Positions 1 through 64,000 of a stretch of 64,000 bases of DNA are shown here, piece by piece (the first letter of the stretch is position 1; the number at the start of each line of letters is the position of its first letter). Source of the DNA: Bacillus sp. ISL-45. Lineage in GTDB: Bacteria > Bacillota > Bacilli > Bacillales > Cytobacillaceae. The notes below the pieces were generated by a model, which saw only the letters and a list, made by a program, of their open reading frames with translations, was not told the origin of the DNA and ran no database searches. The stretch covers positions 1 to 64,000 of the forward strand of contig NZ_JAGGQQ010000006.1 of the NCBI RefSeq assembly GCF_018613195.1, given 5' to 3'. Position numbers and translations under genes: made by a program.

Positions 1-40
1 TGGAGCTGACTGATACTAATCGTTCGAGGACTTAACCAAA
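1..40 (+). rRNA. 23S rRNA, 3' end (partial)
   Basis: The first bases match the conserved 3' terminus of Bacillus 23S rRNA (gactgatactaatcg followed by gaggacttaacc). The gene enters from outside the window, and its exact mature end is estimated. Its position directly before a 5S gene fits the 23S-5S order of an rrn operon. Confidence 0.85.
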
Positions 41-116
41 ATAGATTGCTCGTTCTTCTTGTTTTCTTCTTACAACATTATCTAGTTTTGAGGGTACAAA
101 ACCTCAAATCAAATAG

Positions 117-232
<116 letters not shown>

Positions 233-237
233 ACACG

Positions 238-270
238 AAAGAACAGCTGTAATGGCTGTTCTTTTTTTTG
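238..270 (+). terminator. rRNA operon terminator
   Basis: An inverted repeat, gaacagc / gctgttc extended by an A-T pair on each side, with a 7-base loop is followed by eight T residues directly after 5S. This is a classical intrinsic terminator for the rRNA operon. Confidence 0.9.
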
Positions 271-504
271 TGTAAATGTCCGAGTGGGATATAGGATTAA
301 GCCGAATAAATGTCTAAGTAGAAAGGTTAGCAAGGAGGACCGCATCGTATGATATACGCGGGCACTGAGTGACTGAAACTGACGCACAGACCCGCCGGTG
401 ATGTGTAATGAACAGCAGAGAGCACTGTTCTTTGTTGTGTGTAGTCATGGTTGCGATAGAATGTTCTCAGAAGAGAAGGCTAACTCCTGTCAGAAAAGCA
501 ACTT

Positions 505-714
505 TTATAGTCTCCGCACAACCAAATGGTCACCAAATTTCAACCTTACAATATCTCCTTTTAAAGTTGTTGCAATCTCTTGTGACATCGCTTTTTGTTC
601 TTCTTCACTCTCAGCGAGTAAAGTTAGCTGCTTTCCTCCCATTACTCGGTCTTTTGAAAGTGTAATGATGGCTAATACATCAAATTTAGGGAAGCCTCCG
701 CTGGTCTCAGCCAA
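505..714 (-). CDS. small capping-complex subunit for YIEGIA protein
   Basis: This 69-residue protein has the sequence character of the small partner gene found next to YIEGIA-family genes in Bacillaceae (residues KFDVLAII near the N-terminus, FGDHLVV near the C-terminus). I place the start at a TTG (712-714) because GGGAGGA lies at ideal spacing upstream, inside the last codons of the YIEGIA gene; the upstream gene's stop is at 716-718, so the two are translationally linked. The first TTG of the open frame (729) is part of that ribosome binding site and is not a credible start. The partner assignment rests on recall of the family and on the gene pairing; the molecular role is not visible in the sequence. 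Confidence 0.7.
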   Translation of the reverse strand: MAETSGGFPKFDVLAIITLSKDRVMGGKQLTLLAESEEEQKAMSQEIATTLKGDIVRLKFGDHLVVRRL

Positions 715-715
715 A

Positions 716-1627
716 TTAATTCCTCCCAACGAAATTTGTTCTTAGTACATCTTTATTTTTTTTGGTGCTCTCAAGCAGGGGGGTTTTTTTAATGGCTTCG
801 AGTAACCGGTCAGAATCCTTTAGTATTGGAACAAAGGTTATGATGACCTTGCCATTATCAAAGTCTTTTCTAGTGAAATGGTATCGTTTTAAGCCTAATG
901 TCCGTGTTGCTTCAAATAAGGCTGCTTGTTGTTGTCCCCTATGGTCTAAAGTGATACGAAAACGGTCTTCATTCGGTGTGAGTACTGCTGCAATTCCCTC
1001 ACTTTCAAATAAACTTGATGCATTTTCGGAGCCAAGAAAATTAGTTACAAAAATATCATCTACATATAAATCAGTTTCTTTTATTGATATAGAACCTTGT
1101 TCAACCGACGCTATGTCTCCAATTGTTTTACCTTTAGAAAACCTTTTGAGAATGAAGAGGACTATTACTCCGCTAATTACTCCTGCTGCTATCCTAATCG
1201 GGATTGATTGGCTATTGACTGCTTGTATTGCCAGAGCTGTACAGAATGATACGATAAGAGCAAAGTAGTTACGAGCTTCAAAGGTTTTTGCGATACCATC
1301 TATATATGCGTCGCCTCGACTTGTATACTCTGTATTCTCAAGATCTTTTAAGCTTTCTCTTTCTGCTTTTCTTACATCCCTGAATTGCTGAATGGCCAGA
1401 GTTAAAAAGGTAACTGCGATAAAATTCTTAGTCATTAGTGCGGGAATCGCTACTGCACCTAGAGCTGAGGCTATGAATCCAGTCACTAAATTAGTCATAT
1501 AACCATTTGGATAACTGGGGTATTGTCTGAAATCCTCTTTAACAGTAAGAATGCGTGCGAGTGTCCCAGTCGTGATAGCTACTGCAATCATGACAATATG
1601 TTCAGTTGAAATAACGTCTGCTTTCAT
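716..1627 (-). CDS. YIEGIA family membrane protein
   Basis: A 303-residue protein with several N-terminal membrane segments (roughly residues 10-25, 45-80 and 120-160), followed by a soluble C-terminal part. The family-defining motif appears as YIDGIA at residues 108-113. I chose the ATG at 1627, preceded by GGGGTG, over the longer open frame beginning at 1801 because the extra 58 residues run into the divergent neighbour and carry no good ribosome binding site. It is followed directly by its small capping partner. The family occurs in spore-formers; its biochemical function is unknown to me. Confidence 0.75.
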   Translation of the reverse strand: MKADVISTEHIVMIAVAITTGTLARILTVKEDFRQYPSYPNGYMTNLVTGFIASALGAVAIPALMTKNFIAVTFLTLAIQQFRDVRKAERESLKDLENTEYTSRGDAYIDGIAKTFEARNYFALIVSFCTALAIQAVNSQSIPIRIAAGVISGVIVLFILKRFSKGKTIGDIASVEQGSISIKETDLYVDDIFVTNFLGSENASSLFESEGIAAVLTPNEDRFRITLDHRGQQQAALFEATRTLGLKRYHFTRKDFDNGKVIITFVPILKDSDRLLEAIKKTPLLESTKKNKDVLRTNFVGRN

Positions 1628-1751
1628 AAAGACACCCCGATGAATGATTTTAGCATTTGTGAATGAAATATTTTGAACATATACACTGGACAAGGTGAAT
1701 AAAAATGAGAGAAAGCCTATCCATATTTTTTGAAAAAGTTGGGATGCATTT

Positions 1752-2363
1752 ATGATAGCTTTTCTCCGAAAAAACGTAATGGTTATAGCAGGAGGTACCA
1801 TTCAAGGCATAGGAATGGGACTTTTTTTATTTCCACATGCAATCCCGTCCGGGGGAGCAGGCGGGATCGCAGTGCTTTTGAATTACTTTCTCGGTATAGA
1901 CATGGGATTGGCTCTTTGGATTGTAAATTTCTCTATGCTTGTTGTCGCAGCAAAATATCTGGGAAACCGTTGCGCTCTATGGACCATGTGTGCTATCACT
2001 GTGACCTCATTTACCATTACATTCTGTGAACAATATTATTTTCCAGCGGTCCGCAATGAATGGATTGATCTTGTTATGGGTTCCATCTTTTTAGGAACTG
2101 GCATTGGTCTATTGCTTAAGGAAGGAGTCTCAAATGGCGGTGTTGGGGTCATCGCGCTTATTATCGCCAAGAGAAGGAACTCACTTCCAGGATCCGCTTT
2201 ATTTTGGATTAATTGCTGTATCTTTGTAATGACTGGTTTTATCATCAGTTTGGAACTCATCGTCCAGGCGTTAATCAGTCAATGGATTTCCACTAAAATG
2301 GTCGATATTGTTTATTATTATAACTATAACCAGGCTTATACTTTGGGTTGGAGGAAAAAGTAG
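1752..2363 (+). CDS. YitT family integral membrane protein
   Basis: A 203-residue protein, mostly hydrophobic, with five to six membrane segments. Glycine-rich motifs characteristic of the YitT family are visible near residues 13-23 (AGGTIQGIGMG), 31-39 (IPSGGAGGI) and 124-134 (KEGVSNGGVGV). Typical YitT proteins are about 280 residues and end with a cytosolic DUF2179 domain; this copy lacks that domain and ends in a short tyrosine-rich tail, so it is a membrane-core-only version or a C-terminally truncated one. Family members are uncharacterised membrane proteins. It is divergent from the YIEGIA gene with about 125 bases between them. Confidence 0.75.
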   Translation: MIAFLRKNVMVIAGGTIQGIGMGLFLFPHAIPSGGAGGIAVLLNYFLGIDMGLALWIVNFSMLVVAAKYLGNRCALWTMCAITVTSFTITFCEQYYFPAVRNEWIDLVMGSIFLGTGIGLLLKEGVSNGGVGVIALIIAKRRNSLPGSALFWINCCIFVMTGFIISLELIVQALISQWISTKMVDIVYYYNYNQAYTLGWRKK

Positions 2364-2364
2364 T

Positions 2365-3603
2365 TTATACATAATTATAGCGGAAAGCAGAATTTTTCTC
2401 TTTTTTTCCGTCAGACCTTTTTACATGAATCGTCAGAATGGCAAGCAGTCCTACGATGAAAGTGAGAGTTGCGATTGACAAAAACATTCCTGTACGCGAC
2501 CAATCCATTAGCCTGGTAAAAATTGGCGGCCCGACAGCCACTCCTATAAAGCGGACTGATCCATATAAGGAAGTGACAAATCCTCTCATTTCTTTCCCAA
2601 CAGACCCAGTGATTAAGCTGTTTATGCAGGGAAGAACCAATCCCGTACCGATACTGCTAAAGATAAGGACGAAAAGGAATGGAACAATTTTCTCAACCAT
2701 GGTCAGGAAAACGTAGGAGAGAGTCATCAGCAAAAACCCAAGAACTATCAGCCGTTTCATCATCAGCATGTTCTTGCCGATCTTAGACCCTGTTATGTAG
2801 GCAGTGCCTCCTTGTACTAGCAAAGGAATTGCAAGGATTAGCCCTTTTTTTACTCCATTTATTCCATATTTAGACTCTAAAACATCTGAAAGGTAAAACA
2901 AAATCCCAAAAAGGGTAAATAAACAAGTGGCACCAGCAAGGTATGTTGTAAAGAGCCATCTGCCCTCCTTTTTAAAGACATGCAAAAGACCTCGTGAATA
3001 CTTTTCAAAAGGGGGAGGGACTTGACGGTTCCTCTTCTCTTTTATGAATATCCAAGTCAGTATTATAGAAATCAGACATATAGCTGGAAAGGCGTAAAAA
3101 ACCGCATACCAGGCTATGATGGCAAGCAGTGAACCAATAATGGGGGATAGTACCTTACCCAGGCCGTTTGATGCTTCTACAATCCCTAAAACCCGGCTTT
3201 GTTCTCCGCCTTTAAATAAATCCCCGGTAAGGGCCATCGCTATAGGTGCTGTACCTGCTGCCCCGATTCCCTGTAATGTCCTGCCAATAAGAATCCATAT
3301 ATAATGATTTGATAAAGTACTGGCACCGAAACCAGCAAGCAGTCCACCAATTCCATATAAAATTAGGGCAGGAAGTATGATGGCTTTTCTCGAAAAACGG
3401 TCAGACAGGTACCCAAATATGGGAATGAATATTGCAGCAGCAACTGAAAATACAGTAATTGTCAGGCTTACCTGCAGCTGTGTCAGTCCCAGTTCTGATT
3501 TCATTTTGGGAAGGATGGGAATCAGCATCGAATTACCCAGCGTCATGATTAACGGGATTGATCCAATTGCAGCAATTAACATGCCTTTATTCTGTTTAGC
3601 CAA
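2365..3603 (-). CDS. MFS transporter, DHA1-type multidrug/siderophore exporter
   Basis: A 412-residue protein with twelve predicted membrane segments. Motif A of drug:H+ antiporters, [11 protein letters not shown], lies at about residues 64-74 between helices 2 and 3, and the family motif C-like region ([15 protein letters not shown]) follows in helix 5. The start is a TTG at 3603 with AGGA just upstream; an ATG seven codons later lacks a ribosome binding site. It resembles the YmfD/Blt-like exporters of Bacillus, but the substrate cannot be read from sequence. It ends one base from the stop of the convergent YitT gene. Confidence 0.8.
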
Positions 3604-3638
3604 GTATCCTGCACATCCTTCTTTTTAAAATGCAATGT

Positions 3639-4139
3639 TTATTTAAGATTGATCGGCGGGGGAACAAGCCAGCCTTTTTCTTTCGTGATTTTAAGTAATT
3701 TCCCCTCATACTCGGTCTTTTGGACGTGAAATTCTCCAAACATTTCCGCAATGTCTGACCTGATTGAAATACCCATGACATAGCTGCAAAGAATTTTACC
3801 GACCATCAATTCTCTTTGGACGAGCAAAGCAATTTCAGGATCATTGAAACGCGCACCTGCTGGTATATCCTCTACTTGAACATCAGGCCTTGCGGGGGGA
3901 GCTGGCGGCAAACGAATTCCGTTTTGCTTTAAAATTGCTTCTGTTTGCTGCTCCTCCTGCTTATAGCAATTCTCCAGAAGATCCTCCAAAAAAACCTTTA
4001 AATCATGGTCCCCAGTGTGATTAATCATAATTTGAAGAGTTACAAGATATCCTTTTGCAGCATAAAGATGGGCCCACAAATTGAATACCTCTCCCGAATG
4101 AAGTGGTTCATTCTCGGGTTTACCAGTAAAGATTCCCAT
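3639..4139 (-). CDS. DUF3231 family protein
   Basis: A 166-residue protein of the DUF3231 family, recognised by an all-helical, histidine- and acid-containing body (HSGEVFNLWAHLYAAKG near the N-terminus; helical repeats with EEQQTEAILKQNGI). The start at 4139 has a strong GGAGGGAG ribosome binding site seven bases upstream; a longer open frame to 4247 begins without one. It is a single-domain member; the gene at 17671 is a two-domain relative. Function unknown. It is read towards the MFS gene and may share its transcript. Confidence 0.7.
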   Translation of the reverse strand: MGIFTGKPENEPLHSGEVFNLWAHLYAAKGYLVTLQIMINHTGDHDLKVFLEDLLENCYKQEEQQTEAILKQNGIRLPPAPPARPDVQVEDIPAGARFNDPEIALLVQRELMVGKILCSYVMGISIRSDIAEMFGEFHVQKTEYEGKLLKITKEKGWLVPPPINLK

Positions 4140-4290
4140 AAAAACTCCCTCCAGCTTTTTTTCAATGTAATTAGTTTTCCTGCTTTTAAAATTTTTATGT
4201 TCTTTTTTCTTTGCTATAGACAGGAACCTAGTTTTTGTCTGTGACATAGGCTAAAACAGTTGTTATCAAATGATTAAGAGGTGTAAGAGG

Positions 4291-5271
4291 ATGAAGTGTA
4301 ATTCAGCATATATCAAAAAGATGATTGCAGGCTTTGTTCTGCTGTTCAGCATTGTCCTTTCTGGATGTAATCAATATAGTGAAAGGAAACAGGATGCGGA
4401 AGCTTCATCTTCTGACAAAATAGTCCGGATTGGTTATCAAAAAAATTGTCCGCTTGTGATTTTAAAATCGTTGGGAACACTTGAAAAGCAACTTGAGAAA
4501 AAGGGTGTAAAGGTTGAATGGAAGGAATTTCAGGCAGGTCCAGCATTGTTGGAGGCATTGAATGCAGGAAGTGTTGATTTTGGAAGAACAGGAGATTCCC
4601 CGCCAATATTTGCCCAAGCAGCTGATTCTCCAATTGTCTATGTTGCAGCAGGTTATTCCAAATTTAAGGGCAGCGGCATACTCGTACCCAAAGAGTCAAC
4701 CATTCAATCGTTAAATGATTTAAAGGGAAAGAAAATTGGTTTTGCTAAAGGTTCAAGCTCCCACTATCTTCTTGTGAAAGCATTAGAAAAGGCAGGTTTG
4801 GAATATGGTGACATCACTCCAGCTTACCTTCAGCCAGGTGATGCCAGGGTCGCCTTCGAACAAGGAAACATAGACGCATGGGTTGTCTGGGATCCTTTCG
4901 CTTCAGACACAGAATTAAATTCAGAAGCAAGAATGCTTGTAAATGGTGAGGGGTTGACTTCTGATCGTGACTTTTTTATCGCAAATGCCAATTATGCTAA
5001 ATCGAATAAAGAAATACTTAATACGATAGTGGACCAGGTTCAGGAGTCTTCAGAATGGGCTAACTCCCATCATGAAGAATTAGTATCAATGCTTGCACCT
5101 CTGCTGAAAATCGATGAAAATTCAATCGAAATGGCAGTAAAAAGAAGAGAATACGGAGTGGATCCATTATCCGATGAAATCATGAAAGAGCAGCAGGAAA
5201 AAGCTGACACCTTTTACCAGCTAAAAATTATCCCGAAAGAAATTGTTGTTAAGGACGCCTTATTGGACTGA
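4291..5271 (+). CDS. ssuA: aliphatic sulfonate ABC transporter, substrate-binding lipoprotein
   Basis: A 326-residue periplasmic-binding-protein type II of the SsuA/TauA/NitT class. It begins with a lipoprotein signal peptide ending in the lipobox LSGC, so the mature protein is anchored to the outer face of the membrane. Typical SsuA features follow: RIGYQKNCPLVILK at the start of the mature domain, the DFGRTGDSPPIFAQA loop, and the AWVVWDPF segment that lines the ligand site. I chose the ATG at 4291 because AGAGGTG lies seven bases before it; the ATG at 4270 has none. First gene of an ssuA-ssuC-ssuB operon. No ssuD monooxygenase lies alongside. Confidence 0.85.
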   Translation: MKCNSAYIKKMIAGFVLLFSIVLSGCNQYSERKQDAEASSSDKIVRIGYQKNCPLVILKSLGTLEKQLEKKGVKVEWKEFQAGPALLEALNAGSVDFGRTGDSPPIFAQAADSPIVYVAAGYSKFKGSGILVPKESTIQSLNDLKGKKIGFAKGSSSHYLLVKALEKAGLEYGDITPAYLQPGDARVAFEQGNIDAWVVWDPFASDTELNSEARMLVNGEGLTSDRDFFIANANYAKSNKEILNTIVDQVQESSEWANSHHEELVSMLAPLLKIDENSIEMAVKRREYGVDPLSDEIMKEQQEKADTFYQLKIIPKEIVVKDALLD

Positions 5272-5295
5272 GCTATATAGGGAAGGAGAGGTTTT

Positions 5296-6060
5296 ATGAA
5301 AGCCCGATTTATAGCAGGTATTCGCCAGATGATTCCGTGGGCTATACCCATTTTATTATTGGTGTTATGGCAGCTGCTTTCATGGAAAGGAATCATCTCA
5401 GAGAGAATTTTACCCGCACCCACTGATGTGTTCACAGCAGCAATTGTATTGATAGGGACAGGAGAGTTGACGGAACATATTACGATCAGTCTAGGAAGGG
5501 CTATGCTTGGTTTCTTGATTGGAGGTCTTCTTGGTTTTTTCCTGGGGATCATAAACGGTATCTTTCGACTATCCGATCTATTACTTGATACATCCATTCA
5601 GATGCTAAGGAATATTCCTCATTTGGCGTTGATTCCCTTAGTAATTTTATGGTTTGGCATTGATGAAACATCCAAGATTTTTCTAGTTGCACTCGGTGTT
5701 TTGTTCCCGGTTTATATTAACACGTATCACGGAATCAAAAATGTCGATAGTGATTTGATTGAAATGGGCAAGGCATATGGGTTAAAGGGCGTAAAATTAT
5801 TTCTAACCGTAATCTTTCCGGGTGCGTTATCTTCTATTTTAGTAGGCATTCGTTTTTCACTTGGTGTAATGTGGCTGACTCTCATCGTGGCTGAAACGAT
5901 TTCTGCTCATTCAGGAATTGGTTATATGGCCATGAATGCAAGAGAATTTATGCAAATGGATGTCATAGTACTGAGTATCCTGATTTATGCTTTATTTGGG
6001 AAGTTATCCGATATGATCGCTCGTTATATGGAAGGTAAATGGCTTAAGTGGAAGACATAA
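5296..6060 (+). CDS. ssuC: aliphatic sulfonate ABC transporter permease
   Basis: A 254-residue integral membrane permease with about six membrane segments. The binding-protein-dependent permease (EAA) signature is visible around residues 155-175 (EMGKAYGLKGVKLFLTVIFP), the surface that docks with the ATPase SsuB. The start ATG has GGAGAGG eight bases upstream. It sits 24 bases after ssuA and 20 bases before ssuB, so the three are co-transcribed. It forms the membrane channel for sulfonate uptake as a sulfur source. Confidence 0.85.
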   Translation: MKARFIAGIRQMIPWAIPILLLVLWQLLSWKGIISERILPAPTDVFTAAIVLIGTGELTEHITISLGRAMLGFLIGGLLGFFLGIINGIFRLSDLLLDTSIQMLRNIPHLALIPLVILWFGIDETSKIFLVALGVLFPVYINTYHGIKNVDSDLIEMGKAYGLKGVKLFLTVIFPGALSSILVGIRFSLGVMWLTLIVAETISAHSGIGYMAMNAREFMQMDVIVLSILIYALFGKLSDMIARYMEGKWLKWKT

Positions 6061-6080
6061 TCCCTTAGGAGGATTGGGTG

Positions 6081-6839
6081 ATGAAAAGTGGAGGAAAAGA
6101 GCAGCATATACACTTGAATAATTTGAAGAAGAGCTTTGATAACACGGTTGTACTGGACGGGATCAGCTTAAAAGTGAATCACGGTGAGTTTATAGCAATT
6201 GTGGGGAAGAGTGGGTGCGGCAAGAGTACACTCCTTCGGCTGATTGCTGGTCTTGAGAAATATGATGAAGGCGCTATATATATCAAGGATAAAAAACTTG
6301 ATGGTTTAAATGCACATGCCAGGATTATGTTCCAGGATGGCCGTTTGCTGCCCTGGAAGAAAGTGTTGGAGAATGTTGGCATAGGCTTAAAAGGGAAATG
6401 GGAGCATGATGCAATGGAAGCCTTGAAGGATGTAGGATTAGAAGGAAGGATGAAGGATTGGCCATCAAAACTATCGGGTGGGCAAAAGCAGCGAGTCGCC
6501 TTGGCCAGAGGGCTGGTGCATAAGCCAGAGATTTTGCTGCTCGATGAACCATTAGGTGCGCTTGATGCGCTCACAAGGTTAGAGATGCAGGAATTAATTG
6601 AATCGATTTGGGAGAAAGAAAAAATTACGTCCATTCTTGTCACTCACGATGTTGAAGAGGCAGTGGCACTTGCTGATCGTGTTATTCTTATTGAAGATGG
6701 AAAGATTGTACTCAGTAAAACCATTAACCTTCCAAGGCCTAGGCAGAGAACCCAGCAGGTCTTCACTAATTATGTTGATGAAATTTTATCTAGGATTATT
6801 GACCCTAATGAGAAGAATCTCCGGCTAATCATTAAATAG
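6081..6839 (+). CDS. ssuB: aliphatic sulfonate ABC transporter ATP-binding protein
   Basis: A 252-residue ABC ATPase. Walker A (GKSGCGKST) is at about residues 42-50, the signature LSGGQKQRVALARG follows mid-protein, then Walker B ILLLDEPLGALD and the switch histidine in VTHDVEEA. This order and the DEPLGALD wording are typical of the nitrate/sulfonate/taurine importers. AGGAGG lies eight bases before the ATG at 6081; a GTG immediately upstream is less well spaced. Last gene of the ssu operon; energises SsuC-mediated import. Confidence 0.88.
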   Translation: MKSGGKEQHIHLNNLKKSFDNTVVLDGISLKVNHGEFIAIVGKSGCGKSTLLRLIAGLEKYDEGAIYIKDKKLDGLNAHARIMFQDGRLLPWKKVLENVGIGLKGKWEHDAMEALKDVGLEGRMKDWPSKLSGGQKQRVALARGLVHKPEILLLDEPLGALDALTRLEMQELIESIWEKEKITSILVTHDVEEAVALADRVILIEDGKIVLSKTINLPRPRQRTQQVFTNYVDEILSRIIDPNEKNLRLIIK

Positions 6840-6865
6840 AAAAAATTATAACTATGATGGGGATG

Positions 6866-7141
6866 TTAGTTACTTTTTACCCCATATAAGATACAGGCGA
6901 GTCCACAGAAAATCAAAATGATTTTTTGAAAAGAAATTTTTTCAGCAAGCCCAACCAAACCGATAGTAGTTGTAGCAATGAGGATAACCGGACCGACAAA
7001 TGCGAGTGTGCTATTGACGATCAAAGCCTTTTCCACATCATTGTATTTTAAAATTATAGCAGCCACCAAAATCTCAAAGCTTCCTGAAAAAAACCTCAAA
7101 AAAGCCATGCCTAAAACTGCTTTTTCAAATAAATGGAACAT
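6866..7141 (-). CDS. yqhV: YqhV family (DUF2619) membrane protein
   Basis: A 91-residue protein with three membrane segments. The sequence FFSGSFEILVAAIILKYNDVE followed by INS/VNS-type loop and VGPVILIATT matches the YqhV/DUF2619 family. In Bacillus subtilis yqhV sits beside the spoIIIA sporulation operon, but here it stands alone between ssuB and bioB. The start at 7141 has a perfect AAGGAGG ribosome binding site; a longer frame from 7246 lacks support. Function unknown. Confidence 0.7.
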   Translation of the reverse strand: MFHLFEKAVLGMAFLRFFSGSFEILVAAIILKYNDVEKALIVNSTLAFVGPVILIATTTIGLVGLAEKISFQKIILIFCGLACILYGVKSN

Positions 7142-7267
7142 AGTATCCTCCTTAAAAAGCTTTTGACCCCTTCTAATAATATGCACCATGTTTATGACAG
7201 AGGACAGGTAAAGGGTGTACATGCAAAATTTTTTTAAATGACACATTTATAAACATAGTAAAATGAG

Positions 7268-7305
7268 AGAAAGCATAACAGCCTAACAGACTGTTATGCT
7301 TTCTA
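7268..7305 (-). terminator. terminator of bioY-bioB
   Basis: A 14-bp perfect stem (agaaagcataacag / ctgttatgctttct) with a 9-base loop lies directly after the bioB stop codon. On the minus strand it is followed by CATTTTAC, a modest U-tract, so it is the likely end of the biotin operon. Confidence 0.75.
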
Positions 7306-7306
7306 T

Positions 7307-8299
7307 TTATGTTGTGATTTCTTCTTTTGTAAATTCAATTTCAAATCCCAAATCCTCAAGCATTTTATGATCAGCTGTCGTTTCTTGCCCTGCTGTTGTC
7401 AGGTAATCTCCAACAAAGATTGAGTTGGCAGGGTAGAGGCCCATAGGCTGGAGGCTTCGCAAATTAACTTCTCTGCCTCCGGAAATTCTGATTTCTTTTG
7501 TAGGATTAATAAAACGCATCAGACAAAGGACTTTTAGGCAATATCGAGGATTCAATTCATCGGTTCCTTCAAGAGGGGTTCCGTCAATCGCGTGGAGGAA
7601 ATTGACTGGAATTGAATCTGCGTTAAGTGCCTTCAGGCTTCTGGCCATGTCGACCACATCGTGCTTTGTTTCCTTCATTCCTATAATCACTCCGGAGCAT
7701 GGTGAAATCCCGGAACTTTTAACAAGCTCTACAGTATTTACCCGATCTTCGTATGTATGCGATGTCGTGATGGCATCGTGATGGTTAGAGGAAGTATTGA
7801 GATTATGGTTATAACGGTCAACACCGGCAGACTTGAGTCTTTCTGCTTGTGAAGGTTTAAGTATGCCAAGACAGGCGCAAACCTTAAGGCCATATTTTGC
7901 TTTAATTTCCTCAACTGCCGAAGTAACAGTTTCAATTTCCTTTTCACTTGGTCCTCTGCCGCTGGCAACAATGCAATATGTGCCAGCATTCAGATTGAAC
8001 GCTTGTTCTGCACCCTTTAGGATTGTGTCCTTATCCATCATTCGATACTTTTGGATAGGGGCATCGGAGACGCTGGATTGCGCACAGTAACCGCAATTCT
8101 CCGGACACATTCCCGATTTGGTATTGATAATCATATTTAGCTTTACCCGATTTCCATAATAGTGATGGCGAATCGTGTATGCAGCCTGAAGCAATTCAAG
8201 CATTTCTTGGTCTGGACAATCAAGTATACTTAAAGCCTCCGCATCAGACAACTCGTTCCCATCGAGTACGCCCATGGCTAACTCCTTCCAGTATCCCAT
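7307..8299 (-). CDS. bioB: biotin synthase
   Basis: A 330-residue radical-SAM enzyme that inserts sulfur into dethiobiotin, the last step of biotin synthesis. The radical-SAM cluster motif CPENCGYC is at residues 65-72 (C65, C69, C72). The barrel segments RYNHNLNTS and the C-terminal ISGGREVNLRSLQP, which supplies ligands near the auxiliary [2Fe-2S] cluster and SAM site, are present, and the length is normal. It lies 15 bases downstream of bioY in one operon controlled by a BirA operator. Earlier pathway genes (bioADF) are not in the window, so the cell may use imported precursors or make them elsewhere. Confidence 0.95.
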   Translation of the reverse strand: MGYWKELAMGVLDGNELSDAEALSILDCPDQEMLELLQAAYTIRHHYYGNRVKLNMIINTKSGMCPENCGYCAQSSVSDAPIQKYRMMDKDTILKGAEQAFNLNAGTYCIVASGRGPSEKEIETVTSAVEEIKAKYGLKVCACLGILKPSQAERLKSAGVDRYNHNLNTSSNHHDAITTSHTYEDRVNTVELVKSSGISPCSGVIIGMKETKHDVVDMARSLKALNADSIPVNFLHAIDGTPLEGTDELNPRYCLKVLCLMRFINPTKEIRISGGREVNLRSLQPMGLYPANSIFVGDYLTTAGQETTADHKMLEDLGFEIEFTKEEITT

Positions 8300-8314
8300 T
8301 GATCTATCCTCCCT

Positions 8315-8905
8315 TTAAGCTGCTTTTCTTAAGTGTTTGAAGCTGCCTTTGGATAAAACAGATTTCTCTAGTCTGTGACCCATCATGCCGGCGAATACAG
8401 CAAGGATGATGTCTTTTGGAAGAGGGACAACCATCCATAACCAGGCCATTTTATACGTAAAGCCCTCTGGTGCTGCTGCCCAGAATTTATAGGCAAAATA
8501 CATCCAATTTGTACCGAAAACATAATTAATGACAAGCCCAATTAATGAAGCGATGACAAAAGCAGAAAGAGTGCGGTTCTTCTCAACAATCTTGCCTGCA
8601 ACATATGCTGTGAAAATGAATGAAAGGATAAATCCGAATGTTGGACTGATCAAAGTAGACATGCCGGCGCCAAATTTGGCAAACACCGGTACACCCACTA
8701 ATCCTACAAGTGCGTATACGGTCATTGAAATTGCCCCCAGCCGGCTGCCAAGGATGATGCCTGCCAGAATGGCAAAAAAGGTTTGGAGTGTAATCGGCAC
8801 CCCGCCAACCACCATAAATGGCACAAACGATGTTATGTTCGCCCCGATAGCCATAAGACCGACGAACATGGATGCTAGAGTTAAATCAAGTGCTTTAAAC
8901 TTCAT
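8315..8905 (-). CDS. bioY: biotin transporter, S component
   Basis: A 196-residue membrane protein with six membrane segments, matching the BioY family of energy-coupling-factor (ECF) S components that bind biotin with high affinity. Family blocks seen include GGVPITLQTFFAILAG near residues 34-49 and GTNWMYFAYKFW near residues 131-142. Upstream lies a BirA-type operator (8961-8994), and bioB follows 15 bases later, giving a biotin uptake and final-step synthesis operon repressed by biotin-loaded BirA. Confidence 0.92.
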   Translation of the reverse strand: MKFKALDLTLASMFVGLMAIGANITSFVPFMVVGGVPITLQTFFAILAGIILGSRLGAISMTVYALVGLVGVPVFAKFGAGMSTLISPTFGFILSFIFTAYVAGKIVEKNRTLSAFVIASLIGLVINYVFGTNWMYFAYKFWAAAPEGFTYKMAWLWMVVPLPKDIILAVFAGMMGHRLEKSVLSKGSFKHLRKAA

Positions 8906-8960
8906 GTAATTTGCTCTCCTTTTCTGTAATATAAATTCAGGATAAACTTTTTGAATATTT

Positions 8961-8994
8961 TATGTCAACTTAAAAATAATTAAGTTAACAAATA
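8961..8994 (-). promoter_or_regulatory. BirA (biotin repressor) operator
   Basis: The arms ATGTCAAC and GTTAACAA are separated by 14 bases (TTAAAAATAATTAA), the inverted layout of Firmicute BirA boxes. The site lies about 55 bases upstream of bioY, where its promoter should be. This fits known BirA control of bioY/bioB genes; binding itself is inferred. Confidence 0.8.
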
Positions 8995-9165
8995 TTCTGC
9001 AAAAAACAAAGAATCTAGGTATATATATGGAATAAGGGAGAATTCAAACTAGTAGATTTTGTGATGGCAGCTTGCACAGAGGAAAGTTTTTATCGATTTT
9101 TAAACAGAAGACGGATCTCAAACGGTCAAATCAATCAATTTCTAAACGATTAGCAGCGGATCATG

Positions 9166-9204
9166 AAAAAAAAACAAGGTGCACGGGGATAATCCGTGCA
9201 CTTT
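9166..9204 (-). terminator. terminator of the 9208-9516 gene
   Basis: An 11-bp stem (AAGGTGCACGG / CCGTGCACTTT, one G-U pair) is followed on the minus strand by nine T residues. It begins immediately after the stop codon of the small stress-type gene. Confidence 0.9.
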
Positions 9205-9207
9205 GTA

Positions 9208-9516
9208 TCATCTAACGCGATTATTCATTGCCCGTTCAGGCAATGGACGATCTATATCCTTGCTTTTATCGGTTTCTAATGCAGGATTTTCTGATGGGTC
9301 ATCCTTGTAATCTTCAAAAGCAGGTTCCCCCATATCCAGCTCGCCTGGACTAAAGGCATTCGTTGGATATTCCTTGGTTGACTTCTTTTCGACATTATAG
9401 CCTGAAATGGAACTGTTGACAGGATTATCTTTTTCTTCCTTTATTTTCTCGATTGAATCTATAGCTTCTTTTTCGTTTTTGTATGATTTAATGATATGTT
9501 TTTTCTCAATTTCCAT
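9208..9516 (-). CDS. small hydrophilic protein, possibly general-stress related
   Basis: A 102-residue, highly charged protein. Its first 30 residues (KSYKNEKEAIDSIEKIKEEK) resemble the start of YflT-type general stress proteins; the rest is a disordered acidic and proline-containing tail, so it would be a short divergent version at best. The start ATG has AGGAGGCTGATCGAA upstream. A sigma-B-like promoter (9550-9575) precedes it and a strong terminator follows, so it forms a single-gene unit. Function is not established. Confidence 0.55.
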   Translation of the reverse strand: MEIEKKHIIKSYKNEKEAIDSIEKIKEEKDNPVNSSISGYNVEKKSTKEYPTNAFSPGELDMGEPAFEDYKDDPSENPALETDKSKDIDRPLPERAMNNRVR

Positions 9517-9549
9517 TTCGATCAGCCTCCTAATCGGTTTTATTTACTT

Positions 9550-9575
9550 ATACCCAAGATATAATACAGACTAAC
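9550..9575 (-). promoter_or_regulatory. candidate sigma-B promoter
   Basis: On the minus strand GTTAGT is followed after exactly 14 bases by GGGTAT, the spacing and -10 element of Bacillus sigma-B promoters (GTTTAA-N14-GGGTAT). The -35 matches in only part. Transcription would start near 9541, about 25 bases before the ATG of the stress-like gene. Confidence 0.5.
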
Positions 9576-9681
9576 TTTTACTTTTTTTCCATGGCTCGTC
9601 TTTTTAAACTATCTTTCTGGTAAAATATTTTTAATACAAAGATGTTTTTGCATCTAAATTGAATAAAGGGGACTTTTAATT

Positions 9682-10647
9682 GTGAAGAAAAGGATCATAT
9701 GGATTGCTACCGGGATCATCCTGGCAATTTTCATCGGACTTACTGCTGCTGGGAATTACTTTTATAATGTCGCCATAAACCGGAGCCAGGAATCTGTGGA
9801 ACTCCATGGTGGCGGGGAAAGTGTCACGGCAGCCACACTGTTAAGTGAAAAAGAGGAGCAGAAGAAGCTTGAGGAAATTACAGCCTGGACAAAGAAACAA
9901 AAATTCGAAGTGGTCGAAATAAAATCAGAAGACGGACTAAGGCTGAAGGCACGGTTTTTAAAAAATGAACAGCCCTCTGGGAAAGCTGTGATTCTTGCTC
10001 ATGGTTATAAAGGGAACAGTGAACAAATGCCAGGAATCACGAAGTTTTATTATGAGCAGGGGTATGATATTCTTAAGCCTGATGCCAGGGGGCACGGCCT
10101 TAGCGAAGGGGACTATATAGGTTATGGCTGGCATGATCGCAAGGATTATGTGCGGTGGTCAAAATTCTTATCTGAAGAAGCTGGGGCTGATGAAATTTTC
10201 CTTCATGGATTTTCCATGGGAGCTGCGACTGTCCTGATGGCGAGCGGGGAAGAACTGCCGGAGGAGGTTAAGGGAATTATTGCTGACAGTGGCTATACGA
10301 CGGTGCTCGAAGAACTAAGCCACCAATTGAAATACATGTATAATCTTCCTGCATTCCCGGTTATGCAGGTTACCAGTGTAATCACGAATATACGGGCAGG
10401 CTACACCTTTGCTGAAGCCTCGGCTATTGACAGTGTCGCGAAAAATAAACTTCCATTACTCATTATCCACGGGGACAAGGACGCATTAGTCCCAACTGAA
10501 ATGGGAAAACGTATTTTTGAAAAAGCAAACAGTGATAAAGAGCTTTGGATTGTCCCAGGAGCCGGTCATACGGAGGCATATACAATTGCTGAGCAGGAGT
10601 ATCAAGAAAAATTAAAGGCCTTCTGGACGAAAGCCATAGGAAAATAG
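9682..10647 (+). CDS. membrane-anchored alpha/beta hydrolase
   Basis: A 321-residue protein with an N-terminal membrane segment (about residues 5-24) that anchors an extracellular alpha/beta-hydrolase domain. The oxyanion region HGYKGN (107-112), nucleophile elbow GFSMGA with S178, acid loop HGDKDALVP (263-271) and catalytic H296 in GAGHTE are all present, so it should be an active serine hydrolase. Substrate unknown; the layout matches the Bacillus YqkD-like group. The start is GTG at 9682 with AAAGGGG upstream. An MBL hydrolase follows within 10 bases, probably in one operon. Confidence 0.8.
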   Translation: MKKRIIWIATGIILAIFIGLTAAGNYFYNVAINRSQESVELHGGGESVTAATLLSEKEEQKKLEEITAWTKKQKFEVVEIKSEDGLRLKARFLKNEQPSGKAVILAHGYKGNSEQMPGITKFYYEQGYDILKPDARGHGLSEGDYIGYGWHDRKDYVRWSKFLSEEAGADEIFLHGFSMGAATVLMASGEELPEEVKGIIADSGYTTVLEELSHQLKYMYNLPAFPVMQVTSVITNIRAGYTFAEASAIDSVAKNKLPLLIIHGDKDALVPTEMGKRIFEKANSDKELWIVPGAGHTEAYTIAEQEYQEKLKAFWTKAIGK

Positions 10648-10656
10648 GTGAATTTA

Positions 10657-11508
10657 ATGCAAAAAATCGAAAGAATAAGCGAGCGCTTTTGGTATATGAC
10701 ACCTGTTTCTGAGACAGACAGGCCGATCCTCGGTATCGTTGCAGGCAAAGAAAAAACACTGATGATTGACGCCGGAAACTCAGAAGCGCACGCCACTCTT
10801 TTCAAGGATATGGTTAAAGAGCAGGGTGTAGCTGTGCCCTCTTATGTAGTTTTGACACACTGGCATTGGGACCATATATTCGGCCTGTCTGCGCTTGGAA
10901 ATACTCTATCCATCTCTTCTAGGAAAACGAGGGAGGAAATTGAAAAGCTGCGCCCTTTATCATGGTCAAACGATGCAATCGATCAAAGGGTAGCAGAAGG
11001 AACAGAAATCGAATTTTGCGCAAAAGCGATAAAACAAGAGTTTCCAGATAAGCGGGACATTACAATCGCTTTACCTGAATTGACTTTTGAAGATGAAATC
11101 GAAATTGATCTAGGCGGTATTACGTGTATCATCAAGCACGTAGGTGGTGACCATGCTGAAGATTCGGTCGTCATTTATATCAGAGAGGAAAAGATTCTGT
11201 TCCTGGCCGACAGCATTTATCCTGATATCTTTTCGGTTAAAGATAACTATACGATCAATGGAATTAGAGACTTGCTCAGTAAAATTGAGATCTTTGATGC
11301 TGACACCTATATTCTCTCACATTCAGGGATAATTTCTAAAGAGGAATTCAATCAGGAAGCGAAACTCCTAAAATCTATCGCTGATTTGACTGAAAAGCAT
11401 AGTGGAGATTCTAAATTGATGATTGAGGACTATAGAGAAAAGGTTAACAGAGACCTTGCAGAGGAAGAACTTGAAACAATTGAATACTTCGCCAATGGAT
11501 TTGAGTAG
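10657..11508 (+). CDS. MBL-fold metallo-hydrolase
   Basis: A 283-residue metallo-beta-lactamase-fold enzyme. The metal motif HWHWDH (residues 68-73) is present, with the downstream metal residues seen in GGDHAED and the aspartate in FLADSIYPD. I placed the start at ATG 10657, six bases after TAGGTG, rather than the GTG at 10648 that overlaps the previous stop. It lies directly behind the alpha/beta hydrolase and ahead of a terminator. Substrate cannot be told from sequence. Confidence 0.75.
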   Translation: MQKIERISERFWYMTPVSETDRPILGIVAGKEKTLMIDAGNSEAHATLFKDMVKEQGVAVPSYVVLTHWHWDHIFGLSALGNTLSISSRKTREEIEKLRPLSWSNDAIDQRVAEGTEIEFCAKAIKQEFPDKRDITIALPELTFEDEIEIDLGGITCIIKHVGGDHAEDSVVIYIREEKILFLADSIYPDIFSVKDNYTINGIRDLLSKIEIFDADTYILSHSGIISKEEFNQEAKLLKSIADLTEKHSGDSKLMIEDYREKVNRDLAEEELETIEYFANGFE

Positions 11509-11513
11509 AGATG

Positions 11514-11543
11514 AAACACGCCTTATAAGGTGTGTTTTTATTT
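11514..11543 (+). terminator. terminator after hydrolase pair
   Basis: A near-perfect palindrome AAACACGCCTTA / TAAGGTGTGTTT followed by a T-rich run lies directly after the MBL stop codon. Confidence 0.85.
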
Positions 11544-11721
11544 TACTAGGGAATACGAATAGTGTTCTGTAGTGATTAATTCCAGTTGGCTTAAAACTTT
11601 ATGAAAATTGCAATAATCTATAAGTGATACTTTTAGCATGTTACTAAAAGAAAGGACAAAGTATAAATTCATTTGAAAAACATATATCTCTTAAAGGATA
11701 TTCATCAAAGGAGGAGAGAGC

Positions 11722-12174
11722 ATGCCAGAAGGAAAGCACGACATCATTATTGATGTGCCGATCAAACAGGTCTGGGATTTCGTGAAAGACATGGACAACT
11801 GGGCACCTTTATTGCCTGGGTATATTAGTCATGAGAAACTGAATGAAAAGCAGTCTAACTGGACCTTTAAGGAAACGGTCGGTGTATTGAAAAAGAAAAT
11901 CAGTTTACAGGTTACCATCAAGGAATGGATTGAACCAACTAGAGTGACATTTGAATTGAAGGGAATTAATGAAAACCTGACTGGAAATGGTTATTTTAGC
12001 GCAGAAAGCCTGGGCCAAAACCGGACAAAGATGACTGGTTATCTACAAATGACAGCAGAAGGTGCCCTTGCACCAGTCATGAATGCTGTAATGAAGAATT
12101 CACTCCCGAAAAGCGGCCAGGAGCTTACCGAAGCAATCGCCGAGAAACTTGAGCAAAGAAAAGCAATTCGGTGA
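11722..12174 (+). CDS. SRPBCC (CoxG-like) family protein
   Basis: A 150-residue protein of the START/SRPBCC helix-grip fold, closest in layout to CoxG (carbon monoxide dehydrogenase subunit G): N-terminal strand HDIIIDVPIKQVWDFVKDMD, a central LPG-containing loop, and a long C-terminal helix. No coxSML or other molybdenum hydroxylase genes lie nearby, so a role in carbon monoxide oxidation is not supported; a lipid- or hydrophobe-binding role is the cautious reading. The start has GGAGGAGAG upstream and the gene appears to stand alone. Confidence 0.7.
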   Translation: MPEGKHDIIIDVPIKQVWDFVKDMDNWAPLLPGYISHEKLNEKQSNWTFKETVGVLKKKISLQVTIKEWIEPTRVTFELKGINENLTGNGYFSAESLGQNRTKMTGYLQMTAEGALAPVMNAVMKNSLPKSGQELTEAIAEKLEQRKAIR

Positions 12175-12181
12175 AAATTGC

Positions 12182-12208
12182 AGGGAGCCCGCAAAGAGCT
12201 GGCTCCCT
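12182..12208. terminator. convergent hairpin
   Basis: AGGGAGCC / GGCTCCCT with a 12-base loop lies between the convergent CoxG-like and 12207 genes. U-tracts are weak on both strands, so it is a modest bidirectional terminator candidate. Confidence 0.5.
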
Positions 12209-12512
12209 AGTCTAATTTCTTGATTTTCACCGGTCCATCAATCCGTCCGCTTTTGTCAAAATACACAATAACAGCATCTCCATTCTTTATTATTTGGTAT
12301 GCTGTCAATTTTTCTTTTTTAAAATAAATCCTTTTATCATCCGTGCTTTCTCCATAATATCCAGAACTGTCAACCTTATTGATCGTGTATTCTTCAGTAA
12401 AATACTGGGTTTCAACCTCATTGGAAATTTGTTGCGCTTCGTCCATTTCAAACTTCAGGAAAACCATCAATCCAAGAAGAATAGTCAATAAAAACAGCAA
12501 TAATACCCTCAT
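12207..12512 (-). CDS. hypothetical single-pass membrane protein
   Basis: A 101-residue protein with an N-terminal membrane segment (residues 2-19, RVLLLFLLTILLGLMVFL) and a small polar extracytoplasmic domain rich in tyrosine, aspartate and lysine. The start at 12512 has GTGGAGGA nine bases upstream. I do not recognise the family. It could be a secreted or anchored OB-like small domain, but that is only a shape impression. Confidence 0.6.
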   Translation of the reverse strand: MRVLLLFLLTILLGLMVFLKFEMDEAQQISNEVETQYFTEEYTINKVDSSGYYGESTDDKRIYFKKEKLTAYQIIKNGDAVIVYFDKSGRIDGPVKIKKLD

Positions 12513-12638
12513 TTGTTTATCCTCCACTGCATAATCCGTAAACATTATATGTAGCTGGCTTGTCTAAATGACTTAATTCATTGAAAAAGTTTGCTATAAT
12601 AATAGGAAAATCGGAGAAATGACAGAAGGGTTTGACAC

Positions 12639-13349
12639 ATGACGAAACTATACGAAGCCGATTTATATGAGCCGATCCGAAAGCATTTTATAAAACAAGG
12701 CTATCGTGTTAATGGTGAGGTACACGATTGCGATTTAACGGCTGTTAAGGATGAGGAACTCATAATCGTCGAATTAAAACTGAACCTGAATATCGACCTT
12801 TTGCTTCAGGCAACGAGGAGACAGCGCCTGACTGATCTCGTTTATATCGCGATACCGAAACCAAAGCGCATATCAAGGAAACGCTGGAATGATATTATCC
12901 AGTTAGTAAGAAGGCTAGAGCTGGGCCTGATTATAGTATCGTTAGCTGGTAATCGCAAGAAGATTGAGTTCAAGGTCCACCCGGAACCATATAAGCGCAT
13001 GACAAGCAAGAACACCAGGAAGAAAGCTGCCTTGATTAAGGAAATAGAGGGAAGAAGCGCTGACTACAATATCGGCGGCAGCAACAAAACCAAGATCATG
13101 ACTGCCTACAAAGAAAATTGTATCCAAATCGCCTGTTACCTAGAAAAACTCGGACAAATGTCTCCGAAAGCGCTCGTTGCTCTCGGGACAGGGGATAAAA
13201 CGCCCTTGATTCTTCAAAAAAACTATTACAAATGGTTCGAACGGGTGCAGAGAGGTATTTATGTCATCACAGAGCAAGGAAAGTCCGATCTTGAAGAATA
13301 TCCTGAGGTCGTAGCTTATTATTTAGGTGGGTTGAAAACGGAAGATTGA
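12639..13349 (+). CDS. DUF2161 putative PD-(D/E)XK phosphodiesterase
   Basis: A 236-residue protein. The N-terminal part shows a PD-(D/E)XK nuclease core: D32 (CDLTAVKD), then E45 and K47 in IIVELKL, and the QATRRQR helix that follows in this fold. This matches the DUF2161 putative phosphodiesterase family. The C-terminal half contains a winged-helix-like segment (KALVALGTGDKTPLILQKNYY). Function in the cell is unknown; a DNA-cleaving role is an inference from the fold. It stands alone, followed by a long gene-free repeat region. Confidence 0.7.
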   Translation: MTKLYEADLYEPIRKHFIKQGYRVNGEVHDCDLTAVKDEELIIVELKLNLNIDLLLQATRRQRLTDLVYIAIPKPKRISRKRWNDIIQLVRRLELGLIIVSLAGNRKKIEFKVHPEPYKRMTSKNTRKKAALIKEIEGRSADYNIGGSNKTKIMTAYKENCIQIACYLEKLGQMSPKALVALGTGDKTPLILQKNYYKWFERVQRGIYVITEQGKSDLEEYPEVVAYYLGGLKTED

Positions 13350-13501
13350 TTTTGAGTGCAAATGAAGCACCAAGATGCTGGAAAGAATCATGTTGCCATC
13401 AACATTAAATGAAACTGTAAATTAAAGTCACTTTTTAAGCTGTTTTTTGACCTTATCAAAATTTAATGTTAATTGGGAAAAAGGGCTTAAAATTTCCAGT
13501 T

Positions 13502-13630
13502 CGCCAATATATTTTGATTTTCGCCAATAATTAGGCACATTTCGCCAATAAAAGTTTATAATCGACAATAAAATCAAATTATCGCCAATAAAGTTGTGAA
13601 AACCGCCAATAAATATTTATTCATCAATAA
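13502..13630 (+). repeat. phased CGCCAATA repeat array
   Basis: Seven copies of CGCCAATA or close variants start at 13502, 13522, 13543, 13563 (CGACAATA), 13583, 13604 and 13622 (CATCAATAA). Steps are 20, 21, 20, 20, 21 and 18 bases, close to two helical turns. The sequence between copies is AT-rich and unrelated. The spacers of about 11 bases exclude a CRISPR array. Confidence 0.8.
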
Positions 13631-13687
13631 AATGCTAGCAATCAAACCTAATTGAAGGAAAATTCAGTTGCTAATTTGACTTTAATG

Positions 13688-13873
13688 AAGCTCTTTTCTC
13701 AAACTTTGTTGCTATTGACTAAAAAATAGGATTAAATGACATTTTTTCTTTGCAAACTTGACTCTTTATAATGAGAAAAGAGCCTGCAAACTTAATACCG
13801 ACCAGCAAAATGACTTTATATACGTTAAAATCGGCTTTAGGATTTTAACAACTATCTTTACGAAAACAGCCTT
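13688..13873 (+). mobile_element. 186-bp inverted-repeat element, copy 1
   Basis: First of three copies of a repeat also found at 44841-45027 and, inverted, at 46124-46311. It shares with copy 2 the blocks actttgttgctattgact, gagaaaagagc, caaacttaataccgacc, gttaaaatcggctttagga and tctttacgaaaacagcctt. The two ends are imperfect inverted repeats of each other over about 27 bases (AAGGCTsTTTTC...TTGTTG). Internal hairpins GCTCTTTTCTC/GAGAAAAGAGC and GTTAAAATC/GATTTTAAC are visible. No transposase is encoded, so it is MITE-like. Confidence 0.75.
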
Positions 13874-14003
13874 AATGAAAAACCCAAGCAACATATTCTC
13901 ACATTTTTATCGATCATGTACCAATATAGCTAAAAATATATTTACGATTACATATAAGCAAAATAAATTGACCGGCGCCAGCACAATCCTCCTATTAAAA
14001 TTC

Positions 14004-14050
14004 AAAAAAACGGGGAGAAAACAAATAAACTGTTTTCTCCCCGTTTTTTT
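14004..14050 (-). terminator. terminator of the TetR gene
   Basis: A perfect 20-bp stem (seven A, then cggggagaaaaca, pairing with tgttttctccccg and seven T) with a 7-base loop overlaps the stop codon of the TetR gene. It can work on either strand. Confidence 0.9.
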
Positions 14051-14918
14051 ATGCCTTCTCAAGCAGATTATCGTCTAACAGTGATTGTAATTCATCTAAC
14101 TCACTTTTATTGAAGGTGTTCAATGATAACAAAACACTGTCAATCAGGAATTTTCTTGGTGATGATGATCGAAGCATTTCTTCCTCGATGAAATCCAGCT
14201 TTTTGAGAGAATCCCTATTATTGCATTCCATCTTCTTCAAGCGGGATACGACTGATTGAACTTTCATCCTCCAGTCAAGAGACTCAGTTGCAGACACCGG
14301 AAGCCAGTTATCCAAGGTTTCGGGTGGCAACAATTGGTCTTCAGATAACGCTAGCTCTTCAAGCATATTTAAAATTCGATTTACACTATACTTGACAACC
14401 GGGCGTAAACTTGCTGCCTCACCGTTAGCTTTACGATGAAATCTGATATTCTGAATCAGGATTCCATTAAGCATTATGGCCGCATCGAGAAGGTATGGCT
14501 GGCAAATTTCATCCGTAATGTCTCCAAGCCGATTTGAAAACCAGCGTAATATCTTCATTTGTCCAACTTCAATGAATTGCTTAAGTTCTTTATCTCCAGA
14601 GAAAAACACTTCTTCAAATAGCGGGATGATTTTGTTTTTACGGTTTGCATTCATCTGAAATTCGATTTGGCTGATAAAGACTTCCGGGTCACCAGGAGCC
14701 TTTCCATGCAGCAGTCCATTACGATCAATCTCCATCTTTCTGAACGCTGTTTTAAAAATATCCATAAGCAATTGATTTTTGGATGAGAAATAATTATAGA
14801 AGGTTCCTTTTGATATTCCGCTGTAATCGAGGATATCCTGAATAGAGGTGGCCTGGAATCCTTTTTCTATAAATAGCTGATGTGCTTTTTCAATAACATG
14901 CCGTTTTCTGTCGTTCAT
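14049..14918 (-). CDS. TetR/AcrR family regulator with long C-terminal domain
   Basis: A 289-residue regulator. The N-terminal helix-turn-helix is clear (GISKGTFYNYFSSKNQLL, about residues 33-50). At 289 residues it is longer than the usual ~200 of the family: an extra helical region from about residue 200 onwards follows the ligand-binding core. It is divergent from a DHA2 efflux pump with two near-identical candidate operators between them, one just downstream of its own -10. It is therefore the probable repressor of the pump and of itself, released by a pump substrate. Confidence 0.85.
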   Translation of the reverse strand: MNDRKRHVIEKAHQLFIEKGFQATSIQDILDYSGISKGTFYNYFSSKNQLLMDIFKTAFRKMEIDRNGLLHGKAPGDPEVFISQIEFQMNANRKNKIIPLFEEVFFSGDKELKQFIEVGQMKILRWFSNRLGDITDEICQPYLLDAAIMLNGILIQNIRFHRKANGEAASLRPVVKYSVNRILNMLEELALSEDQLLPPETLDNWLPVSATESLDWRMKVQSVVSRLKKMECNNRDSLKKLDFIEEEMLRSSSPRKFLIDSVLLSLNTFNKSELDELQSLLDDNLLEKA

Positions 14919-14936
14919 TTTATCACCTCGACCTTT

Positions 14937-14952
14937 TTGTACTGATTGTATA
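14937..14952. promoter_or_regulatory. candidate TetR operator 1
   Basis: TTGTACTGATTGTATA differs from the sequence at 15025-15040 at only two of 16 positions. It lies just downstream of a TATAAT element (14956-14961 on the minus strand) of the TetR gene, a position suited to autorepression. Confidence 0.6.
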
Positions 14953-15024
14953 AAAATTATACTACATTAAATTTTCGGTCTTTACAAATCCCTTTGTTAA
15001 GGGGATTTAAAAACGTTGCAAAAA

Positions 15025-15040
15025 TTGTACCGATGGTATA
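15025..15040. promoter_or_regulatory. candidate TetR operator 2 within efflux promoter
   Basis: TTGTACCGATGGTATA contains the inverted repeat TACC-GAT-GGTA and matches operator 1 at 14 of 16 positions. It sits between a -35-like TTGCAA (15016-15021) and a -10-like TATGCT (15039-15044) ahead of the DHA2 pump gene. Confidence 0.6.
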
Positions 15041-15101
15041 TGCTAGTGTCTATGCAATTACATTGTTTACAAATTTGTGAACAATTATAGGGGGATATAG
15101 A

Positions 15102-16640
15102 ATGGAACAAAATATGAAAACACCTGAGAAACCGCCCTATGGAATATTGGCGGTATTAATTGTTGGGGCTTTTATCGCATTTTTAAATAATACCTTGCTT
15201 AATATAGCTTTGCCTTCGATAATGACTGATCTTGAGGTAGAAGCAACGACAGTTCAATGGCTGACAACCGGGTTCATGCTCGTCAGTGGAATCATGATAC
15301 CTCTTAGTGCGTATTTGATCCAAAAGTATTCGGTTAGGAATTTATTTTTGACCGCAATGGGTTTATTCACATTGGGTACGATCTTATCAGGAGCAGCACA
15401 TATATTCCCGATATTATTGGGAGGACGGATGATCCAGGCTTCGGGTACAGCGATCATGATGCCGCTGTTGATGAATGTCATGCTTGTAAGTTTCCCGATT
15501 GAAAAACGCGGGACCGCAATGGGAGTATTCGGGTTGGTGCTTATGTTCGCACCCGCTATCGGTCCGACACTTTCAGGCTGGCTCATCGAGCATTACCACT
15601 GGAGGATGCTTTTCCATTTTGTAACGCCAATCGCAGCCACGGTATTGTTACTGGGATTCTTCCTGTTAAAAGATAAAAAAGAGAAAGTGTATATGCGTTT
15701 GGACATCATTTCTTTATCACTATCAAGCGTAGGATTCGGCGGGCTCCTGTATGGCTTCAGTTCTGCCGGTTCGAAGGGATGGGACAGTCCACATGTTTAT
15801 CTAACATTAACGATAGGTGCAGTTTCACTAATCGTCTTTATCCTTCGTCAATTACGCCAGGATAATCCGATGTTGAATTTCAGGATTTATAAATATCCAA
15901 TGTTTGCTTTATCATCAGTGATTTCTATGATCGTCACAATGGCTTTGTTTTCTGGAATGCTGCTTCTGCCAATCTACGTGCAGACAATACGCGGCATTTC
16001 ACCATTGGATGCGGGCTTAATGCTGTTGCCAGGAGCGATTGCCATGGCAATTATGTCTCCGATTACTGGAAAATTATTTGATAAGTTTGGCGGTCGCGCT
16101 TTGGCTGTCGTTGGTCTGATCATTACGCTTGTGACGAGCTACTTTTTCAGCAAGCTTTCTATGGAAACGACTTATACTCAGCTGATCATCCTTTATACGG
16201 TTCGCATGTTCGGCATGTCGATGGTTAATATGCCAGTTAACACAAATGGACTAAACCAGTTGCCGGCTCGTTATTATCCACACGGCACAGCAATGAACAA
16301 CACGCTGCAGCAGGTTTCTGGTGCAATTGGAACAGCCTTGTTGGTAACGGTAATGTCAATGCGTGCAGAATCCTATGGAAAAGAATTAGCAGCCTCAGCA
16401 CTTAAAGAAGCTTCAGCTGCAGGTAAAGCAGTTACTCCTGCTGTACAAGCGGAAATGGAGCAGCAGATTGCCATGCAAGCGATGCTTCAGGGAATCAATG
16501 ACGCTTTTTTTGTCACTGTATTCTTATCAGCGATTGCGTTGGTGCTTGCTTTCTTTATCAAACGTGCAACACAGGCGGAAGACACAATTGGCAAAAATGC
16601 TCCTGCCAAAAAACCTTCTCATAAATTAGTTAATAATTAA
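15102..16640 (+). CDS. DHA2 family multidrug MFS efflux transporter
   Basis: A 512-residue MFS protein with fourteen predicted membrane segments, the EmrB/QacA (DHA2) layout. It begins with the family pattern FIAFLNNTLLNIALPSIMTDL, carries the WLTTGFMLVSGIMIPLSA helix-2 block, and ends in a long last helix and a basic tail. Its substrate is not predictable. The divergent TetR gene and the twin operators in the shared promoter region suggest substrate-inducible expression. Confidence 0.88.
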   Translation: MEQNMKTPEKPPYGILAVLIVGAFIAFLNNTLLNIALPSIMTDLEVEATTVQWLTTGFMLVSGIMIPLSAYLIQKYSVRNLFLTAMGLFTLGTILSGAAHIFPILLGGRMIQASGTAIMMPLLMNVMLVSFPIEKRGTAMGVFGLVLMFAPAIGPTLSGWLIEHYHWRMLFHFVTPIAATVLLLGFFLLKDKKEKVYMRLDIISLSLSSVGFGGLLYGFSSAGSKGWDSPHVYLTLTIGAVSLIVFILRQLRQDNPMLNFRIYKYPMFALSSVISMIVTMALFSGMLLLPIYVQTIRGISPLDAGLMLLPGAIAMAIMSPITGKLFDKFGGRALAVVGLIITLVTSYFFSKLSMETTYTQLIILYTVRMFGMSMVNMPVNTNGLNQLPARYYPHGTAMNNTLQQVSGAIGTALLVTVMSMRAESYGKELAASALKEASAAGKAVTPAVQAEMEQQIAMQAMLQGINDAFFVTVFLSAIALVLAFFIKRATQAEDTIGKNAPAKKPSHKLVNN

Positions 16641-16646
16641 TTACTT

Positions 16647-16670
16647 CCCCCTGGATACCAGGGGGTTTTG
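16647..16670 (+). terminator. terminator of DHA2 gene
   Basis: Stem CCCCCTGG / CCAGGGGG with a three-base loop followed by TTTTG, ten bases after the pump stop codon. Confidence 0.85.
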
Positions 16671-16713
16671 TATAATAAAAAGTAAACAAATTTGATTTAT
16701 AGGGAGAATATTA

Positions 16714-17052
16714 ATGGAGAAAATATCAGAAATGCTTGCGCAAAAACAACTTGACGCTTATAACAAACAAGATTTAGAAGAGTTTTTATCTGTTTATAGT
16801 GATGATGTAGTGATTATGGATTTTCCTGGTAACAGGGTGACTGCACGGGGTATTGATGAAATGCGAACCAGATACGGAAAGCTTTTTACAGACCATCCCA
16901 ATAACCATGCGGAACTATTGGCCAGAATGGTCCACTGGAACAAGGTTGTTGACCATGAACTCGTAACAGGAAGGGAAAATTCCGAACCGAAAAAAGCGGT
17001 TGCCATATATGAAATAGAAGGCGAGAAGATCGTGAAGGTTTGGTTTTTATAA
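16714..17052 (+). CDS. SnoaL/NTF2-like domain protein
   Basis: A 112-residue protein with the NTF2-like cone fold signature: an N-terminal helix ending QLDAYNKQDLEEFLSVYSDDV, a strand-helix-strand middle, and a C-terminal strand EGEKIVKVWFL. This matches small SnoaL-like or ketosteroid isomerase-like proteins, which range from enzymes to binding proteins, so no reaction can be assigned. The start ATG follows AGGGAG. It is separated from the pump by a terminator and followed by another, so it is a single-gene unit. Confidence 0.7.
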   Translation: MEKISEMLAQKQLDAYNKQDLEEFLSVYSDDVVIMDFPGNRVTARGIDEMRTRYGKLFTDHPNNHAELLARMVHWNKVVDHELVTGRENSEPKKAVAIYEIEGEKIVKVWFL

Positions 17053-17063
17053 TCTTGGCAAAT

Positions 17064-17103
17064 AAAAAGCCAGCACCAGTTCGTTACAAGGTGCTGGCTT
17101 TTT
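17064..17103. terminator. bidirectional terminator
   Basis: AAAAAGCCAGCACC / GGTGCTGGCTTTTT with a 12-base loop separates the convergent SnoaL-like and glutamine-rich genes. A- and T-tracts on both sides allow use in both directions. Confidence 0.9.
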
Positions 17104-17125
17104 AACTTCTGGGAATAATCCAGTC

Positions 17126-17500
17126 CTACTGGTTAAAAGAAGGTTGTTGCATGAATTGGGACACAGACTGCTGCTGATAATGAACCGGTTGCTGGATGGC
17201 AGTCTGGAATCCATAGGTGGAAACATTGTTGCCTGATAGCTCGCTGGCCATCTGGGAGCATAAATTGATGACTTCCTGGCATCGATTAATGGCAAGGTCA
17301 TGATTTCGAAGGCTAACCTCAATCATTTGCGCTGCTTGCTTCTCACGCTGAAGCAATTGTTCAAGCATGTGAATGTTCTGTTGTTCCTGCTGCAGCATCA
17401 TCTGATATTGCTGGCTGCCCTGCTGAGTTTGTTGAATCAACTGCTGAGCGATCTGGCGTGTTTGATTCACTTGCTGTAACCCATGCTGAATTGTATGCAT
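17126..17500 (-). CDS. glutamine-rich hypothetical protein
   Basis: A 124-residue protein in which roughly a quarter of residues are glutamine, with an amphipathic, coiled-coil-like heptad pattern over residues 5-90 and a low-complexity glutamine/proline/serine tail. The start at 17500 has GGGAGGAAAAC upstream. The composition recalls small coat or spore-associated proteins of Bacillus, but there is no family motif I can name, so this is an impression only. It is divergent from the DUF3231 gene. Confidence 0.6.
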   Translation of the reverse strand: MHTIQHGLQQVNQTRQIAQQLIQQTQQGSQQYQMMLQQEQQNIHMLEQLLQREKQAAQMIEVSLRNHDLAINRCQEVINLCSQMASELSGNNVSTYGFQTAIQQPVHYQQQSVSQFMQQPSFNQ

Positions 17501-17670
17501 CTGTTTTCCTCCCAATAATGTAGTTGTGGAAACAATGTTCCTGCAATAGTTTGCAACGAATATCAGGTAAAAAAACTGTTAATGCAGACCATAACCGGTC
17601 GAGTTATACCATTATAATTTCGTTCTTAAGGGGGAATCTATCCTTAACTACACAGAAGGGTTTGAAAGAA

Positions 17671-18675
17671 GTGACGAAACACGAAAACATCCAATTGACA
17701 TCAGCTGAATTAGCAGCGCTTCACCAAAATTACCTTGGAGATACAATGTCTGTCTGTGTTTTTGGGCATTTCCTTGAAAAAGTTGTTGATCCAGAAATCA
17801 AAACAGTCGTGGAGCATGCATACGATATATCAGCACAACATGCAGAAATTATTAAAAAAATATTCCTTAAGGAAAACATTCCTGTTCCCATCGGCTTTAC
17901 GGAACAGGACGTTAACAAACAGGCACCCATGTTGTTTTCAGATCCATTCTATTTGAATTATGTCAAGCATATGGCAAGAGGCGGCTTAGCGGTATATGGA
18001 TTTCTTCAGCCACATGTTTTCAGAGAAGACATCTTATCTTTTTACACGAAATGTTTAAAGTCGACAATCGAGTTGAATAATGAAGCAACAAAACTATTGC
18101 AAGAAAAAGGACTCTTAGTCAGACCCGCTTATATCCCTTATCCTGACAAAAATGAGTTCATTCATAAACAAAGCTTTTTATCAGATTTCATGGGCAGTAA
18201 ACGAACTTTGACGGCCATGGAGATTACTCACTTGTACGCGAACATACAGACAAATAAATTAGGGGAAGCACTTGCAATTGGTTTTAGTCAGGTTGCCAAA
18301 TCAAATAAGGTTCAAAATTATCTCCTAAGAGGAAAGGAAGTAGCGGAAAAGCATATCAAGATTTTTTCCGGATTTCTTCGCGATGAGAATCTTCCTGTTC
18401 CGATGACCTGGGATCACGAGATATCCAAATCAAAGGAATCGCCATTTTCAGATAAATTGATGATGTTCCATTTTGGCCTGATGAATTTTTCCGGCAGCGG
18501 CAATTATGGAATGTCTATTGCGGCCAGTCAAAGGAAGGATATTGCAGCAATTTATGCCCGTTTAAACGGAGAGATTTTATTATATGCCGAAGACGGAGCA
18601 AATATCATGATCCATGAAGGATGGCTTGAACAGCCTCCGCTTGCTGCAGACCGGAATGATTTAGCTAAGAAATAA
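17671..18675 (+). CDS. two-domain DUF3231 family protein
   Basis: A 334-residue all-helical protein made of two repeated DUF3231 halves. The first half opens with LTSAELAALHQNYLGDTMS and the second, about 170 residues later, with LTAMEITHLYANIQTNKLG; each later carries a FSDPFYLNY or FSDKLMMFHFG segment and a GYGxxxAxxxR-like loop. I chose the GTG at 17671; the open frame extends upstream to 17524, but those residues look non-family. Followed by two small genes on the same strand. The family is common in spore-formers and of unknown function; the histidines resemble those of ferritin-like bundles. Confidence 0.75.
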   Translation: MTKHENIQLTSAELAALHQNYLGDTMSVCVFGHFLEKVVDPEIKTVVEHAYDISAQHAEIIKKIFLKENIPVPIGFTEQDVNKQAPMLFSDPFYLNYVKHMARGGLAVYGFLQPHVFREDILSFYTKCLKSTIELNNEATKLLQEKGLLVRPAYIPYPDKNEFIHKQSFLSDFMGSKRTLTAMEITHLYANIQTNKLGEALAIGFSQVAKSNKVQNYLLRGKEVAEKHIKIFSGFLRDENLPVPMTWDHEISKSKESPFSDKLMMFHFGLMNFSGSGNYGMSIAASQRKDIAAIYARLNGEILLYAEDGANIMIHEGWLEQPPLAADRNDLAKK

Positions 18676-18688
18676 GCAGAAATTAGTG

Positions 18689-19069
18689 ATGAGCACAATG
18701 AGCGATCAAAATAAAGTTATTTCCATGGAAGATTCAAACCTGTCTAAAGAAATTACGGGCATGAAATTCATCAAGAATTTTCGTTCTGCATCAGCAGAAG
18801 AATGGTATGTATTTATCCCAGGGTTTAAGGATCCAGTTAGCGGGGGAGCTGCGGGGAAGGCGATAATCCATTACAATCTATACGGCAATAAGGAAATATT
18901 TATCAATACAACAGTCATTTTTGATGATCCTGACCTTCATGGGGAAGGAAATCATCTGCTTGTCTATGGACTGGCAGAAGAAATTGTAAATCGGCTGGTA
19001 GGGTATGCAGACACATTGCTGTCGGTACATTCTGGGCACAACTCCTATCAGGCGGAATATCGTTCTTAG
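18689..19069 (+). CDS. hypothetical protein
   Basis: A 126-residue soluble protein with a mixed alpha/beta pattern; the middle contains GGAAGKAIIHYNLYGNKEIF and a DDPDLHGEGNHLL segment. No family recognised. It starts 13 bases after the DUF3231 stop, likely co-transcribed with it and with the 49-residue gene that follows. The ribosome binding site is weak; ATG 18698 is an alternative start. Confidence 0.55.
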   Translation: MSTMSDQNKVISMEDSNLSKEITGMKFIKNFRSASAEEWYVFIPGFKDPVSGGAAGKAIIHYNLYGNKEIFINTTVIFDDPDLHGEGNHLLVYGLAEEIVNRLVGYADTLLSVHSGHNSYQAEYRS

Positions 19070-19098
19070 ATAAAATCCTTGAACGGAGGTGAACGCAA

Positions 19099-19248
19099 AT
19101 GAAAAAAGATACAGAAGGCGAGGCCTATGAGAGTGAAGTAGCCAAATTATTTGGACTCGATGAAGAAACAAGTCTGCAATCCGTCAATTTTGCCACAACT
19201 GAAAACCCTTTATTAAATGAACAATTCCATGAGGAACAGCAAAAATAA
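19099..19248 (+). CDS. small acidic protein (49 residues)
   Basis: An ORF of 49 codons with a strong GGAGGTGA ribosome binding site six to eight bases before its ATG, 29 bases after the preceding gene. The product is acidic and hydrophilic (DTEGEAYESEVAKLFGLDEE near its start) and has no membrane segment. The good translation signal and operon position are the evidence; function unknown. Confidence 0.6.
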   Translation: MKKDTEGEAYESEVAKLFGLDEETSLQSVNFATTENPLLNEQFHEEQQK

Positions 19249-19273
19249 ATAAAAGCCAGGCGCACGGCCCAGC

Positions 19274-20110
19274 TTAATTTTGGCGGTTTGCCAGGACGGC
19301 ATCCGCTTTATGCTGTTGTTGGAACTGCTGGAGGATCTGACTCGATATGGCTGTATTGCCAGAAAAGTTCGGATGCACTCCATCACTAGACAAATATTCC
19401 AAATTATCACTGTTGATGACATTCGTCGTTTGTACCACAATCGATGATGTAGTCCCTTTTGCTGCTTCATAAATCATTAAATTCCATTTTGGAAGAAGCT
19501 TATCTGCCAGGGAATAGAATTGGTGGTCGGCTGGCATCGGGTTATACAGCTCAAGAAGCACGATTGTTGCAGAAGGATTCAATTCAGCAATTTTCGTGGT
19601 AACCTCAGCAAGATTTTGTGAAAAATCCTTTTGCAGACTGTCAAAGGATTTTAAAGCACTGTAAATATCGCTCTTCTTTACCAATTTAAGAATATCATTG
19701 CCGCCAACGTTAACAGTTATAAGGTCGGCCTCTTTGATCGCTTCGTCATACACTCCGTCCTGTACCATAAGATTCAACCTCTCACTGGTAATACCGATAA
19801 CTCCTTCGTTCTGGGAAACGACTTGTTTGCCTGTTTCGGCACTTAACTGGGTGGAAAATTGGCTGATGAAGTTTTCTTTCTCCGGGATATTGTAGCCACG
19901 GATAATTGAGTCCCCGATTGCAAGATGATGGATGGTACTGTCTGGTATTGCTCTGTAATAATCTATATAAGTAAGCTTATTGGTCTTTTCAACTGTTGGT
20001 GCATTTTCCTGCTTGATTTTATTGATTTGGTATTGGGGATAGTAAATCCACACGGAAAATGACAGGACGGCAAGCAGCGATGATAGCAGTAGAAATTTTA
20101 TGATTTTCAT
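19274..20110 (-). CDS. SGNH/GDSL-type esterase, membrane-anchored or secreted
   Basis: A 278-residue protein with an N-terminal hydrophobic segment (residues 2-25). SGNH blocks are complete: block I AIGDSIIRG with the nucleophile serine, block III VGGND, and block V DGVHPN with the catalytic Asp and His. It should act outside the membrane as an esterase or lipase-like hydrolase, similar to Bacillus YpmR-type proteins. The start has AAGGAGTGA upstream. It is a single-gene unit facing the DUF3231 group. Confidence 0.83.
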   Translation of the reverse strand: MKIIKFLLLSSLLAVLSFSVWIYYPQYQINKIKQENAPTVEKTNKLTYIDYYRAIPDSTIHHLAIGDSIIRGYNIPEKENFISQFSTQLSAETGKQVVSQNEGVIGITSERLNLMVQDGVYDEAIKEADLITVNVGGNDILKLVKKSDIYSALKSFDSLQKDFSQNLAEVTTKIAELNPSATIVLLELYNPMPADHQFYSLADKLLPKWNLMIYEAAKGTTSSIVVQTTNVINSDNLEYLSSDGVHPNFSGNTAISSQILQQFQQQHKADAVLANRQN

Positions 20111-20282
20111 GTTGATTCACTCCTTGATATATTTCTATTGTATCAAGGATTATGAAGGAAATAATTAGGGGGGTATTTCCATTTTTAAAATAATATTAAT
20201 ATTTAGTAATTCGAAAAAACAACGGTCGTTAAGCTAAGATTTTGCTATAATTATATAATTACTATATTCAAGGAGTACACAG

Positions 20283-21650
20283 ATGTACCAGACATATTCG
20301 ACAAAAGAGAAAATAAAACAGATTTTTGTCATGCTGATCCCAATCTTGATCACTCAATTAGGGATGTTTTCAATGGTCTTCTTTAATACGATCATCTCAG
20401 GAAAATATAATTCTACGGATCTAGCCGGAGTGGCGATTGGGTCATCGATTTGGAGCCCGGTCTTCACAGGACTCAGCGGAATACTTCTTGCAGTTTCGCC
20501 AATTGCAGCCCAGCGGTTTGGTGAAAAGAAGGGAAAAGAAGTCTCATCCATCCTCACTCATGGTATTTATTTGGCATTAATCATTGCAGTACTTGTTATC
20601 GTTTTGGGTGTTTTTCTGCTGAATCCTATTTTAACAGCGATGAACCTTCCAGAAGGTGTTCACGAAACGGCCTTTCGCTATCTGGCCGGATTAAGCTTTG
20701 GAATCATCCCATTATTTATTTTTAATGTATTGAGGTCATTCATTTATGCACTTGGTAAAACAAGGGTGGTCATGTATATACTGCTGATGTCCCTGCCAAT
20801 CAATTTCTTCTTGAATTATGTCCTGATTTTCGGTCATTGGGGTTTTCCTGAATTAGGAGGAGCCGGAGCTGGTTATGCAACGTCGATTACCTATTATGTA
20901 ATCGCGGGATTGACTGCTGTTGTCATTATCAAGCAAAAGCCATTCTCGGAGTTTGTCGGGTTGGAATACTTCAAGGAATTTTCGGGTGAGAAAGTGAAGG
21001 AGATCTTGAAAATCGGTGTCCCGATGGGATTATCCATTTTCTTTGAAACTAGCATGTTTGCTGTCGTCACCATATTGATCAGTAAATTTAACATCACTAC
21101 TATTGCCGCTTATCAGTCAGCTTTGAATATTGTTTCTTTTCTATATATGATTCCGATGAGCATATCAATGGCGCAAACTGTTTTGGTCGGATTCGAAGTT
21201 GGGGCTGGCCGTTATGATGATGCTAAAGCCTACAGCTGGATGGGGATCTATCTTGGTGCGATCATTGCAGTTGGAGCCGGACTGCTAGTCGTACTATTCC
21301 GCTATAAGGTAGCAGGATTTTATTCAAATGAACCAGCAGTGATTGCATTAACCGGCCAATTTTTGGTTTACGCCTTATTTTTCATGATTTCCGACGCAAT
21401 CCAGGCGACTGCGCTCGCAGCATTGCGCGGATACAAAGACGTGAATATATCTTTTGTTATCACATTGATTGCATACTGGCTCATCTGTCTTCCGGTCGGC
21501 TACATGCTGGCCCATAATACCGGGCTTGGAGCTTCTGGTTACTGGGTAGGTCTGACAATCGGATTGCTCGCAGCAGGGATATCCTTATCTTTAAGACTGA
21601 TATTTATCCAAAAGCGCCGTTTTAACGCTAATTTGGCAGAAGTTATTTAA
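20283..21650 (+). CDS. MATE family multidrug efflux transporter
   Basis: A 455-residue membrane protein with twelve predicted helices arranged as two similar halves, the MATE (NorM-like) layout. Typical elements are ITQLGMFSMVFFNTIISGKY near the N-terminus, SPIAAQRFGEK in the first loop, and the second-half counterpart AQTVLVGFEVGAGRYDDAK. It would export cationic compounds in exchange for Na+ or H+. The start ATG follows AAGGAG, and a terminator follows the gene. Confidence 0.88.
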   Translation: MYQTYSTKEKIKQIFVMLIPILITQLGMFSMVFFNTIISGKYNSTDLAGVAIGSSIWSPVFTGLSGILLAVSPIAAQRFGEKKGKEVSSILTHGIYLALIIAVLVIVLGVFLLNPILTAMNLPEGVHETAFRYLAGLSFGIIPLFIFNVLRSFIYALGKTRVVMYILLMSLPINFFLNYVLIFGHWGFPELGGAGAGYATSITYYVIAGLTAVVIIKQKPFSEFVGLEYFKEFSGEKVKEILKIGVPMGLSIFFETSMFAVVTILISKFNITTIAAYQSALNIVSFLYMIPMSISMAQTVLVGFEVGAGRYDDAKAYSWMGIYLGAIIAVGAGLLVVLFRYKVAGFYSNEPAVIALTGQFLVYALFFMISDAIQATALAALRGYKDVNISFVITLIAYWLICLPVGYMLAHNTGLGASGYWVGLTIGLLAAGISLSLRLIFIQKRRFNANLAEVI

Positions 21651-21654
21651 TTTG

Positions 21655-21687
21655 AGTGAGATTCCATAAGGAATCTCGCTTTTTTTA
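21655..21687 (+). terminator. terminator of MATE gene
   Basis: AGTGAGATTCC / GGAATCTCGCT with a four-base loop followed by seven T residues directly after the MATE stop codon. Confidence 0.9.
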
Positions 21688-21836
21688 TGCCTCTATCATC
21701 GTTTAACCTATTGGTTTTCGAACTCATAATTACTGGATATCCGTACAATGTGATTAATAAAAAATCCTTATCTTGATAAAACAAAGAAGGGATTCTCTCT
21801 TTTCGGAGGAATAATTAGTTTATGGAGGTGTAAAAA

Positions 21837-22370
21837 ATGACTTATTTAAATTTGGCCACTGAGAATTTCAAGAACATAAAAAATCAGTCTGAAAGAGCGA
21901 TGGAGCAATTGAATTTTCAGGAGCTTCATTATTCGCCAAACGAAGAATCAAATAGCATTGCCATTATTGCTAAGCATATGAGCGGGAATCTTCAATCAAG
22001 ATTTCGTGACTTTTTGACAGCGGATGGTGAGAAGCCTGACCGCAACAGGGACGGGGAATTCGAAGGTACATTTCCCACTAGGGAGGCACTGATATCACAT
22101 TGGAATGCTGGCTGGACTGTGCTTTTTCAAACACTTTCACAGTTATCGGAGGAAGATTTGGATAAAACAGTCTTTATAAGAAATGAACCGCATACTGCCA
22201 TTGAAGCGATCCAGCGTCAGGTTGTCCATCAAGCAACCCATGCTGGGCAGATTGTCTTTTTAGCGAAGATAATCAAGAATGAGGAATGGAACACGCTCAG
22301 TATTCCAAAGGGTTATTCACAGCAATTCAATGAAAAAATGATGGGGAATCAAAACAAAGAAGAGACCTAA
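21837..22370 (+). CDS. DinB-like (DUF1572) protein
   Basis: A 177-residue four-helix-bundle protein of the DinB/YfiT superfamily. The metal-site histidines are placed as in the family: one in IAKHMSGN (about residue 47) and two in VHQATHAGQIV (about residues 131 and 135). Many relatives bind a divalent metal, and some act as thiol transferases, but the reaction of this one is not predictable. The start has GGAGGTG upstream, and it is convergent with the DUF4395 gene. Confidence 0.78.
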   Translation: MTYLNLATENFKNIKNQSERAMEQLNFQELHYSPNEESNSIAIIAKHMSGNLQSRFRDFLTADGEKPDRNRDGEFEGTFPTREALISHWNAGWTVLFQTLSQLSEEDLDKTVFIRNEPHTAIEAIQRQVVHQATHAGQIVFLAKIIKNEEWNTLSIPKGYSQQFNEKMMGNQNKEET

Positions 22371-22383
22371 CGGAAGGTCTCTC

Positions 22384-22815
22384 TTAAGAATTAACTGCAT
22401 GTTTTTTTGGTTTGTATTTAGACCATTGAAAACGAATGAAGCAGCCAATGCAAAATCCGAGGATTGCTATAAATGCGGCTAAAGCTACCATTATAGTAAA
22501 TATATTTGCCAACAACGTTAAACCATTGGCATAGGCAATCAGTCCGCCTGCTAAGCAGCCAACAGCGATTTTTTGATTGAACTGTTGTTGATCCCACTCC
22601 TCCGGGATATAATCCGATTTATTCTTGCTAAGGAAGCTGCTCGCTATTCTCATTACCGGATTATATCCAAATAACAGCCCTGAAATGCCAGCGAGAAGTG
22701 GCAAAGCCAAAATCCATTCTAAACCTGTTAACCAGGTACTAATTACACTTAAGACAATAAACCACTGATTTGTTCTAACCAGGGGCCGAGGAATTGTGCG
22801 AATTTCATCAGTCAT
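22384..22815 (-). CDS. DUF4395 family membrane protein
   Basis: A 143-residue protein with four membrane segments in two pairs and the N-terminal IPRPLVRTNQWFIVLSVI and FGYNPVMRI blocks of DUF4395. A cysteine-containing GFCIGCF stretch lies in the last helix. Some family members sit with thioredoxin-like or rhodanese genes, but none is adjacent here. Function unknown. GAAAGGTAGGA precedes the ATG. Confidence 0.7.
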   Translation of the reverse strand: MTDEIRTIPRPLVRTNQWFIVLSVISTWLTGLEWILALPLLAGISGLLFGYNPVMRIASSFLSKNKSDYIPEEWDQQQFNQKIAVGCLAGGLIAYANGLTLLANIFTIMVALAAFIAILGFCIGCFIRFQWSKYKPKKHAVNS

Positions 22816-22987
22816 TTCAATTCCTACCTTTCATATTGGTTTATAAGTATTTTATCTTTTTTTTCTTGAAAAGTGAAGCCTTAGGTATTTATTTTTATTT
22901 TTTAAAGAACTTGCGGAAATATGGAAAAGTATCCCTGAATATAATGGAATGCTGGTTTTAAATATATAGAGGAATGATGGGGGTAAC

Positions 22988-24001
22988 ATGGGGAGAAAAA
23001 TGAGGGTTATTTGGCTGTTGATTGTTGCGGTATTCATTGGATTGGCTGGCTGTTCGGAATCTACTGCAAAGAAAGCTGAGACAGAGAATAAGGTGAATGA
23101 ACAGGAGGGCGAGCAAGAAACAGAAAATGCAGATGAAGGAAATGAGCCTGTTAAAGAAGAAGAAGAGGCTCAACCAATTGTAGTGAATGTTATCGAGCCT
23201 ACCACTCAAGAATTGGTTCGATCACTTACACCGGAGAAGATGGGTTATGGAAATGACAATGCAAGGTATAGAGCAGAATTGGAGAAATGGGCCCGACAAT
23301 TGGCTCGCGGGACGGATACGAAACCTGGGTACGACCAAAGGATGATTCCGGATAAGCTTGGTCCGGATGGACAGGTGATTAAAGGGAATCCTTTAATTGT
23401 TTTGGAAGAAGCGGAGCTAGTTGAAAAGATCCTCGAGGCTTCAGAACTAGGGGGAAATGTCGAGCTGCCACTTTATGTAACGGCGAGTGGTTACCAACTC
23501 AATGATGCTGCTCAGCTGGGCGAGGTTGTTGTTGGAAAATACACAACCTATTTTAACGCTTCCGTTGCAGGCAGGACGAAGAATATTGAACTGTCAGCTG
23601 AGGCTATTAATAATGTTATCTTGGGAACTGGGGATGTGTTTTCATTTAATACGACTGTCGGACCAAGCGATGAAGCACATGGCTATCAGCCTGCTGAAGA
23701 AATTGTGAACAAAAAGCTGGTCATGGGGATAGGAGGAGGCATCTGCCAGACTTCGTCTACTTTATACAATGCAGTTGATGTTCTAGGTGTTGGATATGTG
23801 GAAAAACATCATCATTCCTTATCTGTAGGCTATGTCCCAGAAGGAAGGGATGCAACGGTTTCCTATGGAGGCAAGGATTTCAGGTTCGAGAACACAACAG
23901 GCGTGCCACTTTTACTGAAAGCAATAGTGGGAAAAGGGTCTTTGACCGTAGAAGTGAGGACCTCCAAAGAGTACCAAGCTCAAATGAAGAAAGGTATTTA
24001 A
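22988..24001 (+). CDS. VanW family lipoprotein
   Basis: A 337-residue protein with a lipoprotein signal peptide (IGLAGCSES), an acidic glutamate-rich linker to about residue 60, and a C-terminal VanW domain (about residues 180-330). The domain shows YTTYFNAS, GDVFSFNTTVGPSDEAHGY and the signature GIGGGICQTSSTLYNA followed by HHHSLSVGYVPEGRDATV. VanW domains occur in cell-wall-associated proteins, and the reaction is not settled. GGGGGT lies before the ATG. Confidence 0.82.
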   Translation: MGRKMRVIWLLIVAVFIGLAGCSESTAKKAETENKVNEQEGEQETENADEGNEPVKEEEEAQPIVVNVIEPTTQELVRSLTPEKMGYGNDNARYRAELEKWARQLARGTDTKPGYDQRMIPDKLGPDGQVIKGNPLIVLEEAELVEKILEASELGGNVELPLYVTASGYQLNDAAQLGEVVVGKYTTYFNASVAGRTKNIELSAEAINNVILGTGDVFSFNTTVGPSDEAHGYQPAEEIVNKKLVMGIGGGICQTSSTLYNAVDVLGVGYVEKHHHSLSVGYVPEGRDATVSYGGKDFRFENTTGVPLLLKAIVGKGSLTVEVRTSKEYQAQMKKGI

Positions 24002-24073
24002 TGGTCTTAAGCTGATTCCGCCAAAAGATGGAGGAAGAATCAATCTGATGGTGAATGTTTCCATAATTCAAAT

Positions 24074-24103
24074 CCCTTATTCTTGATTTAAGAATAAGGG
24101 AGG
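24074..24103 (+). promoter_or_regulatory. hairpin overlapping ribosome binding site
   Basis: A perfect 11-bp stem, CCCTTATTCTT / AAGAATAAGGG with a five-base loop, ends in the GGG that also begins the GGGAGGCG ribosome binding site of the 48-residue ORF. There is no T-run after it, so it is not a typical terminator; occlusion of the ribosome binding site is possible. Confidence 0.5.
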
Positions 24104-24111
24104 CGAAAGAT

Positions 24112-24258
24112 ATGGAAATGAATTATTTAGCATTAGAATATATATGGAATACAAAGAAAGAAGAAATGAAGAGAAAACATGATTATTGGGAAACTTATAA
24201 ACTTTATCAAGAGTTTAAAAGGATTAAGTGGAGTACTTCGTTAAGAAGGAATAATTAA
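24112..24258 (+). CDS. small basic-aromatic protein (48 residues)
   Basis: A short ORF with GGGAGGCG eight bases before its ATG. The product is rich in lysine, tyrosine and tryptophan (KRKHDYWETYKLYQEFKR) and likely helical. No family recognised. Its ribosome binding site is partly inside a strong hairpin, which suggests controlled translation if the gene is real. Confidence 0.5.
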   Translation: MEMNYLALEYIWNTKKEEMKRKHDYWETYKLYQEFKRIKWSTSLRRNN

Positions 24259-24285
24259 TCGAATACTTCCTAATAGCAATACAAA

Positions 24286-24317
24286 AGAAAACAGCGGCTA
24301 ATATACCGCTGTTTTCT
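24286..24317. terminator. bidirectional terminator
   Basis: AGAAAACAGCGG / CCGCTGTTTTCT with an eight-base loop lies between the convergent 48-residue and 72-residue genes. Confidence 0.8.
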
Positions 24318-24321
24318 CCTT

Positions 24322-24540
24322 TTAGGATGTCCGCCTTTTTTCATTAACATTCACCAACAAGCCGCGTTTGATCCAATAGTCAAAGTTATCCACCGGAAAA
24401 ACACTCCGATTCTCCGCGTTGTTCATTTTGATGATTACGCTGCTGTTTGAAACCTCTAGAACCTTCAATCTGTCTGAGTTATACATATTGGGCAAAAAGC
24501 CATTAAGGATTTCGAACTCCATGTTATTTTTGTATTCCAC
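24322..24540 (-). CDS. hypothetical protein
   Basis: A 72-residue soluble protein starting at a GTG with GGAGG six bases upstream. Mixed strand pattern (VLEVSNSSVIIKMNNAEN) ending in a basic tail; no family recognised. Single-gene unit with its own terminator. Confidence 0.5.
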   Translation of the reverse strand: MEYKNNMEFEILNGFLPNMYNSDRLKVLEVSNSSVIIKMNNAENRSVFPVDNFDYWIKRGLLVNVNEKRRTS

Positions 24541-24757
24541 CTTGAACCTCCATCTACTTTATGAAAATAATATTTACCAGATATAGTTTTATTATCCAAA
24601 AAATTAAAAGAAATATGTCATCTTTGCCACCAGGTATAGCAGTTCCAGTAAAGATTTCGCTAAAGACAAAATTTAGTTTCCTGTCTGGCTATATTTACAG
24701 CTAGATAACAGAAACTATATAGCGACAATGAAAAACATTTGAAAGGGAAGATGAGAT

Positions 24758-24979
24758 GTGAGGAATAATCGTTATATACTTGGTGAGGGTTTTGAAGCTA
24801 AAGCTGTTTCAGATGCTTTAAGGCTTCAGCTAGATGTAAATCGAATGGATCATATTAACGTAGTTGCTATTGAGAAAAGGAATGAGGTGATTGTACAGGT
24901 ACCGGAAGCGAGTGGTGATTTGGAAAAAGTTATTGAGAGCTTTATGTCAAGTTACCAAACACAAATCATACAGGAATAA
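24758..24979 (+). CDS. hypothetical protein
   Basis: A 73-residue soluble protein starting at GTG with AAAGGGAAG upstream. It alternates strand and helix (HINVVAIEKRNEVIVQVPE, then a C-terminal helix). No family recognised. It is followed by a terminator, which supports a real transcription unit. Confidence 0.5.
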   Translation: MRNNRYILGEGFEAKAVSDALRLQLDVNRMDHINVVAIEKRNEVIVQVPEASGDLEKVIESFMSSYQTQIIQE

Positions 24980-24980
24980 A

Positions 24981-25012
24981 AAGTATCCCCGGACGAACCG
25001 GGGATCCTTCTT
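24981..25012. terminator. bidirectional terminator
   Basis: AAGTATCCCCGG / CCGGGGATCCTT, one mismatch, with a five-base loop, lies between the convergent 24758 and 25011 genes. Confidence 0.8.
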
Positions 25013-25301
25013 AAAATGGATCATTATTAGTATTAGAATATGATTCAATTGCATGCTGCAGGGCATTATAGGCTTGTCCGAACGCGCCTGCGGAAGAAAT
25101 ATCACCTGCATTCTCAAGAGCCTGTTCTGAGTGTTTGGCTTGACTTAATGAGCGGATAACATCTTCAATCATTGTGCCTTTGTCACCGTATTGTTCCTTT
25201 GCATCCTGAAGCTGGCGAATGCTCTGACCTAAATCATTCGATTCAGGATTTGTATAAGCCTTTTCTAGCTCACTTCTGATTTGCTGTAAAAGTTCCTTCA
25301 T
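25011..25301 (-). CDS. hypothetical helical protein
   Basis: A 96-residue, mainly helical, hydrophilic protein starting at 25301 behind GAGGGACAAC. It resembles small Bacillus cytosolic proteins annotated as hypothetical (SIRQLQDAKEQYGDKGTMIEDV). No function can be assigned. It lies downstream of the methionine operon, separated from it by that operon's terminator. Confidence 0.55.
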   Translation of the reverse strand: MKELLQQIRSELEKAYTNPESNDLGQSIRQLQDAKEQYGDKGTMIEDVIRSLSQAKHSEQALENAGDISSAGAFGQAYNALQHAIESYSNTNNDPF

Positions 25302-25400
25302 TAGTTGTCCCTCGTTTCGAAATATTTGTGCCATTGAGTATCTTTACCGATAACAATAGTTGTTATTCGGGATACTTAAGGTCAGAATCCTCAAATCGAT

Positions 25401-25430
25401 AAAACCCAGTACTTTAAAATACTGGGCTTC
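25401..25430 (-). terminator. terminator of the methionine operon
   Basis: On the minus strand GCCCAGTA / TACTGGGT with an intervening AT-rich loop is followed by TTTTATCG, right after the metH stop codon. Confidence 0.8.
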
Positions 25431-25438
25431 GATTCCTA

Positions 25439-28400
25439 TTAAGTTTTCAACACATTGAAATACCTTGCGTCTGGATGGGAGAAGACCATAGCTGTGACCG
25501 ATGCCTCGGGCTCCATCATGAATCCTTCGGTTAAATTAATCCCGATATCTTCTGGTTTGATCAAGTTGAAAAGCTTTCTTTGATCTTCCAGGTCTGGGCA
25601 AGCTGGATATCCGAATGAAAATCGCTGGCCTTGATACTTGGCGGCGAAACGGTCCTTCATTGTCATAGCCGGTGTGTCCGGGAAACCCCAACGATCACGG
25701 ATTTGGCGATGGATCAATTCCGCGAATCCTTCTGCCGTTTCAAGAGCAAGTGCCTGGAGTGCATGGCTTTCCAGGAATCGCCCTTCGTTTTTCAGCTGTT
25801 CTGCTGCCTGGCGAATTCCTGCACCTGCTGTCACTGCGAACATTCCGATGTAATCCTTTTCGGAATCACTGACAGGGCGGACAAAATCTGCCAGGCATAA
25901 TCCAGGTGAAACCTCTTGTCGCGGAAATTCAAATGTTTCTGCAATTTGATCGGGTTTTTCAGGATTAAATACATACAGCCTATTTCCATCTGACTGGGCA
26001 GGGAAGAACTGATAAACGGCCGCAGGTTTAATCCAATTATTTGTCTTGGCTTCTTTTAAAAGGGATTGGACTACTTCCTGGAGCTTGACTGCCTTTTCAT
26101 TGCCATCAGCCAGCAGTCTTTCTACCTTTCCCTTTAGTCCAAGGTGATGCCCCAGAAGCATTTGCTGGTTTACATAGGGCTCAATATGGGACAGGGAGTA
26201 GGATTTAACAAGGTGCCTCTTTGTATCCTGCGGGATGAATACCGGTGCCTTTGCTGTTACCTTTGGACGTTCTAAAACGGTTGTGGCAGAAGTTCGGCCC
26301 GTTGTCGTATAGTCCTGCTTATCCATCGCAGCTTCTTTCTTAGCCTTTTGTTCAGTTAAAAATTGTTCGTACCCGTCCGGCTCCTGCAATTGATTCGCAA
26401 TCGACAGCCCATTCATCGCATCTTTTGCATATAAAACAAGTCCGTCATACTCCTTAGCGATTTTCGTATCAGTGAATTTCCTTGATAAGGCAGCGCCGCC
26501 CACAAGGATAGGAGTGTCGATGCCAGCCTGTTTCATATCATGGGCAGTCAGCACCATCTGCTGTGCAGATTTAACAAGCAGTCCTGAAAGGCCAACGATA
26601 TTTGGTTTTTCCTTTTTAATCGCCTCAATAAGGGCAGTTGGTGTCACCTTGATTCCTAGATCGACAACATCATAACCATTATTGCTGAGGATAATATCCA
26701 CCAGGTTTTTGCCAATATCATGGACATCGCCCTTTACAGTCGCTAGGAGCACCTTTCCCTTTGCTGCTGTTGAATCATTTTTCTCCATATGTGGCTCTAA
26801 ATGGGACACAGCCGCCTTCATGACCTCTGCACTCTGAAGGACCTCCGCCACAATCAACTGGTTGTCATTGAACAGCCTGCCAACTTCTTTCATCCCGTCC
26901 ATCAATGGACCATTGATGATATCAAGCGGGGCAGAGTAGGCTTCAAGTGCATGATCAAGGTCGGGAAGAAGGCCTTCTTTCGTTCCTTCAACTACATAGT
27001 AGGAGAGTCTTTCTTCAAGCGTCATATCAGGCAGGGTGCTTTTTGTTTCTTTCTTTTTACCCCGATAAAAATCGGTGAATTCCGCAAGAGTTTTATCGGT
27101 TGTATTGAATAATAAATCTTCGGCCATTTTAACTTCTTCAGAACTTATTGAAGCAAAACGCTCTAGTTTTTCCGTGTTCACAATTGCGTAGTCTAGGCCA
27201 GCCTGGGTGCAGTGGTAAAGAAATACTGAATTTAACACCTCACGGCCAACAGGAGGGAGGCCAAAGGAAACATTGCTGATTCCAAGAATCGTTTGTGTTT
27301 CCGGGAAAGTTTCTTTGATTCTCCTGATTCCCTCCACGGTCGCTTTCGCTGATCCAATATATTGTTCATCCCCGGTGCCGACTGGGAAGACAAGCGGATC
27401 AAAAATCAAGTCCTGTGCCGGTACTTTATATTTATTGACAAGAAGGTCGTATGACCGATTGGCAATTTCCAATTTTCTTTCAGCGGAAACTCCCATACCT
27501 TCCTCATCAATCGTTCCTACCACGACAGCTGCACCATATTTGTGGATAAGGCGTGCAACTGATTCGAACCTTTCTTCGCCATCCTCCAAATTGATGGAAT
27601 TGATGATTGCCTTACCCTGCGAATAACTCAATGCTTTTTCAATTACCTCATCATCAGTAGAGTCAATCACAAGCGGCGCTTTCACTTTTTTAACAACTTC
27701 CTTAATAAAACCTTCCATATCTTGAAGTTCATCTCTGTCCGGGTCAGCCAGGCAGATATCGATGACATGGGCTCCATTTTTTACCTGAGCCCTCGCTATT
27801 TCTGCTGCTTCCTCCAGTTTGCCTTCTGAGATCAGGCGTTTGAATTTTCTGGAACCGATCACGTTCGTCCGTTCACCAACCATAATTGGCCTTAGTGTTG
27901 GATCATCATAGATGAAAGGCTCAATCCCCGAAACCATATGCAGCTTATTTTCTTCCGTTTGCCTTGGCGGGCGTTCCTGCATTTTTTCCGAAATCGCCTT
28001 AATATGTGCAGGAGTAGTGCCGCAACAGCCGCCAACAATATTAAGCCAGCCTTCACGGGCAAAGTCAGATAGCTTCTGAGCGAGCGTGTCAGGCGTTTCA
28101 TGATATTGACCTTCCTCATCAGGCAGCCCAGCGTTCGGATAACAGCTGACAGCAGCAGTCGAAAGGGAGGACAGGGAACGCAGATGTTCCTGCATGAACT
28201 CCGGTCCGGTTGCGCAATTAAGTCCGATCGCAATCGGATTCATATGCTGGACTGAAATATAAAAAGCTTCAATAGATTGGCCAGCAAGTGTCGTGCCCAT
28301 TGGCTCAATTGTGGCAGAAATCATGAGAGGTAGTTCTTTGCCACTTTTCTGAAATGCACGCTGGATGCCGGTATAAGCCGCTTTTACGTTCAACAAGTCC

Positions 28401-28891
28401 TGGCTCGTTTCAAGCAGGAGCAAATCGACATTCCCATCGATCAAGCCAAGCGCCTGTTCTTCATAGGAAGCAGACATTTCTTCAAAGGTTGAGCCACCGG
28501 TCACGCTTAGTGTTTTGGTAGTCGGACCCATTGAACCAGCCACAAATCGCGGCTGGGAGGGAGTGGAGGCCTTGTCAGCCGCTTTCCTGGCAATAAGGGC
28601 GGCTTCTTTGTTGATTTCATAAGCTCTATGGCCGATGCCATATTCATCAAGGACCAGGCTCGTAGCACCGAAGGTATTGGTCTCCACGATGTCTGCACCG
28701 GCTTCAAAGTATTCCCGATGGATATTTTCAATTACTTCCGGAACAGTTATATTCAGGATTTCGTTACAGCCGTCATATTCTTCTCCGCCAAAATCTGCGG
28801 GGGTCAAGTCTGCCTGCTGGAGCATCGTTCCCATCGCTCCGTCCATGATCAGGATTTTATTCTTCATCTGTTCAGTTAACAAGGTTGACAT
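25439..28891 (-). CDS. metH: cobalamin-dependent methionine synthase
   Basis: A 1150-residue modular enzyme that transfers methyl from methyltetrahydrofolate to homocysteine through cobalamin. Domains in order: homocysteine-binding barrel (1-310) with zinc cysteines C226, C289, C290; pterin-binding barrel (about 330-610) opening with [14 protein letters not shown]12 cap (about 620-705); B12-binding domain with DVHDIG at 722-727, H724 being the cobalt ligand; and a C-terminal SAM-dependent reactivation domain (about 880-1150). The length is full. It overlaps yitJ by 20 bases and is last in the S-box operon, so it is shut off when SAM is plentiful. Confidence 0.96.
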
Positions 28892-30734
28892 TCTGTTTCC
28901 TCCTCTTTAGAAGGCTGCTGCACTCATTAGCGTAGCTCGATAACTCAACACTCATCTCATAATTCATAAAAGGTGTGATGATATAGATTCCGTTAAACAG
29001 TTCTGCTGCAGCCTCAATCAAACCTTTTGTAATCGCGATGCCTTCCTTTTTGGACAGCAGCGGTTCATTATTGAATTTCGCCATAATGTTGAGTATTTCC
29101 TGTGAAATCTTGATGCCGGGAACTTCATTATGAAGGAATTCAGCATTTCTGCTGCTTGTTAGCGGCATGAGTCCGATATAAACAGGGGCATCAATATGCT
29201 TTGTTGCTTCATGGACCTCCAAAAGCATTTTTTCAGAGTAAACTGGCTGGGTGATGAAATAATCTGCACCAGCGCGGATTTTCTTTTCCATCCTCATGAC
29301 AGCCTTTTCGATGGAACGAACATTTGGATTGAAGGCAGCACCAATAGAGAATGCACCTTTTTGTCCTAAATCTTTTCCAGAATAGGAGAGACCATCATTA
29401 AACTGTTTGATCATCTCTATTAGCTCGAAGGAAGAAACATCAAAAACAGACGAAGCACCAGGAAAATCACCGACACGGGCAGGGTCACCCGTTACGGCTA
29501 ACACGTCATGCAGCCCGAGTGTATGCAAACCCATTAAATGTGACTGAAGGCCAATGATGTTCCTGTCACGGCAAGTTAAATGTACAAGTGGTCGCAAACC
29601 GATTTTTTCTTTTACCAGATGGCCGATAGCTGCATTTGAAATTCTGGGTGAAGCAAGTGAATTGTCTGCAAGGGTCAAGGCATCAATACCAGTTCCCTTT
29701 AATGCTTTTGCTCCTTCAAAAAAGCGTGTCGTATCCAGTTTTCGAGGTGAGTCAAGCTCCACGATTACGGATGGACGTTCTTTCACCACTTGATGAAGTG
29801 GAGCTAAAGGTCTTTTTACGTCAGCGGGTGTGACAACAATTTTCGGCTTCTTTGCAGGGAGTTTCTTATCCAACACTGGCGGCAACCCTTTTAGCTCATC
29901 AGCAAATGCTTTGATATGTTCTGGAGTCGTTCCGCAGCAGCCGCCAATCAGCCTGACTCCCTGGTCACGGAAGCTGCGGGCAGACTTGCCGAAGTACTCA
30001 GGATTGCCTTCGTAATGGAATTTACCATCTGTGTAGGCAGGCAGTCCGGCATTCGGATAGGCGGAAAGGAAGGCCTTTGATGGCAGCTCTATCTGCTCAA
30101 GACTGGAAATCATATGATGGGGACCAAGTCTGCAATTCAGACCCACAAGATCAGCGCCAAGATCCTCTAGTCTATTGAAAACTTCCTGAAGCGGGGTCTG
30201 GTCCTGCATGATTCCTATTTCCTGGAGGGATACCTGAGCAATGATTGGCAGGTCGGTCTCCTTCCGGGCTATCTCAAGAATGGTCTCGATTTCTTCCATA
30301 TCATAAAATGTCTCTAATAAAAGTCCGTCTACGCCCTCAAGGAGTAAACAGTATAGCTGCTCCCTGAAGCTTCTTTTAATTTCCTCAATCGGGATGGCGG
30401 AAGGCCTGATTCCCCGGTTGCCGCCAATCGTGCCAAGTACATACGCATCAGTGCCTGCAGCCTGTCGGGCGAGCTTTACCGCCGCACTATTAATCTCTTT
30501 TACCTGATCCTCGAGCCCATATCTTTCAAGTTTTATATAATTGGCTGCGTATGTGTTCGTCTGGATTAAGTCGGCACCCGCATTTATATAGGCCTTATGA
30601 ATCTGTATTACTTCTTCAGGATGGGAAATGTTCAACTCTTCAAAACAGATACCGGCTCCATAAGAGTGGAGGAGAGTGCCAATTGCTCCATCGGCAATTA
30701 ATATTTCATTTTCCAGTCGTTTCAGGAAACTCAT
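28872..30734 (-). CDS. yitJ: bifunctional homocysteine S-methyltransferase / methylenetetrahydrofolate reductase
   Basis: A 620-residue fusion. The N-terminal homocysteine methyltransferase barrel (1-290) has zinc cysteines C201, C266 and C267 ([12 protein letters not shown]). The C-terminal half (about 325-610) is a MetF-type flavin reductase that makes methyltetrahydrofolate, with LTCRDRN, ALTGDP-like and QPVYSE blocks. It therefore supplies the methyl donor for MetH. Co-transcribed between metC and metH with one-base and 20-base overlaps, and it starts behind AGGAGG. Confidence 0.93.
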   Translation of the reverse strand: MSFLKRLENEILIADGAIGTLLHSYGAGICFEELNISHPEEVIQIHKAYINAGADLIQTNTYAANYIKLERYGLEDQVKEINSAAVKLARQAAGTDAYVLGTIGGNRGIRPSAIPIEEIKRSFREQLYCLLLEGVDGLLLETFYDMEEIETILEIARKETDLPIIAQVSLQEIGIMQDQTPLQEVFNRLEDLGADLVGLNCRLGPHHMISSLEQIELPSKAFLSAYPNAGLPAYTDGKFHYEGNPEYFGKSARSFRDQGVRLIGGCCGTTPEHIKAFADELKGLPPVLDKKLPAKKPKIVVTPADVKRPLAPLHQVVKERPSVIVELDSPRKLDTTRFFEGAKALKGTGIDALTLADNSLASPRISNAAIGHLVKEKIGLRPLVHLTCRDRNIIGLQSHLMGLHTLGLHDVLAVTGDPARVGDFPGASSVFDVSSFELIEMIKQFNDGLSYSGKDLGQKGAFSIGAAFNPNVRSIEKAVMRMEKKIRAGADYFITQPVYSEKMLLEVHEATKHIDAPVYIGLMPLTSSRNAEFLHNEVPGIKISQEILNIMAKFNNEPLLSKKEGIAITKGLIEAAAELFNGIYIITPFMNYEMSVELSSYANECSSLLKRRKQNVNLVN

Positions 30735-31912
30735 TAGACTTCCTCCTTTTGTGCTGCTAAAGTTCCTATGTAATCAAAAGCTTGCTCAAAGTCCGCAATC
30801 AAATCGCCGGCGTTTTCCAGCCCGACAGAGAGTCGAAGGAGGCCATCAGTGATTCCACGCCTTTCTCGTTCGTCCTGCGGCATGGCCGCATGTGACATTT
30901 TTGCAGGGTAGGAGAGGATGGATTCTACTGCTCCAAGGCTGACTGCAAAAACTGGAAGTTTCACTTGTTCTATAAATCTAGTTAAAACCTCCGCATCTTC
31001 CAGTTCAAATGAAAGAACCGCTCCTGGCCCATATGCCTGCTGGATCTGAAGGTCTGACTGCGGATGATTCGCAAGACCAGGGTAAAAGACATCCTTGATT
31101 AAAGGCTGCTTCTTTAAAAATCCAGCGATTTTCTTTGCGCTTTGCTGAGATTGGTTCATTCTGACTGACAAGGTTTTAATGCCTCTCATGACAAGCCACG
31201 CATCCTGAACCCCCAGGACTGCCCCGAACGAGTTCTGCAGGGAATAAAGCCTATTGGCCAGTTGTTCATCCTTAACTACCGCCAGACCCGCCACAGTATC
31301 ACTGTGGCCGGAAAGAAACTTTGTGGCGCTGTGAAGGACAATATCAGCTCCAAGTTCAAGCGGACGCTGCAAGTATGGAGTCATGAAAGTATTATCAACA
31401 AATGTAAGTGCGCCGTGTTTCTTCGCTATTTCGCTGATCGCTTGAATATCTGTTACCTTCAACAGCGGATTAGAGGGAGTTTCAGCATAAAATAATGCAG
31501 TATTTGGCCTAATCGCTTGTTCTACCGCTTCAAGGTCTGTCATGTCCACAAAAGTATGCTCAATTCCAAAACGGTTCAAAACATTAGTAACCATTCGATA
31601 TGTCCCGCCATAAACATCCTCGGTGATGACTACATGATCTCCCTGAGAAAGAAGCAAAAAGGCAGTTGAAATGGCAGCCATCCCGGAAGAAAAAGCAAAA
31701 CCTCGTACACCGCCCTCTAGCTCGGCGATTATTTCCTCAAGTGCCTCTCTGGTTGGATTAAGGCTGCGGCTATAATCATATTTTCCGAACTTGTCTGCCG
31801 ACGGCTGGTGGAAGGTTGAGGCATGCTGGATCGGTACGCTTACTCCACCGGTTGCAGGGTCGAATTTATGCTTGTTATGGAGCAGATGGGTTTCGAATGT
31901 ATATCTGCTCAT
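30734..31912 (-). CDS. metC: cystathionine beta-lyase
   Basis: A 392-residue PLP enzyme of the Cys/Met metabolism family that splits cystathionine to homocysteine. The PLP lysine is K198 in HSATKFLSGHSD; the SSGMAA loop (75-80), the YGGTYR block (101-106) and ETPSNP (144-149) are all in place. Its start overlaps the end of metI by four bases (ATGA) and its stop touches the yitJ start, so expression is tightly coupled. Close in wording to Bacillus MetC (YjcJ). Confidence 0.93.
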   Translation of the reverse strand: MSRYTFETHLLHNKHKFDPATGGVSVPIQHASTFHQPSADKFGKYDYSRSLNPTREALEEIIAELEGGVRGFAFSSGMAAISTAFLLLSQGDHVVITEDVYGGTYRMVTNVLNRFGIEHTFVDMTDLEAVEQAIRPNTALFYAETPSNPLLKVTDIQAISEIAKKHGALTFVDNTFMTPYLQRPLELGADIVLHSATKFLSGHSDTVAGLAVVKDEQLANRLYSLQNSFGAVLGVQDAWLVMRGIKTLSVRMNQSQQSAKKIAGFLKKQPLIKDVFYPGLANHPQSDLQIQQAYGPGAVLSFELEDAEVLTRFIEQVKLPVFAVSLGAVESILSYPAKMSHAAMPQDERERRGITDGLLRLSVGLENAGDLIADFEQAFDYIGTLAAQKEEV

Positions 31913-33024
31913 ATCGCTTCTGCCTCCTGGCTTGCCTTTTGGAATGCGTCGTCTAAATCATTTATCAGATCGGCAACATTTTCGATTCCCACAGAGAATC
32001 GAAGCAGTCGGTCACAAACCCCGGTTTTTTCACGAATTTCAGCTGGGATATCAGCATGTGTCTGAGTCGCAGGGTAGGTAATGAAGCTTTCGACGCCACC
32101 AAGGCTTTCTGCAAAAGTAATGGTTGATAGACTTTTAAGAAACGGATTGACCATAGCAGGAGAGTGTACTCTGAAAGAAATCATTCCGCCTCTGCCTGGA
32201 TACAAGACATCCTTCACTGCATGATGATTCTGCAAATAATCTACCAGTTCCCTGGCATTTTGCTCGTGGCGTTCCATCCTTAATGCCAGTGTTTTCATCC
32301 CGCGAATGAGCAGCCAGGAGTCGAAAGGACTTAACACCGCACCACCGCCATTATGATGAAGGAAGAGGGAATCACATATCTGCTGTCCCCTGGCAACGAT
32401 GAGCCCTGCAAGGACATCATTGTGACCTCCAAGATATTTAGTTGCACTATGGATCACGATATCTGCACCTAAAGCCAATGGTTTTTGCAGCAGGGGGGTG
32501 TAGAAGGTATTATCCACAATCAGCAGAATACCGCTCTCTTTTGCGATATTTGCGATGGCTTCAATATCAGCCTGCTCCATCAGCGGATTTGTCGGCGTTT
32601 CTACAAAAAGAGCCTTTGTCCTATGATTGATTGCGGATTTGATTTCGTGTAGATCTGCCATGTCAGCATATGTACTATTTAACCCCCACTTTTTGAAACC
32701 CTGCTCAAGAAGACGGTAAGTTCCTCCGTATAAATCCTTAGAGACAATCCATTCATCCCCGTGTTCAAATAAGGACAGAACGGTCCAGATTGCTGCCATT
32801 CCGGAACTGCAGGCAAATCCCCGTTCACCTTCCTCAAGGTCTGCGATCGCTTTTTCAAGAATTTCACGAGTAGGGTTGCCAGTGCGGACATAATCATATC
32901 CGCTCGATTGGCCAATCCCTTCGTGGCGGTATGCCGTCGTTAAATAGATTGGTGGGTTGACCGCACCTGTTGATGATTCACTTCTGTTGCCAAGCTGCGC
33001 TAACTTCGTATCGATTTCTGCCAA
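31909..33024 (-). CDS. metI: cystathionine gamma-synthase / O-acetylhomoserine thiolyase
   Basis: A 371-residue PLP enzyme matching Bacillus MetI throughout (TKLAQLGNRSES, AYRHEGIG, VETPTNPLM, ESLGGVESFITYPATQTH). The PLP lysine is K196 in SATKYLGGHND. It makes cystathionine (or homocysteine) from acylated homoserine. I start it at a TTG (33022-33024) because TTAGGAGTG lies six bases upstream and the length then matches the family; the open frame runs 12 codons further. First gene of the S-box operon metI-metC-yitJ-metH. Confidence 0.92.
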   Translation of the reverse strand: MAEIDTKLAQLGNRSESSTGAVNPPIYLTTAYRHEGIGQSSGYDYVRTGNPTREILEKAIADLEEGERGFACSSGMAAIWTVLSLFEHGDEWIVSKDLYGGTYRLLEQGFKKWGLNSTYADMADLHEIKSAINHRTKALFVETPTNPLMEQADIEAIANIAKESGILLIVDNTFYTPLLQKPLALGADIVIHSATKYLGGHNDVLAGLIVARGQQICDSLFLHHNGGGAVLSPFDSWLLIRGMKTLALRMERHEQNARELVDYLQNHHAVKDVLYPGRGGMISFRVHSPAMVNPFLKSLSTITFAESLGGVESFITYPATQTHADIPAEIREKTGVCDRLLRFSVGIENVADLINDLDDAFQKASQEAEAI

Positions 33025-33146
33025 TGTATTCACTCCTAATGAAAGATAGTCAGATGGCAATTTTTGTTTTATGAAAAGACGAGATAATCGACTTAAAAGG
33101 GACTTGATCTACAATTTTGCAGGAAGTCGGTTACGAGAAGTCCCTA

Positions 33147-33312
33147 ATAAAACAAAAAAGCCTTCTTAAGAAGAAGACTTTTACAGTTGATAGCCATTCT
33201 TCTTATCTGCCAAGTTTTTAAAACTTGCTGGAATTAGCACCTTTTCAACAAAAAATAGTTGAAGGTTGCTGAAGCTTCACAGGGCCAGACCCTCAGCTTC
33301 TCTGGATAAGAT
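33147..33312 (-). promoter_or_regulatory. SAM riboswitch (S-box) with terminator
   Basis: Read on the minus strand, the leader contains the S-box core: cttatccagag at 33302-33312, gagggtctggccctgtgaag, cagcaacc, aggtgctaattccagca, and the closing agataagaag near 33199-33208. An intrinsic terminator follows at 33155-33182 (AAGTCTTCT / AGAAGGCTT and a T-run). Binding of SAM is known to favour the terminator in this class, so the four methionine genes are expressed when SAM is low. Confidence 0.95.
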
Positions 33313-33454
33313 TTCATATTATTGAATTATTAAATTTCTCTAAATATTACAGCCATTATTGCAGAATGTCAATCATTTTATTAAAGCGGTGAAGTATATA
33401 TGCAGAAGATTCCTATAGTGTCAGTTTAATTAAAGTATCCGTCATGGCATAGTG

Positions 33455-33604
33455 ATTCTGTTTTGACAGCTTTTCAGTGTGTGTGGCCAAAGCTGTCAAG
33501 ATTCTGCGGGTTTTGTGACAACTATTCTGGTTTCGAGGTCAAAGCTGCCAAAATTCCCTTTGTTTTGTGACAGTTTTTCATGATCCTAAGCCAAAGCTGC
33601 CAAG
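33455..33604 (+). repeat. three tandem 52-bp hairpin-forming repeats
   Basis: Units at 33455-33500, 33501-33552 and 33553-33604 share the layout attct...ttgtGACAGctttt...ccAAAGCTGcCAAg. The first is shorter by six bases. In the first unit TTGACAGCTTT and AAAGCTGTCAA form a perfect 11-bp stem; the other two have partly decayed stems. The array lies between the npr terminator and the methionine leader. From 33313 to 33454 I see nothing else of note. Confidence 0.7.
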
Positions 33605-33687
33605 CTTCAGCAGACTCAATCCAGCTTACTCAAAACCATAATTCTATTCTTTCATTCAAACGAGAAAGCGCGGGAGCATCAGCATTG

Positions 33688-33722
33688 AAAAACTGGCTCA
33701 CAAGAATAAATGAGCCAGTCTT
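33688..33722 (-). terminator. terminator of the protease gene
   Basis: On the minus strand ACTGGCTCA and TGAGCCAGT pair around an 11-base loop, followed by TTTTTC, 17 bases after the protease stop codon. Confidence 0.85.
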
Positions 33723-33738
33723 ACTAAATTTAAAGTTA

Positions 33739-35391
<1,653 letters not shown>

Positions 35392-35550
35392 CTATCTAAT
35401 AGGAATTAGTAGATTATCATATTTATACTTTAATAGTCTGAACATTTCAACAACTAAGTCTAAACTCGTCGAATCTGTAGGTTGGGAAATATTTTTGATA
35501 GAGGGATGAATGCTTGAATACAGGATTTTAAGAAAAGTAGTCAGAATTTA

Positions 35551-35580
35551 TTGACTAATTAAGCAATATATTTTTATTAT
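35551..35580 (+). promoter_or_regulatory. candidate sigma-A promoter for cstA
   Basis: TTGACT (35551-35556) and TATTAT (35575-35580) are 18 bases apart, about 40 bases before the cstA start codon. A small palindrome, AGTTG-N6-CAACT, lies just downstream at 35583-35598 and could be an operator or a leader hairpin. Confidence 0.45.
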
Positions 35581-35621
35581 TAAGTTGTAATACCAACTCA
35601 TAAAAAAGGAGGTTAATAAAA

Positions 35622-37364
35622 ATGAATTCTTTATGGTTAGCCGTGATTGGGATGATTGTCTTTGCGATTGGCTATCGCTTCTATTCCAAGTGGGTAGCAG
35701 AAAAGATTTATCGTCTAGATCCTAACTACGTTACGCCGGCACACCAGTATTCGGATGGGGTGGATTTTGTCCCAACGAAGAAAATGATTCTATGGGGCCA
35801 CCATTTTACCTCTGTAGCCGGAGCTGCACCGATTGTCGGGCCAGCAATCGCTGTATATTGGGGATGGCTTCCTGCATTCCTGTGGGTTACTTTGGGGACG
35901 GTCTTCGCGGCAGGTGTCCATGACTTCGGAACTCTTGTCCTTTCAGTCAGGAATAAGGGGCAGTCAGTAGGTACCATCACAAATAAGCTGATAGGCAAAC
36001 GTGCGAAAATCATGTTCTTATTCATTATTTTAATACTTGTTTTGATGGTCAACGCCGTTTTTGCATGGGTCATCGCGAACTTATTTGTCAGCTTCCCGGC
36101 AAGCGTCCTGTCCGTATTCCTGCAAATTCCGCTTGCAATCTGGATTGGCTATGCTGTTTATAAAAAGAAAAAAGGGATGCTTCTGCCTTCATTGGTCGCA
36201 CTTGCTGTCATGTATGGTGCAGCAATCCTGGCCAGCCGTGTACCGGCCTTGCAGATTGATCTTGTGAAATATTTTGGTGGAGCGGATAACACCGTCATGT
36301 TCGGGCTGAGTGGTGTATCAATGGCATTCTTAGTCTGGATTATCGTGTTGATGGTATATGTGTACATTGCTTCAACACTGCCGGTCTGGAAGCTCCTTCA
36401 GCCTCGTGATTATATTAATTCACACCAGTTGGTTGTTGGTTTATTCATTTTATATGCTGGGTTAGTCTTCCTTCAGCCCGAGGTTACAGCTCCTGCGATG
36501 AATGCAGCGGCTACTGATGTTTCCTGGTTCCCGCTATTGTTCATCACAATAGCCTGCGGTGCGATTTCAGGGTTCCATGGACTGGTTTCTTCAGGTACAT
36601 CCTCCAAGCAGCTGGAAAAAGAAACGGATGCCCGTTTTGTTGGATACCTTGGTGCGGTTGGGGAAGGTGTTCTTGCGCTGATCGCCATCATCGCGGTTGT
36701 CACCGTTTTTGCGACAAAAGCTGACTTTACCGCTGCGTATTCAAGCTTTGCGGCTGCAAGTTCAGGCGGTCTTGGCAACTTCATCAATGGTGCTGCCCAG
36801 CTTGCGACTGGCATTTGGATTCCGGCGGACATCGCTAGGACAATTGTTTCTATCATTGTTGTCAGCTTTGCCGCTACAACTTTGGATACTTCAGTAAGAT
36901 TGATGCGTTATATCATTGCCGAAATCGGAAGCGAATACAATGTCCAGGCTTTGACTAAAACCCATGTAGCTACAACTGTCGCAGTTGTTTCCAGTGCAGC
37001 GCTTGTACTATTGCCGAAAGGCCCTAACGGATTCGGTTCTGGTGGATACCTGTTGTGGCCGCTGTTCGGAACAAGCAACCAGCTATTGGCAGGTGTAAGC
37101 CTTCTGCTCGTTTCCATCTGGCTGAAACGTCAGGGAAGGAATTACTTCGTTACCTTCATTCCAATGGTTTTCGTTTTCTTCATGACACTCTGGGCTATGA
37201 TTCAGCAAGTCGTTTTCCAGTGGTCTGGATATGGGGGCGGCGAGCTGAATATGCTGCTCTTTGGTATCGGCGGACTGATTCTGATATTTGTCTTCTGGAT
37301 TATTATCGAGGCAGTCGCAGCCTTCAGCAGGAATAATCCACCGCCATTAAGCAAGGAAATGTAA
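35622..37364 (+). CDS. cstA: carbon starvation protein CstA (peptide/pyruvate transporter family)
   Basis: A 580-residue membrane protein with about sixteen membrane segments. Conserved CstA blocks include DGVDFVPTKKMILWGHHFTSVAGAAPIVGP in the first third (the GHHF and AGAAPI parts are diagnostic), GVHDFGTL, and FHGLVSSGTSSKQL. Family members import peptides or pyruvate during starvation. At 580 residues it is the shorter Gram-positive form. The start ATG follows AAAGGAGG. A cory-CC-star gene and an ArsA-type ATPase follow in apparent operon. Confidence 0.9.
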   Translation: MNSLWLAVIGMIVFAIGYRFYSKWVAEKIYRLDPNYVTPAHQYSDGVDFVPTKKMILWGHHFTSVAGAAPIVGPAIAVYWGWLPAFLWVTLGTVFAAGVHDFGTLVLSVRNKGQSVGTITNKLIGKRAKIMFLFIILILVLMVNAVFAWVIANLFVSFPASVLSVFLQIPLAIWIGYAVYKKKKGMLLPSLVALAVMYGAAILASRVPALQIDLVKYFGGADNTVMFGLSGVSMAFLVWIIVLMVYVYIASTLPVWKLLQPRDYINSHQLVVGLFILYAGLVFLQPEVTAPAMNAAATDVSWFPLLFITIACGAISGFHGLVSSGTSSKQLEKETDARFVGYLGAVGEGVLALIAIIAVVTVFATKADFTAAYSSFAAASSGGLGNFINGAAQLATGIWIPADIARTIVSIIVVSFAATTLDTSVRLMRYIIAEIGSEYNVQALTKTHVATTVAVVSSAALVLLPKGPNGFGSGGYLLWPLFGTSNQLLAGVSLLLVSIWLKRQGRNYFVTFIPMVFVFFMTLWAMIQQVVFQWSGYGGGELNMLLFGIGGLILIFVFWIIIEAVAAFSRNNPPPLSKEM

Positions 37365-37423
37365 TGAAATGGAGGCCGGGCGACCGGTCTCTATTGTCAT
37401 TTTTAGAAAGAGAGGTAATCAAG

Positions 37424-37687
37424 ATGGGTTTTTATGAACAATTTAAGCGTGCCATAGCTGTGTATGATGAGATTCTCAGGCAGCCGCACAGGACCGAAAT
37501 AGCCCGTGAATTGAGAGATGAAGAAGACCTGTTTATGCTGCTTTGTTTTTCAGAAATGCTCGGCCTGCCCAACCCGGCATTTTACTATACGCTTGAACTC
37601 TACCCTGTCATCATCGAGCGTTTTCATGATTGGCATCTGAGGGCCGGAATGGAAAAATCCCCGCTTGAAGGAATACGCTGCTGTTAG
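37424..37687 (+). CDS. cory-CC-star protein
   Basis: An 87-residue soluble protein that ends with two adjacent cysteines before the stop codon (EGIRCC), which together with the family core (AVYDEILRQPHR, MLGLPNPAFYYTLELYP) marks the cory-CC-star family. The start at 37424 has AGAGAGGT upstream; the open frame reaching back to the cstA stop is not needed. It lies 11 bases before an ArsA-family ATPase, its usual neighbour. The C-terminal cysteine pair may bind metal or form a disulfide; that is inference. Confidence 0.72.
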   Translation: MGFYEQFKRAIAVYDEILRQPHRTEIARELRDEEDLFMLLCFSEMLGLPNPAFYYTLELYPVIIERFHDWHLRAGMEKSPLEGIRCC

Positions 37688-37698
37688 GAGGAAGTGTA

Positions 37699-38664
37699 AT
37701 GGATATGCTGGAAAAGAAGATCTATTTTATCGGCGGAAAAGGCGGCGTTGGCAAAAGTACTACATCTGCAGCCATGGCGCTCTTACTTGCGCAAAAAGGG
37801 AAAAGGATTCTGCTGGTTTCAACCGATCCCGCCCATAATACAGGGGATCTATTCCACCGGAACTTTACTGGCGGTAAAATTGAAAATGCAACCCGGAATC
37901 TTGATGTACTGGAGATTGACTCGGAGCAGGAGTCCAGGAACTATATCAATAGTGTAAAAGGCAACTTGAAAGGCCTGGTGAAAGCGACGATGCTGGAGGA
38001 GGTTAACAGGCAGATTGACATGGCAGCATCCTCGCCTGGTGCAGAAGAGGCAGCGCTGTTTGACAAGATCACCTCATTAGTCCTGGAGGAAATAACAAAT
38101 TATGATGCCATTGTTTTTGATACAGCACCGACAGGACATACAATCAGGCTGCTGACACTTCCGGAATTAATGGGCGTTTGGATGGACGGGCTGTTGGAAC
38201 GGCGCAAAAAAGTGAATGAAAATTATGCACAGTGGATGAATGATGGTGAAGTGGTTGAAGACCCTTTATATGATAAGCTTAATGAACGAAAAAACCGTTT
38301 TAAGCGTGTAAGAGAAATCTTGCTTGATGGCATACAAACCGAGTATGTGTTTGTACTAAACGCCGAGCGCCTTCCAATCCTTGAAACGAACAAGGCAATC
38401 GAAACATTGCACCAGCACGGTATACATGTTAACTCGATCGTTGTCAACAAGGTCATCCCCAAGGAGGCAGACGGAAGGTTCATGGCGCAAAGGAGAACGA
38501 ATGAGCGTTTGTATCTTGATGAAATCAAAGAGAAATTCAAAAATCAGAGACAGGTTTTCTTGCCGCTCCTGGAGCAGGATATTTCCTCGCTTAGCACATT
38601 GGAATACATTTCAGGTCTTTTGGGAAAACAAATCGATTCAGTCTTAAACCATATTCAAAAGTAG
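37699..38664 (+). CDS. ArsA/GET3 family ATPase
   Basis: A 321-residue single-domain ATPase of the ArsA/TRC40 class. The deviant Walker A GKGGVGKST is at residues 13-21, the A-loop aspartate region FDTAPTGHTIRLL follows near 138-150, and LVSTDPAHN near 40-48 is the switch I. No arsenical pump (arsB), arsR or arsC is nearby, so arsenite export is not supported; partnership with the cory-CC-star protein and CstA is suggested by gene order. Targeting of a membrane protein, as for GET3, is another possibility. Confidence 0.82.
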   Translation: MDMLEKKIYFIGGKGGVGKSTTSAAMALLLAQKGKRILLVSTDPAHNTGDLFHRNFTGGKIENATRNLDVLEIDSEQESRNYINSVKGNLKGLVKATMLEEVNRQIDMAASSPGAEEAALFDKITSLVLEEITNYDAIVFDTAPTGHTIRLLTLPELMGVWMDGLLERRKKVNENYAQWMNDGEVVEDPLYDKLNERKNRFKRVREILLDGIQTEYVFVLNAERLPILETNKAIETLHQHGIHVNSIVVNKVIPKEADGRFMAQRRTNERLYLDEIKEKFKNQRQVFLPLLEQDISSLSTLEYISGLLGKQIDSVLNHIQK

Positions 38665-38778
38665 AGTTTTCATTTTATTTATTAGGGTTATATAAAAACA
38701 TGGATAATTTTTTTGAGTAGCATGGAAACTAAAGCTAATGATTGGCGGAGAATTTGTTTTACAGAAAGGGGCACGAAA

Positions 38779-39456
38779 ATGAGGCGGATCTATGCCGGTT
38801 CGATTACATCTTATAGTCAGTTCGGACATTTGAAGGTCCCAAAGGGCATTAGAAATATCTGTCCAGTATGCAAGGAAAAAGTTGAATTTGTTCTTAAGTC
38901 GACATATCAGAGCAGCAAACATGGGCTGATGACTGAAAGTGCTTGTCCCTCATGCAAACATAGTGTTCCCTTTGTTATCATTACAAGGGATCACGAGACC
39001 CAGCCCGATGTGTACATATATGATCCACAGAGCTCCACAGATCCGACAAGCCAGATACAGCATATTCCCAAAATACCCGAAGAATTGATAAGGGCTTATA
39101 AATCGGCAGTCAGCGTCTATCTTTCAAAAGAGAATACAGCCACTGCGGTACTGGCCAAGCGTGTCATTGAGAATGTTCTAAAAAACTTTTTAGGTGACAA
39201 GGCAAAGGGCATGACACTTGATCAGCAATTCGAGATATTACCAGACCATATTAATTTAGTAAATCCAGTTACCTCATTAAGCCCCTTGATGAAACCTGAA
39301 GGGGGACTCCATAGGATGCTTGAGTTGGAAACGGACATGGATGATGAAATGACAGAACTAATAATGGATTTACTGGAGGATTTGATCCAGTATCTGTTCG
39401 TATTGCCCGGAAAAATTGAAATGACCCGGGAACAAATTGAAAAAAAGTTAAATTGA
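38779..39456 (+). CDS. DUF4145 domain protein with zinc ribbon
   Basis: A 225-residue protein. A four-cysteine zinc ribbon, CPVC (about residues 25-28) and CPSC (about 55-58), precedes a helical DUF4145 domain (about 95-220) with VLAKRVIENVLKNFLG, the family's signature helix. I start it at 38779, eight bases after AAAGGGG; an upstream frame begins at 38713 without signals. DUF4145 domains often occur in defence or nucleic-acid contexts, but no such partner lies here. Function unknown. Confidence 0.7.
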   Translation: MRRIYAGSITSYSQFGHLKVPKGIRNICPVCKEKVEFVLKSTYQSSKHGLMTESACPSCKHSVPFVIITRDHETQPDVYIYDPQSSTDPTSQIQHIPKIPEELIRAYKSAVSVYLSKENTATAVLAKRVIENVLKNFLGDKAKGMTLDQQFEILPDHINLVNPVTSLSPLMKPEGGLHRMLELETDMDDEMTELIMDLLEDLIQYLFVLPGKIEMTREQIEKKLN

Positions 39457-39465
39457 ATTGACTTC

Positions 39466-39495
39466 AAGCAGCTTCCACGGGAGGCTGTTTTTTTG
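39466..39495 (+). terminator. terminator of DUF4145 gene
   Basis: AAGCAGCTTCC pairs with GGAGGCTGTTT and runs into seven T residues, about ten bases after the stop codon. Confidence 0.8.
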
Positions 39496-39527
39496 GTATA
39501 GTAGGAGGGGTAAAAGGGGGAGCAGCT

Positions 39528-40727
39528 GTGAATTACATAAAAAACTTTAGTGTGATACTTGCCATCCTGATGGCATTTTTTATTTTACCAATCCTTGCCT
39601 CGGCGCATAATGGCTCACGGGATGAACTTGGCGGCCATTTCCGCAATGCAGATTGCGTATATATCCTTCATGAGCCAACGTCGATTGCGAAAAGCGCAGA
39701 CAATATCGGCGAGCTTATCCGATTGATTCATCAGTATAACAGTAATTCTGATTGTGCAGCCGGACTCAATGAGGAAAAAGTAGATTTGGAGGGGAATACT
39801 TTCTCAGGGGCAGGGAATGATGCTTCTGAATCCAATCAGGCTGCAGGCGAAATGCCTAAAGCTGAAGTTTCTACCGGCAAATTGCAGCTTGGAAAAATGT
39901 ATGAAGCAGAATTGTCTGATTGCATAGACGGCGATACGGCTGTGTTTACGATGAACGGCAAAGACTATAAAACACGTTTTCTCTATATTGACACTCCTGA
40001 AAGTACAAGGACGAAGGAACCATTCGGACCTGAAGCGGCACAGTATACATGTTCCTTTTTAAAGCAGGGAAAAATTAAACTTGAGACGGATGGCGGGAGC
40101 CTTTTCGATAAATATGATCGACTTCTAGCATGGGTTTGGGCAGGAGACAAGCTGCATCAGGAGGAAATCACGAAGGCAGGACTGGTCGAAGACTTTTACG
40201 ATTATGGCAGTTATAAGTATGAAAATCGAATCTGGTCTGCGATGGATTATGCAGAAGATAGTGGAAAAGGCATATATGCAGCTACAGATGGTCCAGAAGA
40301 GGGAAATGAACAATCACAAGAGCAACCAAAAAACCAAGATGATCATACCAGCCAAGAGCAGCAACCTAAAAATGACAGTGAAGAAAATCAACAAGATAGT
40401 CAGCCTGAAGACAGGAAAGAAGATACCAAAGTAACAGACCAACAGCGTGAATCAAAACAAGAATCCGATCAGGCTGACACTGCTGACGAAGAATTTGACT
40501 ACAGCTTTTTAATCGGCCTGTTGTACGCCTTGTTATTTTACCTCACCGTTCCCATAAAGAAGGCGATGGGGAAGCGGACGCTGATCGCTCACAGGTTGTG
40601 GAGCAAAAAATGGCCGCTCAACCTGTTACTTGGCGTAATTTATGCTTACCTTTGCTACATTACCTTACTACTATTGCTAGTGGAAATACTTCATTTTTTT
40701 AAGAATAAAAGGCGTAAGAGAAAGTAA
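39528..40727 (+). CDS. membrane-anchored staphylococcal-nuclease-type nuclease
   Basis: A 399-residue three-part protein. Residues 1-26 form a signal peptide (ends LASA), 27-80 a small Cys-containing domain (C43, C76) resembling YHYH-type secreted modules, and 120-252 a thermonuclease domain. The active-site set is complete: CIDGDT, R150, D155, T156, E158 in RFLYIDTPE, and R198 in DRLLAWV. A Gln/Asp/Glu-rich disordered linker (255-325) leads to two C-terminal membrane segments and a basic KRRKRK end. It should cut nucleic acid outside the cell while tethered to the membrane. Start is GTG with GGGGGAG upstream. Confidence 0.8.
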   Translation: MNYIKNFSVILAILMAFFILPILASAHNGSRDELGGHFRNADCVYILHEPTSIAKSADNIGELIRLIHQYNSNSDCAAGLNEEKVDLEGNTFSGAGNDASESNQAAGEMPKAEVSTGKLQLGKMYEAELSDCIDGDTAVFTMNGKDYKTRFLYIDTPESTRTKEPFGPEAAQYTCSFLKQGKIKLETDGGSLFDKYDRLLAWVWAGDKLHQEEITKAGLVEDFYDYGSYKYENRIWSAMDYAEDSGKGIYAATDGPEEGNEQSQEQPKNQDDHTSQEQQPKNDSEENQQDSQPEDRKEDTKVTDQQRESKQESDQADTADEEFDYSFLIGLLYALLFYLTVPIKKAMGKRTLIAHRLWSKKWPLNLLLGVIYAYLCYITLLLLLVEILHFFKNKRRKRK

Positions 40728-40753
40728 CGAACACTATCGGATGGAAAAAGGTA

Positions 40754-40788
40754 AAAATGTCCGTCATCAGGGTTATGACGGACACTAA
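40754..40788 (-). terminator. hairpin, likely terminator of the 40864 gene
   Basis: TGTCCGTCAT / ATGACGGACA is a perfect ten-bp stem with a six-base loop; on the minus strand TTTTTACC follows. It is about 75 bases beyond the stop of the minus-strand gene, and a degenerate second copy (gaccgtcat...gggtggcg) lies in between, so it may be an intergenic repeat acting as terminator. Confidence 0.65.
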
Positions 40789-40863
40789 CTGCGGGAATAC
40801 CCGAAAAACTGACCGTCATCCTTTATGGGTGGCGTTTTCTATTTTAGCTAGAACCCAGCTTTC

Positions 40864-41643
40864 CTATGGTGACGCGATCTTCAGCATTTTGAAGAAATCA
40901 TCTCGATTATATGCCTCGTAAAGCAGTCTTTCATGATTGAAAATGGCGTAATACGGCAGCGAATCGATTTTTAAATCAGGGAATTGCTGGCGTGCTTCCT
41001 CAAGGTTGTTAATCTTCAAAGAATGTGCCTTGTGTACATATTTGTTATTTACCTGTTCGAGAGCCCAATTTTCCTGCAGCGCTTCTGGTTTATACAGTTC
41101 AAGTACAGCCAAGTAGCCTGGTTCTTCGGCAAGTTGTGCCTGATAAGCAACCACTTTTTCAATGATTAATGGAAAAGCATAATGATAGACTTGATCTCCA
41201 CTGGAGGCCTGGATGATTACGGTACTTTGGCCAGCCACATTGTTAAAAGTATAGGTATCATCAAAAACTGTTTCCAGCGGAAGATTCCCCATCTCCAAAT
41301 CTCCTTGTCCCTCTGAGCGGTAAACGGATATGTTGTCTATTCCCGCCTTTTCAGGAAAAGTAATCTTCATTTCGCTGAACGGCTTCACACTGACAGGCAG
41401 CTGATCATGGAACAGGATTGGCGGCTCATCCTGGTCGATGACAGGTCCGGTGCCTTTTTCTACCCAGGCAAATGTACCTGATTTATATATAACTTCCTGG
41501 TCTCCAACGGTGATTACTGCTTCTGGAATACTGTAAGACGGTTCTTTTTCCTGTTCCTGCATAAGCGTCCGGTATCTATCTATTGTGAAAATCAGCAATA
41601 TCGCGATGAGAAGTATTCCATATGGGAGCCATTTACTTTTCAT
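40864..41643 (-). CDS. hypothetical membrane-anchored extracellular protein
   Basis: A 259-residue protein with one N-terminal membrane segment (residues 5-22) and a strand-rich outer domain. The outer part begins with beta-type sequence (AVITVGDQEVIYKSGTFAWV) and ends in an alpha/beta segment that looks thioredoxin-like only in outline (FPDLKIDSLPYYAIFNHE), without any cysteine. No family recognised. Its start overlaps the end of a 56-residue membrane ORF, so the two form one unit. Confidence 0.6.
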   Translation of the reverse strand: MKSKWLPYGILLIAILLIFTIDRYRTLMQEQEKEPSYSIPEAVITVGDQEVIYKSGTFAWVEKGTGPVIDQDEPPILFHDQLPVSVKPFSEMKITFPEKAGIDNISVYRSEGQGDLEMGNLPLETVFDDTYTFNNVAGQSTVIIQASSGDQVYHYAFPLIIEKVVAYQAQLAEEPGYLAVLELYKPEALQENWALEQVNNKYVHKAHSLKINNLEEARQQFPDLKIDSLPYYAIFNHERLLYEAYNRDDFFKMLKIASP

Positions 41644-41803
41644 AGTTTGTATTCTTTGAAGTTAGCACCATTTCGATTTCCTCATCCGTTGGTGGTGGTA
41701 GCACTGGGTTTAGATGAGCATTCAACCTATCAATCTTCTTATGCAGTCTAACAACATCAATGAGTATGAACAAAAGTAAAACAATGATTAACCACATTAA
41801 CAT
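41633..41803 (-). CDS. small membrane protein (56 residues)
   Basis: An ORF of 56 codons with AGAGGTG nine bases before its ATG. The product has one N-terminal membrane helix (LMWLIIVLLLFILIDVV) followed by a cytosolic basic and proline-containing tail (HLNPVLPPPTDEE). Its last codons overlap the start of the 259-residue gene (GAA AAG TAA read within ATGAAAAGTAAA), a typical translational coupling. Its position and signals make it likely real. Confidence 0.65.
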   Translation of the reverse strand: MLMWLIIVLLLFILIDVVRLHKKIDRLNAHLNPVLPPPTDEEIEMVLTSKNTNYEK

Positions 41804-41929
41804 ATGAAACACCTCTCTTTTTTCAAATATAAAACAAAAGGCATGGAATAGAAAGGTGAAATTGGATAAAATTTGCGCTGCGCACTGGATTATAATACTA
41901 TCTTAGTGAGTATAAATGGTGGTGTTACA

Positions 41930-43180
41930 GTGGAAATTACAAAGCATTTATTAATGAATCTCTCACTTCTTCTTGTCCTTTTGTTTTTTACACAGTTAAT
42001 CATTGAAAGGCAAGTGAAGGAAGAGAGCCGAGAAAGATATCAATTATTCTATTTTATTATATCGATTTTTACCTGTTATATTTTTTCGGTACAAGTCCAG
42101 GATGGCATTCGCTTTGACCTTCGACAAGTGCCGATGATTCTTGGAAGTCTCTATACTGGATATAGTTTTCTGCTTGCAGGCGTCACAATCCTTATGAGAG
42201 GTTTTTTAGGCATAAACGATGGGTTCTGGGTCTCGGTGGGGGTCTTTGCAGTGCTTGCCATCCTTCTCAAATGGATTCATCCCTGGTTCAATAGGCTTAC
42301 TCTGAACAGCAGAGTAGGTATTTCGGTTTTATTGACCGTAATCACTTCTTTTCTGCTAATGCAGATGGTCGCCGTAGTCAGCGAACCAGTCAGACATCCG
42401 GAAGCCTGGATTAGTTTCATTTTGATTCCTGCCCTGACTTCAGGTCTAATCAGCTATTCAATAGAGACTATTCGTCAAACATTCATTATCCGGCAAAGAC
42501 TAGCTAAGGCCGATAAAATTGAAGCCGTCAGCCATTTAAGTGCGGCTATTTCTCATGAAATCCGTAATCCACTTACAACTGTAAAAGGATTCCTTCAACT
42601 TCTCGGTGAGAAAGGTTATCCTGATGAAAAGAAAAAGGAATTCATCGATATTGCCGTACAGGAATTGAATCGTGCTGAAGAGGTCATTAATGACTATCTT
42701 ACTTTTGCAAGACCTGCTTTTGAAAAGGAAGAGCAAATCGAAGTCGATAAGGAATTGAATCAGGTTCTTAATGTACTAAATCCATTGGCTAACCTTAATG
42801 GTGTGAAAATAATAAAAAAGTATAGTCCGGGATTAGTCATATCAGGAGATCGTTCCAAATTCAAGCAAGGATTCATCAACCTGATCAAGAACGGTTTGGA
42901 GTCTATGCCAAACGGCGGGGAACTAATCGTCCAAACCTTCCGCACCGGAACTGTGATCCATATCCTTGTGAGAGATACAGGCCTCGGGATGACTGAAGAA
43001 CAGATTGCCCGCCTGGGAGAACCATACTACACGACAAAAGGGCAGCAAGGAACCGGTCTTGGCATGATGGTGACTTTCAGCATAATCCGTGCAATGAGAG
43101 GTAAGGTAGAGGTCAAGAGCCAGGTTGGCACAGGGACAACCTTCCATATCCGCTTCAGCAATATAATAGAAAACAGCTAA
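41930..43180 (+). CDS. sensor histidine kinase, KinB-like
   Basis: A 416-residue membrane kinase. Six hydrophobic segments of the LytS/YhcK-type (5TMR-LYT) sensor occupy about residues 5-180, with the typical FDLRQVPMILGSLYTG loop. The HisKA domain follows with the phosphoacceptor H209 in ISHEIRNPLTTVKGF, then an HATPase domain with N box NLIKNGLES, DTGLGM and GTGLGM. This order is that of sporulation kinase KinB, but no kapB follows and no response regulator is adjacent, so it is an orphan kinase that could feed Spo0F. I start it at GTG 41930 behind GGTGGTG; an upstream frame begins at 41873. Confidence 0.78.
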   Translation: MEITKHLLMNLSLLLVLLFFTQLIIERQVKEESRERYQLFYFIISIFTCYIFSVQVQDGIRFDLRQVPMILGSLYTGYSFLLAGVTILMRGFLGINDGFWVSVGVFAVLAILLKWIHPWFNRLTLNSRVGISVLLTVITSFLLMQMVAVVSEPVRHPEAWISFILIPALTSGLISYSIETIRQTFIIRQRLAKADKIEAVSHLSAAISHEIRNPLTTVKGFLQLLGEKGYPDEKKKEFIDIAVQELNRAEEVINDYLTFARPAFEKEEQIEVDKELNQVLNVLNPLANLNGVKIIKKYSPGLVISGDRSKFKQGFINLIKNGLESMPNGGELIVQTFRTGTVIHILVRDTGLGMTEEQIARLGEPYYTTKGQQGTGLGMMVTFSIIRAMRGKVEVKSQVGTGTTFHIRFSNIIENS

Positions 43181-43293
43181 CATTCTCCGTCCACCGATTT
43201 GGGGTGGTATTGGTTTTTTTCTACATTTCTCAGCAGAAATCTTCTGCCAGAAATAAGGGACTATAAACAAGAATTTGTCAGGTTTGTCTTTTG

Positions 43294-43322
43294 TTGACAT
43301 TAAAATCCATCGTTGCTATATT
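43294..43322 (+). promoter_or_regulatory. sigma-A promoter of the cold-shock gene
   Basis: TTGACA (43294-43299) and TATATT (43317-43322) are exactly 17 bases apart. Transcription would begin near 43329, leaving a leader of about 147 bases before the csp start codon, the long leader usual for cold-shock genes. Confidence 0.7.
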
Positions 43323-43475
43323 GAAATTAGCTGATTGCACACGTATTAGGCACTTTGCAATTTGCTTATTCTAATGTTTTCAGACGTTTGAATAGGTCAT
43401 GTATGAGGAACTAGTCGTTGTGATTTGCTAAATTTTAATCATGGCTTGTTCGGCCGATCTAGGAGGATTTGTCAC

Positions 43476-43676
43476 ATGAAAAACGGTAAGGTTAAATGGT
43501 TCAATGCAGAAAAAGGATTTGGTTTCATCGAAGCTGAAGACGGCAATGACGTATTCGTACATTACTCTGCTATTCAAACAGAAGGTTTCAAAACATTAGA
43601 AGAAGGCCAGGAAGTATCTTTCGAGGTTGTGGAAGGTGCTCGCGGACCGCAAGCTGCTAACGTTACAAAACGATAA
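43476..43676 (+). CDS. cspD: cold-shock protein (CspD-like)
   Basis: A 66-residue five-stranded OB-fold RNA/DNA-binding protein. RNP1 (KGFGFIE) and RNP2 (DVFVHYS) are intact. The sequence wording ([10 protein letters not shown] at the start) is closest to Bacillus CspD among its paralogs, though paralog names are not secure. AGGAGG sits eight bases before the ATG at 43476. It acts as an RNA chaperone at low temperature. The long leader and the strong promoter suggest control at the RNA level. Confidence 0.9.
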
Positions 43677-43709
43677 TCGTTACTAAACTATCATTCTAAT
43701 TCTAATTTT

Positions 43710-43740
43710 TAGCTCAGCCAACTGGCTGGGCTTTTTATTT
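43710..43740 (+). terminator. terminator of cold-shock gene
   Basis: GCTCAGCCA / TGGCTGGGC with a two-base loop followed by TTTTTATTT, about 35 bases after the csp stop codon. Confidence 0.85.
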
Positions 43741-43823
43741 GCCAAAATTTCAATAATTCCGAAACCTTTCCATGATGTAAACCGTAATATCCTTAACAAC
43801 TATTCCACAAGGCGAGGTGTTTG

Positions 43824-44783
43824 ATGTTGGGTATCTTCTTAGCGATTGCGGCGGGTGCAGGGGTTCTCTTTGCCATAGCTTATTTTTCGGGCAATGGAAG
43901 CAAAAAGAAAGTTTTATTGAAGGAGAATATACCGGGTCGTCTCGGCTTGCTGGATGATGTGCCGGCTTCTGCTATCCTAAATAAATTAGAAAACGCACTT
44001 CCTTACGAGTATATCAATCAAGTAAAACTTCGATATTTAAGTGACCATCCCCAAATTTCCGATGATGAGTTTGAGTGGCGCCTACTTGAATTAAAACGAT
44101 ATTTCTTCCTCAATTCGGTTATGAAAAGCACTCCAATGTTCAGCAGCGAAGTCGATGAGGTGTGGCATGAGATGCTGATTTTCACGAAGCAATATGAATC
44201 ATTTTCTGAAAAATATCTTGGCAGAATGCTTCATCATACGCCCAACCTCGAGCCTGAACCAGCACCCCAGCAAAGGGCGTTCTTTGATTGGGTGTTTGCT
44301 CAGCTATTTGAAATAACTGAATACACATGGCAGACATGGGGAGACTTTTTCCATTATCCATTGGATCAGCAGGTACTCCAAAAAATCGGTTCACTTAGTG
44401 ACGATGAGCTGAAGCGGCAATTTTTCAAGGTCACCGAGGATAATCAGGAATTGGTTGATTATTTAACCAAACAGCTGAGGTCTCAACTAAGAAAAGCCCA
44501 AGAAATATACCATGTTGATAGAAAAGGGTCTTTTGAAAGGCCAGGACTTTTTGGTGACCTATCAGGTTTAAGCCTGGTAATGGTGTTTTATTCATATTAT
44601 TACTTTGATGAATACTGGGACCATGCACAAGCTTATGCGTATTCACACCAGGCACATGGAACATCGGGCTGCAGTGCTGTTTTTTGCGGTTCAGGAGATA
44701 CACATGATTCCCATAATGATGGCAGCGGACACAGCTGTTCTTCCAGCAGCTGTTCAAGCTGTGGCGGAGGATGCTCATCTTAA
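43824..44783 (+). CDS. DUF1399-like (glycine-rich-domain type) protein with Cys-rich tail
   Basis: A 319-residue protein. An N-terminal membrane segment (residues 2-20) is followed by a domain with EVDEVWHEMLIFTKQY and LGRMLHHTP, the WH...Y...HH pattern of the DUF1399 (GRDP-like) family. A hydrophobic FYSYYYFDEYWD stretch precedes a low-complexity C-terminus of Gly, Ser, His and Cys with six cysteines in the last 30 residues. The tail could bind metal; that is inference. ATG 43824 follows GGCGAGGTG. A terminator follows the gene. Confidence 0.65.
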   Translation: MLGIFLAIAAGAGVLFAIAYFSGNGSKKKVLLKENIPGRLGLLDDVPASAILNKLENALPYEYINQVKLRYLSDHPQISDDEFEWRLLELKRYFFLNSVMKSTPMFSSEVDEVWHEMLIFTKQYESFSEKYLGRMLHHTPNLEPEPAPQQRAFFDWVFAQLFEITEYTWQTWGDFFHYPLDQQVLQKIGSLSDDELKRQFFKVTEDNQELVDYLTKQLRSQLRKAQEIYHVDRKGSFERPGLFGDLSGLSLVMVFYSYYYFDEYWDHAQAYAYSHQAHGTSGCSAVFCGSGDTHDSHNDGSGHSCSSSSCSSCGGGCSS

Positions 44784-44790
44784 GAATAAG

Positions 44791-44821
44791 AAACCTGCTA
44801 GTAATCGCTAGCGGGTTTTAA
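44791..44821 (+). terminator. terminator
   Basis: AACCTGCTAG / CTAGCGGGTT with a six-base loop followed by TTAA, directly after the DUF1399-like gene. Confidence 0.75.
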
Positions 44822-44840
44822 CTTTGGATGATTTTCTTAA

Positions 44841-45027
44841 TTGGCTCATTTCTAAAACTTTGTTGCTATTGACTACAAAATAGGATTGAATGACCTATTT
44901 TTCTTCGTAAAGCTGACTTTTTTGTGAGAAAAGAGCATCCAAACTTAATACCGACCTGCAAAATAGACTTATATTACGTTAAAATCGGCTTTAGGATATT
45001 AACAACAATCTTTACGAAAACAGCCTT
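44841..45027 (+). mobile_element. 187-bp inverted-repeat element, copy 2
   Basis: Same orientation as copy 1 (13688-13873), with long shared blocks. TTAA flanks it on both sides (44837-44840 and 45028-45031), suggestive of a target-site duplication. Its right end overlaps the 3' end of the RsbR-like gene and supplies its last residues and stop codon. Confidence 0.75.
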
Positions 45028-45851
45028 TTAATTACATTCTGCAGATTGCCTTCTGTAATAATATCTGAAAAATCTATTCCCAGCTGAACTGCTGTTTGTG
45101 CAACCTCCGGCCGGATACCTGTAACAATGGTTAGAACGCCCAGCAGCTTTAAGGCGTCCATCAGTTTGAAGATTTGATGGGCTACCATCGTATCAACCAT
45201 CACGACTCCTGAAAGATCAACTATCAAGGTATTGATTCTCGCATCGATACTTTGTGTAAGCGTTGATTCCATCAAGCCCTTTGCTCTCGTTGTATCGATT
45301 TCACCTATCAATGGCAGAAGCCCGACTTCCTTTGTCAGACTAATTACTGGTGCGCTTAATTCCTTAATTAAAGTTGCTTGAGAGGCTAATCGATTCATAA
45401 GGATATCCATGAAAACAATAATAAATGTTTCAAATACGTAATCAAGAGTGTAATTGATTTTTTCTTCCCATGTAAAAACGTCGTCCAGTGTGATCTCCAT
45501 GTCAGTCTGTTTTACGAATTTTTGAACATATTCCCAGTAAACACGACGGAATACGCCTGAATTCCACGCCACTTCTGTCAGGTCCGTTTTAGATTTTATC
45601 CGGTCAGCTGCAGTCTGGCTCGTCCAGGCCGAAATGGTTTCCTTCATCTCTTCCTCAGTCTGATAAAGTGATTTGGCCACAAGGCGAACATAATTTGAAT
45701 TCTGCTCCTTCACCCTGTTCATAACTTCTGGCGGCGCGTCAGCAGAATAATCCGATCCCTTAATAATCCGCTGGCGTTTAAGCCAATCCTCTGTAAAATG
45801 GCTCGCATTGTCGACAAGAAACTTATATAACGCCTCAGTTTTTGGTTCCAT
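45012..45851 (-). CDS. RsbR paralog, STAS-domain stressosome protein
   Basis: A 279-residue protein. A helical N-terminal sensory domain (about 1-155, non-heme-globin fold in known RsbR proteins) precedes a STAS domain (about 168-275). The two phosphorylatable threonines are in place: T187 in IGEIDTTRA and T221 in VDTMVAHQIF, 34 residues apart as in RsbRA (T171, T205). It would join RsbS and RsbT in the stressosome that controls sigma B. The last five residues (KRLFS) and stop are encoded by the end of a mobile repeat, so its native C-terminus may have been replaced. Confidence 0.83.
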   Translation of the reverse strand: MEPKTEALYKFLVDNASHFTEDWLKRQRIIKGSDYSADAPPEVMNRVKEQNSNYVRLVAKSLYQTEEEMKETISAWTSQTAADRIKSKTDLTEVAWNSGVFRRVYWEYVQKFVKQTDMEITLDDVFTWEEKINYTLDYVFETFIIVFMDILMNRLASQATLIKELSAPVISLTKEVGLLPLIGEIDTTRAKGLMESTLTQSIDARINTLIVDLSGVVMVDTMVAHQIFKLMDALKLLGVLTIVTGIRPEVAQTAVQLGIDFSDIITEGNLQNVIKRLFS

Positions 45852-46004
45852 TCATAATCCCTGCTTTATTGATTAGTCATAACTCTATTGTGAAAAACAA
45901 GCACTTAAAAGTCAAATTTCAAATATAATTAGTAAATGTTAATTCAATAGACAATAGTGAAGGAAAAATCAGGTAGATTTTCAAGAGGGTGTCTGATAGG
46001 ATTA

Positions 46005-46016
46005 GAACAAACGTTC
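46005..46016. promoter_or_regulatory. candidate LexA (SOS) box
   Basis: GAACAAACGTTC, with a following C, fits the Bacillus SOS box GAAC-RNRY-GTTC in both half-sites and the spacer rule. It lies about 50 bases upstream of a -10 element (46064-46069) in front of sbcD. LexA control is inferred. Confidence 0.55.
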
Positions 46017-46060
46017 CCTGAATCTTTCCTTTTTTTGAGCACCCATTAAATTTTTGAGTT

Positions 46061-46069
46061 TGATATAAT
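46061..46069 (+). promoter_or_regulatory. candidate extended -10 promoter for sbcDC
   Basis: TGATATAAT is an extended -10 (TGn-TATAAT). There is no good -35 at 17 bases, as is common for this promoter type. It lies 260 bases before sbcD, with a mobile repeat in the leader. Confidence 0.5.
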
Positions 46070-46123
46070 AGTAGCATTGTCAAAAACGCTTTTAGCAAAA
46101 ATTAAAATAGATGAACTTTAAAA

Positions 46124-46311
46124 AAGGCTGTTTTCGTAAAAATTGTTGTTAAAATCCTGTAGGCGATTTTAACGTGATAAAAGCCATTTTGTAAGTCGGT
46201 ACTAAGTTTGCAAGCTCTTTTCTCATAATAAAGCGTTAATTATGTGATGAAACTTAGGTGATTCAATCCTATTTTGTAGTCAATAGCAACAAAGTTTGAG
46301 AAAAGAGCCTT
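46124..46311 (-). mobile_element. 188-bp inverted-repeat element, copy 3 (inverted)
   Basis: Opposite orientation to copies 1 and 2. Its ends read AAGGCTGTTTTCGTAA at the left and, on the complement, AAGGCTCTTTTCTCAA at the right, the best-preserved terminal inverted repeat of the three. TTAA occurs at or near both ends (46118-46121, 46310-46313). It lies between the presumed sbcD promoter and the sbcD start codon. The rest of the gene-free stretch 45852-46331 holds only the LexA box and the -10 element. Confidence 0.75.
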
Positions 46312-46331
46312 AAAAAACAGGGGGGATTGGC

Positions 46332-47477
46332 ATGAAATTTATCCATACAGGTGACTGGCATCTTGGAAAGCTTGTACACGGTATGTACATGACTGCAGAT
46401 CAGCGAGAGGTATTGAATCAATTTGTAGACCTTGTCGCCGACGAAAAGCCTGATGCTGTTGTAATTGCAGGAGATCTTTATGACAGGTCTGTACCGCCGA
46501 CAGATGCTGTGGAACTTCTTGATGAAGTACTCTTCAGGATCAACGTGGAATTGAACACGCCGATTGTCGCGATTGCAGGAAATCACGACAGTGCAGAACG
46601 GCTGTCCTTTGGGAGTTCATGGTACCGCCATAACCATTTTTACCTTACCGGTAAATTGACGAACGACTTTAGGCCTGTACATATTAACGGGGTCAATTTT
46701 CACCTGATTCCTTATGCTGAACCTGGCGTCGTCCGCCATTTGCTTGACGATTCTTCGATTCATTCCCATCAGGATGCGATGAAAGCAGTGATTGGCAAAA
46801 TTGAAGAAAACCTGAATCCTGACGAAGTAAACGTTTTTGTTGGACATGCTTTTGTGCTTGGCGGTGACTCGTGTGATTCGGAGCGTACCTTGTCGGTTGG
46901 CGGTTCAGGCTGTGTCACCCAGGACCTTTTTGACCCATTCGCCTTTACTGCATTAGGGCATCTTCACAGCCCAGACGCAATCAAGCATGAAAAAATAAAA
47001 TACTCTGGATCCCTGTTAAAATATTCATTTTCGGAAGCAAAACAGCGCAAATCGATTTCAATCATTGAAATGAATGAAAACGGCAGTTTTGACATGCGCT
47101 ACAAGACCCTGAAACCGAAGCAGGATATGCGTGAATTGGAGGGCCATCTTGAACAGCTTTTGGATCCATCCTTTTATGAAAAAGAAAATACGAGTGATTA
47201 TTTAAAAGTAACTTTGCTAGATGACGGGGCCATAATCGACCCAATGGGCAAACTCCGCCAGGTCTTTCCGAATGTCCTCCATCTTGAGCGTAAAATCGAA
47301 TCTATAGATCAGAAGCAAAAGCAGCACTTCAGCTCCATCAGGGAAGAGAAAAAGACGGAGCTTGAGCTTTTCGAACAGTTTTACAAGGAAATGACAACAA
47401 GCGAATTCTCAGAAGATAAACGCGGCGTCATTACAGATGTGATTGGCAAAGTATTGAGGGAGGAGGGTCAAAAATGA
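46332..47477 (+). CDS. sbcD: exonuclease SbcD (Mre11 homolog)
   Basis: A 381-residue Mn-dependent nuclease subunit. Phosphoesterase motifs are complete: D8 and H10 in GDWHLG, GDLYDRS (near 49-55), GNHDS (near 83-87), and later GH motifs GHAFVLGG and LGHLHSP. With SbcC it opens DNA hairpins and trims double-strand ends. GGGGGA lies before the ATG. It overlaps sbcC by four bases. Confidence 0.94.
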   Translation: MKFIHTGDWHLGKLVHGMYMTADQREVLNQFVDLVADEKPDAVVIAGDLYDRSVPPTDAVELLDEVLFRINVELNTPIVAIAGNHDSAERLSFGSSWYRHNHFYLTGKLTNDFRPVHINGVNFHLIPYAEPGVVRHLLDDSSIHSHQDAMKAVIGKIEENLNPDEVNVFVGHAFVLGGDSCDSERTLSVGGSGCVTQDLFDPFAFTALGHLHSPDAIKHEKIKYSGSLLKYSFSEAKQRKSISIIEMNENGSFDMRYKTLKPKQDMRELEGHLEQLLDPSFYEKENTSDYLKVTLLDDGAIIDPMGKLRQVFPNVLHLERKIESIDQKQKQHFSSIREEKKTELELFEQFYKEMTTSEFSEDKRGVITDVIGKVLREEGQK

Positions 47478-50400
47478 AACCTCTGAAACTGACGATGCAG
47501 GCTTTCGGGCCATATGCCGGTACGGAAACGATAGATTTCAAGCAGCTTGAGAACAGGACAATGTTTGTCATTTCGGGTAAAACTGGATCAGGAAAGACAA
47601 CCATTTTTGACGGCATCAGTTACGCGATTTATGGCAAGGCAAGCGGTGAGGACCGTAATGGCCCCGATCTGCGGAGCCAATTTGCTGAAGATGAGTTATT
47701 GACTGAAGTTACTCTTGAATTTTCATTACGTCAAAAGACATACCGGATTACAAGGTCTCCGCAGCAGGAGAGGAAAAAGAAGTCTGGTGAAGGAACAACA
47801 AATGTTGGTGCAAAGGCAGAATTTTATCTGATCGACGAAAACGGAGAACTGCAGCTGCTTGCTTCAAATGTTCGCGAAGTGGATGAAAAGATCAAGGAGA
47901 TCATGATCATCGACAGCAATCAATTCCGGCAGATCCTGATGATTCCCCAGGGGGAATTCCGAAAGCTTTTAACTTCCGACAGTAAGGAAAAGGAAGTCAT
48001 CCTGCAAAGACTATTCCATACGGAAATCTATAAAAGAGTAGAGGAAAAGCTTAAGGAAGAAGCCACTGTGCTGAAAAAATCGGTCGAGGACCAGGTTGAA
48101 AAAAGGAATTCAGCACTTCGCAGCATAAAAGCTGTGGAAAATGAGGAACTGAAGGAGTATGTAGAATCCGGCAGTACAAATGATGTACGGATCCTCCCGC
48201 TTTTAAAAGAAGAAATTGGGGCAATGGAAATAAAACTTGAAAAGCTAAACAGGGACCGTGAAAAGCTTCAGCTTGAACGCGATAAAATGCAGCAGCGTTT
48301 GTTCGAAGCGGAAGCAACTTTAAAACAAATACAATCACTAGAAACCCTTAAGATGACAAAGGAAAAGCTTGAAGGCCAAAAGGATCTTTTTGCGGAAAAA
48401 GAAAAACAAACAGTACTTGCAAAAAAAGCAGCTCTTCTAGAAGCTCAGGAACAGCTTTGCCACCGACTTAAGGCCGACCTGGAAAGTATAACAAACCAGG
48501 TAAATGTGATCACAAAACGAATTGAACAGTTAACAGTCAGACTCACAGCAGCAGAAAAAGACCACCAGAAACAAATTGATCGGGAACCAGAGCGGAAAGC
48601 AGCTGCTGAACAGGTTAACAGGCTTGAAAATATGAAGGAAGATGTCCATGTATTCGCCAGCATAGCTTCACAGTTTGCTGAACTAAAGCAAGCACTGGAA
48701 TCATCGGTAAAGAACCGGGAGAACAATGAATCCCAGCTTAAGTCCTCTGAGGAGAGACTTAAAGTCTTGCTTACAGAAAAAGAAGATGCCGAAAAGGCGC
48801 AGATCACTTATCTGGAGAATGACCGGAAATTGGAAAAACTGCTCCTTGAATTGGACAAGTTGAATAGGCTTGGCAATCATAATCAGAAAGTTAAACAAGC
48901 ACGAACAAGCTTTGAAGCACGGAAAGGCATTTTTGACCAGGCTGTATCCAGACTGAATGATGCCAAAACCACAGTGGAAGAGCTTGAACAAAAATGGCTT
49001 CATTCGCAGGCTGCAGTTTTGGCTGCCTCACTGCATGATGGCAGTGCTTGCCCTGTTTGCGGATCAGAGCAACATCCTGAACCCGCGAAAGCAACTGAAG
49101 GTTTTATTCCGACCGAAGAAGATCTAAAAGCTGCACGGGTGCAGATCACTGGTGTTGAAAGAGAGAAGAGCGCTGCTGAAAAGTCTTTTATCGAGGCTGA
49201 TACGACCCTTAGGTCAATGATTGAAAGCGGAGAGGAAATGGTTGCTGAAATCGTCAAATTCCGCTCTGACTTTGTCGCCGGCCAGTTAGCTGACACGGTA
49301 CTGCTGACTCAAAGTGACGTTGAAAAACTGCAATATGAGCAGAATCAACACTCGGTGAAGTTAAAAGGCCTGGAAAAAATCAAATCTGAAATCAAAAGGT
49401 TTGAAGATGACAGAGAAAGGCTGAATAAGCAGCTGAAAGCTATAGATGAACTCTATTCCAGCCTGATGATCCAATTTACCGAAAAAAAGACTACACTTGA
49501 GAGAATGAAAGAAAAAATACCCGAACAGCTTCGTTCACTTCAGGTATTCGAGTCAAAACTGAAATCAGCTGGTCTCTTGCAAAAGCAGCTTGATGAACAA
49601 TTTGAGCAGGCCCGCAAGAACTATCAGGATGCAAAAGAGCTGCTGGGGACTGAAAAAGCACGCGGTGAAGAAGCTGAAAAGAGGTTAAAGGAAATAGAAT
49701 CCAAATTGGCTGAAGAACGGGAAACTTTCAGAAACAATTTGACAGCCCAGGGGTTCGAAAACTATCAGGCATATCACCAGGCCAAACTATCCGAAAAGTC
49801 TATTCAGCAGCTAGATGCAGATATCATGAATTATCGTGAAGAGGTCAGGTCTGTAACGGACCGTTTCGCAGAGTTGTCTGACCTACTGAAAGACATTAAA
49901 AAACCTGATATGGAAACACTTCAAGCAGACTTCGCACAACTAAATAATATGATTAAGGAGACTGATGAAGCATACCAGGATTTAAACCTTAAAAAACGCG
50001 ATAATCAGTCCATCTTGGATCAGGTAGATAATCTGAATGAGCAGATGAAGGTTCTCGAGGAAAAATACAAGCTGGTCGGCCATTTATTCGAAATTTCAAA
50101 AGGCCAGAACACTTACAGGATTACCTTCGAACGTTATGTCCTGGCGGCGTTCCTAGATGATATACTGGCTGAGGCAAATCTAAGGCTCAACAAGATGACG
50201 AGCGGACGATACCGCTTATTGCGAAAAACTGATCGTTCAAAAGGCAATGTACAAAGCGGATTGGAACTTTTGGTTCTGGATGCCTATACCGGACAGGAAC
50301 GGCATGTAAAAACATTGTCTGGGGGAGAAAGCTTCAAGGCGGCGCTGTCACTGGCGCTGGGACTGGCCGATGTTGTCCAGAATTACGCAGGTGGAGTTTC

Positions 50401-50611
50401 ATTAGAGACAATGTTCATCGATGAAGGCTTCGGAACCCTTGATCCAGAGTCCCTAGACCAGGCCATAGAAGCATTAATCGATATTCAGAGCAGCGGCCGG
50501 CTTGTCGGCATCATTTCTCACGTACCGGAATTAAAAGAGCGGATTGATGCAAGACTTGAGGTCATATCAACACAAACCGGAAGCAAAACAGAATTTGTAT
50601 TGTTGAATTAA
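47474..50611 (+). CDS. sbcC: exonuclease SbcC (Rad50 homolog)
   Basis: A 1045-residue SMC-like ATPase. Walker A GKTGSGKTT is at residues 35-43; long coiled coils (about 190-480 and 570-870) flank the zinc hook CPVC at 526-529; the ABC signature LSGGES is at 948-953 and Walker B FIDEGFGTLD begins at about 981. The full length suggests an intact clamp for SbcD. Followed by a terminator, so sbcDC is a two-gene operon. Confidence 0.94.
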   Translation: MKPLKLTMQAFGPYAGTETIDFKQLENRTMFVISGKTGSGKTTIFDGISYAIYGKASGEDRNGPDLRSQFAEDELLTEVTLEFSLRQKTYRITRSPQQERKKKSGEGTTNVGAKAEFYLIDENGELQLLASNVREVDEKIKEIMIIDSNQFRQILMIPQGEFRKLLTSDSKEKEVILQRLFHTEIYKRVEEKLKEEATVLKKSVEDQVEKRNSALRSIKAVENEELKEYVESGSTNDVRILPLLKEEIGAMEIKLEKLNRDREKLQLERDKMQQRLFEAEATLKQIQSLETLKMTKEKLEGQKDLFAEKEKQTVLAKKAALLEAQEQLCHRLKADLESITNQVNVITKRIEQLTVRLTAAEKDHQKQIDREPERKAAAEQVNRLENMKEDVHVFASIASQFAELKQALESSVKNRENNESQLKSSEERLKVLLTEKEDAEKAQITYLENDRKLEKLLLELDKLNRLGNHNQKVKQARTSFEARKGIFDQAVSRLNDAKTTVEELEQKWLHSQAAVLAASLHDGSACPVCGSEQHPEPAKATEGFIPTEEDLKAARVQITGVEREKSAAEKSFIEADTTLRSMIESGEEMVAEIVKFRSDFVAGQLADTVLLTQSDVEKLQYEQNQHSVKLKGLEKIKSEIKRFEDDRERLNKQLKAIDELYSSLMIQFTEKKTTLERMKEKIPEQLRSLQVFESKLKSAGLLQKQLDEQFEQARKNYQDAKELLGTEKARGEEAEKRLKEIESKLAEERETFRNNLTAQGFENYQAYHQAKLSEKSIQQLDADIMNYREEVRSVTDRFAELSDLLKDIKKPDMETLQADFAQLNNMIKETDEAYQDLNLKKRDNQSILDQVDNLNEQMKVLEEKYKLVGHLFEISKGQNTYRITFERYVLAAFLDDILAEANLRLNKMTSGRYRLLRKTDRSKGNVQSGLELLVLDAYTGQERHVKTLSGGESFKAALSLALGLADVVQNYAGGVSLETMFIDEGFGTLDPESLDQAIEALIDIQSSGRLVGIISHVPELKERIDARLEVISTQTGSKTEFVLLN

Positions 50612-50619
50612 TCGACAAG

Positions 50620-50649
50620 TACAGCATCTTGCAAGAGATGCTGTATTTT
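50620..50649 (+). terminator. terminator of sbcDC
   Basis: TACAGCATCT / AGATGCTGTA with a six-base loop followed by TTTTC, nine bases after the sbcC stop codon. Confidence 0.85.
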
Positions 50650-50737
50650 CGCGCTTACAGGTTAGACCTGATTTCCTACTCAAAGTATATATGCTTATTA
50701 AAAGGAATCATTAAATAAGTCAGCAGGGAGTTTTACC

Positions 50738-51799
50738 ATGGAATTCGAAGTTCAATACTTATCATTTTACGTTGTTCAGGTTGAAGGCAAAGGCGAGCAG
50801 GCAGATAAAAGATATAAACATTTCCAGACATTGAATGAGGAAGAATATGAATCCAGTCACCTTAAGGATTTTCTTGATGGCGAGTTTGCCAAAATAGTCA
50901 AACGGAAGGTGGAACGCCATCCAAAAACAGATGAAGTTCCTACTAAGCTCGGATACTTCATCGTAGAGGAAGGGCATGATTTAACCTCCAACCCAAACTA
51001 CAATCTTTTCCATCGTGTGCGATTTGCTGAATCAAAGGAAGACTTCCAGCAAGAGAGCGAAAAGTTTGCAATAGCATACGTTGATACAAGCGCAGTAAGA
51101 GGCGGGGCATTCATTGTTGCGAGAGCTAAGCTTCGCAAGTTTTTTGACGATGCATTTGTGTTTATCCTGAAATGTGATTTTGAACCAAAGGTTGCCTCAA
51201 TTTCTGATGAATCGACCTTGATCCGGCAGGTTGAAATGGCGATTACAACTAAAAACATGAAATCCATACAGTATCCCTATATGCCGGAAGAGGGAATGAT
51301 CCAGGATAATGAACTAAAAATTAACCAGTCCTCACATGCTCGTTATTTTGAGGACTTCCTGAAATATGTTGAGTATGGCCAGTCGATGCCGGAAATCGTA
51401 AAGACTCAGGTCATTGAGATGGTCCGCGGGCATATGGAGGAAACCTTTGAACCAGAAAGCGAGGAGCGGGAGCAGCTTGAGAACGCCATGGAAATCTGGG
51501 CAGCCAGCGACAAACGCGAGCTCCAGGAACGATTCGAGCCCGATCAGGTCATTGAAGCAGCTGCACAGCTTATCGAGCATACTCCTGAATTGGAGCTTAA
51601 AATGAAGCTCGACCACATTTCGGTAAAAGGATTGCTGGCTGATTATGGAGACAGTATCCATCTTGCAAAGGTGAATGGGAAGTATGTCATTATGATTGAA
51701 GCAGATACCATTACCTTTGAAAAAGGGTTCTCTCCTGTTGAATTTGCCAAACCTGATGAAATCGGTACAGTAGTAGAAAGGATCAGGCAAAAAAGCTGA
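50738..51799 (+). CDS. DUF3900 domain protein
   Basis: A 353-residue soluble, acidic protein matching DUF3900, a Bacillus family without known function. The middle resembles nucleoid-associated NdpA-like proteins in outline (AFIVARAKLRKFFDDAFVFILKCDF, with conserved charged helices), but that link is tentative. It begins with MEFEVQYLSFYVVQVEG behind AGCAGGGAG and ends before a terminator. Its position behind sbcDC is suggestive of a DNA-related role but not evidence for it. Confidence 0.65.
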   Translation: MEFEVQYLSFYVVQVEGKGEQADKRYKHFQTLNEEEYESSHLKDFLDGEFAKIVKRKVERHPKTDEVPTKLGYFIVEEGHDLTSNPNYNLFHRVRFAESKEDFQQESEKFAIAYVDTSAVRGGAFIVARAKLRKFFDDAFVFILKCDFEPKVASISDESTLIRQVEMAITTKNMKSIQYPYMPEEGMIQDNELKINQSSHARYFEDFLKYVEYGQSMPEIVKTQVIEMVRGHMEETFEPESEEREQLENAMEIWAASDKRELQERFEPDQVIEAAAQLIEHTPELELKMKLDHISVKGLLADYGDSIHLAKVNGKYVIMIEADTITFEKGFSPVEFAKPDEIGTVVERIRQKS

Positions 51800-51858
51800 C
51801 AATCTATAAATTTACTACTTGATAATGTGAGCTGGATTAACACTTTAATATTACATTG

Positions 51859-51888
51859 AAGCATTGGCGTATTTGCCAATGCTTTTTT
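51859..51888 (+). terminator. terminator of DUF3900 gene
   Basis: AAGCATTGGC / GCCAATGCTT with a six-base loop followed by TTTTT. Confidence 0.9.
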
Positions 51889-51965
51889 ATGGCCTTGTCA
51901 AGCACTTCATATTTTGGTTACAATTGGAAAAGGAGGTGAACTTATAGCAGCAAGGGGGATTATGG

Positions 51966-52458
51966 ATGGTCACTACATATGTAAACTGGAACAATGGCAG
52001 AGTAAAGTTAAGCTGGCAGACAGATACTCATCTTCCGCCGAGGGATTTGATAAGCAGTGTTCACGGGTTCTGTTTTCACAATGAAAAAGTGTTACTGGTA
52101 AGCTTGAATCATCGCGGATGGGATATGACTGGCGGTCATATTGAGGCAGGTGAATCAGCTGAGGAATGCTTTAAGAGAGAGACTATGGAAGAGGCTTATG
52201 TTACAGGTGATTGCATATTTTTAGGTTCCATCATAGTCGATCATAGCGAAAACTTGCAATGGAATGAATGATAGCCCTTACCCTAAAGTTGGATTTCAAG
52301 TGTTTTACAAGATGGATATAACGGAAATTCATGAATTTGAAGCAGGCTATGAGTCCTCAAAAAGAATCTTTGTCGATCAAGATCAGATTTCCGAATATTA
52401 CCATGATTGGCACGAGCTGTATGAACATATTTTAAAATTTGCTGCTGATAAAAAATAA
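51966..52458 (+). pseudogene. Nudix hydrolase, frameshifted
   Basis: The first frame (51966-52271) encodes a Nudix start with the complete box GHIEAGESAEECFKRETMEE; the second frame (52264-52458) continues with the natural C-terminal half (YPKVGFQVFYKMDI onwards). The break lies at 52259-52268, where AATGAATGAT contains a four-base repeat. Removing one copy of GAAT gives an uninterrupted reading (QWNDSPYPK) and a protein of about 162 residues. The gene is thus inactivated by a four-base tandem duplication, unless it is an assembly error. The family hydrolyses nucleoside-diphosphate-linked substrates. Confidence 0.8.
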
Positions 52459-52485
52459 TAGATTAATATAGTTAGGATGAATGAA

Positions 52486-53265
52486 ATGGATGCTGTGAAA
52501 CAAAATAGTCTTGCATGGGACAAGAAGGTTGAAAGTGAAGCTGTTTATACTAAAGCGGTTTCAAGAGAAGTGATTGAAAAAAGCAAAGCGGGTGGATGGG
52601 AAATCACAGTGACGACTGGAAAACCAGTTCCTAGAAGCTGGTTTCCACAATCACTGGCAGGATTAAAAGTTCTTTGTCTTGCTTCTGGCGGAGGACAGCA
52701 GGGGCCCGTTCTGGCGGCAGCGGGAGCCGATGTAACAGTTGTTGATATCTCCCAAAAACAGCTGGAGAGGGATGAGTTTGTCGCCAAAAGAGATGGACTG
52801 CAATTAATTACACTACAATGCAGCATGACGGATCTTTCGGCGTTCAGTGATGAAGAATTTGACTTGATCATCCATCCAGTGGCAAATCTATTCGTCGAAG
52901 ACATCTCACAAGTTTGGAGGGAAGCGTCAAGAGTATTGAAAGATAAAGGGACACTTATATCGGGCTTCACGAATCCTCTCTTATTTATTTTCGATGATGA
53001 AGAAGACATGAAAGGGAACCTGGTGGTGAAAAATAAGGTTCCAACCTCATCTCTTGATCACCTGACAGATGAAGAAAAGGACGAGTATATGAACTCTGAT
53101 CAAACGGTTGAATTCGGCCATACATTAGAGGACCAAATTCAGGGCCAAATTGATGCCGGATTCGTCATCACTGGATTGTATGAAGACGATTTTGGCGGCA
53201 GAAGGCCACTAGATGAATATATTAAATGTTTTGTCGCAACAAAAGCTGTTAAAATAAATGTATAA
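52486..53265 (+). CDS. class I SAM-dependent methyltransferase
   Basis: A 259-residue methyltransferase. Motif I is VLCLASGGGQQG (about residues 60-71), the post-I acid is in VVDIS, motif II/III follow as FDLIIHPVANLFVED and LKDKGTLISGF. Substrate unknown; the wording places it near Bacillus small-molecule methyltransferases. I begin it at ATG 52486, eight bases after TTAGGA; ATG 52477 overlaps that site. Confidence 0.78.
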   Translation: MDAVKQNSLAWDKKVESEAVYTKAVSREVIEKSKAGGWEITVTTGKPVPRSWFPQSLAGLKVLCLASGGGQQGPVLAAAGADVTVVDISQKQLERDEFVAKRDGLQLITLQCSMTDLSAFSDEEFDLIIHPVANLFVEDISQVWREASRVLKDKGTLISGFTNPLLFIFDDEEDMKGNLVVKNKVPTSSLDHLTDEEKDEYMNSDQTVEFGHTLEDQIQGQIDAGFVITGLYEDDFGGRRPLDEYIKCFVATKAVKINV

Positions 53266-53275
53266 ATCGCTCGCG

Positions 53276-53299
53276 CCCTAAGAATCCTTAGGGTTTTTT
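53276..53299 (+). terminator. terminator of the methyltransferase gene
   Basis: CCCTAAG / CTTAGGG with a four-base loop followed by TTTTTTG, about ten bases after the stop codon. Confidence 0.9.
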
Positions 53300-53409
53300 G
53301 TTATTTAATCAGCATAAACTTCACACCCCCGATCAGTGTTTGGCTCAAGCTTCCACCTCCTCGAGTTTCTCAACTTTTTCTAGATTTTTTAGAATATTTA
53401 GACTAATAG

Positions 53410-53437
53410 TTGAATATTTCAATATAAACGTTATAAT
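53410..53437 (+). promoter_or_regulatory. promoter of the acyl-CoA cluster
   Basis: TTGAAT (53410-53415) and TATAAT (53432-53437) are 16 bases apart, ahead of the first SDR gene. The palindromic operator at 53453-53468 lies just downstream of the expected start site. Confidence 0.65.
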
Positions 53438-53452
53438 AAAGTTTATAATACA

Positions 53453-53468
53453 TACCGACCGGTTAGTA
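53453..53468. promoter_or_regulatory. candidate TetR operator A of the acyl-CoA cluster
   Basis: TACCGACCGGTTAGTA is a 16-base palindrome (TACCGACC against TACTAACC) just downstream of a good -10. A site matching it at 15 of 16 positions occurs at 56595-56610 before the second half of the cluster. Confidence 0.75.
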
Positions 53469-53489
53469 GAAAGCTTTAGGGGGAATAAA

Positions 53490-54242
53490 ATGAGATTAGG
53501 AGACAAGACAGCGATCATTACTGGCGGTGCCAGTGGAATTGGCCGTGCAGCCGCACGTCGCTTTGCCGCTGAAGGAGCCCAGCTGGTAATCGCAGATGTG
53601 AATTGTGATGGCGGCAGAGAGACAGCCCAGCTTATTGAACAACAGGGGGGCAAGGCTCTTTTTATCGAAACAAATGTAAGCGATTCCAAACAGGTGAAAG
53701 ATCTCGTTTCAGCAACTGTTGAAGCATACGGAAAACTGGATATTCTCTTTAATAACGCAGGCATAGGCAATCCGGATGTTAAAAGTGTTGATCTCGCTGA
53801 AGACGATTGGGACAGAATTATAGATATTAATCTTAAAAGTGTTTTCCTCGGCATAAAACATGCTGTTCCTGAACTGAAAAAGGCTGGTGGAGGAGCGATC
53901 ATCAACACCTCTAGCTTGCTTGGAATAAAGGGGCAAAAATATCTTGCCGCTTACAACGCATCCAAGGCTGGCGTTATCCTTCTGACCAAAAATGCAGCAT
54001 TGGAATACGGCAGGGATTATATCCGTGTAAATGCAATAGCCCCGGGTGTCATCGATACCCAGATTATAGATGGCTGGAAAAATGATGAGCGGAAGTGGCC
54101 GATCATTTCGAGAGCAAATGCCTTGGGGAGAATTGGAACACCCGAGGAGGTCGCTAATGCCGTCCTGTTCCTCGCCTCTGATGAAGCTTCTTTTATTACT
54201 GGTGCGACATTGTCAGTCGACGGCGGTGGACTGACATTTTAG
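53490..54242 (+). CDS. SDR family oxidoreductase
   Basis: A 250-residue Rossmann-fold dehydrogenase. The cofactor motif TGGASGIG is at residues 11-18, NNAG follows near 88-91, the catalytic serine is in NTSSLLG, and YNASK supplies Tyr and Lys. It ends with the usual FITGATLSVDGGG. It is suited to 3-hydroxyacyl-type oxidation, though the substrate is open. I begin it at ATG 53490 behind AGGGGG; a longer frame from 53298 runs through the promoter and operator. First gene of the acyl-CoA cluster. Confidence 0.85.
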   Translation: MRLGDKTAIITGGASGIGRAAARRFAAEGAQLVIADVNCDGGRETAQLIEQQGGKALFIETNVSDSKQVKDLVSATVEAYGKLDILFNNAGIGNPDVKSVDLAEDDWDRIIDINLKSVFLGIKHAVPELKKAGGGAIINTSSLLGIKGQKYLAAYNASKAGVILLTKNAALEYGRDYIRVNAIAPGVIDTQIIDGWKNDERKWPIISRANALGRIGTPEEVANAVLFLASDEASFITGATLSVDGGGLTF

Positions 54243-54282
54243 CCATATACAATTAAGTAAAATTTAGAATGGGGGAAATCAA

Positions 54283-55896
54283 ATGAGCGAGAACAATGTC
54301 TGGCTTTCCAAGTATCCTGACTCCATTGCATCCACTATCACAATTCCTGAAAAATCTTTGCCGCAAATGCTTCGAGAATCAGCAGAGAAGTATCCTCTTA
54401 ACAATGCCTTATCCTTCTATGGCAGAAAAATCACATATGAACAGTTGTCCCAGAATGTGATGCATTTTGCATCAGCACTGCAAAACAGAGGAGTAGAGGC
54501 TGGAGACCGGGTGGCTATCATGCTCCCGAATTGTCCTCAATATGTCATTTCCTATTTTGGCATATTGACTGCAGGTGCGATCGTTACACAGGTGAATCCA
54601 ATGTCCGTTGAACGTGAGCTTGAATATATCCTTAATGACTCAGGAGCGGAAACAATTGTAGTGTTTGATGCGCTCTATGCCAAAGTGAAAAGTGTTGAGG
54701 CTTCTACTAAACTTAGAAATATCATAGTTGTCAGCCTGCAGCCTTCTGAGCATACTTTTGCACCAGACACAAAATTTGAAGTGTTTTTATCAGAAAGCAG
54801 CGGCAGGACATCCGTGGTCGATGTTAATCCTCTTGAGGATGTTGCCGTGCTCCAGTACACGGGCGGCACAACAGGACGATCCAAAGGTGCGATGCTAACT
54901 CATCGAAACCTTCTGGCCAATGTACTGCAATCCCATGAATTTTTCAAGAATGATATCAAACCTGGTGTTGAGCGTTCGTTGACGGTCATCCCCCTGTTCC
55001 ATGTATTTGGGATGACAGCCTGCATGAACCTATCAATCTATACAGGCGCAGAGATCATTTTATTGCCTCGCTTTGACCTGGAAGAAGTCCTGAATACGAT
55101 AAAAAATGAACAGCCAACGATGTTCCCTGGGGTTCCGACGATGTATGTCGCGATTACGAACCATCCGAAAGCGGAGGAGTATGGAATCGGCAGCATAGAA
55201 ATATGCAACAGCGGGAGTGCGCCAATGCCAGTAGAACTCCTAAAAGAATTTGAGAGAAAAACTGGTTCAAAGATCCTTGAAGGCTATGGCCTTTCGGAAG
55301 CATCGCCAACTACCCATTGCAATCCAAGCTTTGCTGAAAGAAAACCCGGAAGTGTCGGCATCGGCATGCCATCAACAGAATACAGAGTCGTCGACCTGGC
55401 AACAGGAAAAGAAGAAGTTCCAGCTGGAGAGCTGGGTGAAGTAATCATTAAAGGCCCGCAGGTTATGAAAGGCTACTGGAATATGCCAGAGGAGACAGCA
55501 AACACATTGAGGGATGGATGGCTTTATACAGGAGATATTGCAAAAGTTGATGAAGAAGGATATTTATATATTGTCGACCGAAAAAAAGACATGATCATCG
55601 CGAGCGGTTACAATATTTATCCACGTGATATTGAGGAAGTATTGTATGAACATCCGTCTGTCCAGGAAGCCGTTGTCATCGGCATACCGGATGAATACCG
55701 CGGCGAAGCAGTCAAAGCAGTGATCGTCCTAAAAGCAGGAAAGGAAGCCGATGAAGCACAGATCAAGGAGTTCTGCCGACAGAATATGGCTGCCTACAAG
55801 GTACCAAACGTCGTCGAATTCCGTGAACAGCTGCCGAAGACAAGTGTGGGCAAGATTTTGCGAAGAGCACTAAGGGAAGAAGTAAGGAGTAAATAA
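54283..55896 (+). CDS. long-chain acyl-CoA ligase (AMP-forming)
   Basis: A 537-residue ANL-superfamily enzyme that makes acyl-CoA via acyl-AMP. The phosphate loop YTGGTTGRSKG begins at residue 192; GYGLSEASP, the GDIAKVDEEGYLYIVDRKKD hinge region and the C-terminal lysine motif KTSVGKILRR are all intact. It sits 40 bases after the SDR gene in the same unit and carries GGGGGA before the ATG. A second, different acyl-CoA ligase lies at 61731, suggesting different chain types or steps. Confidence 0.9.
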   Translation: MSENNVWLSKYPDSIASTITIPEKSLPQMLRESAEKYPLNNALSFYGRKITYEQLSQNVMHFASALQNRGVEAGDRVAIMLPNCPQYVISYFGILTAGAIVTQVNPMSVERELEYILNDSGAETIVVFDALYAKVKSVEASTKLRNIIVVSLQPSEHTFAPDTKFEVFLSESSGRTSVVDVNPLEDVAVLQYTGGTTGRSKGAMLTHRNLLANVLQSHEFFKNDIKPGVERSLTVIPLFHVFGMTACMNLSIYTGAEIILLPRFDLEEVLNTIKNEQPTMFPGVPTMYVAITNHPKAEEYGIGSIEICNSGSAPMPVELLKEFERKTGSKILEGYGLSEASPTTHCNPSFAERKPGSVGIGMPSTEYRVVDLATGKEEVPAGELGEVIIKGPQVMKGYWNMPEETANTLRDGWLYTGDIAKVDEEGYLYIVDRKKDMIIASGYNIYPRDIEEVLYEHPSVQEAVVIGIPDEYRGEAVKAVIVLKAGKEADEAQIKEFCRQNMAAYKVPNVVEFREQLPKTSVGKILRRALREEVRSK

Positions 55897-55975
55897 ATAC
55901 TTTCTCCGTAATGGGACAGGGGGTAAAATATGGTATAATTTCTGTGCAGACTAGTAGGATTGCGAGGACAGCAAA

Positions 55976-56539
55976 GTGAAAGAAAAAATTACCGCACATA
56001 GCATAAGATTATTCGAGGTAAAAGGTTTCAGTGAGACTTCAATCCAGGATATTGTCGACTCACTAGGGGTGACTAAAGGTTCGTTTTATTATTACTTTTC
56101 CAGCAAAGAAGAATTACTGATGGATATACATCTCAGATATATTGACGAGTTATTAAGCCGTCAGGAAGAAATTCTTTTAGAACAGTCGACAAGCAAGCAA
56201 AAATTGTTTGACATCGTTTATATGCTGATCAGCAGCATTAAGTCAAAAGGGGCATCCGCAAAAATCTTTTTCAGGGAAATGCGTCACTTAAGTGATGACA
56301 GGCTGGCACAGATTGTCGCAAAGCGTGATCAATTCAGATCGAATGTGGAACGGCTGATTCGCGAAGGAATTGACAGCGGCGAGTTCCGAAAAGATTTGAA
56401 TCCCATCATCGTCACCTTTGGCATACTTGGTGCCGCAAACTGGAGCTACCAGTGGTTCAATCCAATGGGAAAGGTATCTGACCGGGAAGTGGCCGAGATT
56501 TTTGTCGAAATGATCCTGAAGGGAATCGAAGTCAATTGA
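55976..56539 (+). CDS. TetR/AcrR family regulator of acyl-CoA cluster
   Basis: A 187-residue regulator with the N-terminal helix-turn-helix ETSIQDIVDSLGVTKGSFYYYFSSKEELL (in part) and a helical ligand domain. It starts at GTG 55976 behind GAGGACAG. Being embedded in a fatty-acid-type cluster with matching palindromes in front of both halves, it is the likely repressor, released by an acyl-CoA or related ligand, as known for FadR/PsrA-type TetR proteins. The ligand is inference. Confidence 0.85.
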   Translation: MKEKITAHSIRLFEVKGFSETSIQDIVDSLGVTKGSFYYYFSSKEELLMDIHLRYIDELLSRQEEILLEQSTSKQKLFDIVYMLISSIKSKGASAKIFFREMRHLSDDRLAQIVAKRDQFRSNVERLIREGIDSGEFRKDLNPIIVTFGILGAANWSYQWFNPMGKVSDREVAEIFVEMILKGIEVN

Positions 56540-56553
56540 AGAAATATGTAGGG

Positions 56554-56587
56554 AGAGGCTTATGAAAGCCAAGCCTCTTTCTTTATT
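56554..56587 (+). terminator. terminator of the TetR gene
   Basis: AGAGGCTT / AAGCCTCT with a nine-base loop followed by TTCTTTATTTTTT. It separates the two halves of the cluster transcriptionally. Confidence 0.85.
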
Positions 56588-56594
56588 TTTTACA

Positions 56595-56610
56595 TACCAA
56601 CCGGTTAGTA
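56595..56610. promoter_or_regulatory. candidate TetR operator B
   Basis: TACCAACCGGTTAGTA, one base different from operator A, lies 34 bases before the thioesterase start codon. No clear -35/-10 pair is visible around it. Confidence 0.75.
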
Positions 56611-56643
56611 CGAAGAAATTCCGAATAGAAAGTGGGGAGACAA

Positions 56644-57045
56644 ATGCAGGAAATCCAGGTACAGGCACGATTTGGCGAGACGGACGCGCTAGGACATATT
56701 AACAATACCAGTTATTTTGTCTATCTGGAGGAGGCAAGGATCCGCTTTTTTGAAACATTGGGCTACCGCATGGAATTGAACGACTGGAAATTCATTTTAG
56801 CTTCCACCAAATGTGATTTTGTCAGCCAGGGGTATTTCGACCAGCTGTTGACGGTAAAAACATTTGTATCAAGAATTGGTTCGAAAAGCTTCCAGCTAGA
56901 ACATGACATTGTCTGCACGCAGACGCAGCAGTTGATTGCAAAGGGCAATGCAATCATTGTGTATTATGATTTTACAAATCAACAGAGTCAGGTTTTACCC
57001 GAATTGCTAAAAGAAGGGCTGAAAAGCTATTTGCTGCCCGCATAA
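56644..57045 (+). CDS. acyl-CoA thioesterase (4HBT hot-dog fold)
   Basis: A 133-residue hot-dog thioesterase. The catalytic-site pattern ETDALGHINNTSYFVYLEEAR (in part) near residues 12-32 is the 4HBT/YbgC type, in which the Asp in the first part acts as the general base. It would release acids from acyl-CoA. I begin it at ATG 56644, eight bases after GTGGGGAG. It opens the second half of the cluster behind operator B. Confidence 0.82.
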   Translation: MQEIQVQARFGETDALGHINNTSYFVYLEEARIRFFETLGYRMELNDWKFILASTKCDFVSQGYFDQLLTVKTFVSRIGSKSFQLEHDIVCTQTQQLIAKGNAIIVYYDFTNQQSQVLPELLKEGLKSYLLPA

Positions 57046-57081
57046 ATAACTGAATATTCCGTATATACAGGAGGTGTCGGA

Positions 57082-57861
57082 GTGAGATTCCAAGAAACAG
57101 TGGTTCTTGTTACAGGAGCGGGGAGCGGAATCGGAAAAGCGACAGCCGCTCGGTTTGCCAGTGAAGGGGCAAAAGTAATATTGGTTGGGCGGACGAAATC
57201 TAAGCTTGAGATGGCAGCAAAAGAAATAAATGAATTGCATGAGCTTCCTAGGGCTGAAATCTTTCCTGCTGACGTAACAGATGAAGATGATGTCAGCGAG
57301 TTAGCATATTACATGGAGGAGCAATTTGGCGACCTGCATGTCCTTGTGAATAATGCTGGAGGTTCTGTCCACTCAAAAATCATGGACACCTCAGCCAGTG
57401 ATTGGGACTTTGTACAAAATACGAATTTAAAAAGTGTTTTCCTGGTCTCGAAAACGCTTGGGAAGCTCATGGCAAAAAGTTCAGAGAAGGAGGGAGATTT
57501 TTCTCAAAACCGTTCAATCGTCAATGTAGCCAGTTTATCCGGACACCAGGCAGGTGCGCATATCCCCCATTACAGTGCTGCTAAAGCTGGTGTCATCAAT
57601 TTTACAAAATCAATGGCATTGGAATTGTCTCCTTACGGGATAAGAGTCAATTCAGTATCACCTGGTTTTGTGGAAACTCCCCTGACTGAGAAGGGGATGA
57701 AGAATGAACAATTTGTTAAAGCAATCAGAAGAAATACAGCTCTAAGGCGAGCTGGCAATCCCGATGAAATCGCGAATGTGATTGCTTTTGTCGCATCAAG
57801 TGAAGCTTCTTACATGACGGGTTCAGACATTCTCGTTGATGGCGGCTGGTTGATTAAATAG
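57082..57861 (+). CDS. SDR family oxidoreductase
   Basis: A 259-residue Rossmann dehydrogenase. TGAGSGIG (residues 11-18), NNAGGS, the serine in NVASLSG and YSAAK form the standard catalytic set; the C-terminus MTGSDILVDGGW is typical. It starts at GTG 57082 with AGGAGGTG upstream. It probably oxidises a hydroxyacyl or related alcohol intermediate. Different from the first SDR of the cluster. Confidence 0.85.
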   Translation: MRFQETVVLVTGAGSGIGKATAARFASEGAKVILVGRTKSKLEMAAKEINELHELPRAEIFPADVTDEDDVSELAYYMEEQFGDLHVLVNNAGGSVHSKIMDTSASDWDFVQNTNLKSVFLVSKTLGKLMAKSSEKEGDFSQNRSIVNVASLSGHQAGAHIPHYSAAKAGVINFTKSMALELSPYGIRVNSVSPGFVETPLTEKGMKNEQFVKAIRRNTALRRAGNPDEIANVIAFVASSEASYMTGSDILVDGGWLIK

Positions 57862-57900
57862 GTTTATGATTCTATTAAAATCTGAGAAAGGGTGAACGCT

Positions 57901-58692
57901 ATGACGAATGTTAAGACGAGTGACCATTTAATCATCAACAAAAATGGGGCAGTACTTTCCTTGACCTTAAACAGACCAGAAAGCTTGAATTCCTTCAGCC
58001 CGGAAATGATTCTTACACTGACGGAGGAATTAAGAGAGGCACAGAACAACCCAGAGGTAAAGGTAATCGTTTTGTCCGGTGCCGGCCGGTCGTTCAGTGC
58101 TGGCGGCGATGTAAAAACAATGGGCGAGGCACAAGCGACAGGCGTATATGACCATATCGGAAGGCTGAATGAGTGTATTCTTGCCATGAAAGCTACAGAG
58201 AAGCCAATCATTGCAGCAGTTCATGGTTTTGCTGCGGGTGCAGGATTCAACCTTGCCCTTGCTTGTGACTTGATTGTCGCTGCCGATGACAGTAAATTTG
58301 CGCTGAGCTTCTCGCAGGTTGGCCTCGTCTCTGACGGCGGTGGTTCCTATTTTGTCCCAAGACTAGTTGGACCGCATCTGGCAAAACAATTCATGTTCAC
58401 TGCAGAACCAATTCCGGCAGAGCGATTATACCAGTTGGGCGTAATTAACTATCTCAAACCTGTAACAACTTTACAGGAAGAAACACTGAAGCTTGCCACT
58501 CAGCTGGCAAATGGGCCGACCAGAACATATGGGATGATCAAGAAGCTGGTTGACCATTCAATGACAGCAACTCTGGAAGAAATTCTTGAGCAGGAACGTA
58601 TCACACAGACCATGATGGTATCAACTGAAGACCATCAAGAAGGCATTGCAGCCTTCAAGGAAAAAAGAAAACCAAAATTTACAGGCAACTAA
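57901..58692 (+). CDS. enoyl-CoA hydratase/isomerase
   Basis: A 263-residue crotonase-fold enzyme. The oxyanion-hole segment GAGRSFSAGGDV and HGFAAGAGFNLALACDL are both present. In the second catalytic segment (FSQVGLVSDGGGSYFVPRLVG, in part) an Asp stands where the hydratase glutamate would be, as in PaaG-type isomerases, so isomerase rather than hydratase activity is possible. I begin it at ATG 57901, six bases after AAAGGGTG. 11 bases before the MDR gene. Confidence 0.83.
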   Translation: MTNVKTSDHLIINKNGAVLSLTLNRPESLNSFSPEMILTLTEELREAQNNPEVKVIVLSGAGRSFSAGGDVKTMGEAQATGVYDHIGRLNECILAMKATEKPIIAAVHGFAAGAGFNLALACDLIVAADDSKFALSFSQVGLVSDGGGSYFVPRLVGPHLAKQFMFTAEPIPAERLYQLGVINYLKPVTTLQEETLKLATQLANGPTRTYGMIKKLVDHSMTATLEEILEQERITQTMMVSTEDHQEGIAAFKEKRKPKFTGN

Positions 58693-58703
58693 GGAGGCAA
58701 TTC

Positions 58704-59678
58704 ATGAAAGCAATCCAACTGAAAGAATATGGCGGTCCGGAGGTTCTCCTATTGGCAGAGATGGAAAGACCAGTACCTACAGATCATCAAGTATTAATTG
58801 AAATCCATGCGATCGGAGTCAATTATGCGGACACAGCAAGAAGAGAAGGACTGTATGTCATTCCTACTAAACTGCCGTTTATACCTGGAGCAGAAATTGC
58901 GGGAATTGTAGTTGAAACAGGAGAATCCGTAACAAATGTTCAGGCCGGCGACCGCGTTGTTACCTTAATCGAATCTGGAGGTTACGCTGAATTTGCCCTT
59001 GCTGACAGCCGCGGGCTCATTCCTTTGCAGGACCATATGGAATTTGAACAGGCAGTCGCTCTCCCGCTTCAAGGTCTAAGCGCATATCACATACTGAAAA
59101 CGATGGGACGGCTGGAAAAAGGTGAAACAGTGCTAGTCCATGCAGCAGCTGGAGGAGTAGGCACTTTGGCTGTCCAATTAGCAAAGCTATCAGGTGCAAG
59201 CAAAGTAATAGCAACCGCTAGCACTGATGATAAACTCTCTTTAGCCGCTGAAATGGGAGCTGATGTACTTGTCAATTACACTGAACAGGGATGGGAAGAA
59301 AAGGTTTTGGAAGCAACCGGCGGTAAAGGTGTGGATGTTGCCCTAGAAATGGCAGGAGGGGAAATTTTCAATAAAACGTTGAAATGCCTTGCCACGTTCG
59401 GTCGGCTGGTTATCTATGGAGTTGCCAGCGGGGAGCAGAGCCGCTTTTATCCATCATCCTTAATGGCCAGAAACCAGTCAGTCATCGGGTTTTTCCTGCC
59501 GCAAATCATGAGAAAGCCGGCGCTGATCCAATCAAGTATGGCTGAAATGCTTGGATATTTATCGAAGGGCCAATTAAAACTGACAATTGGAGGCGTTTAT
59601 TCGCTTGAGCAGGCAGCAGAAGTCCATCGCCTTTTGCAATCACGGCAGACGAAGGGAAAACTGATTCTAAAACCTTAA
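58704..59678 (+). CDS. MDR-family quinone oxidoreductase (zinc-independent)
   Basis: A 324-residue medium-chain dehydrogenase/reductase. It opens MKAIQLKEYGGPEVL, typical of the quinone-oxidoreductase branch, lacks the zinc-binding cysteines of alcohol dehydrogenases, and has the NADP-site segment VHAAAGGVGTLAVQLAK near residues 147-163. It would reduce an enone, enoyl or quinone-type substrate. AGGAGG lies before the ATG. Co-transcribed with the flanking hydratase and lactonase genes. Confidence 0.85.
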   Translation: MKAIQLKEYGGPEVLLLAEMERPVPTDHQVLIEIHAIGVNYADTARREGLYVIPTKLPFIPGAEIAGIVVETGESVTNVQAGDRVVTLIESGGYAEFALADSRGLIPLQDHMEFEQAVALPLQGLSAYHILKTMGRLEKGETVLVHAAAGGVGTLAVQLAKLSGASKVIATASTDDKLSLAAEMGADVLVNYTEQGWEEKVLEATGGKGVDVALEMAGGEIFNKTLKCLATFGRLVIYGVASGEQSRFYPSSLMARNQSVIGFFLPQIMRKPALIQSSMAEMLGYLSKGQLKLTIGGVYSLEQAAEVHRLLQSRQTKGKLILKP

Positions 59679-59693
59679 TAAGGGGTGTGCTGA

Positions 59694-60692
59694 ATGGCAA
59701 GTATTAATACGGTAACTGGTCCTATTAAAGCGGAGCAATTGGAGAAGACGCTTATTCATGAGCACTTTATCTTTGGGTATCCTGGCTTCCAGGGTGATGT
59801 GACATTGGGTGGATTTAATGAAGAATCAGCTCTCGAAGAGGCAATCAACATTGCCAGGTACATGCAGAGCTTTGGGGTAAAGACAGTCGTGGATCCGACC
59901 CCAAATGAATGTGGAAGAAATCCAGAGTTTTTAAAGAAAGTCTCGGAAGCTACCGGTCTCCAGATTATTTGTGCCACTGGCTATTATTACGAAGGGGAAG
60001 GAGCAACCCCTTATTTCAAGTTCAGGCAGGCATTGGGCACCGCGGAGGAAGAAATCTATCAAATGTTCAAGAAAGAGTTCACCGAAGGTATCTCAGGTTC
60101 GGGCATTAAGCCTGGAGTGATCAAACTGGCGTCCAGCAAAGGTGAAATCACAGAGTATGAAAAGATGTTTTTCCGCGCGGGCGCCCGTGTACAACAGGAA
60201 ACAGGCGCAGTAATCCTCACCCACACCCAGGAAGGAACAATGGGTCCTGAACAAGTAAGGTTACTGATTGAACACGGAGCAGATCCTGGAAAAATCATCA
60301 TCGGCCATATGTGTGGAAATACCGACCCCGAATATCATAAACAGGTTCTGGACCAAGGCGTCCGGATTGGCCTGGACCGTTTCGGCATCCAGGGTATGGT
60401 AGGTGCACCTTTTGACCATGAACGGGTACAGACTCTGCTGGCATTACTGACTGAAGGGTACGAAGATCAAATTTTACTTGCACATGATACCGTGAATATC
60501 TGGCTCGGCCGCCCGCCTGTTATGCCGGAGCAGGCCGCGAAGATTATGGAAAACTGGCAGCCAGGCCATATTTTCAACAATATCTTGCCACAGCTTAGAG
60601 AAAATGGAGTGTCAGAAACGCAAATTGATAAGATGCTCGGCGGAAATGCTGTTGGACTTTTCACTGGGGCTCCGGCAAAGGTAGTATCCTAG
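59694..60692 (+). CDS. phosphotriesterase-like lactonase
   Basis: A 332-residue amidohydrolase-fold enzyme with every metal ligand of the phosphotriesterase-like lactonase group: H22 and H24 in IHEHF, the bridging carboxylated lysine K144 in GVIKLAS, H177 in LTHTQEG, H205 in IGHMCGN, and D265 in LAHDTV. This spacing equals that known for the Geobacillus enzyme GkaP with a shift of one. Such enzymes open lactones, including acyl-homoserine lactones, and have side activity on organophosphates. AAGGGGTG lies before the ATG. Confidence 0.85.
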   Translation: MASINTVTGPIKAEQLEKTLIHEHFIFGYPGFQGDVTLGGFNEESALEEAINIARYMQSFGVKTVVDPTPNECGRNPEFLKKVSEATGLQIICATGYYYEGEGATPYFKFRQALGTAEEEIYQMFKKEFTEGISGSGIKPGVIKLASSKGEITEYEKMFFRAGARVQQETGAVILTHTQEGTMGPEQVRLLIEHGADPGKIIIGHMCGNTDPEYHKQVLDQGVRIGLDRFGIQGMVGAPFDHERVQTLLALLTEGYEDQILLAHDTVNIWLGRPPVMPEQAAKIMENWQPGHIFNNILPQLRENGVSETQIDKMLGGNAVGLFTGAPAKVVS

Positions 60693-60743
60693 AAACAGTT
60701 CTCAGAGCTGATTCAAGATTCTAGTAGAAAGGGGCGATGACCT

Positions 60744-61688
60744 ATCCAAACAATTATACCTCTTACGCTGGATTCGCCTTTTTCTGAAGGGATCGTGGTA
60801 GTGTATGCCGTTCTTGGTGAAACAGCAACACTTATAGATACAGGCAATCCAGGCGAGAAATCCTTTTACCAGCTGAAATCACAATTAAGAGAGCATAATC
60901 TCAGTTTTAAAGACTTTGACCATATAATCGTGACCCATATGCATACGGACCATTGTGGAGGAGTCAGCCTGATCCAGCAGGAAGCGAGCCTTCCCGTGTA
61001 TGTACATGAGCTTGCAAGGCCAGTGATCACTGGAGGAGAACCAGAGTTTAATAGAATCAATCAGTTTTTTAGTGATTTTCTAAAGGAATGTGGTGCTGAC
61101 CCTACTGTTCATCAGCATGCACGGAAATACAAAGAAGAAATCTGGCAGAATGTCCAATATGTCAATGAAGGCGATGAAGTACACATAGGAGGAAGACCCT
61201 ACAGTGTGTTGCATGTTCCCGGACATAGCCAGACAGATATCCTTCTGATTGATGAGGAGCAGGGGATTACATTTGTCGGTGACCATATCATTCCCGAGCT
61301 GGCCGTCAACGCCTTTATTGAGCCTCCGGTACCAGGGGGAAAGCATCGTCCGTCTCCATTGATTCAATACAGGGAATCCCTGATTCGGTCAAAGGGGAGA
61401 AACCTGGGAAGATGTTATTCAGGACATGGACTTCCCTTCACACAGCACATTGAGCTCATTGGTAAAAGATTGGCTCAGCAGGATGCACGCTGTCAGCAAA
61501 TACTTCAGGTTTTAAATGAGCGTGATAAAAAAGTTTTCGAGATTTGCCAGGAGGTCTACCCGCACTTGAAGGGGGAAATCGTTTTTCTTGGGCTCTCACA
61601 AATACAGGGGCATCTGGATTTGATGGAATCCCGAAATGAGGTGATGAAAGAGGTACAGGATTCAATTGTTTCTTATAAGCTGATCTGA
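60744..61688 (+). CDS. MBL-fold metallo-hydrolase, start codon unclear
   Basis: An MBL enzyme of about 315 residues with THMHTDHCGG, GHSQTD, GDHI and a C-terminal SGHG metal site. The family's first strand (TIIPLTLDSPFSEGIVVVYAV, in part) is encoded well upstream of the first GTG in frame (60795). The frame is open back to 60741. The only position with a good ribosome binding site (AAAGGGG at 60728-60734) is ATC 60744, nine bases later, so either ATC is used or an ATG has been lost (one base change). An alternative is a single-base indel next to ATG 60737. C-terminal helical domain from about residue 220. Confidence 0.65.
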   Translation: MQTIIPLTLDSPFSEGIVVVYAVLGETATLIDTGNPGEKSFYQLKSQLREHNLSFKDFDHIIVTHMHTDHCGGVSLIQQEASLPVYVHELARPVITGGEPEFNRINQFFSDFLKECGADPTVHQHARKYKEEIWQNVQYVNEGDEVHIGGRPYSVLHVPGHSQTDILLIDEEQGITFVGDHIIPELAVNAFIEPPVPGGKHRPSPLIQYRESLIRSKGRNLGRCYSGHGLPFTQHIELIGKRLAQQDARCQQILQVLNERDKKVFEICQEVYPHLKGEIVFLGLSQIQGHLDLMESRNEVMKEVQDSIVSYKLI

Positions 61689-61730
61689 TAGTTGCCAAGG
61701 CTTCTTATACTTTTAACAGGAGAGGATTAA

Positions 61731-63248
61731 ATGAAGCTGAAAGAGCTGCTTGAAAATAATATCAGTAAATACGGGGAATATCCATTTATCTATTATAAAG
61801 ACCTGCAATATACAAACATTGAAACGAGGCAGTACGCTGACCGGATAGCGAATGGTCTCCAAAAGCTCGGAGTGGGAAAAGGCGACCGAATTGTCGTCTG
61901 TATGCCAAATAACCCAGAAGTGATATTTTCCTATCAGGGCATTACCAGAAGCGGTGCCATCATTGTTCCAATTATGTTCACCCTTCATCCGAAAGAAATT
62001 CAGTACATCATTAAAAATTGTGAAGCCAAAGTTGTCATTGCCTCTTCCTATACAGCAGAAAATTTGAAAAAGGCGTTAGAAGCCCTGGAAGTCAAACCAA
62101 CCCTGGTCGTTACAGATCTTCCTGGTAGTAATGATTTTTTAAACCTCTATGATCTGATGTCTTCGGAATCAGCTGACTCCGAGGATGATTCTGACGAAAA
62201 CGAAACCGCCGTGATTTTATATACCTCAGGAACGACTGGAAATCCGAAAGGCGTTCTATTGACCCACAAAAATCTCTACACCAATGCAGTCAACTCCGCA
62301 GCCCATAATGAAACCGAAAGAGGCGTTACGATTGGCGTCCTTCCGTTAGCGCATGTATATGGTCTTACCATATCGAATACGTGCTATATAACGGGAAGTT
62401 CAGTTGTTGTTTTCGCCCGGTTTGATCCAGAAGAAATTTTCAAAGCTATTGAGACTTATAAAGTAAAAGCTTTCTCCGCAGTCCCTGCTATGATTCATGC
62501 AATGGTTGGCAGCCCAAAAGCCGACCAATATGATACATCCTCCCTTGAGTGGATTGGCTCAGGGTCCGCACCGCTGCCTATCGCGCTCCTGAACGGTTTT
62601 ACCCAGAAGTTCGGCGCGAAAGTATTTGAGGGTTATGGATTATCAGAAGCAGCCCCAATCGTAACAGCGCATAATAAAAAAATTGAAATAAAACCAGGTT
62701 CAGTCGGAATACCGATTCCAGGGGTCAACATAAAAATTGTTGATGATCAGGGAAGTGAAGTCCCTGCAGGAAAGGTTGGCGAATTGATTGTCTCAGGTGA
62801 CAATGTTACCCGGGGATACTACCAGAATAGTGAAGAAACAAACAAGGTAATCAAGGAAGGCTGGCTTTTCACCGGTGATATGGCCAGAGTTGATAACGAA
62901 GGCTATCTCTATATTGTCGACAGAAAAAAGGATTTGGTGATCAGGGGCGGCTTCAATGTATATCCTCGTGACATTGAAGAGCTGCTGAACGCCCATGAGT
63001 CTGTCTCGGAAGCCGCGGTTGTCGGTATACCTGACGAAATGATGGGCGAGGAAATTGTTGCATGTGTCGTGAAAAATGCGGGCGCATCACCAACAGAAGA
63101 AGAACTGATCCTTTACTGCCAGGACAATCTGGCCAAAAACAAAACACCGAAGCGGATTGTTTTTATGGAAGCTATGCCACGGAACGGAGTCGGCAAGATC
63201 CTCAAGACCCGTCTAAGAGAAACAACTGCTACTATCATCACAAAATAA
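61731..63248 (+). CDS. long-chain acyl-CoA ligase (AMP-forming), second
   Basis: A 505-residue ANL-superfamily ligase. YTSGTTGNPKG begins at residue 164; GYGLSEAAP, GDMARVDNEGYLYIVDRKKD and the C-terminal GVGKILKTRLRE lysine motif are intact. It differs from the first ligase of the cluster in length and in the acyl-pocket region, so a different acid is likely. CAGGAGAGG lies before the ATG, and the R2lox gene follows 24 bases later. Confidence 0.9.
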   Translation: MKLKELLENNISKYGEYPFIYYKDLQYTNIETRQYADRIANGLQKLGVGKGDRIVVCMPNNPEVIFSYQGITRSGAIIVPIMFTLHPKEIQYIIKNCEAKVVIASSYTAENLKKALEALEVKPTLVVTDLPGSNDFLNLYDLMSSESADSEDDSDENETAVILYTSGTTGNPKGVLLTHKNLYTNAVNSAAHNETERGVTIGVLPLAHVYGLTISNTCYITGSSVVVFARFDPEEIFKAIETYKVKAFSAVPAMIHAMVGSPKADQYDTSSLEWIGSGSAPLPIALLNGFTQKFGAKVFEGYGLSEAAPIVTAHNKKIEIKPGSVGIPIPGVNIKIVDDQGSEVPAGKVGELIVSGDNVTRGYYQNSEETNKVIKEGWLFTGDMARVDNEGYLYIVDRKKDLVIRGGFNVYPRDIEELLNAHESVSEAAVVGIPDEMMGEEIVACVVKNAGASPTEEELILYCQDNLAKNKTPKRIVFMEAMPRNGVGKILKTRLRETTATIITK

Positions 63249-63272
63249 GCGATTTACCGAGGAGGAGTGCAA

Positions 63273-64000
63273 GTGGAACAAAGAACAATATTAACAACCA
63301 GCAAGCGGGGGTTGCAGACGGACTCATTCCCATTCCGTCTCTATCAAAAAGCGAAGAAATTCGGCATCTGGAACCCTGCTGACATTGATTTTACCCAGGA
63401 CCAACAAGACTGGAGGCAGCTTGACGCCGAACAGCAAAATGATATTCTGCGCCTGATTTCACAGTTCCAGGCTGGTGAGGAAGCCGTTACCCTCGATTTG
63501 CTGCCGCTGATCATGGCCATTGCTAAGGAAAACAGGCTGGAGGAGGAAATGTTTTTAACCACCTTCTTATTTGAAGAAGCCAAGCATACAGAGTTCTTCC
63601 GGCTTGTCCTGAATGCGCTGGGTGAAACAGGTGACCTATCAGGACACCATACAGCTACGTATAAAACGATTTTTTATGAAATCCTGCCGACTGCGATGGA
63701 CAGGTTGCTTTTAGACCAATCACCTGAAGCTATTGCCGAAGCAGCGACTGTTTACAATATGTTCGTTGAGGGAGTCCTTGCTGAAACAGGCTACTACTCA
63801 TTCTATCAAAATCTTGAAACACTCGGTTTGATGCCAGGACTGCTCAGGGGGATTGGGAATTTGAAAAGAGATGAATCCAGGCATATTGGCTATGGGACCT
63901 TCCTGCTGCAAGATTGATTTGTGAGCATCCACATTTATACGAGTTTGTTGAAGGTAAAATGCAGGAATTGACCCCGCTTGCCATCCGTTTGAACCAGGAG
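63273..64000 (+). pseudogene. R2-like ligand-binding oxidase (R2lox), frameshifted and cut by window edge
   Basis: A ferritin-like Mn/Fe oxidase related to ribonucleotide reductase R2. From GTG 63273 (behind GGAGGAG) the metal ligands appear as E69 in GEEAVT, E102 and H105 in EEAKHTEFF, E166 in VEGVLAE, and E201 and H204 in DESRHIG; V72 and Y161 are the pair that forms the Val-Tyr ether cross-link in known R2lox. The frame stops at 63917, but the natural continuation (ICEHPHLYEFVEG) runs on in another frame to the window end. One missing A near 63910 explains it (LQRLICEH restored). Real mutation or sequencing indel cannot be told apart here. Confidence 0.8.

Follow-up and report, generated by a model that had tools for sequence, protein, structure and literature searches.

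Phosphotriesterase-like lactonases (PLLs) are well studied as enzymes. Their biological function is still called unknown in the part of PMC3468530 available to us. The biochemistry of LvaA and LvaC, encoded by the lva operon of Pseudomonas putida, and of mammalian ACAD10/ACAD11 has been described, and the accessible portions of PMC11342911 and PMC12440821 state that both routes take short to long 4-hydroxyacids. In Geobacillus kaustophilus, R2lox (GkR2loxI) lies in an alkane cluster, GK2769-GK2782, in which the sections of PMC10867098 at hand place it with ALDH, ADH, FadD and β-oxidation genes. The earlier note on the DNA analysed here treated R2lox as an enzyme without an established substrate; this needs updating, since those sections contain a 2024 claim of alkane hydroxylation by the Geobacillus protein, made from crude lysates and with a mutant that showed little loss. 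They also describe an alkane-inducible P21-type protein, report that hydroxy fatty acids co-purified with R2lox, and argue against turnover of the bound hydroxy fatty acid (PMC10867098).

The window, a stretch of 64,000 nucleotides from Bacillus sp. ISL-45 (contig NZ_JAGGQQ010000006.1), carries near its end eleven plus-strand genes (53,490-63,917) encoding, in order, an SDR, an AMP-ligase, a TetR regulator, a 4HBT thioesterase, an SDR, a crotonase, an MDR, a phosphotriesterase-family lactonase, an MBL hydrolase, an AMP-ligase and an R2lox frame, with intergenic gaps of 11-104 bp (Table 1). The same-strand cluster proposed in the earlier note is real and its acyl-CoA/lactone theme holds; the gene order is identical in 13 of 13 R2lox-bearing Mesobacillus congeners and is thus not a matter of chance. 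The cluster does not end in R2lox, as had been supposed, but continues on the same strand past 64,000 with genes for ALDH, Fe-ADH and an acyl-CoA dehydrogenase, and a second unit (the β-oxidation unit), starting at 71.2 kb of the contig, contains an LvaA/ACAD11-type kinase and an ACAD11-type dehydrogenase. The earlier reading missed the ALDH, the ADH, the kinase and the ACAD11-type enzyme because all of them lie past base 64,000.

Table 1. Features of the locus (positions in the window; kb values for the putative units refer to the contig)
Feature	Position	Strand	Remarks
Putative TetR unit 1, SDR1-FadD1-TetR	53.4 kb		
Putative TetR unit 2, thioesterase to acyl-CoA dehydrogenase	56.6-68.3 kb		
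Putative TetR unit 3, β-oxidation unit	from 71.2 kb		
Sigma-70-like promoter ahead of SDR1, TTGAAT-16-TATAAT	53410..53437	+	10/12 consensus match; conserved in 14-sequence alignment
Operator-like palindrome 1	53452..53467	+	core ACCGACCGGTTAGT at 53,454
SDR1, short-chain dehydrogenase, module A	53490..54242	+	Pfam/NCBIfam; start codon chosen by reading
FadD1, acyl-CoA ligase, module A	54283..55896	+	Pfam/NCBIfam
TetR-family regulator, module A	55976..56539	+	profile match; below FadR equivalog cut-off
Terminator-like hairpin 3' of TetR	56553..56592	+	fold -11.1 kcal/mol, z -2.0; 9/200 shuffles fold equally well
Operator-like palindrome 2	56594..56609	+	core ACCAACCGGTTAGT at 56,596
4HBT thioesterase, module A	56632..57045	+	start at 56,632 (GTG) or 56,644 (ATG)
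SDR2, module A	57082..57861	+	Pfam/NCBIfam
Crotonase (enoyl-CoA hydratase family), module A	57892..58692	+	Pfam/NCBIfam
MDR oxidoreductase, module A	58704..59678	+	Pfam/NCBIfam
Phosphotriesterase-like lactonase (PLL), module A	59694..60692	+	profile and solved-structure matches
MBL-fold hydrolase	60795..61688	+	putative start; accompanies module B in 20/50 non-genus loci
FadD2, acyl-CoA ligase, module B	61731..63248	+	Pfam/NCBIfam
R2lox, first part (216 aa up to stop)	63267..63917	+	remainder in other frame, 63,914-64,165

The run probably comprises at least two transcription units, because the TetR gene is followed by a terminator-like hairpin and a further copy of the operator stands ahead of the thioesterase gene. 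The promoter ahead of SDR1 is weak by consensus alone, since 26 sigma-70-like sites were observed where 18.9 were expected. The proposal of TetR control was borne out to the extent that the run contains a TetR gene and that a conserved operator-like palindrome stands at its units: ahead of SDR1, ahead of the thioesterase and ahead of the 71.2 kb unit. The 4.6-Mb genome holds no further close copy beyond these three. The palindromes are conserved among Mesobacillus relatives. Counts show no enrichment of the operator, as the reversed control pattern gave 10 places in this genome against 3 for the operator pattern, and the operator reading is drawn solely from the place and the conservation of the copies. 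One TetR-family repressor probably controls the three neighbouring units in this Mesobacillus genome; we infer both the match of repressor to operator and the inducer. Thermus PfmR was considered as a parallel for the operator and set aside. Identification of the regulator as the Bacillus FadR was rejected, its score being 61 bits against the NCBIfam FadR cut-off of 200.

Comparison with related genomes divides the run into two modules. The first, module A, comprises the ligase, the TetR, the thioesterase, the kinase, the SDRs, the crotonase, the MDR and the lactonase, and forms an operon without R2lox in 19 loci of the family outside Mesobacillus and in ten linked loci from five other families. 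Lactonase orthologues of at least 72% were found in 36 of 193 family genomes, 21 of them outside the genus; 19 of the 21 were taken as lactonase loci, G145 was left out, and G164 was taken as an R2lox locus (L061). A gene was called present in lactonase loci at no less than 28% identity over at least 40% of the query, a threshold under which paralogues can count, and counts from genome sets that overlap in species were kept apart and not summed. The kinase gene adjoins the lactonase gene in all 19 of these family loci. In an even sample of 348 genomes of the order, 46 carry the lactonase, and 26 of these have the kinase within 20 kb of it (21 of 40 with Mesobacillus set aside; G622 and G811 were counted as kinase-positive from the genome table), with a Fisher value of 7e-18 that ignores relatedness; the remaining 20 lack close linkage, G088 missing it by 20 bp. 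The other-family loci were chosen, not random, and consisted of ten linked loci and ten of the unlinked. The linked ones contain the kinase (10), the thioesterase (10), the ACAD11-type dehydrogenase (10 of 10), the LivH transporter (8) and FadD3 (8); in five of the ten unlinked loci FadD3 alone adjoins the lactonase, and the kinase was found beside it in none of the ten. Of the 302 lactonase-free genomes of the same sample, 115 also have a kinase homologue, and the kinase is therefore no lactone-specific enzyme.

The lactonase resembles the Geobacillus-type PLLs (GkL; 3f4c, 3ojg) over its full length, 3f4c being its best solved relative (residues 3-324, E 7e-151), and differs from them in sitting in a catabolic operon. 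It has in common with 3f4c the stretches HEH, KLASS, THTQ, GHMC and HDTV, which may hold the metal-binding residues. The kinase, at contig positions 78,754-79,818, is of the LvaA/ACAD11 type, matching the ACAD11 kinase domain at 9e-51 with the stretches HYDYKLNN and GLFDWE aligned, and the copy at locus L215 falls in the APH family of Pfam. ACAD4, at contig positions 75,546-76,760, is a dehydrogenase of the LvaC/ACAD11 type: it matches human ACAD11 at 8e-142, the next ordinary family reaching 7e-43, and the two proteins share the stretch LADGPDEVH, the D of which, in our placement, would be the catalytic aspartate specific to the ACAD10/11 active site. ACAD4 is present in 9 of the 19 family lactonase loci; it was not found in nine others that were extended, and the tenth was not extended. 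What the locus has in common with the lva operon and ACAD10/ACAD11 is an LvaA/ACAD11-type kinase, an LvaC/ACAD11-type dehydrogenase and an acyl-CoA ligase, as far as the available text of PMC11342911 and PMC12440821 allows comparison, and kinase and dehydrogenase are separate genes, as in lva. Unlike those systems, the module A operon adds a lactonase and a LivHMGFK-type transporter, with a TetR gene nearby.

Module B consists of R2lox, ALDH and ADH, often with FadD, and travels alone; in the genome analysed here R2lox, ALDH, ADH and FadD stand in one run. More than 100 R2lox-like places were listed and 80 stretches of 20 kb fetched, so sized that some neighbours fall outside; weak places resembling true R2 subunits were left out. 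Outside the genus, among R2lox neighbourhoods (at least 75% identity), FadD2 lies directly upstream in 40 of 50 loci, ALDH immediately downstream in 37 of 49 and Fe-ADH is present in 41 of 48, whereas the lactonase occurs within 8 kb upstream in just 1 of 49. A general link between R2lox and the lactonase was therefore rejected, and R2lox as the centre of one pathway with the lactonase, the MBL hydrolase and the SDRs was not supported. R2lox was likewise absent from the 19 family lactonase loci outside Mesobacillus and from 20 of 20 other-family lactonase loci. A run composed of units of different origin, which the earlier note would have taken as refuting its pathway, is thus largely what the relatives show, even if within Mesobacillus the units have the operator in common. 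Joined clusters occur in Mesobacillus and partly in two other genomes, parts of module A adjoining R2lox in Neobacillus terrae (L061/L133) and Bacillus sp. T33-2 (L145). In N. terrae the lactonase and R2lox stand together as an exception, with no kinase within the L061 stretch. Neobacillus rhizophilus (L091/L152) has a more distant kinase/ACAD11-type pair (45%/70%) near R2lox, and the β-oxidation unit with the operator lies near R2lox in 16 non-genus loci of the family. Among 46 divergent R2lox loci, for which 3 of the 22 commonest neighbour families were scanned, Fe-ADH was found in 30 and ALDH in 26. Thirteen of 398 genomes in a phylum sample match the R2lox alignment, several weakly; five strong cases come from beyond the family (G460 and four genomes that share a genus; L240, L242-L245), and in them ALDH adjoins R2lox.

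Module B is a known kind of R2lox cluster, and R2lox with ALDH, Fe-ADH and FadD2 forms a second, independent module that in Mesobacillus lies within the same regulon as module A. The R2lox belongs to another subclade than GkR2loxI, and the part of PMC10867098 available names no lactonase, kinase, MBL hydrolase or TetR operator for GK2769-GK2782. The R2lox gene has no complete open frame in this assembly: the break comes after residue 215 or so, with a stop at 63,917 after 216 residues, and the final 83 residues are encoded in a different frame (63,914-64,165). Four congener copies read whole are 297-299 residues long; the fifth, at L057, stops early, close to its end. The fragment matches Geobacillus R2lox 4hr0 (E 8e-65) and, by Pfam scan only, PF00268 (68 bits); the congener protein at L048 scores 341.7 bits, above the NCBIfam equivalog cut-off of 315 (NF006202). 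The metal ligands E71, E104, H107, E168, E203 and H206 are invariant in 17 of 17 aligned sequences, our fragment included, and correspond to the Geobacillus ligands (E69, E102, H105, E167, E202 and H205 in the consulted part of PMC10867098). The Val/Tyr pair of the predicted ether cross-link (V74 and Y163; V72 and Y162 in Geobacillus) is also invariant. The divergent copies L113-L114 have an N-terminal start more like that of the Geobacillus protein.

R2lox also occurs on plasmids, of which 6 of the 32 records with R2lox-like matches were examined (3 of 6 Rhodococcus, 1 Geobacillus and 2 haloarchaeal; 2 Mycobacterium and 6 Streptomyces records were left out). On the three Rhodococcus plasmids (pROB01, pR8L1 and pRB11) R2lox is accompanied by ADH and ALDH, as in our locus, and in the stretch shown two of the three have a fatty acid-CoA ligase; these operons differ in having an NDMA-type ADH, plus ferredoxin, FAD oxidoreductase, SCP2 and MCE genes. 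At Rhodococcus locus L208, two-component regulators flank R2lox where our cluster has TetR. A similar set presumably surrounds Mycobacterium tuberculosis Rv0230c-Rv0234c. No ALDH/ADH pair was found within 10 kb of R2lox in the two haloarchaeal records, which argues against one role for all R2lox proteins.

By analogy with the lva and ACAD10/11 routes, module A fits γ-lactone/4-hydroxyacid catabolism. We favour, with a probability of about 0.5, a reading in which module A would carry out lactone/4-hydroxyacid catabolism under one TetR regulon, the R2lox unit being a separate alkyl-oxidising module. We infer every reaction of this route from the gene families. Uptake of the acid would fall to the LivHMGFK-type transporter, whose genes belong to the operon in other families and are present on this contig too; the lactonase would open a γ- or δ-lactone; a FadD ligase would yield the hydroxyacyl-CoA, whose hydroxyl the kinase would phosphorylate; the ACAD11-type dehydrogenase would remove the phosphate to give an enoyl-CoA; and crotonase, SDR and thiolase would complete its breakdown. 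R2lox, ALDH, Fe-ADH and FadD2 would most likely take an alkyl chain through alcohol, aldehyde and acid to acyl-CoA.

The architecture could be right and the substrate class wrong, with a branched, cyclic or isoprenoid hydroxyacyl-CoA as the substrate of the kinase and the ACAD11-type enzyme, and a lactone of that compound as the substrate of the lactonase. Such families have wide substrate ranges, and the MDR, crotonase and LivHMGFK-type transporter would suit several acids; we find this doubtful, however, given that the only reactions stated for the kinase/dehydrogenase pair, in the text accessible to us, concern 4-hydroxyacids and their neighbours (PMC11342911, PMC12440821). It is unlikely that the locus is built around R2lox for alkane or fatty-acid use, with the lactonase and the kinase as chance passengers in a general β-oxidation regulon, because the lactonase-kinase operon is kept without R2lox in several families, even though R2lox-ALDH-ADH-FadD matches the Geobacillus alkane cluster (as far as PMC10867098 was available) and many of the genes belong to ordinary β-oxidation families. 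Quorum quenching, the degradation of acyl-homoserine lactones (AHLs) of other bacteria, has been proposed for this lactonase family; with the gene embedded in a catabolic operon, and with some family members taking γ/δ-lactones and not AHLs according to the portion of PMC3468530 seen, that role is very improbable here.

R2lox might also feed the pathway directly, hydroxylating at an internal position a fatty acyl chain that β-oxidation shortens to a 4- or 5-hydroxyacyl-CoA and that then lactonises, with lactonase, ligase, kinase and ACAD11-type enzyme acting as a rescue. The common run and operator in this genome and in 13 of 13 R2lox congeners, the loci of N. terrae, T33-2 and N. rhizophilus, the 16 β-oxidation loci and the co-purified hydroxy fatty acids all agree with such a scheme. 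We nonetheless hold it to be quite unlikely, since only that single non-genus R2lox locus of 49 has the lactonase near, R2lox is missing from 19 lactonase loci of the family and from 20 of other families, and the bound hydroxy fatty acid is argued to escape turnover (PMC10867098, in part). If it were true, Mesobacillus would hold a complete oxidise-lactonise-open-phosphorylate-burn cycle, with an Mn/Fe oxidase joined to a bacterial ACAD11 pathway.

Under the reading we favour, the R2lox module stands apart from the lactonase. Its steady company of ALDH and alcohol dehydrogenase, together with the ferredoxin, FAD oxidoreductase and other-family ADH in Rhodococcus, supports from the genomic side, and separately from the Geobacillus work, a view of R2lox as a hydroxylase supplied with external electrons. 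We found no paper among the open-access papers searched joining these lactonases with LvaA, ACAD11 or R2lox. In six Bacillales families a conserved operon joins a Geobacillus-type lactonase to a kinase/dehydrogenase pair of the ACAD11 type, and the role of PLLs thereby becomes directly testable: the operon gives the family a candidate job, the opening of lactones and the burning of the hydroxy-acids released.

All eleven genes that the earlier note had described were recovered by gene calls and family profiles. The note had placed R2lox at the cluster's end, but on the 356-kb contig (of a 4.6-Mb genome) whose bases 1-64,000 form the window, ALDH, Fe-ADH and acyl-CoA dehydrogenase genes come after R2lox, past the window, and a reverse-strand peptidase-like gene and a superoxide-dismutase-like gene separate them from a second unit. 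The MBL-fold hydrolase gene (MBL) possibly starts at a non-AUG codon (60,738-60,800); in five congener loci whose conserved N-terminal frame was read by hand, ATC or ATT stands at the start predicted from the ribosome site, without ATG, GTG or TTG there.

Features following R2lox on the contig (names of the LivHMGFK-type transporter and esterase-like genes were given by eye from the sequence)
Feature	Coordinates	Genes or placement
ALDH	64,205-65,734	3' of R2lox
Fe-ADH	about 65.8 kb to 66,983	after ALDH
Acyl-CoA dehydrogenase	67,068-68,285	after Fe-ADH
Second unit	71,227-80,566	ACAD2, SDR3, two hydratase-type genes, ACAD3, ACAD4, SDR4, thiolase, kinase, 2-phosphosulfolactate-phosphatase-like gene
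Downstream of second unit	up to 87,938	esterase-like gene, FadD3, LivHMGFK-type transporter genes

The nearest relatives of this genome's R2lox include named Mesobacillus records, and the genus is accordingly called Mesobacillus here. Contrary to what had been assumed, the R2lox copy is not intact: it stops at 63,917 after 216 residues, and a different frame encodes the 83 residues at its C-terminal end. The break falls after all six metal ligands and after the Val/Tyr pair. Thirteen copies from congeners match the broken stretch without a stop, and four of them, read over their full length, are 297-299 residues long. The break therefore seems peculiar to this assembly, and either mutation or sequencing error could account for it. 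Locus L057 (genome G085) of the same genus shows an independent defect, a TGA a few residues short of the R2lox end.

The proteins of the window were compared with 80 R2lox-bearing stretches fetched from genomes of the GTDB family. The whole gene order was retained in 13 of 13 R2lox loci within the genus. Loci outside it were divided at 75% R2lox identity, with strict thresholds for neighbours. At 75% or above, FadD2 lay directly upstream in 40/50 and ALDH directly downstream in 37/49, and Fe-ADH was found in 41/48 and MBL in 20/50; the lactonase was found in 1/49, MDR, SDR2 and thioesterase in 2/49 each, crotonase in 4/49 and TetR in 7/49. Below 75%, the counts were 0/15 for FadD2, 0/12 for lactonase and 5/16 for both ALDH and ADH. 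In another set, of 46 divergent R2lox loci whose neighbours were clustered independently of the window, the commonest neighbours were Fe-ADH (30/46, always on the R2lox strand) and ALDH (26/46; 22 of its 28 genes on that strand). Also common, adjoining R2lox in 22 of these 46 (including L176, L181-L183, L185-L187 and L189), is a LuxR-type regulator that is transcribed divergently and has a GAF match just under the cut-off, indicating that R2lox has switched regulator. Two stretches, L108 (G180) and L111 (G065), hold three R2lox genes per 20 kb, adjoining ALDH and ADH. We conclude that R2lox brings its own ALDH/ADH/ligase module (module B), distinct from the lactonase, TetR, kinase and accompanying genes (module A).

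Exceptions to this split are Neobacillus terrae (L061/L133), with both modules side by side, and Bacillus sp. T33-2 (L145), with much of module A beside R2lox, without lactonase. R2lox is absent in 7 of 20 congeners, and three R2lox-free congeners (G070, G086, G089) retain parts of module A; ADH and ACAD are still at the remnant in G070, so that loss of the R2lox module can be piecemeal. The kinase of G070, which has neither R2lox nor lactonase, consists of two abutting frames (L238 neighbourhood, G070:C232:31586-32633). Loci L233-L235 carry SDR1-TetR-SDR2-crotonase-MBL-FadD2-ADH, a beta-oxidation unit and the operator; R2lox and ALDH are missing, so that FadD2 adjoins ADH. A Mesobacillus-like cluster (L132) stands under the record title Chryseobacterium sp. 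ISL-80, which is probably mislabelled.

Lactonase orthologues (at least 72%) occurred in 36 of 193 family genomes. TetR, the LvaA/ACAD11-type kinase and crotonase were present in all 19 lactonase loci fetched from the family outside Mesobacillus, FadD1 in 18, SDR1 in 15, MDR in 14, SDR2 in 13, thioesterase in 11 and ACAD4 in nine; R2lox, ALDH and ADH were found in none of these stretches, and the supposed tie of R2lox to the lactonase across relatives thus failed from both sides. ACAD4 was not found in nine Neobacillus lactonase loci, extended stretches included (one further locus was not extendable); some R2lox loci of Neobacillus, L072 and L074 among them, do carry it. Neobacillus has an APH-family kinase gene between thioesterase and SDR2; in our genome its relative, at 78,754, is part of the second unit, which the third operator-like site precedes.

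In an even order-wide sample of 348 genomes (lactonase E<=1e-100, kinase E<=1e-60; counts not corrected for relatedness), the lactonase was found in 46 and the kinase in 161, the kinase being present in 46/46 lactonase genomes versus 115/302 others, and the two genes lay at most 20 kb apart in 26 of the 46. With Mesobacillus excluded, linkage was 21/40, and the distance did not exceed 15 kb in any of the 21. In ten linked loci, drawn from five other families, the genes follow, with gaps, the common order ACAD4-SDR4-(thiolase)-SDR1-FadD1-TetR-thioesterase-kinase-phosphatase-like-SDR2-crotonase-MDR-LivHMGFK-FadD3-lactonase; all ten have kinase, thioesterase, ACAD4 and an operator-like palindrome adjoining TetR, nine have SDR2, and eight each LivH and FadD3. 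At ten unlinked lactonase loci, FadD3 was beside the lactonase in five and the kinase in none. Of the single R2lox-centred pathway proposed earlier, a lactone/acyl-CoA pathway with its own TetR stands, but not its centring on R2lox, since the Bacillales operon occurs without R2lox.

With at most one mismatch, ACCNACCGGTNGGT occurs at three places in the genome: 53,454 (before SDR1), 56,596 (before thioesterase) and 71,141 (before ACAD2). The number of copies carries no meaning, because the reversed control pattern matched 10 places; a longer operator pattern with two mismatches likewise showed no excess (15 matches versus 25 for its control). Position and conservation speak for the operator-like site. 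Under a slightly looser pattern, both the SDR1 and thioesterase sites were retained in 13/13 R2lox-bearing congeners, and in a 14-sequence alignment 13 of 14 operator positions were invariant at each, with 82/123 and 28/157 flanking positions invariant, respectively. The site before ACAD2 is a near-perfect 26-bp palindrome, and a site lies 61-93 bp upstream of ACAD2 in 16/16 non-genus family loci with the ACAD2 start fetched. Several congeners have one or two further scattered operator-like sites. We infer that the cluster's TetR binds this putative operator.

In the portions of PMC11342911 and PMC12440821 consulted, LvaA phosphorylates 4-hydroxypentanoyl-CoA, phosphate removal by LvaC gives the enoyl-CoA, and ACAD10/11 perform both steps. 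Our kinase matches the ACAD11 kinase domain (9e-51), and matches the solved bacterial kinase 9o56, of unstated role, better; ACAD4 is of the ACAD11 type by sequence comparison. Some lactonases of this family accept gamma/delta-lactones, not AHLs, and GkL likewise prefers side chains of 5-6 carbons; the same excerpt gives the family's biological functions as unknown (PMC3468530). Opening of a gamma-lactone would yield a 4-hydroxyacid, the entry point of the kinase route, and gene company together with family chemistry suggests that module A is such a lactone/4-hydroxyacid route.

For module B, PMC10867098 describes depletion of C10-C22 alkanes by crude lysates containing Geobacillus R2lox, a gene neighbourhood of ALDH, ADH, FadD and beta-oxidation genes, and only partial loss of activity in a two-ligand mutant. 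We treat alkane hydroxylation by R2lox as claimed and not settled. New support comes from three Rhodococcus plasmids, on which R2lox accompanies an NDMA-type ADH, an FAD oxidoreductase, a ferredoxin and ALDH, with a fatty acid-CoA ligase nearby on two of the three in the stretch shown. Their ADH belongs to another family, and therefore the same steps were seemingly assembled more than once. Against a single R2lox role everywhere count the copies of Haloterrigena and Halomarina. In Haloterrigena (L212, pHTUR01), R2lox precedes genes for an NADPH:quinone oxidoreductase-type MDR and for FabG near fatty-acid-synthesis-type genes, with ketosynthase and malonyltransferase genes opposite, and R2lox may have a biosynthetic use there; in Halomarina, the ALDH/ADH pair was not found within 10 kb. 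On the boldest reading, the Mesobacillus modules may work jointly, with R2lox feeding hydroxyacids or lactones.
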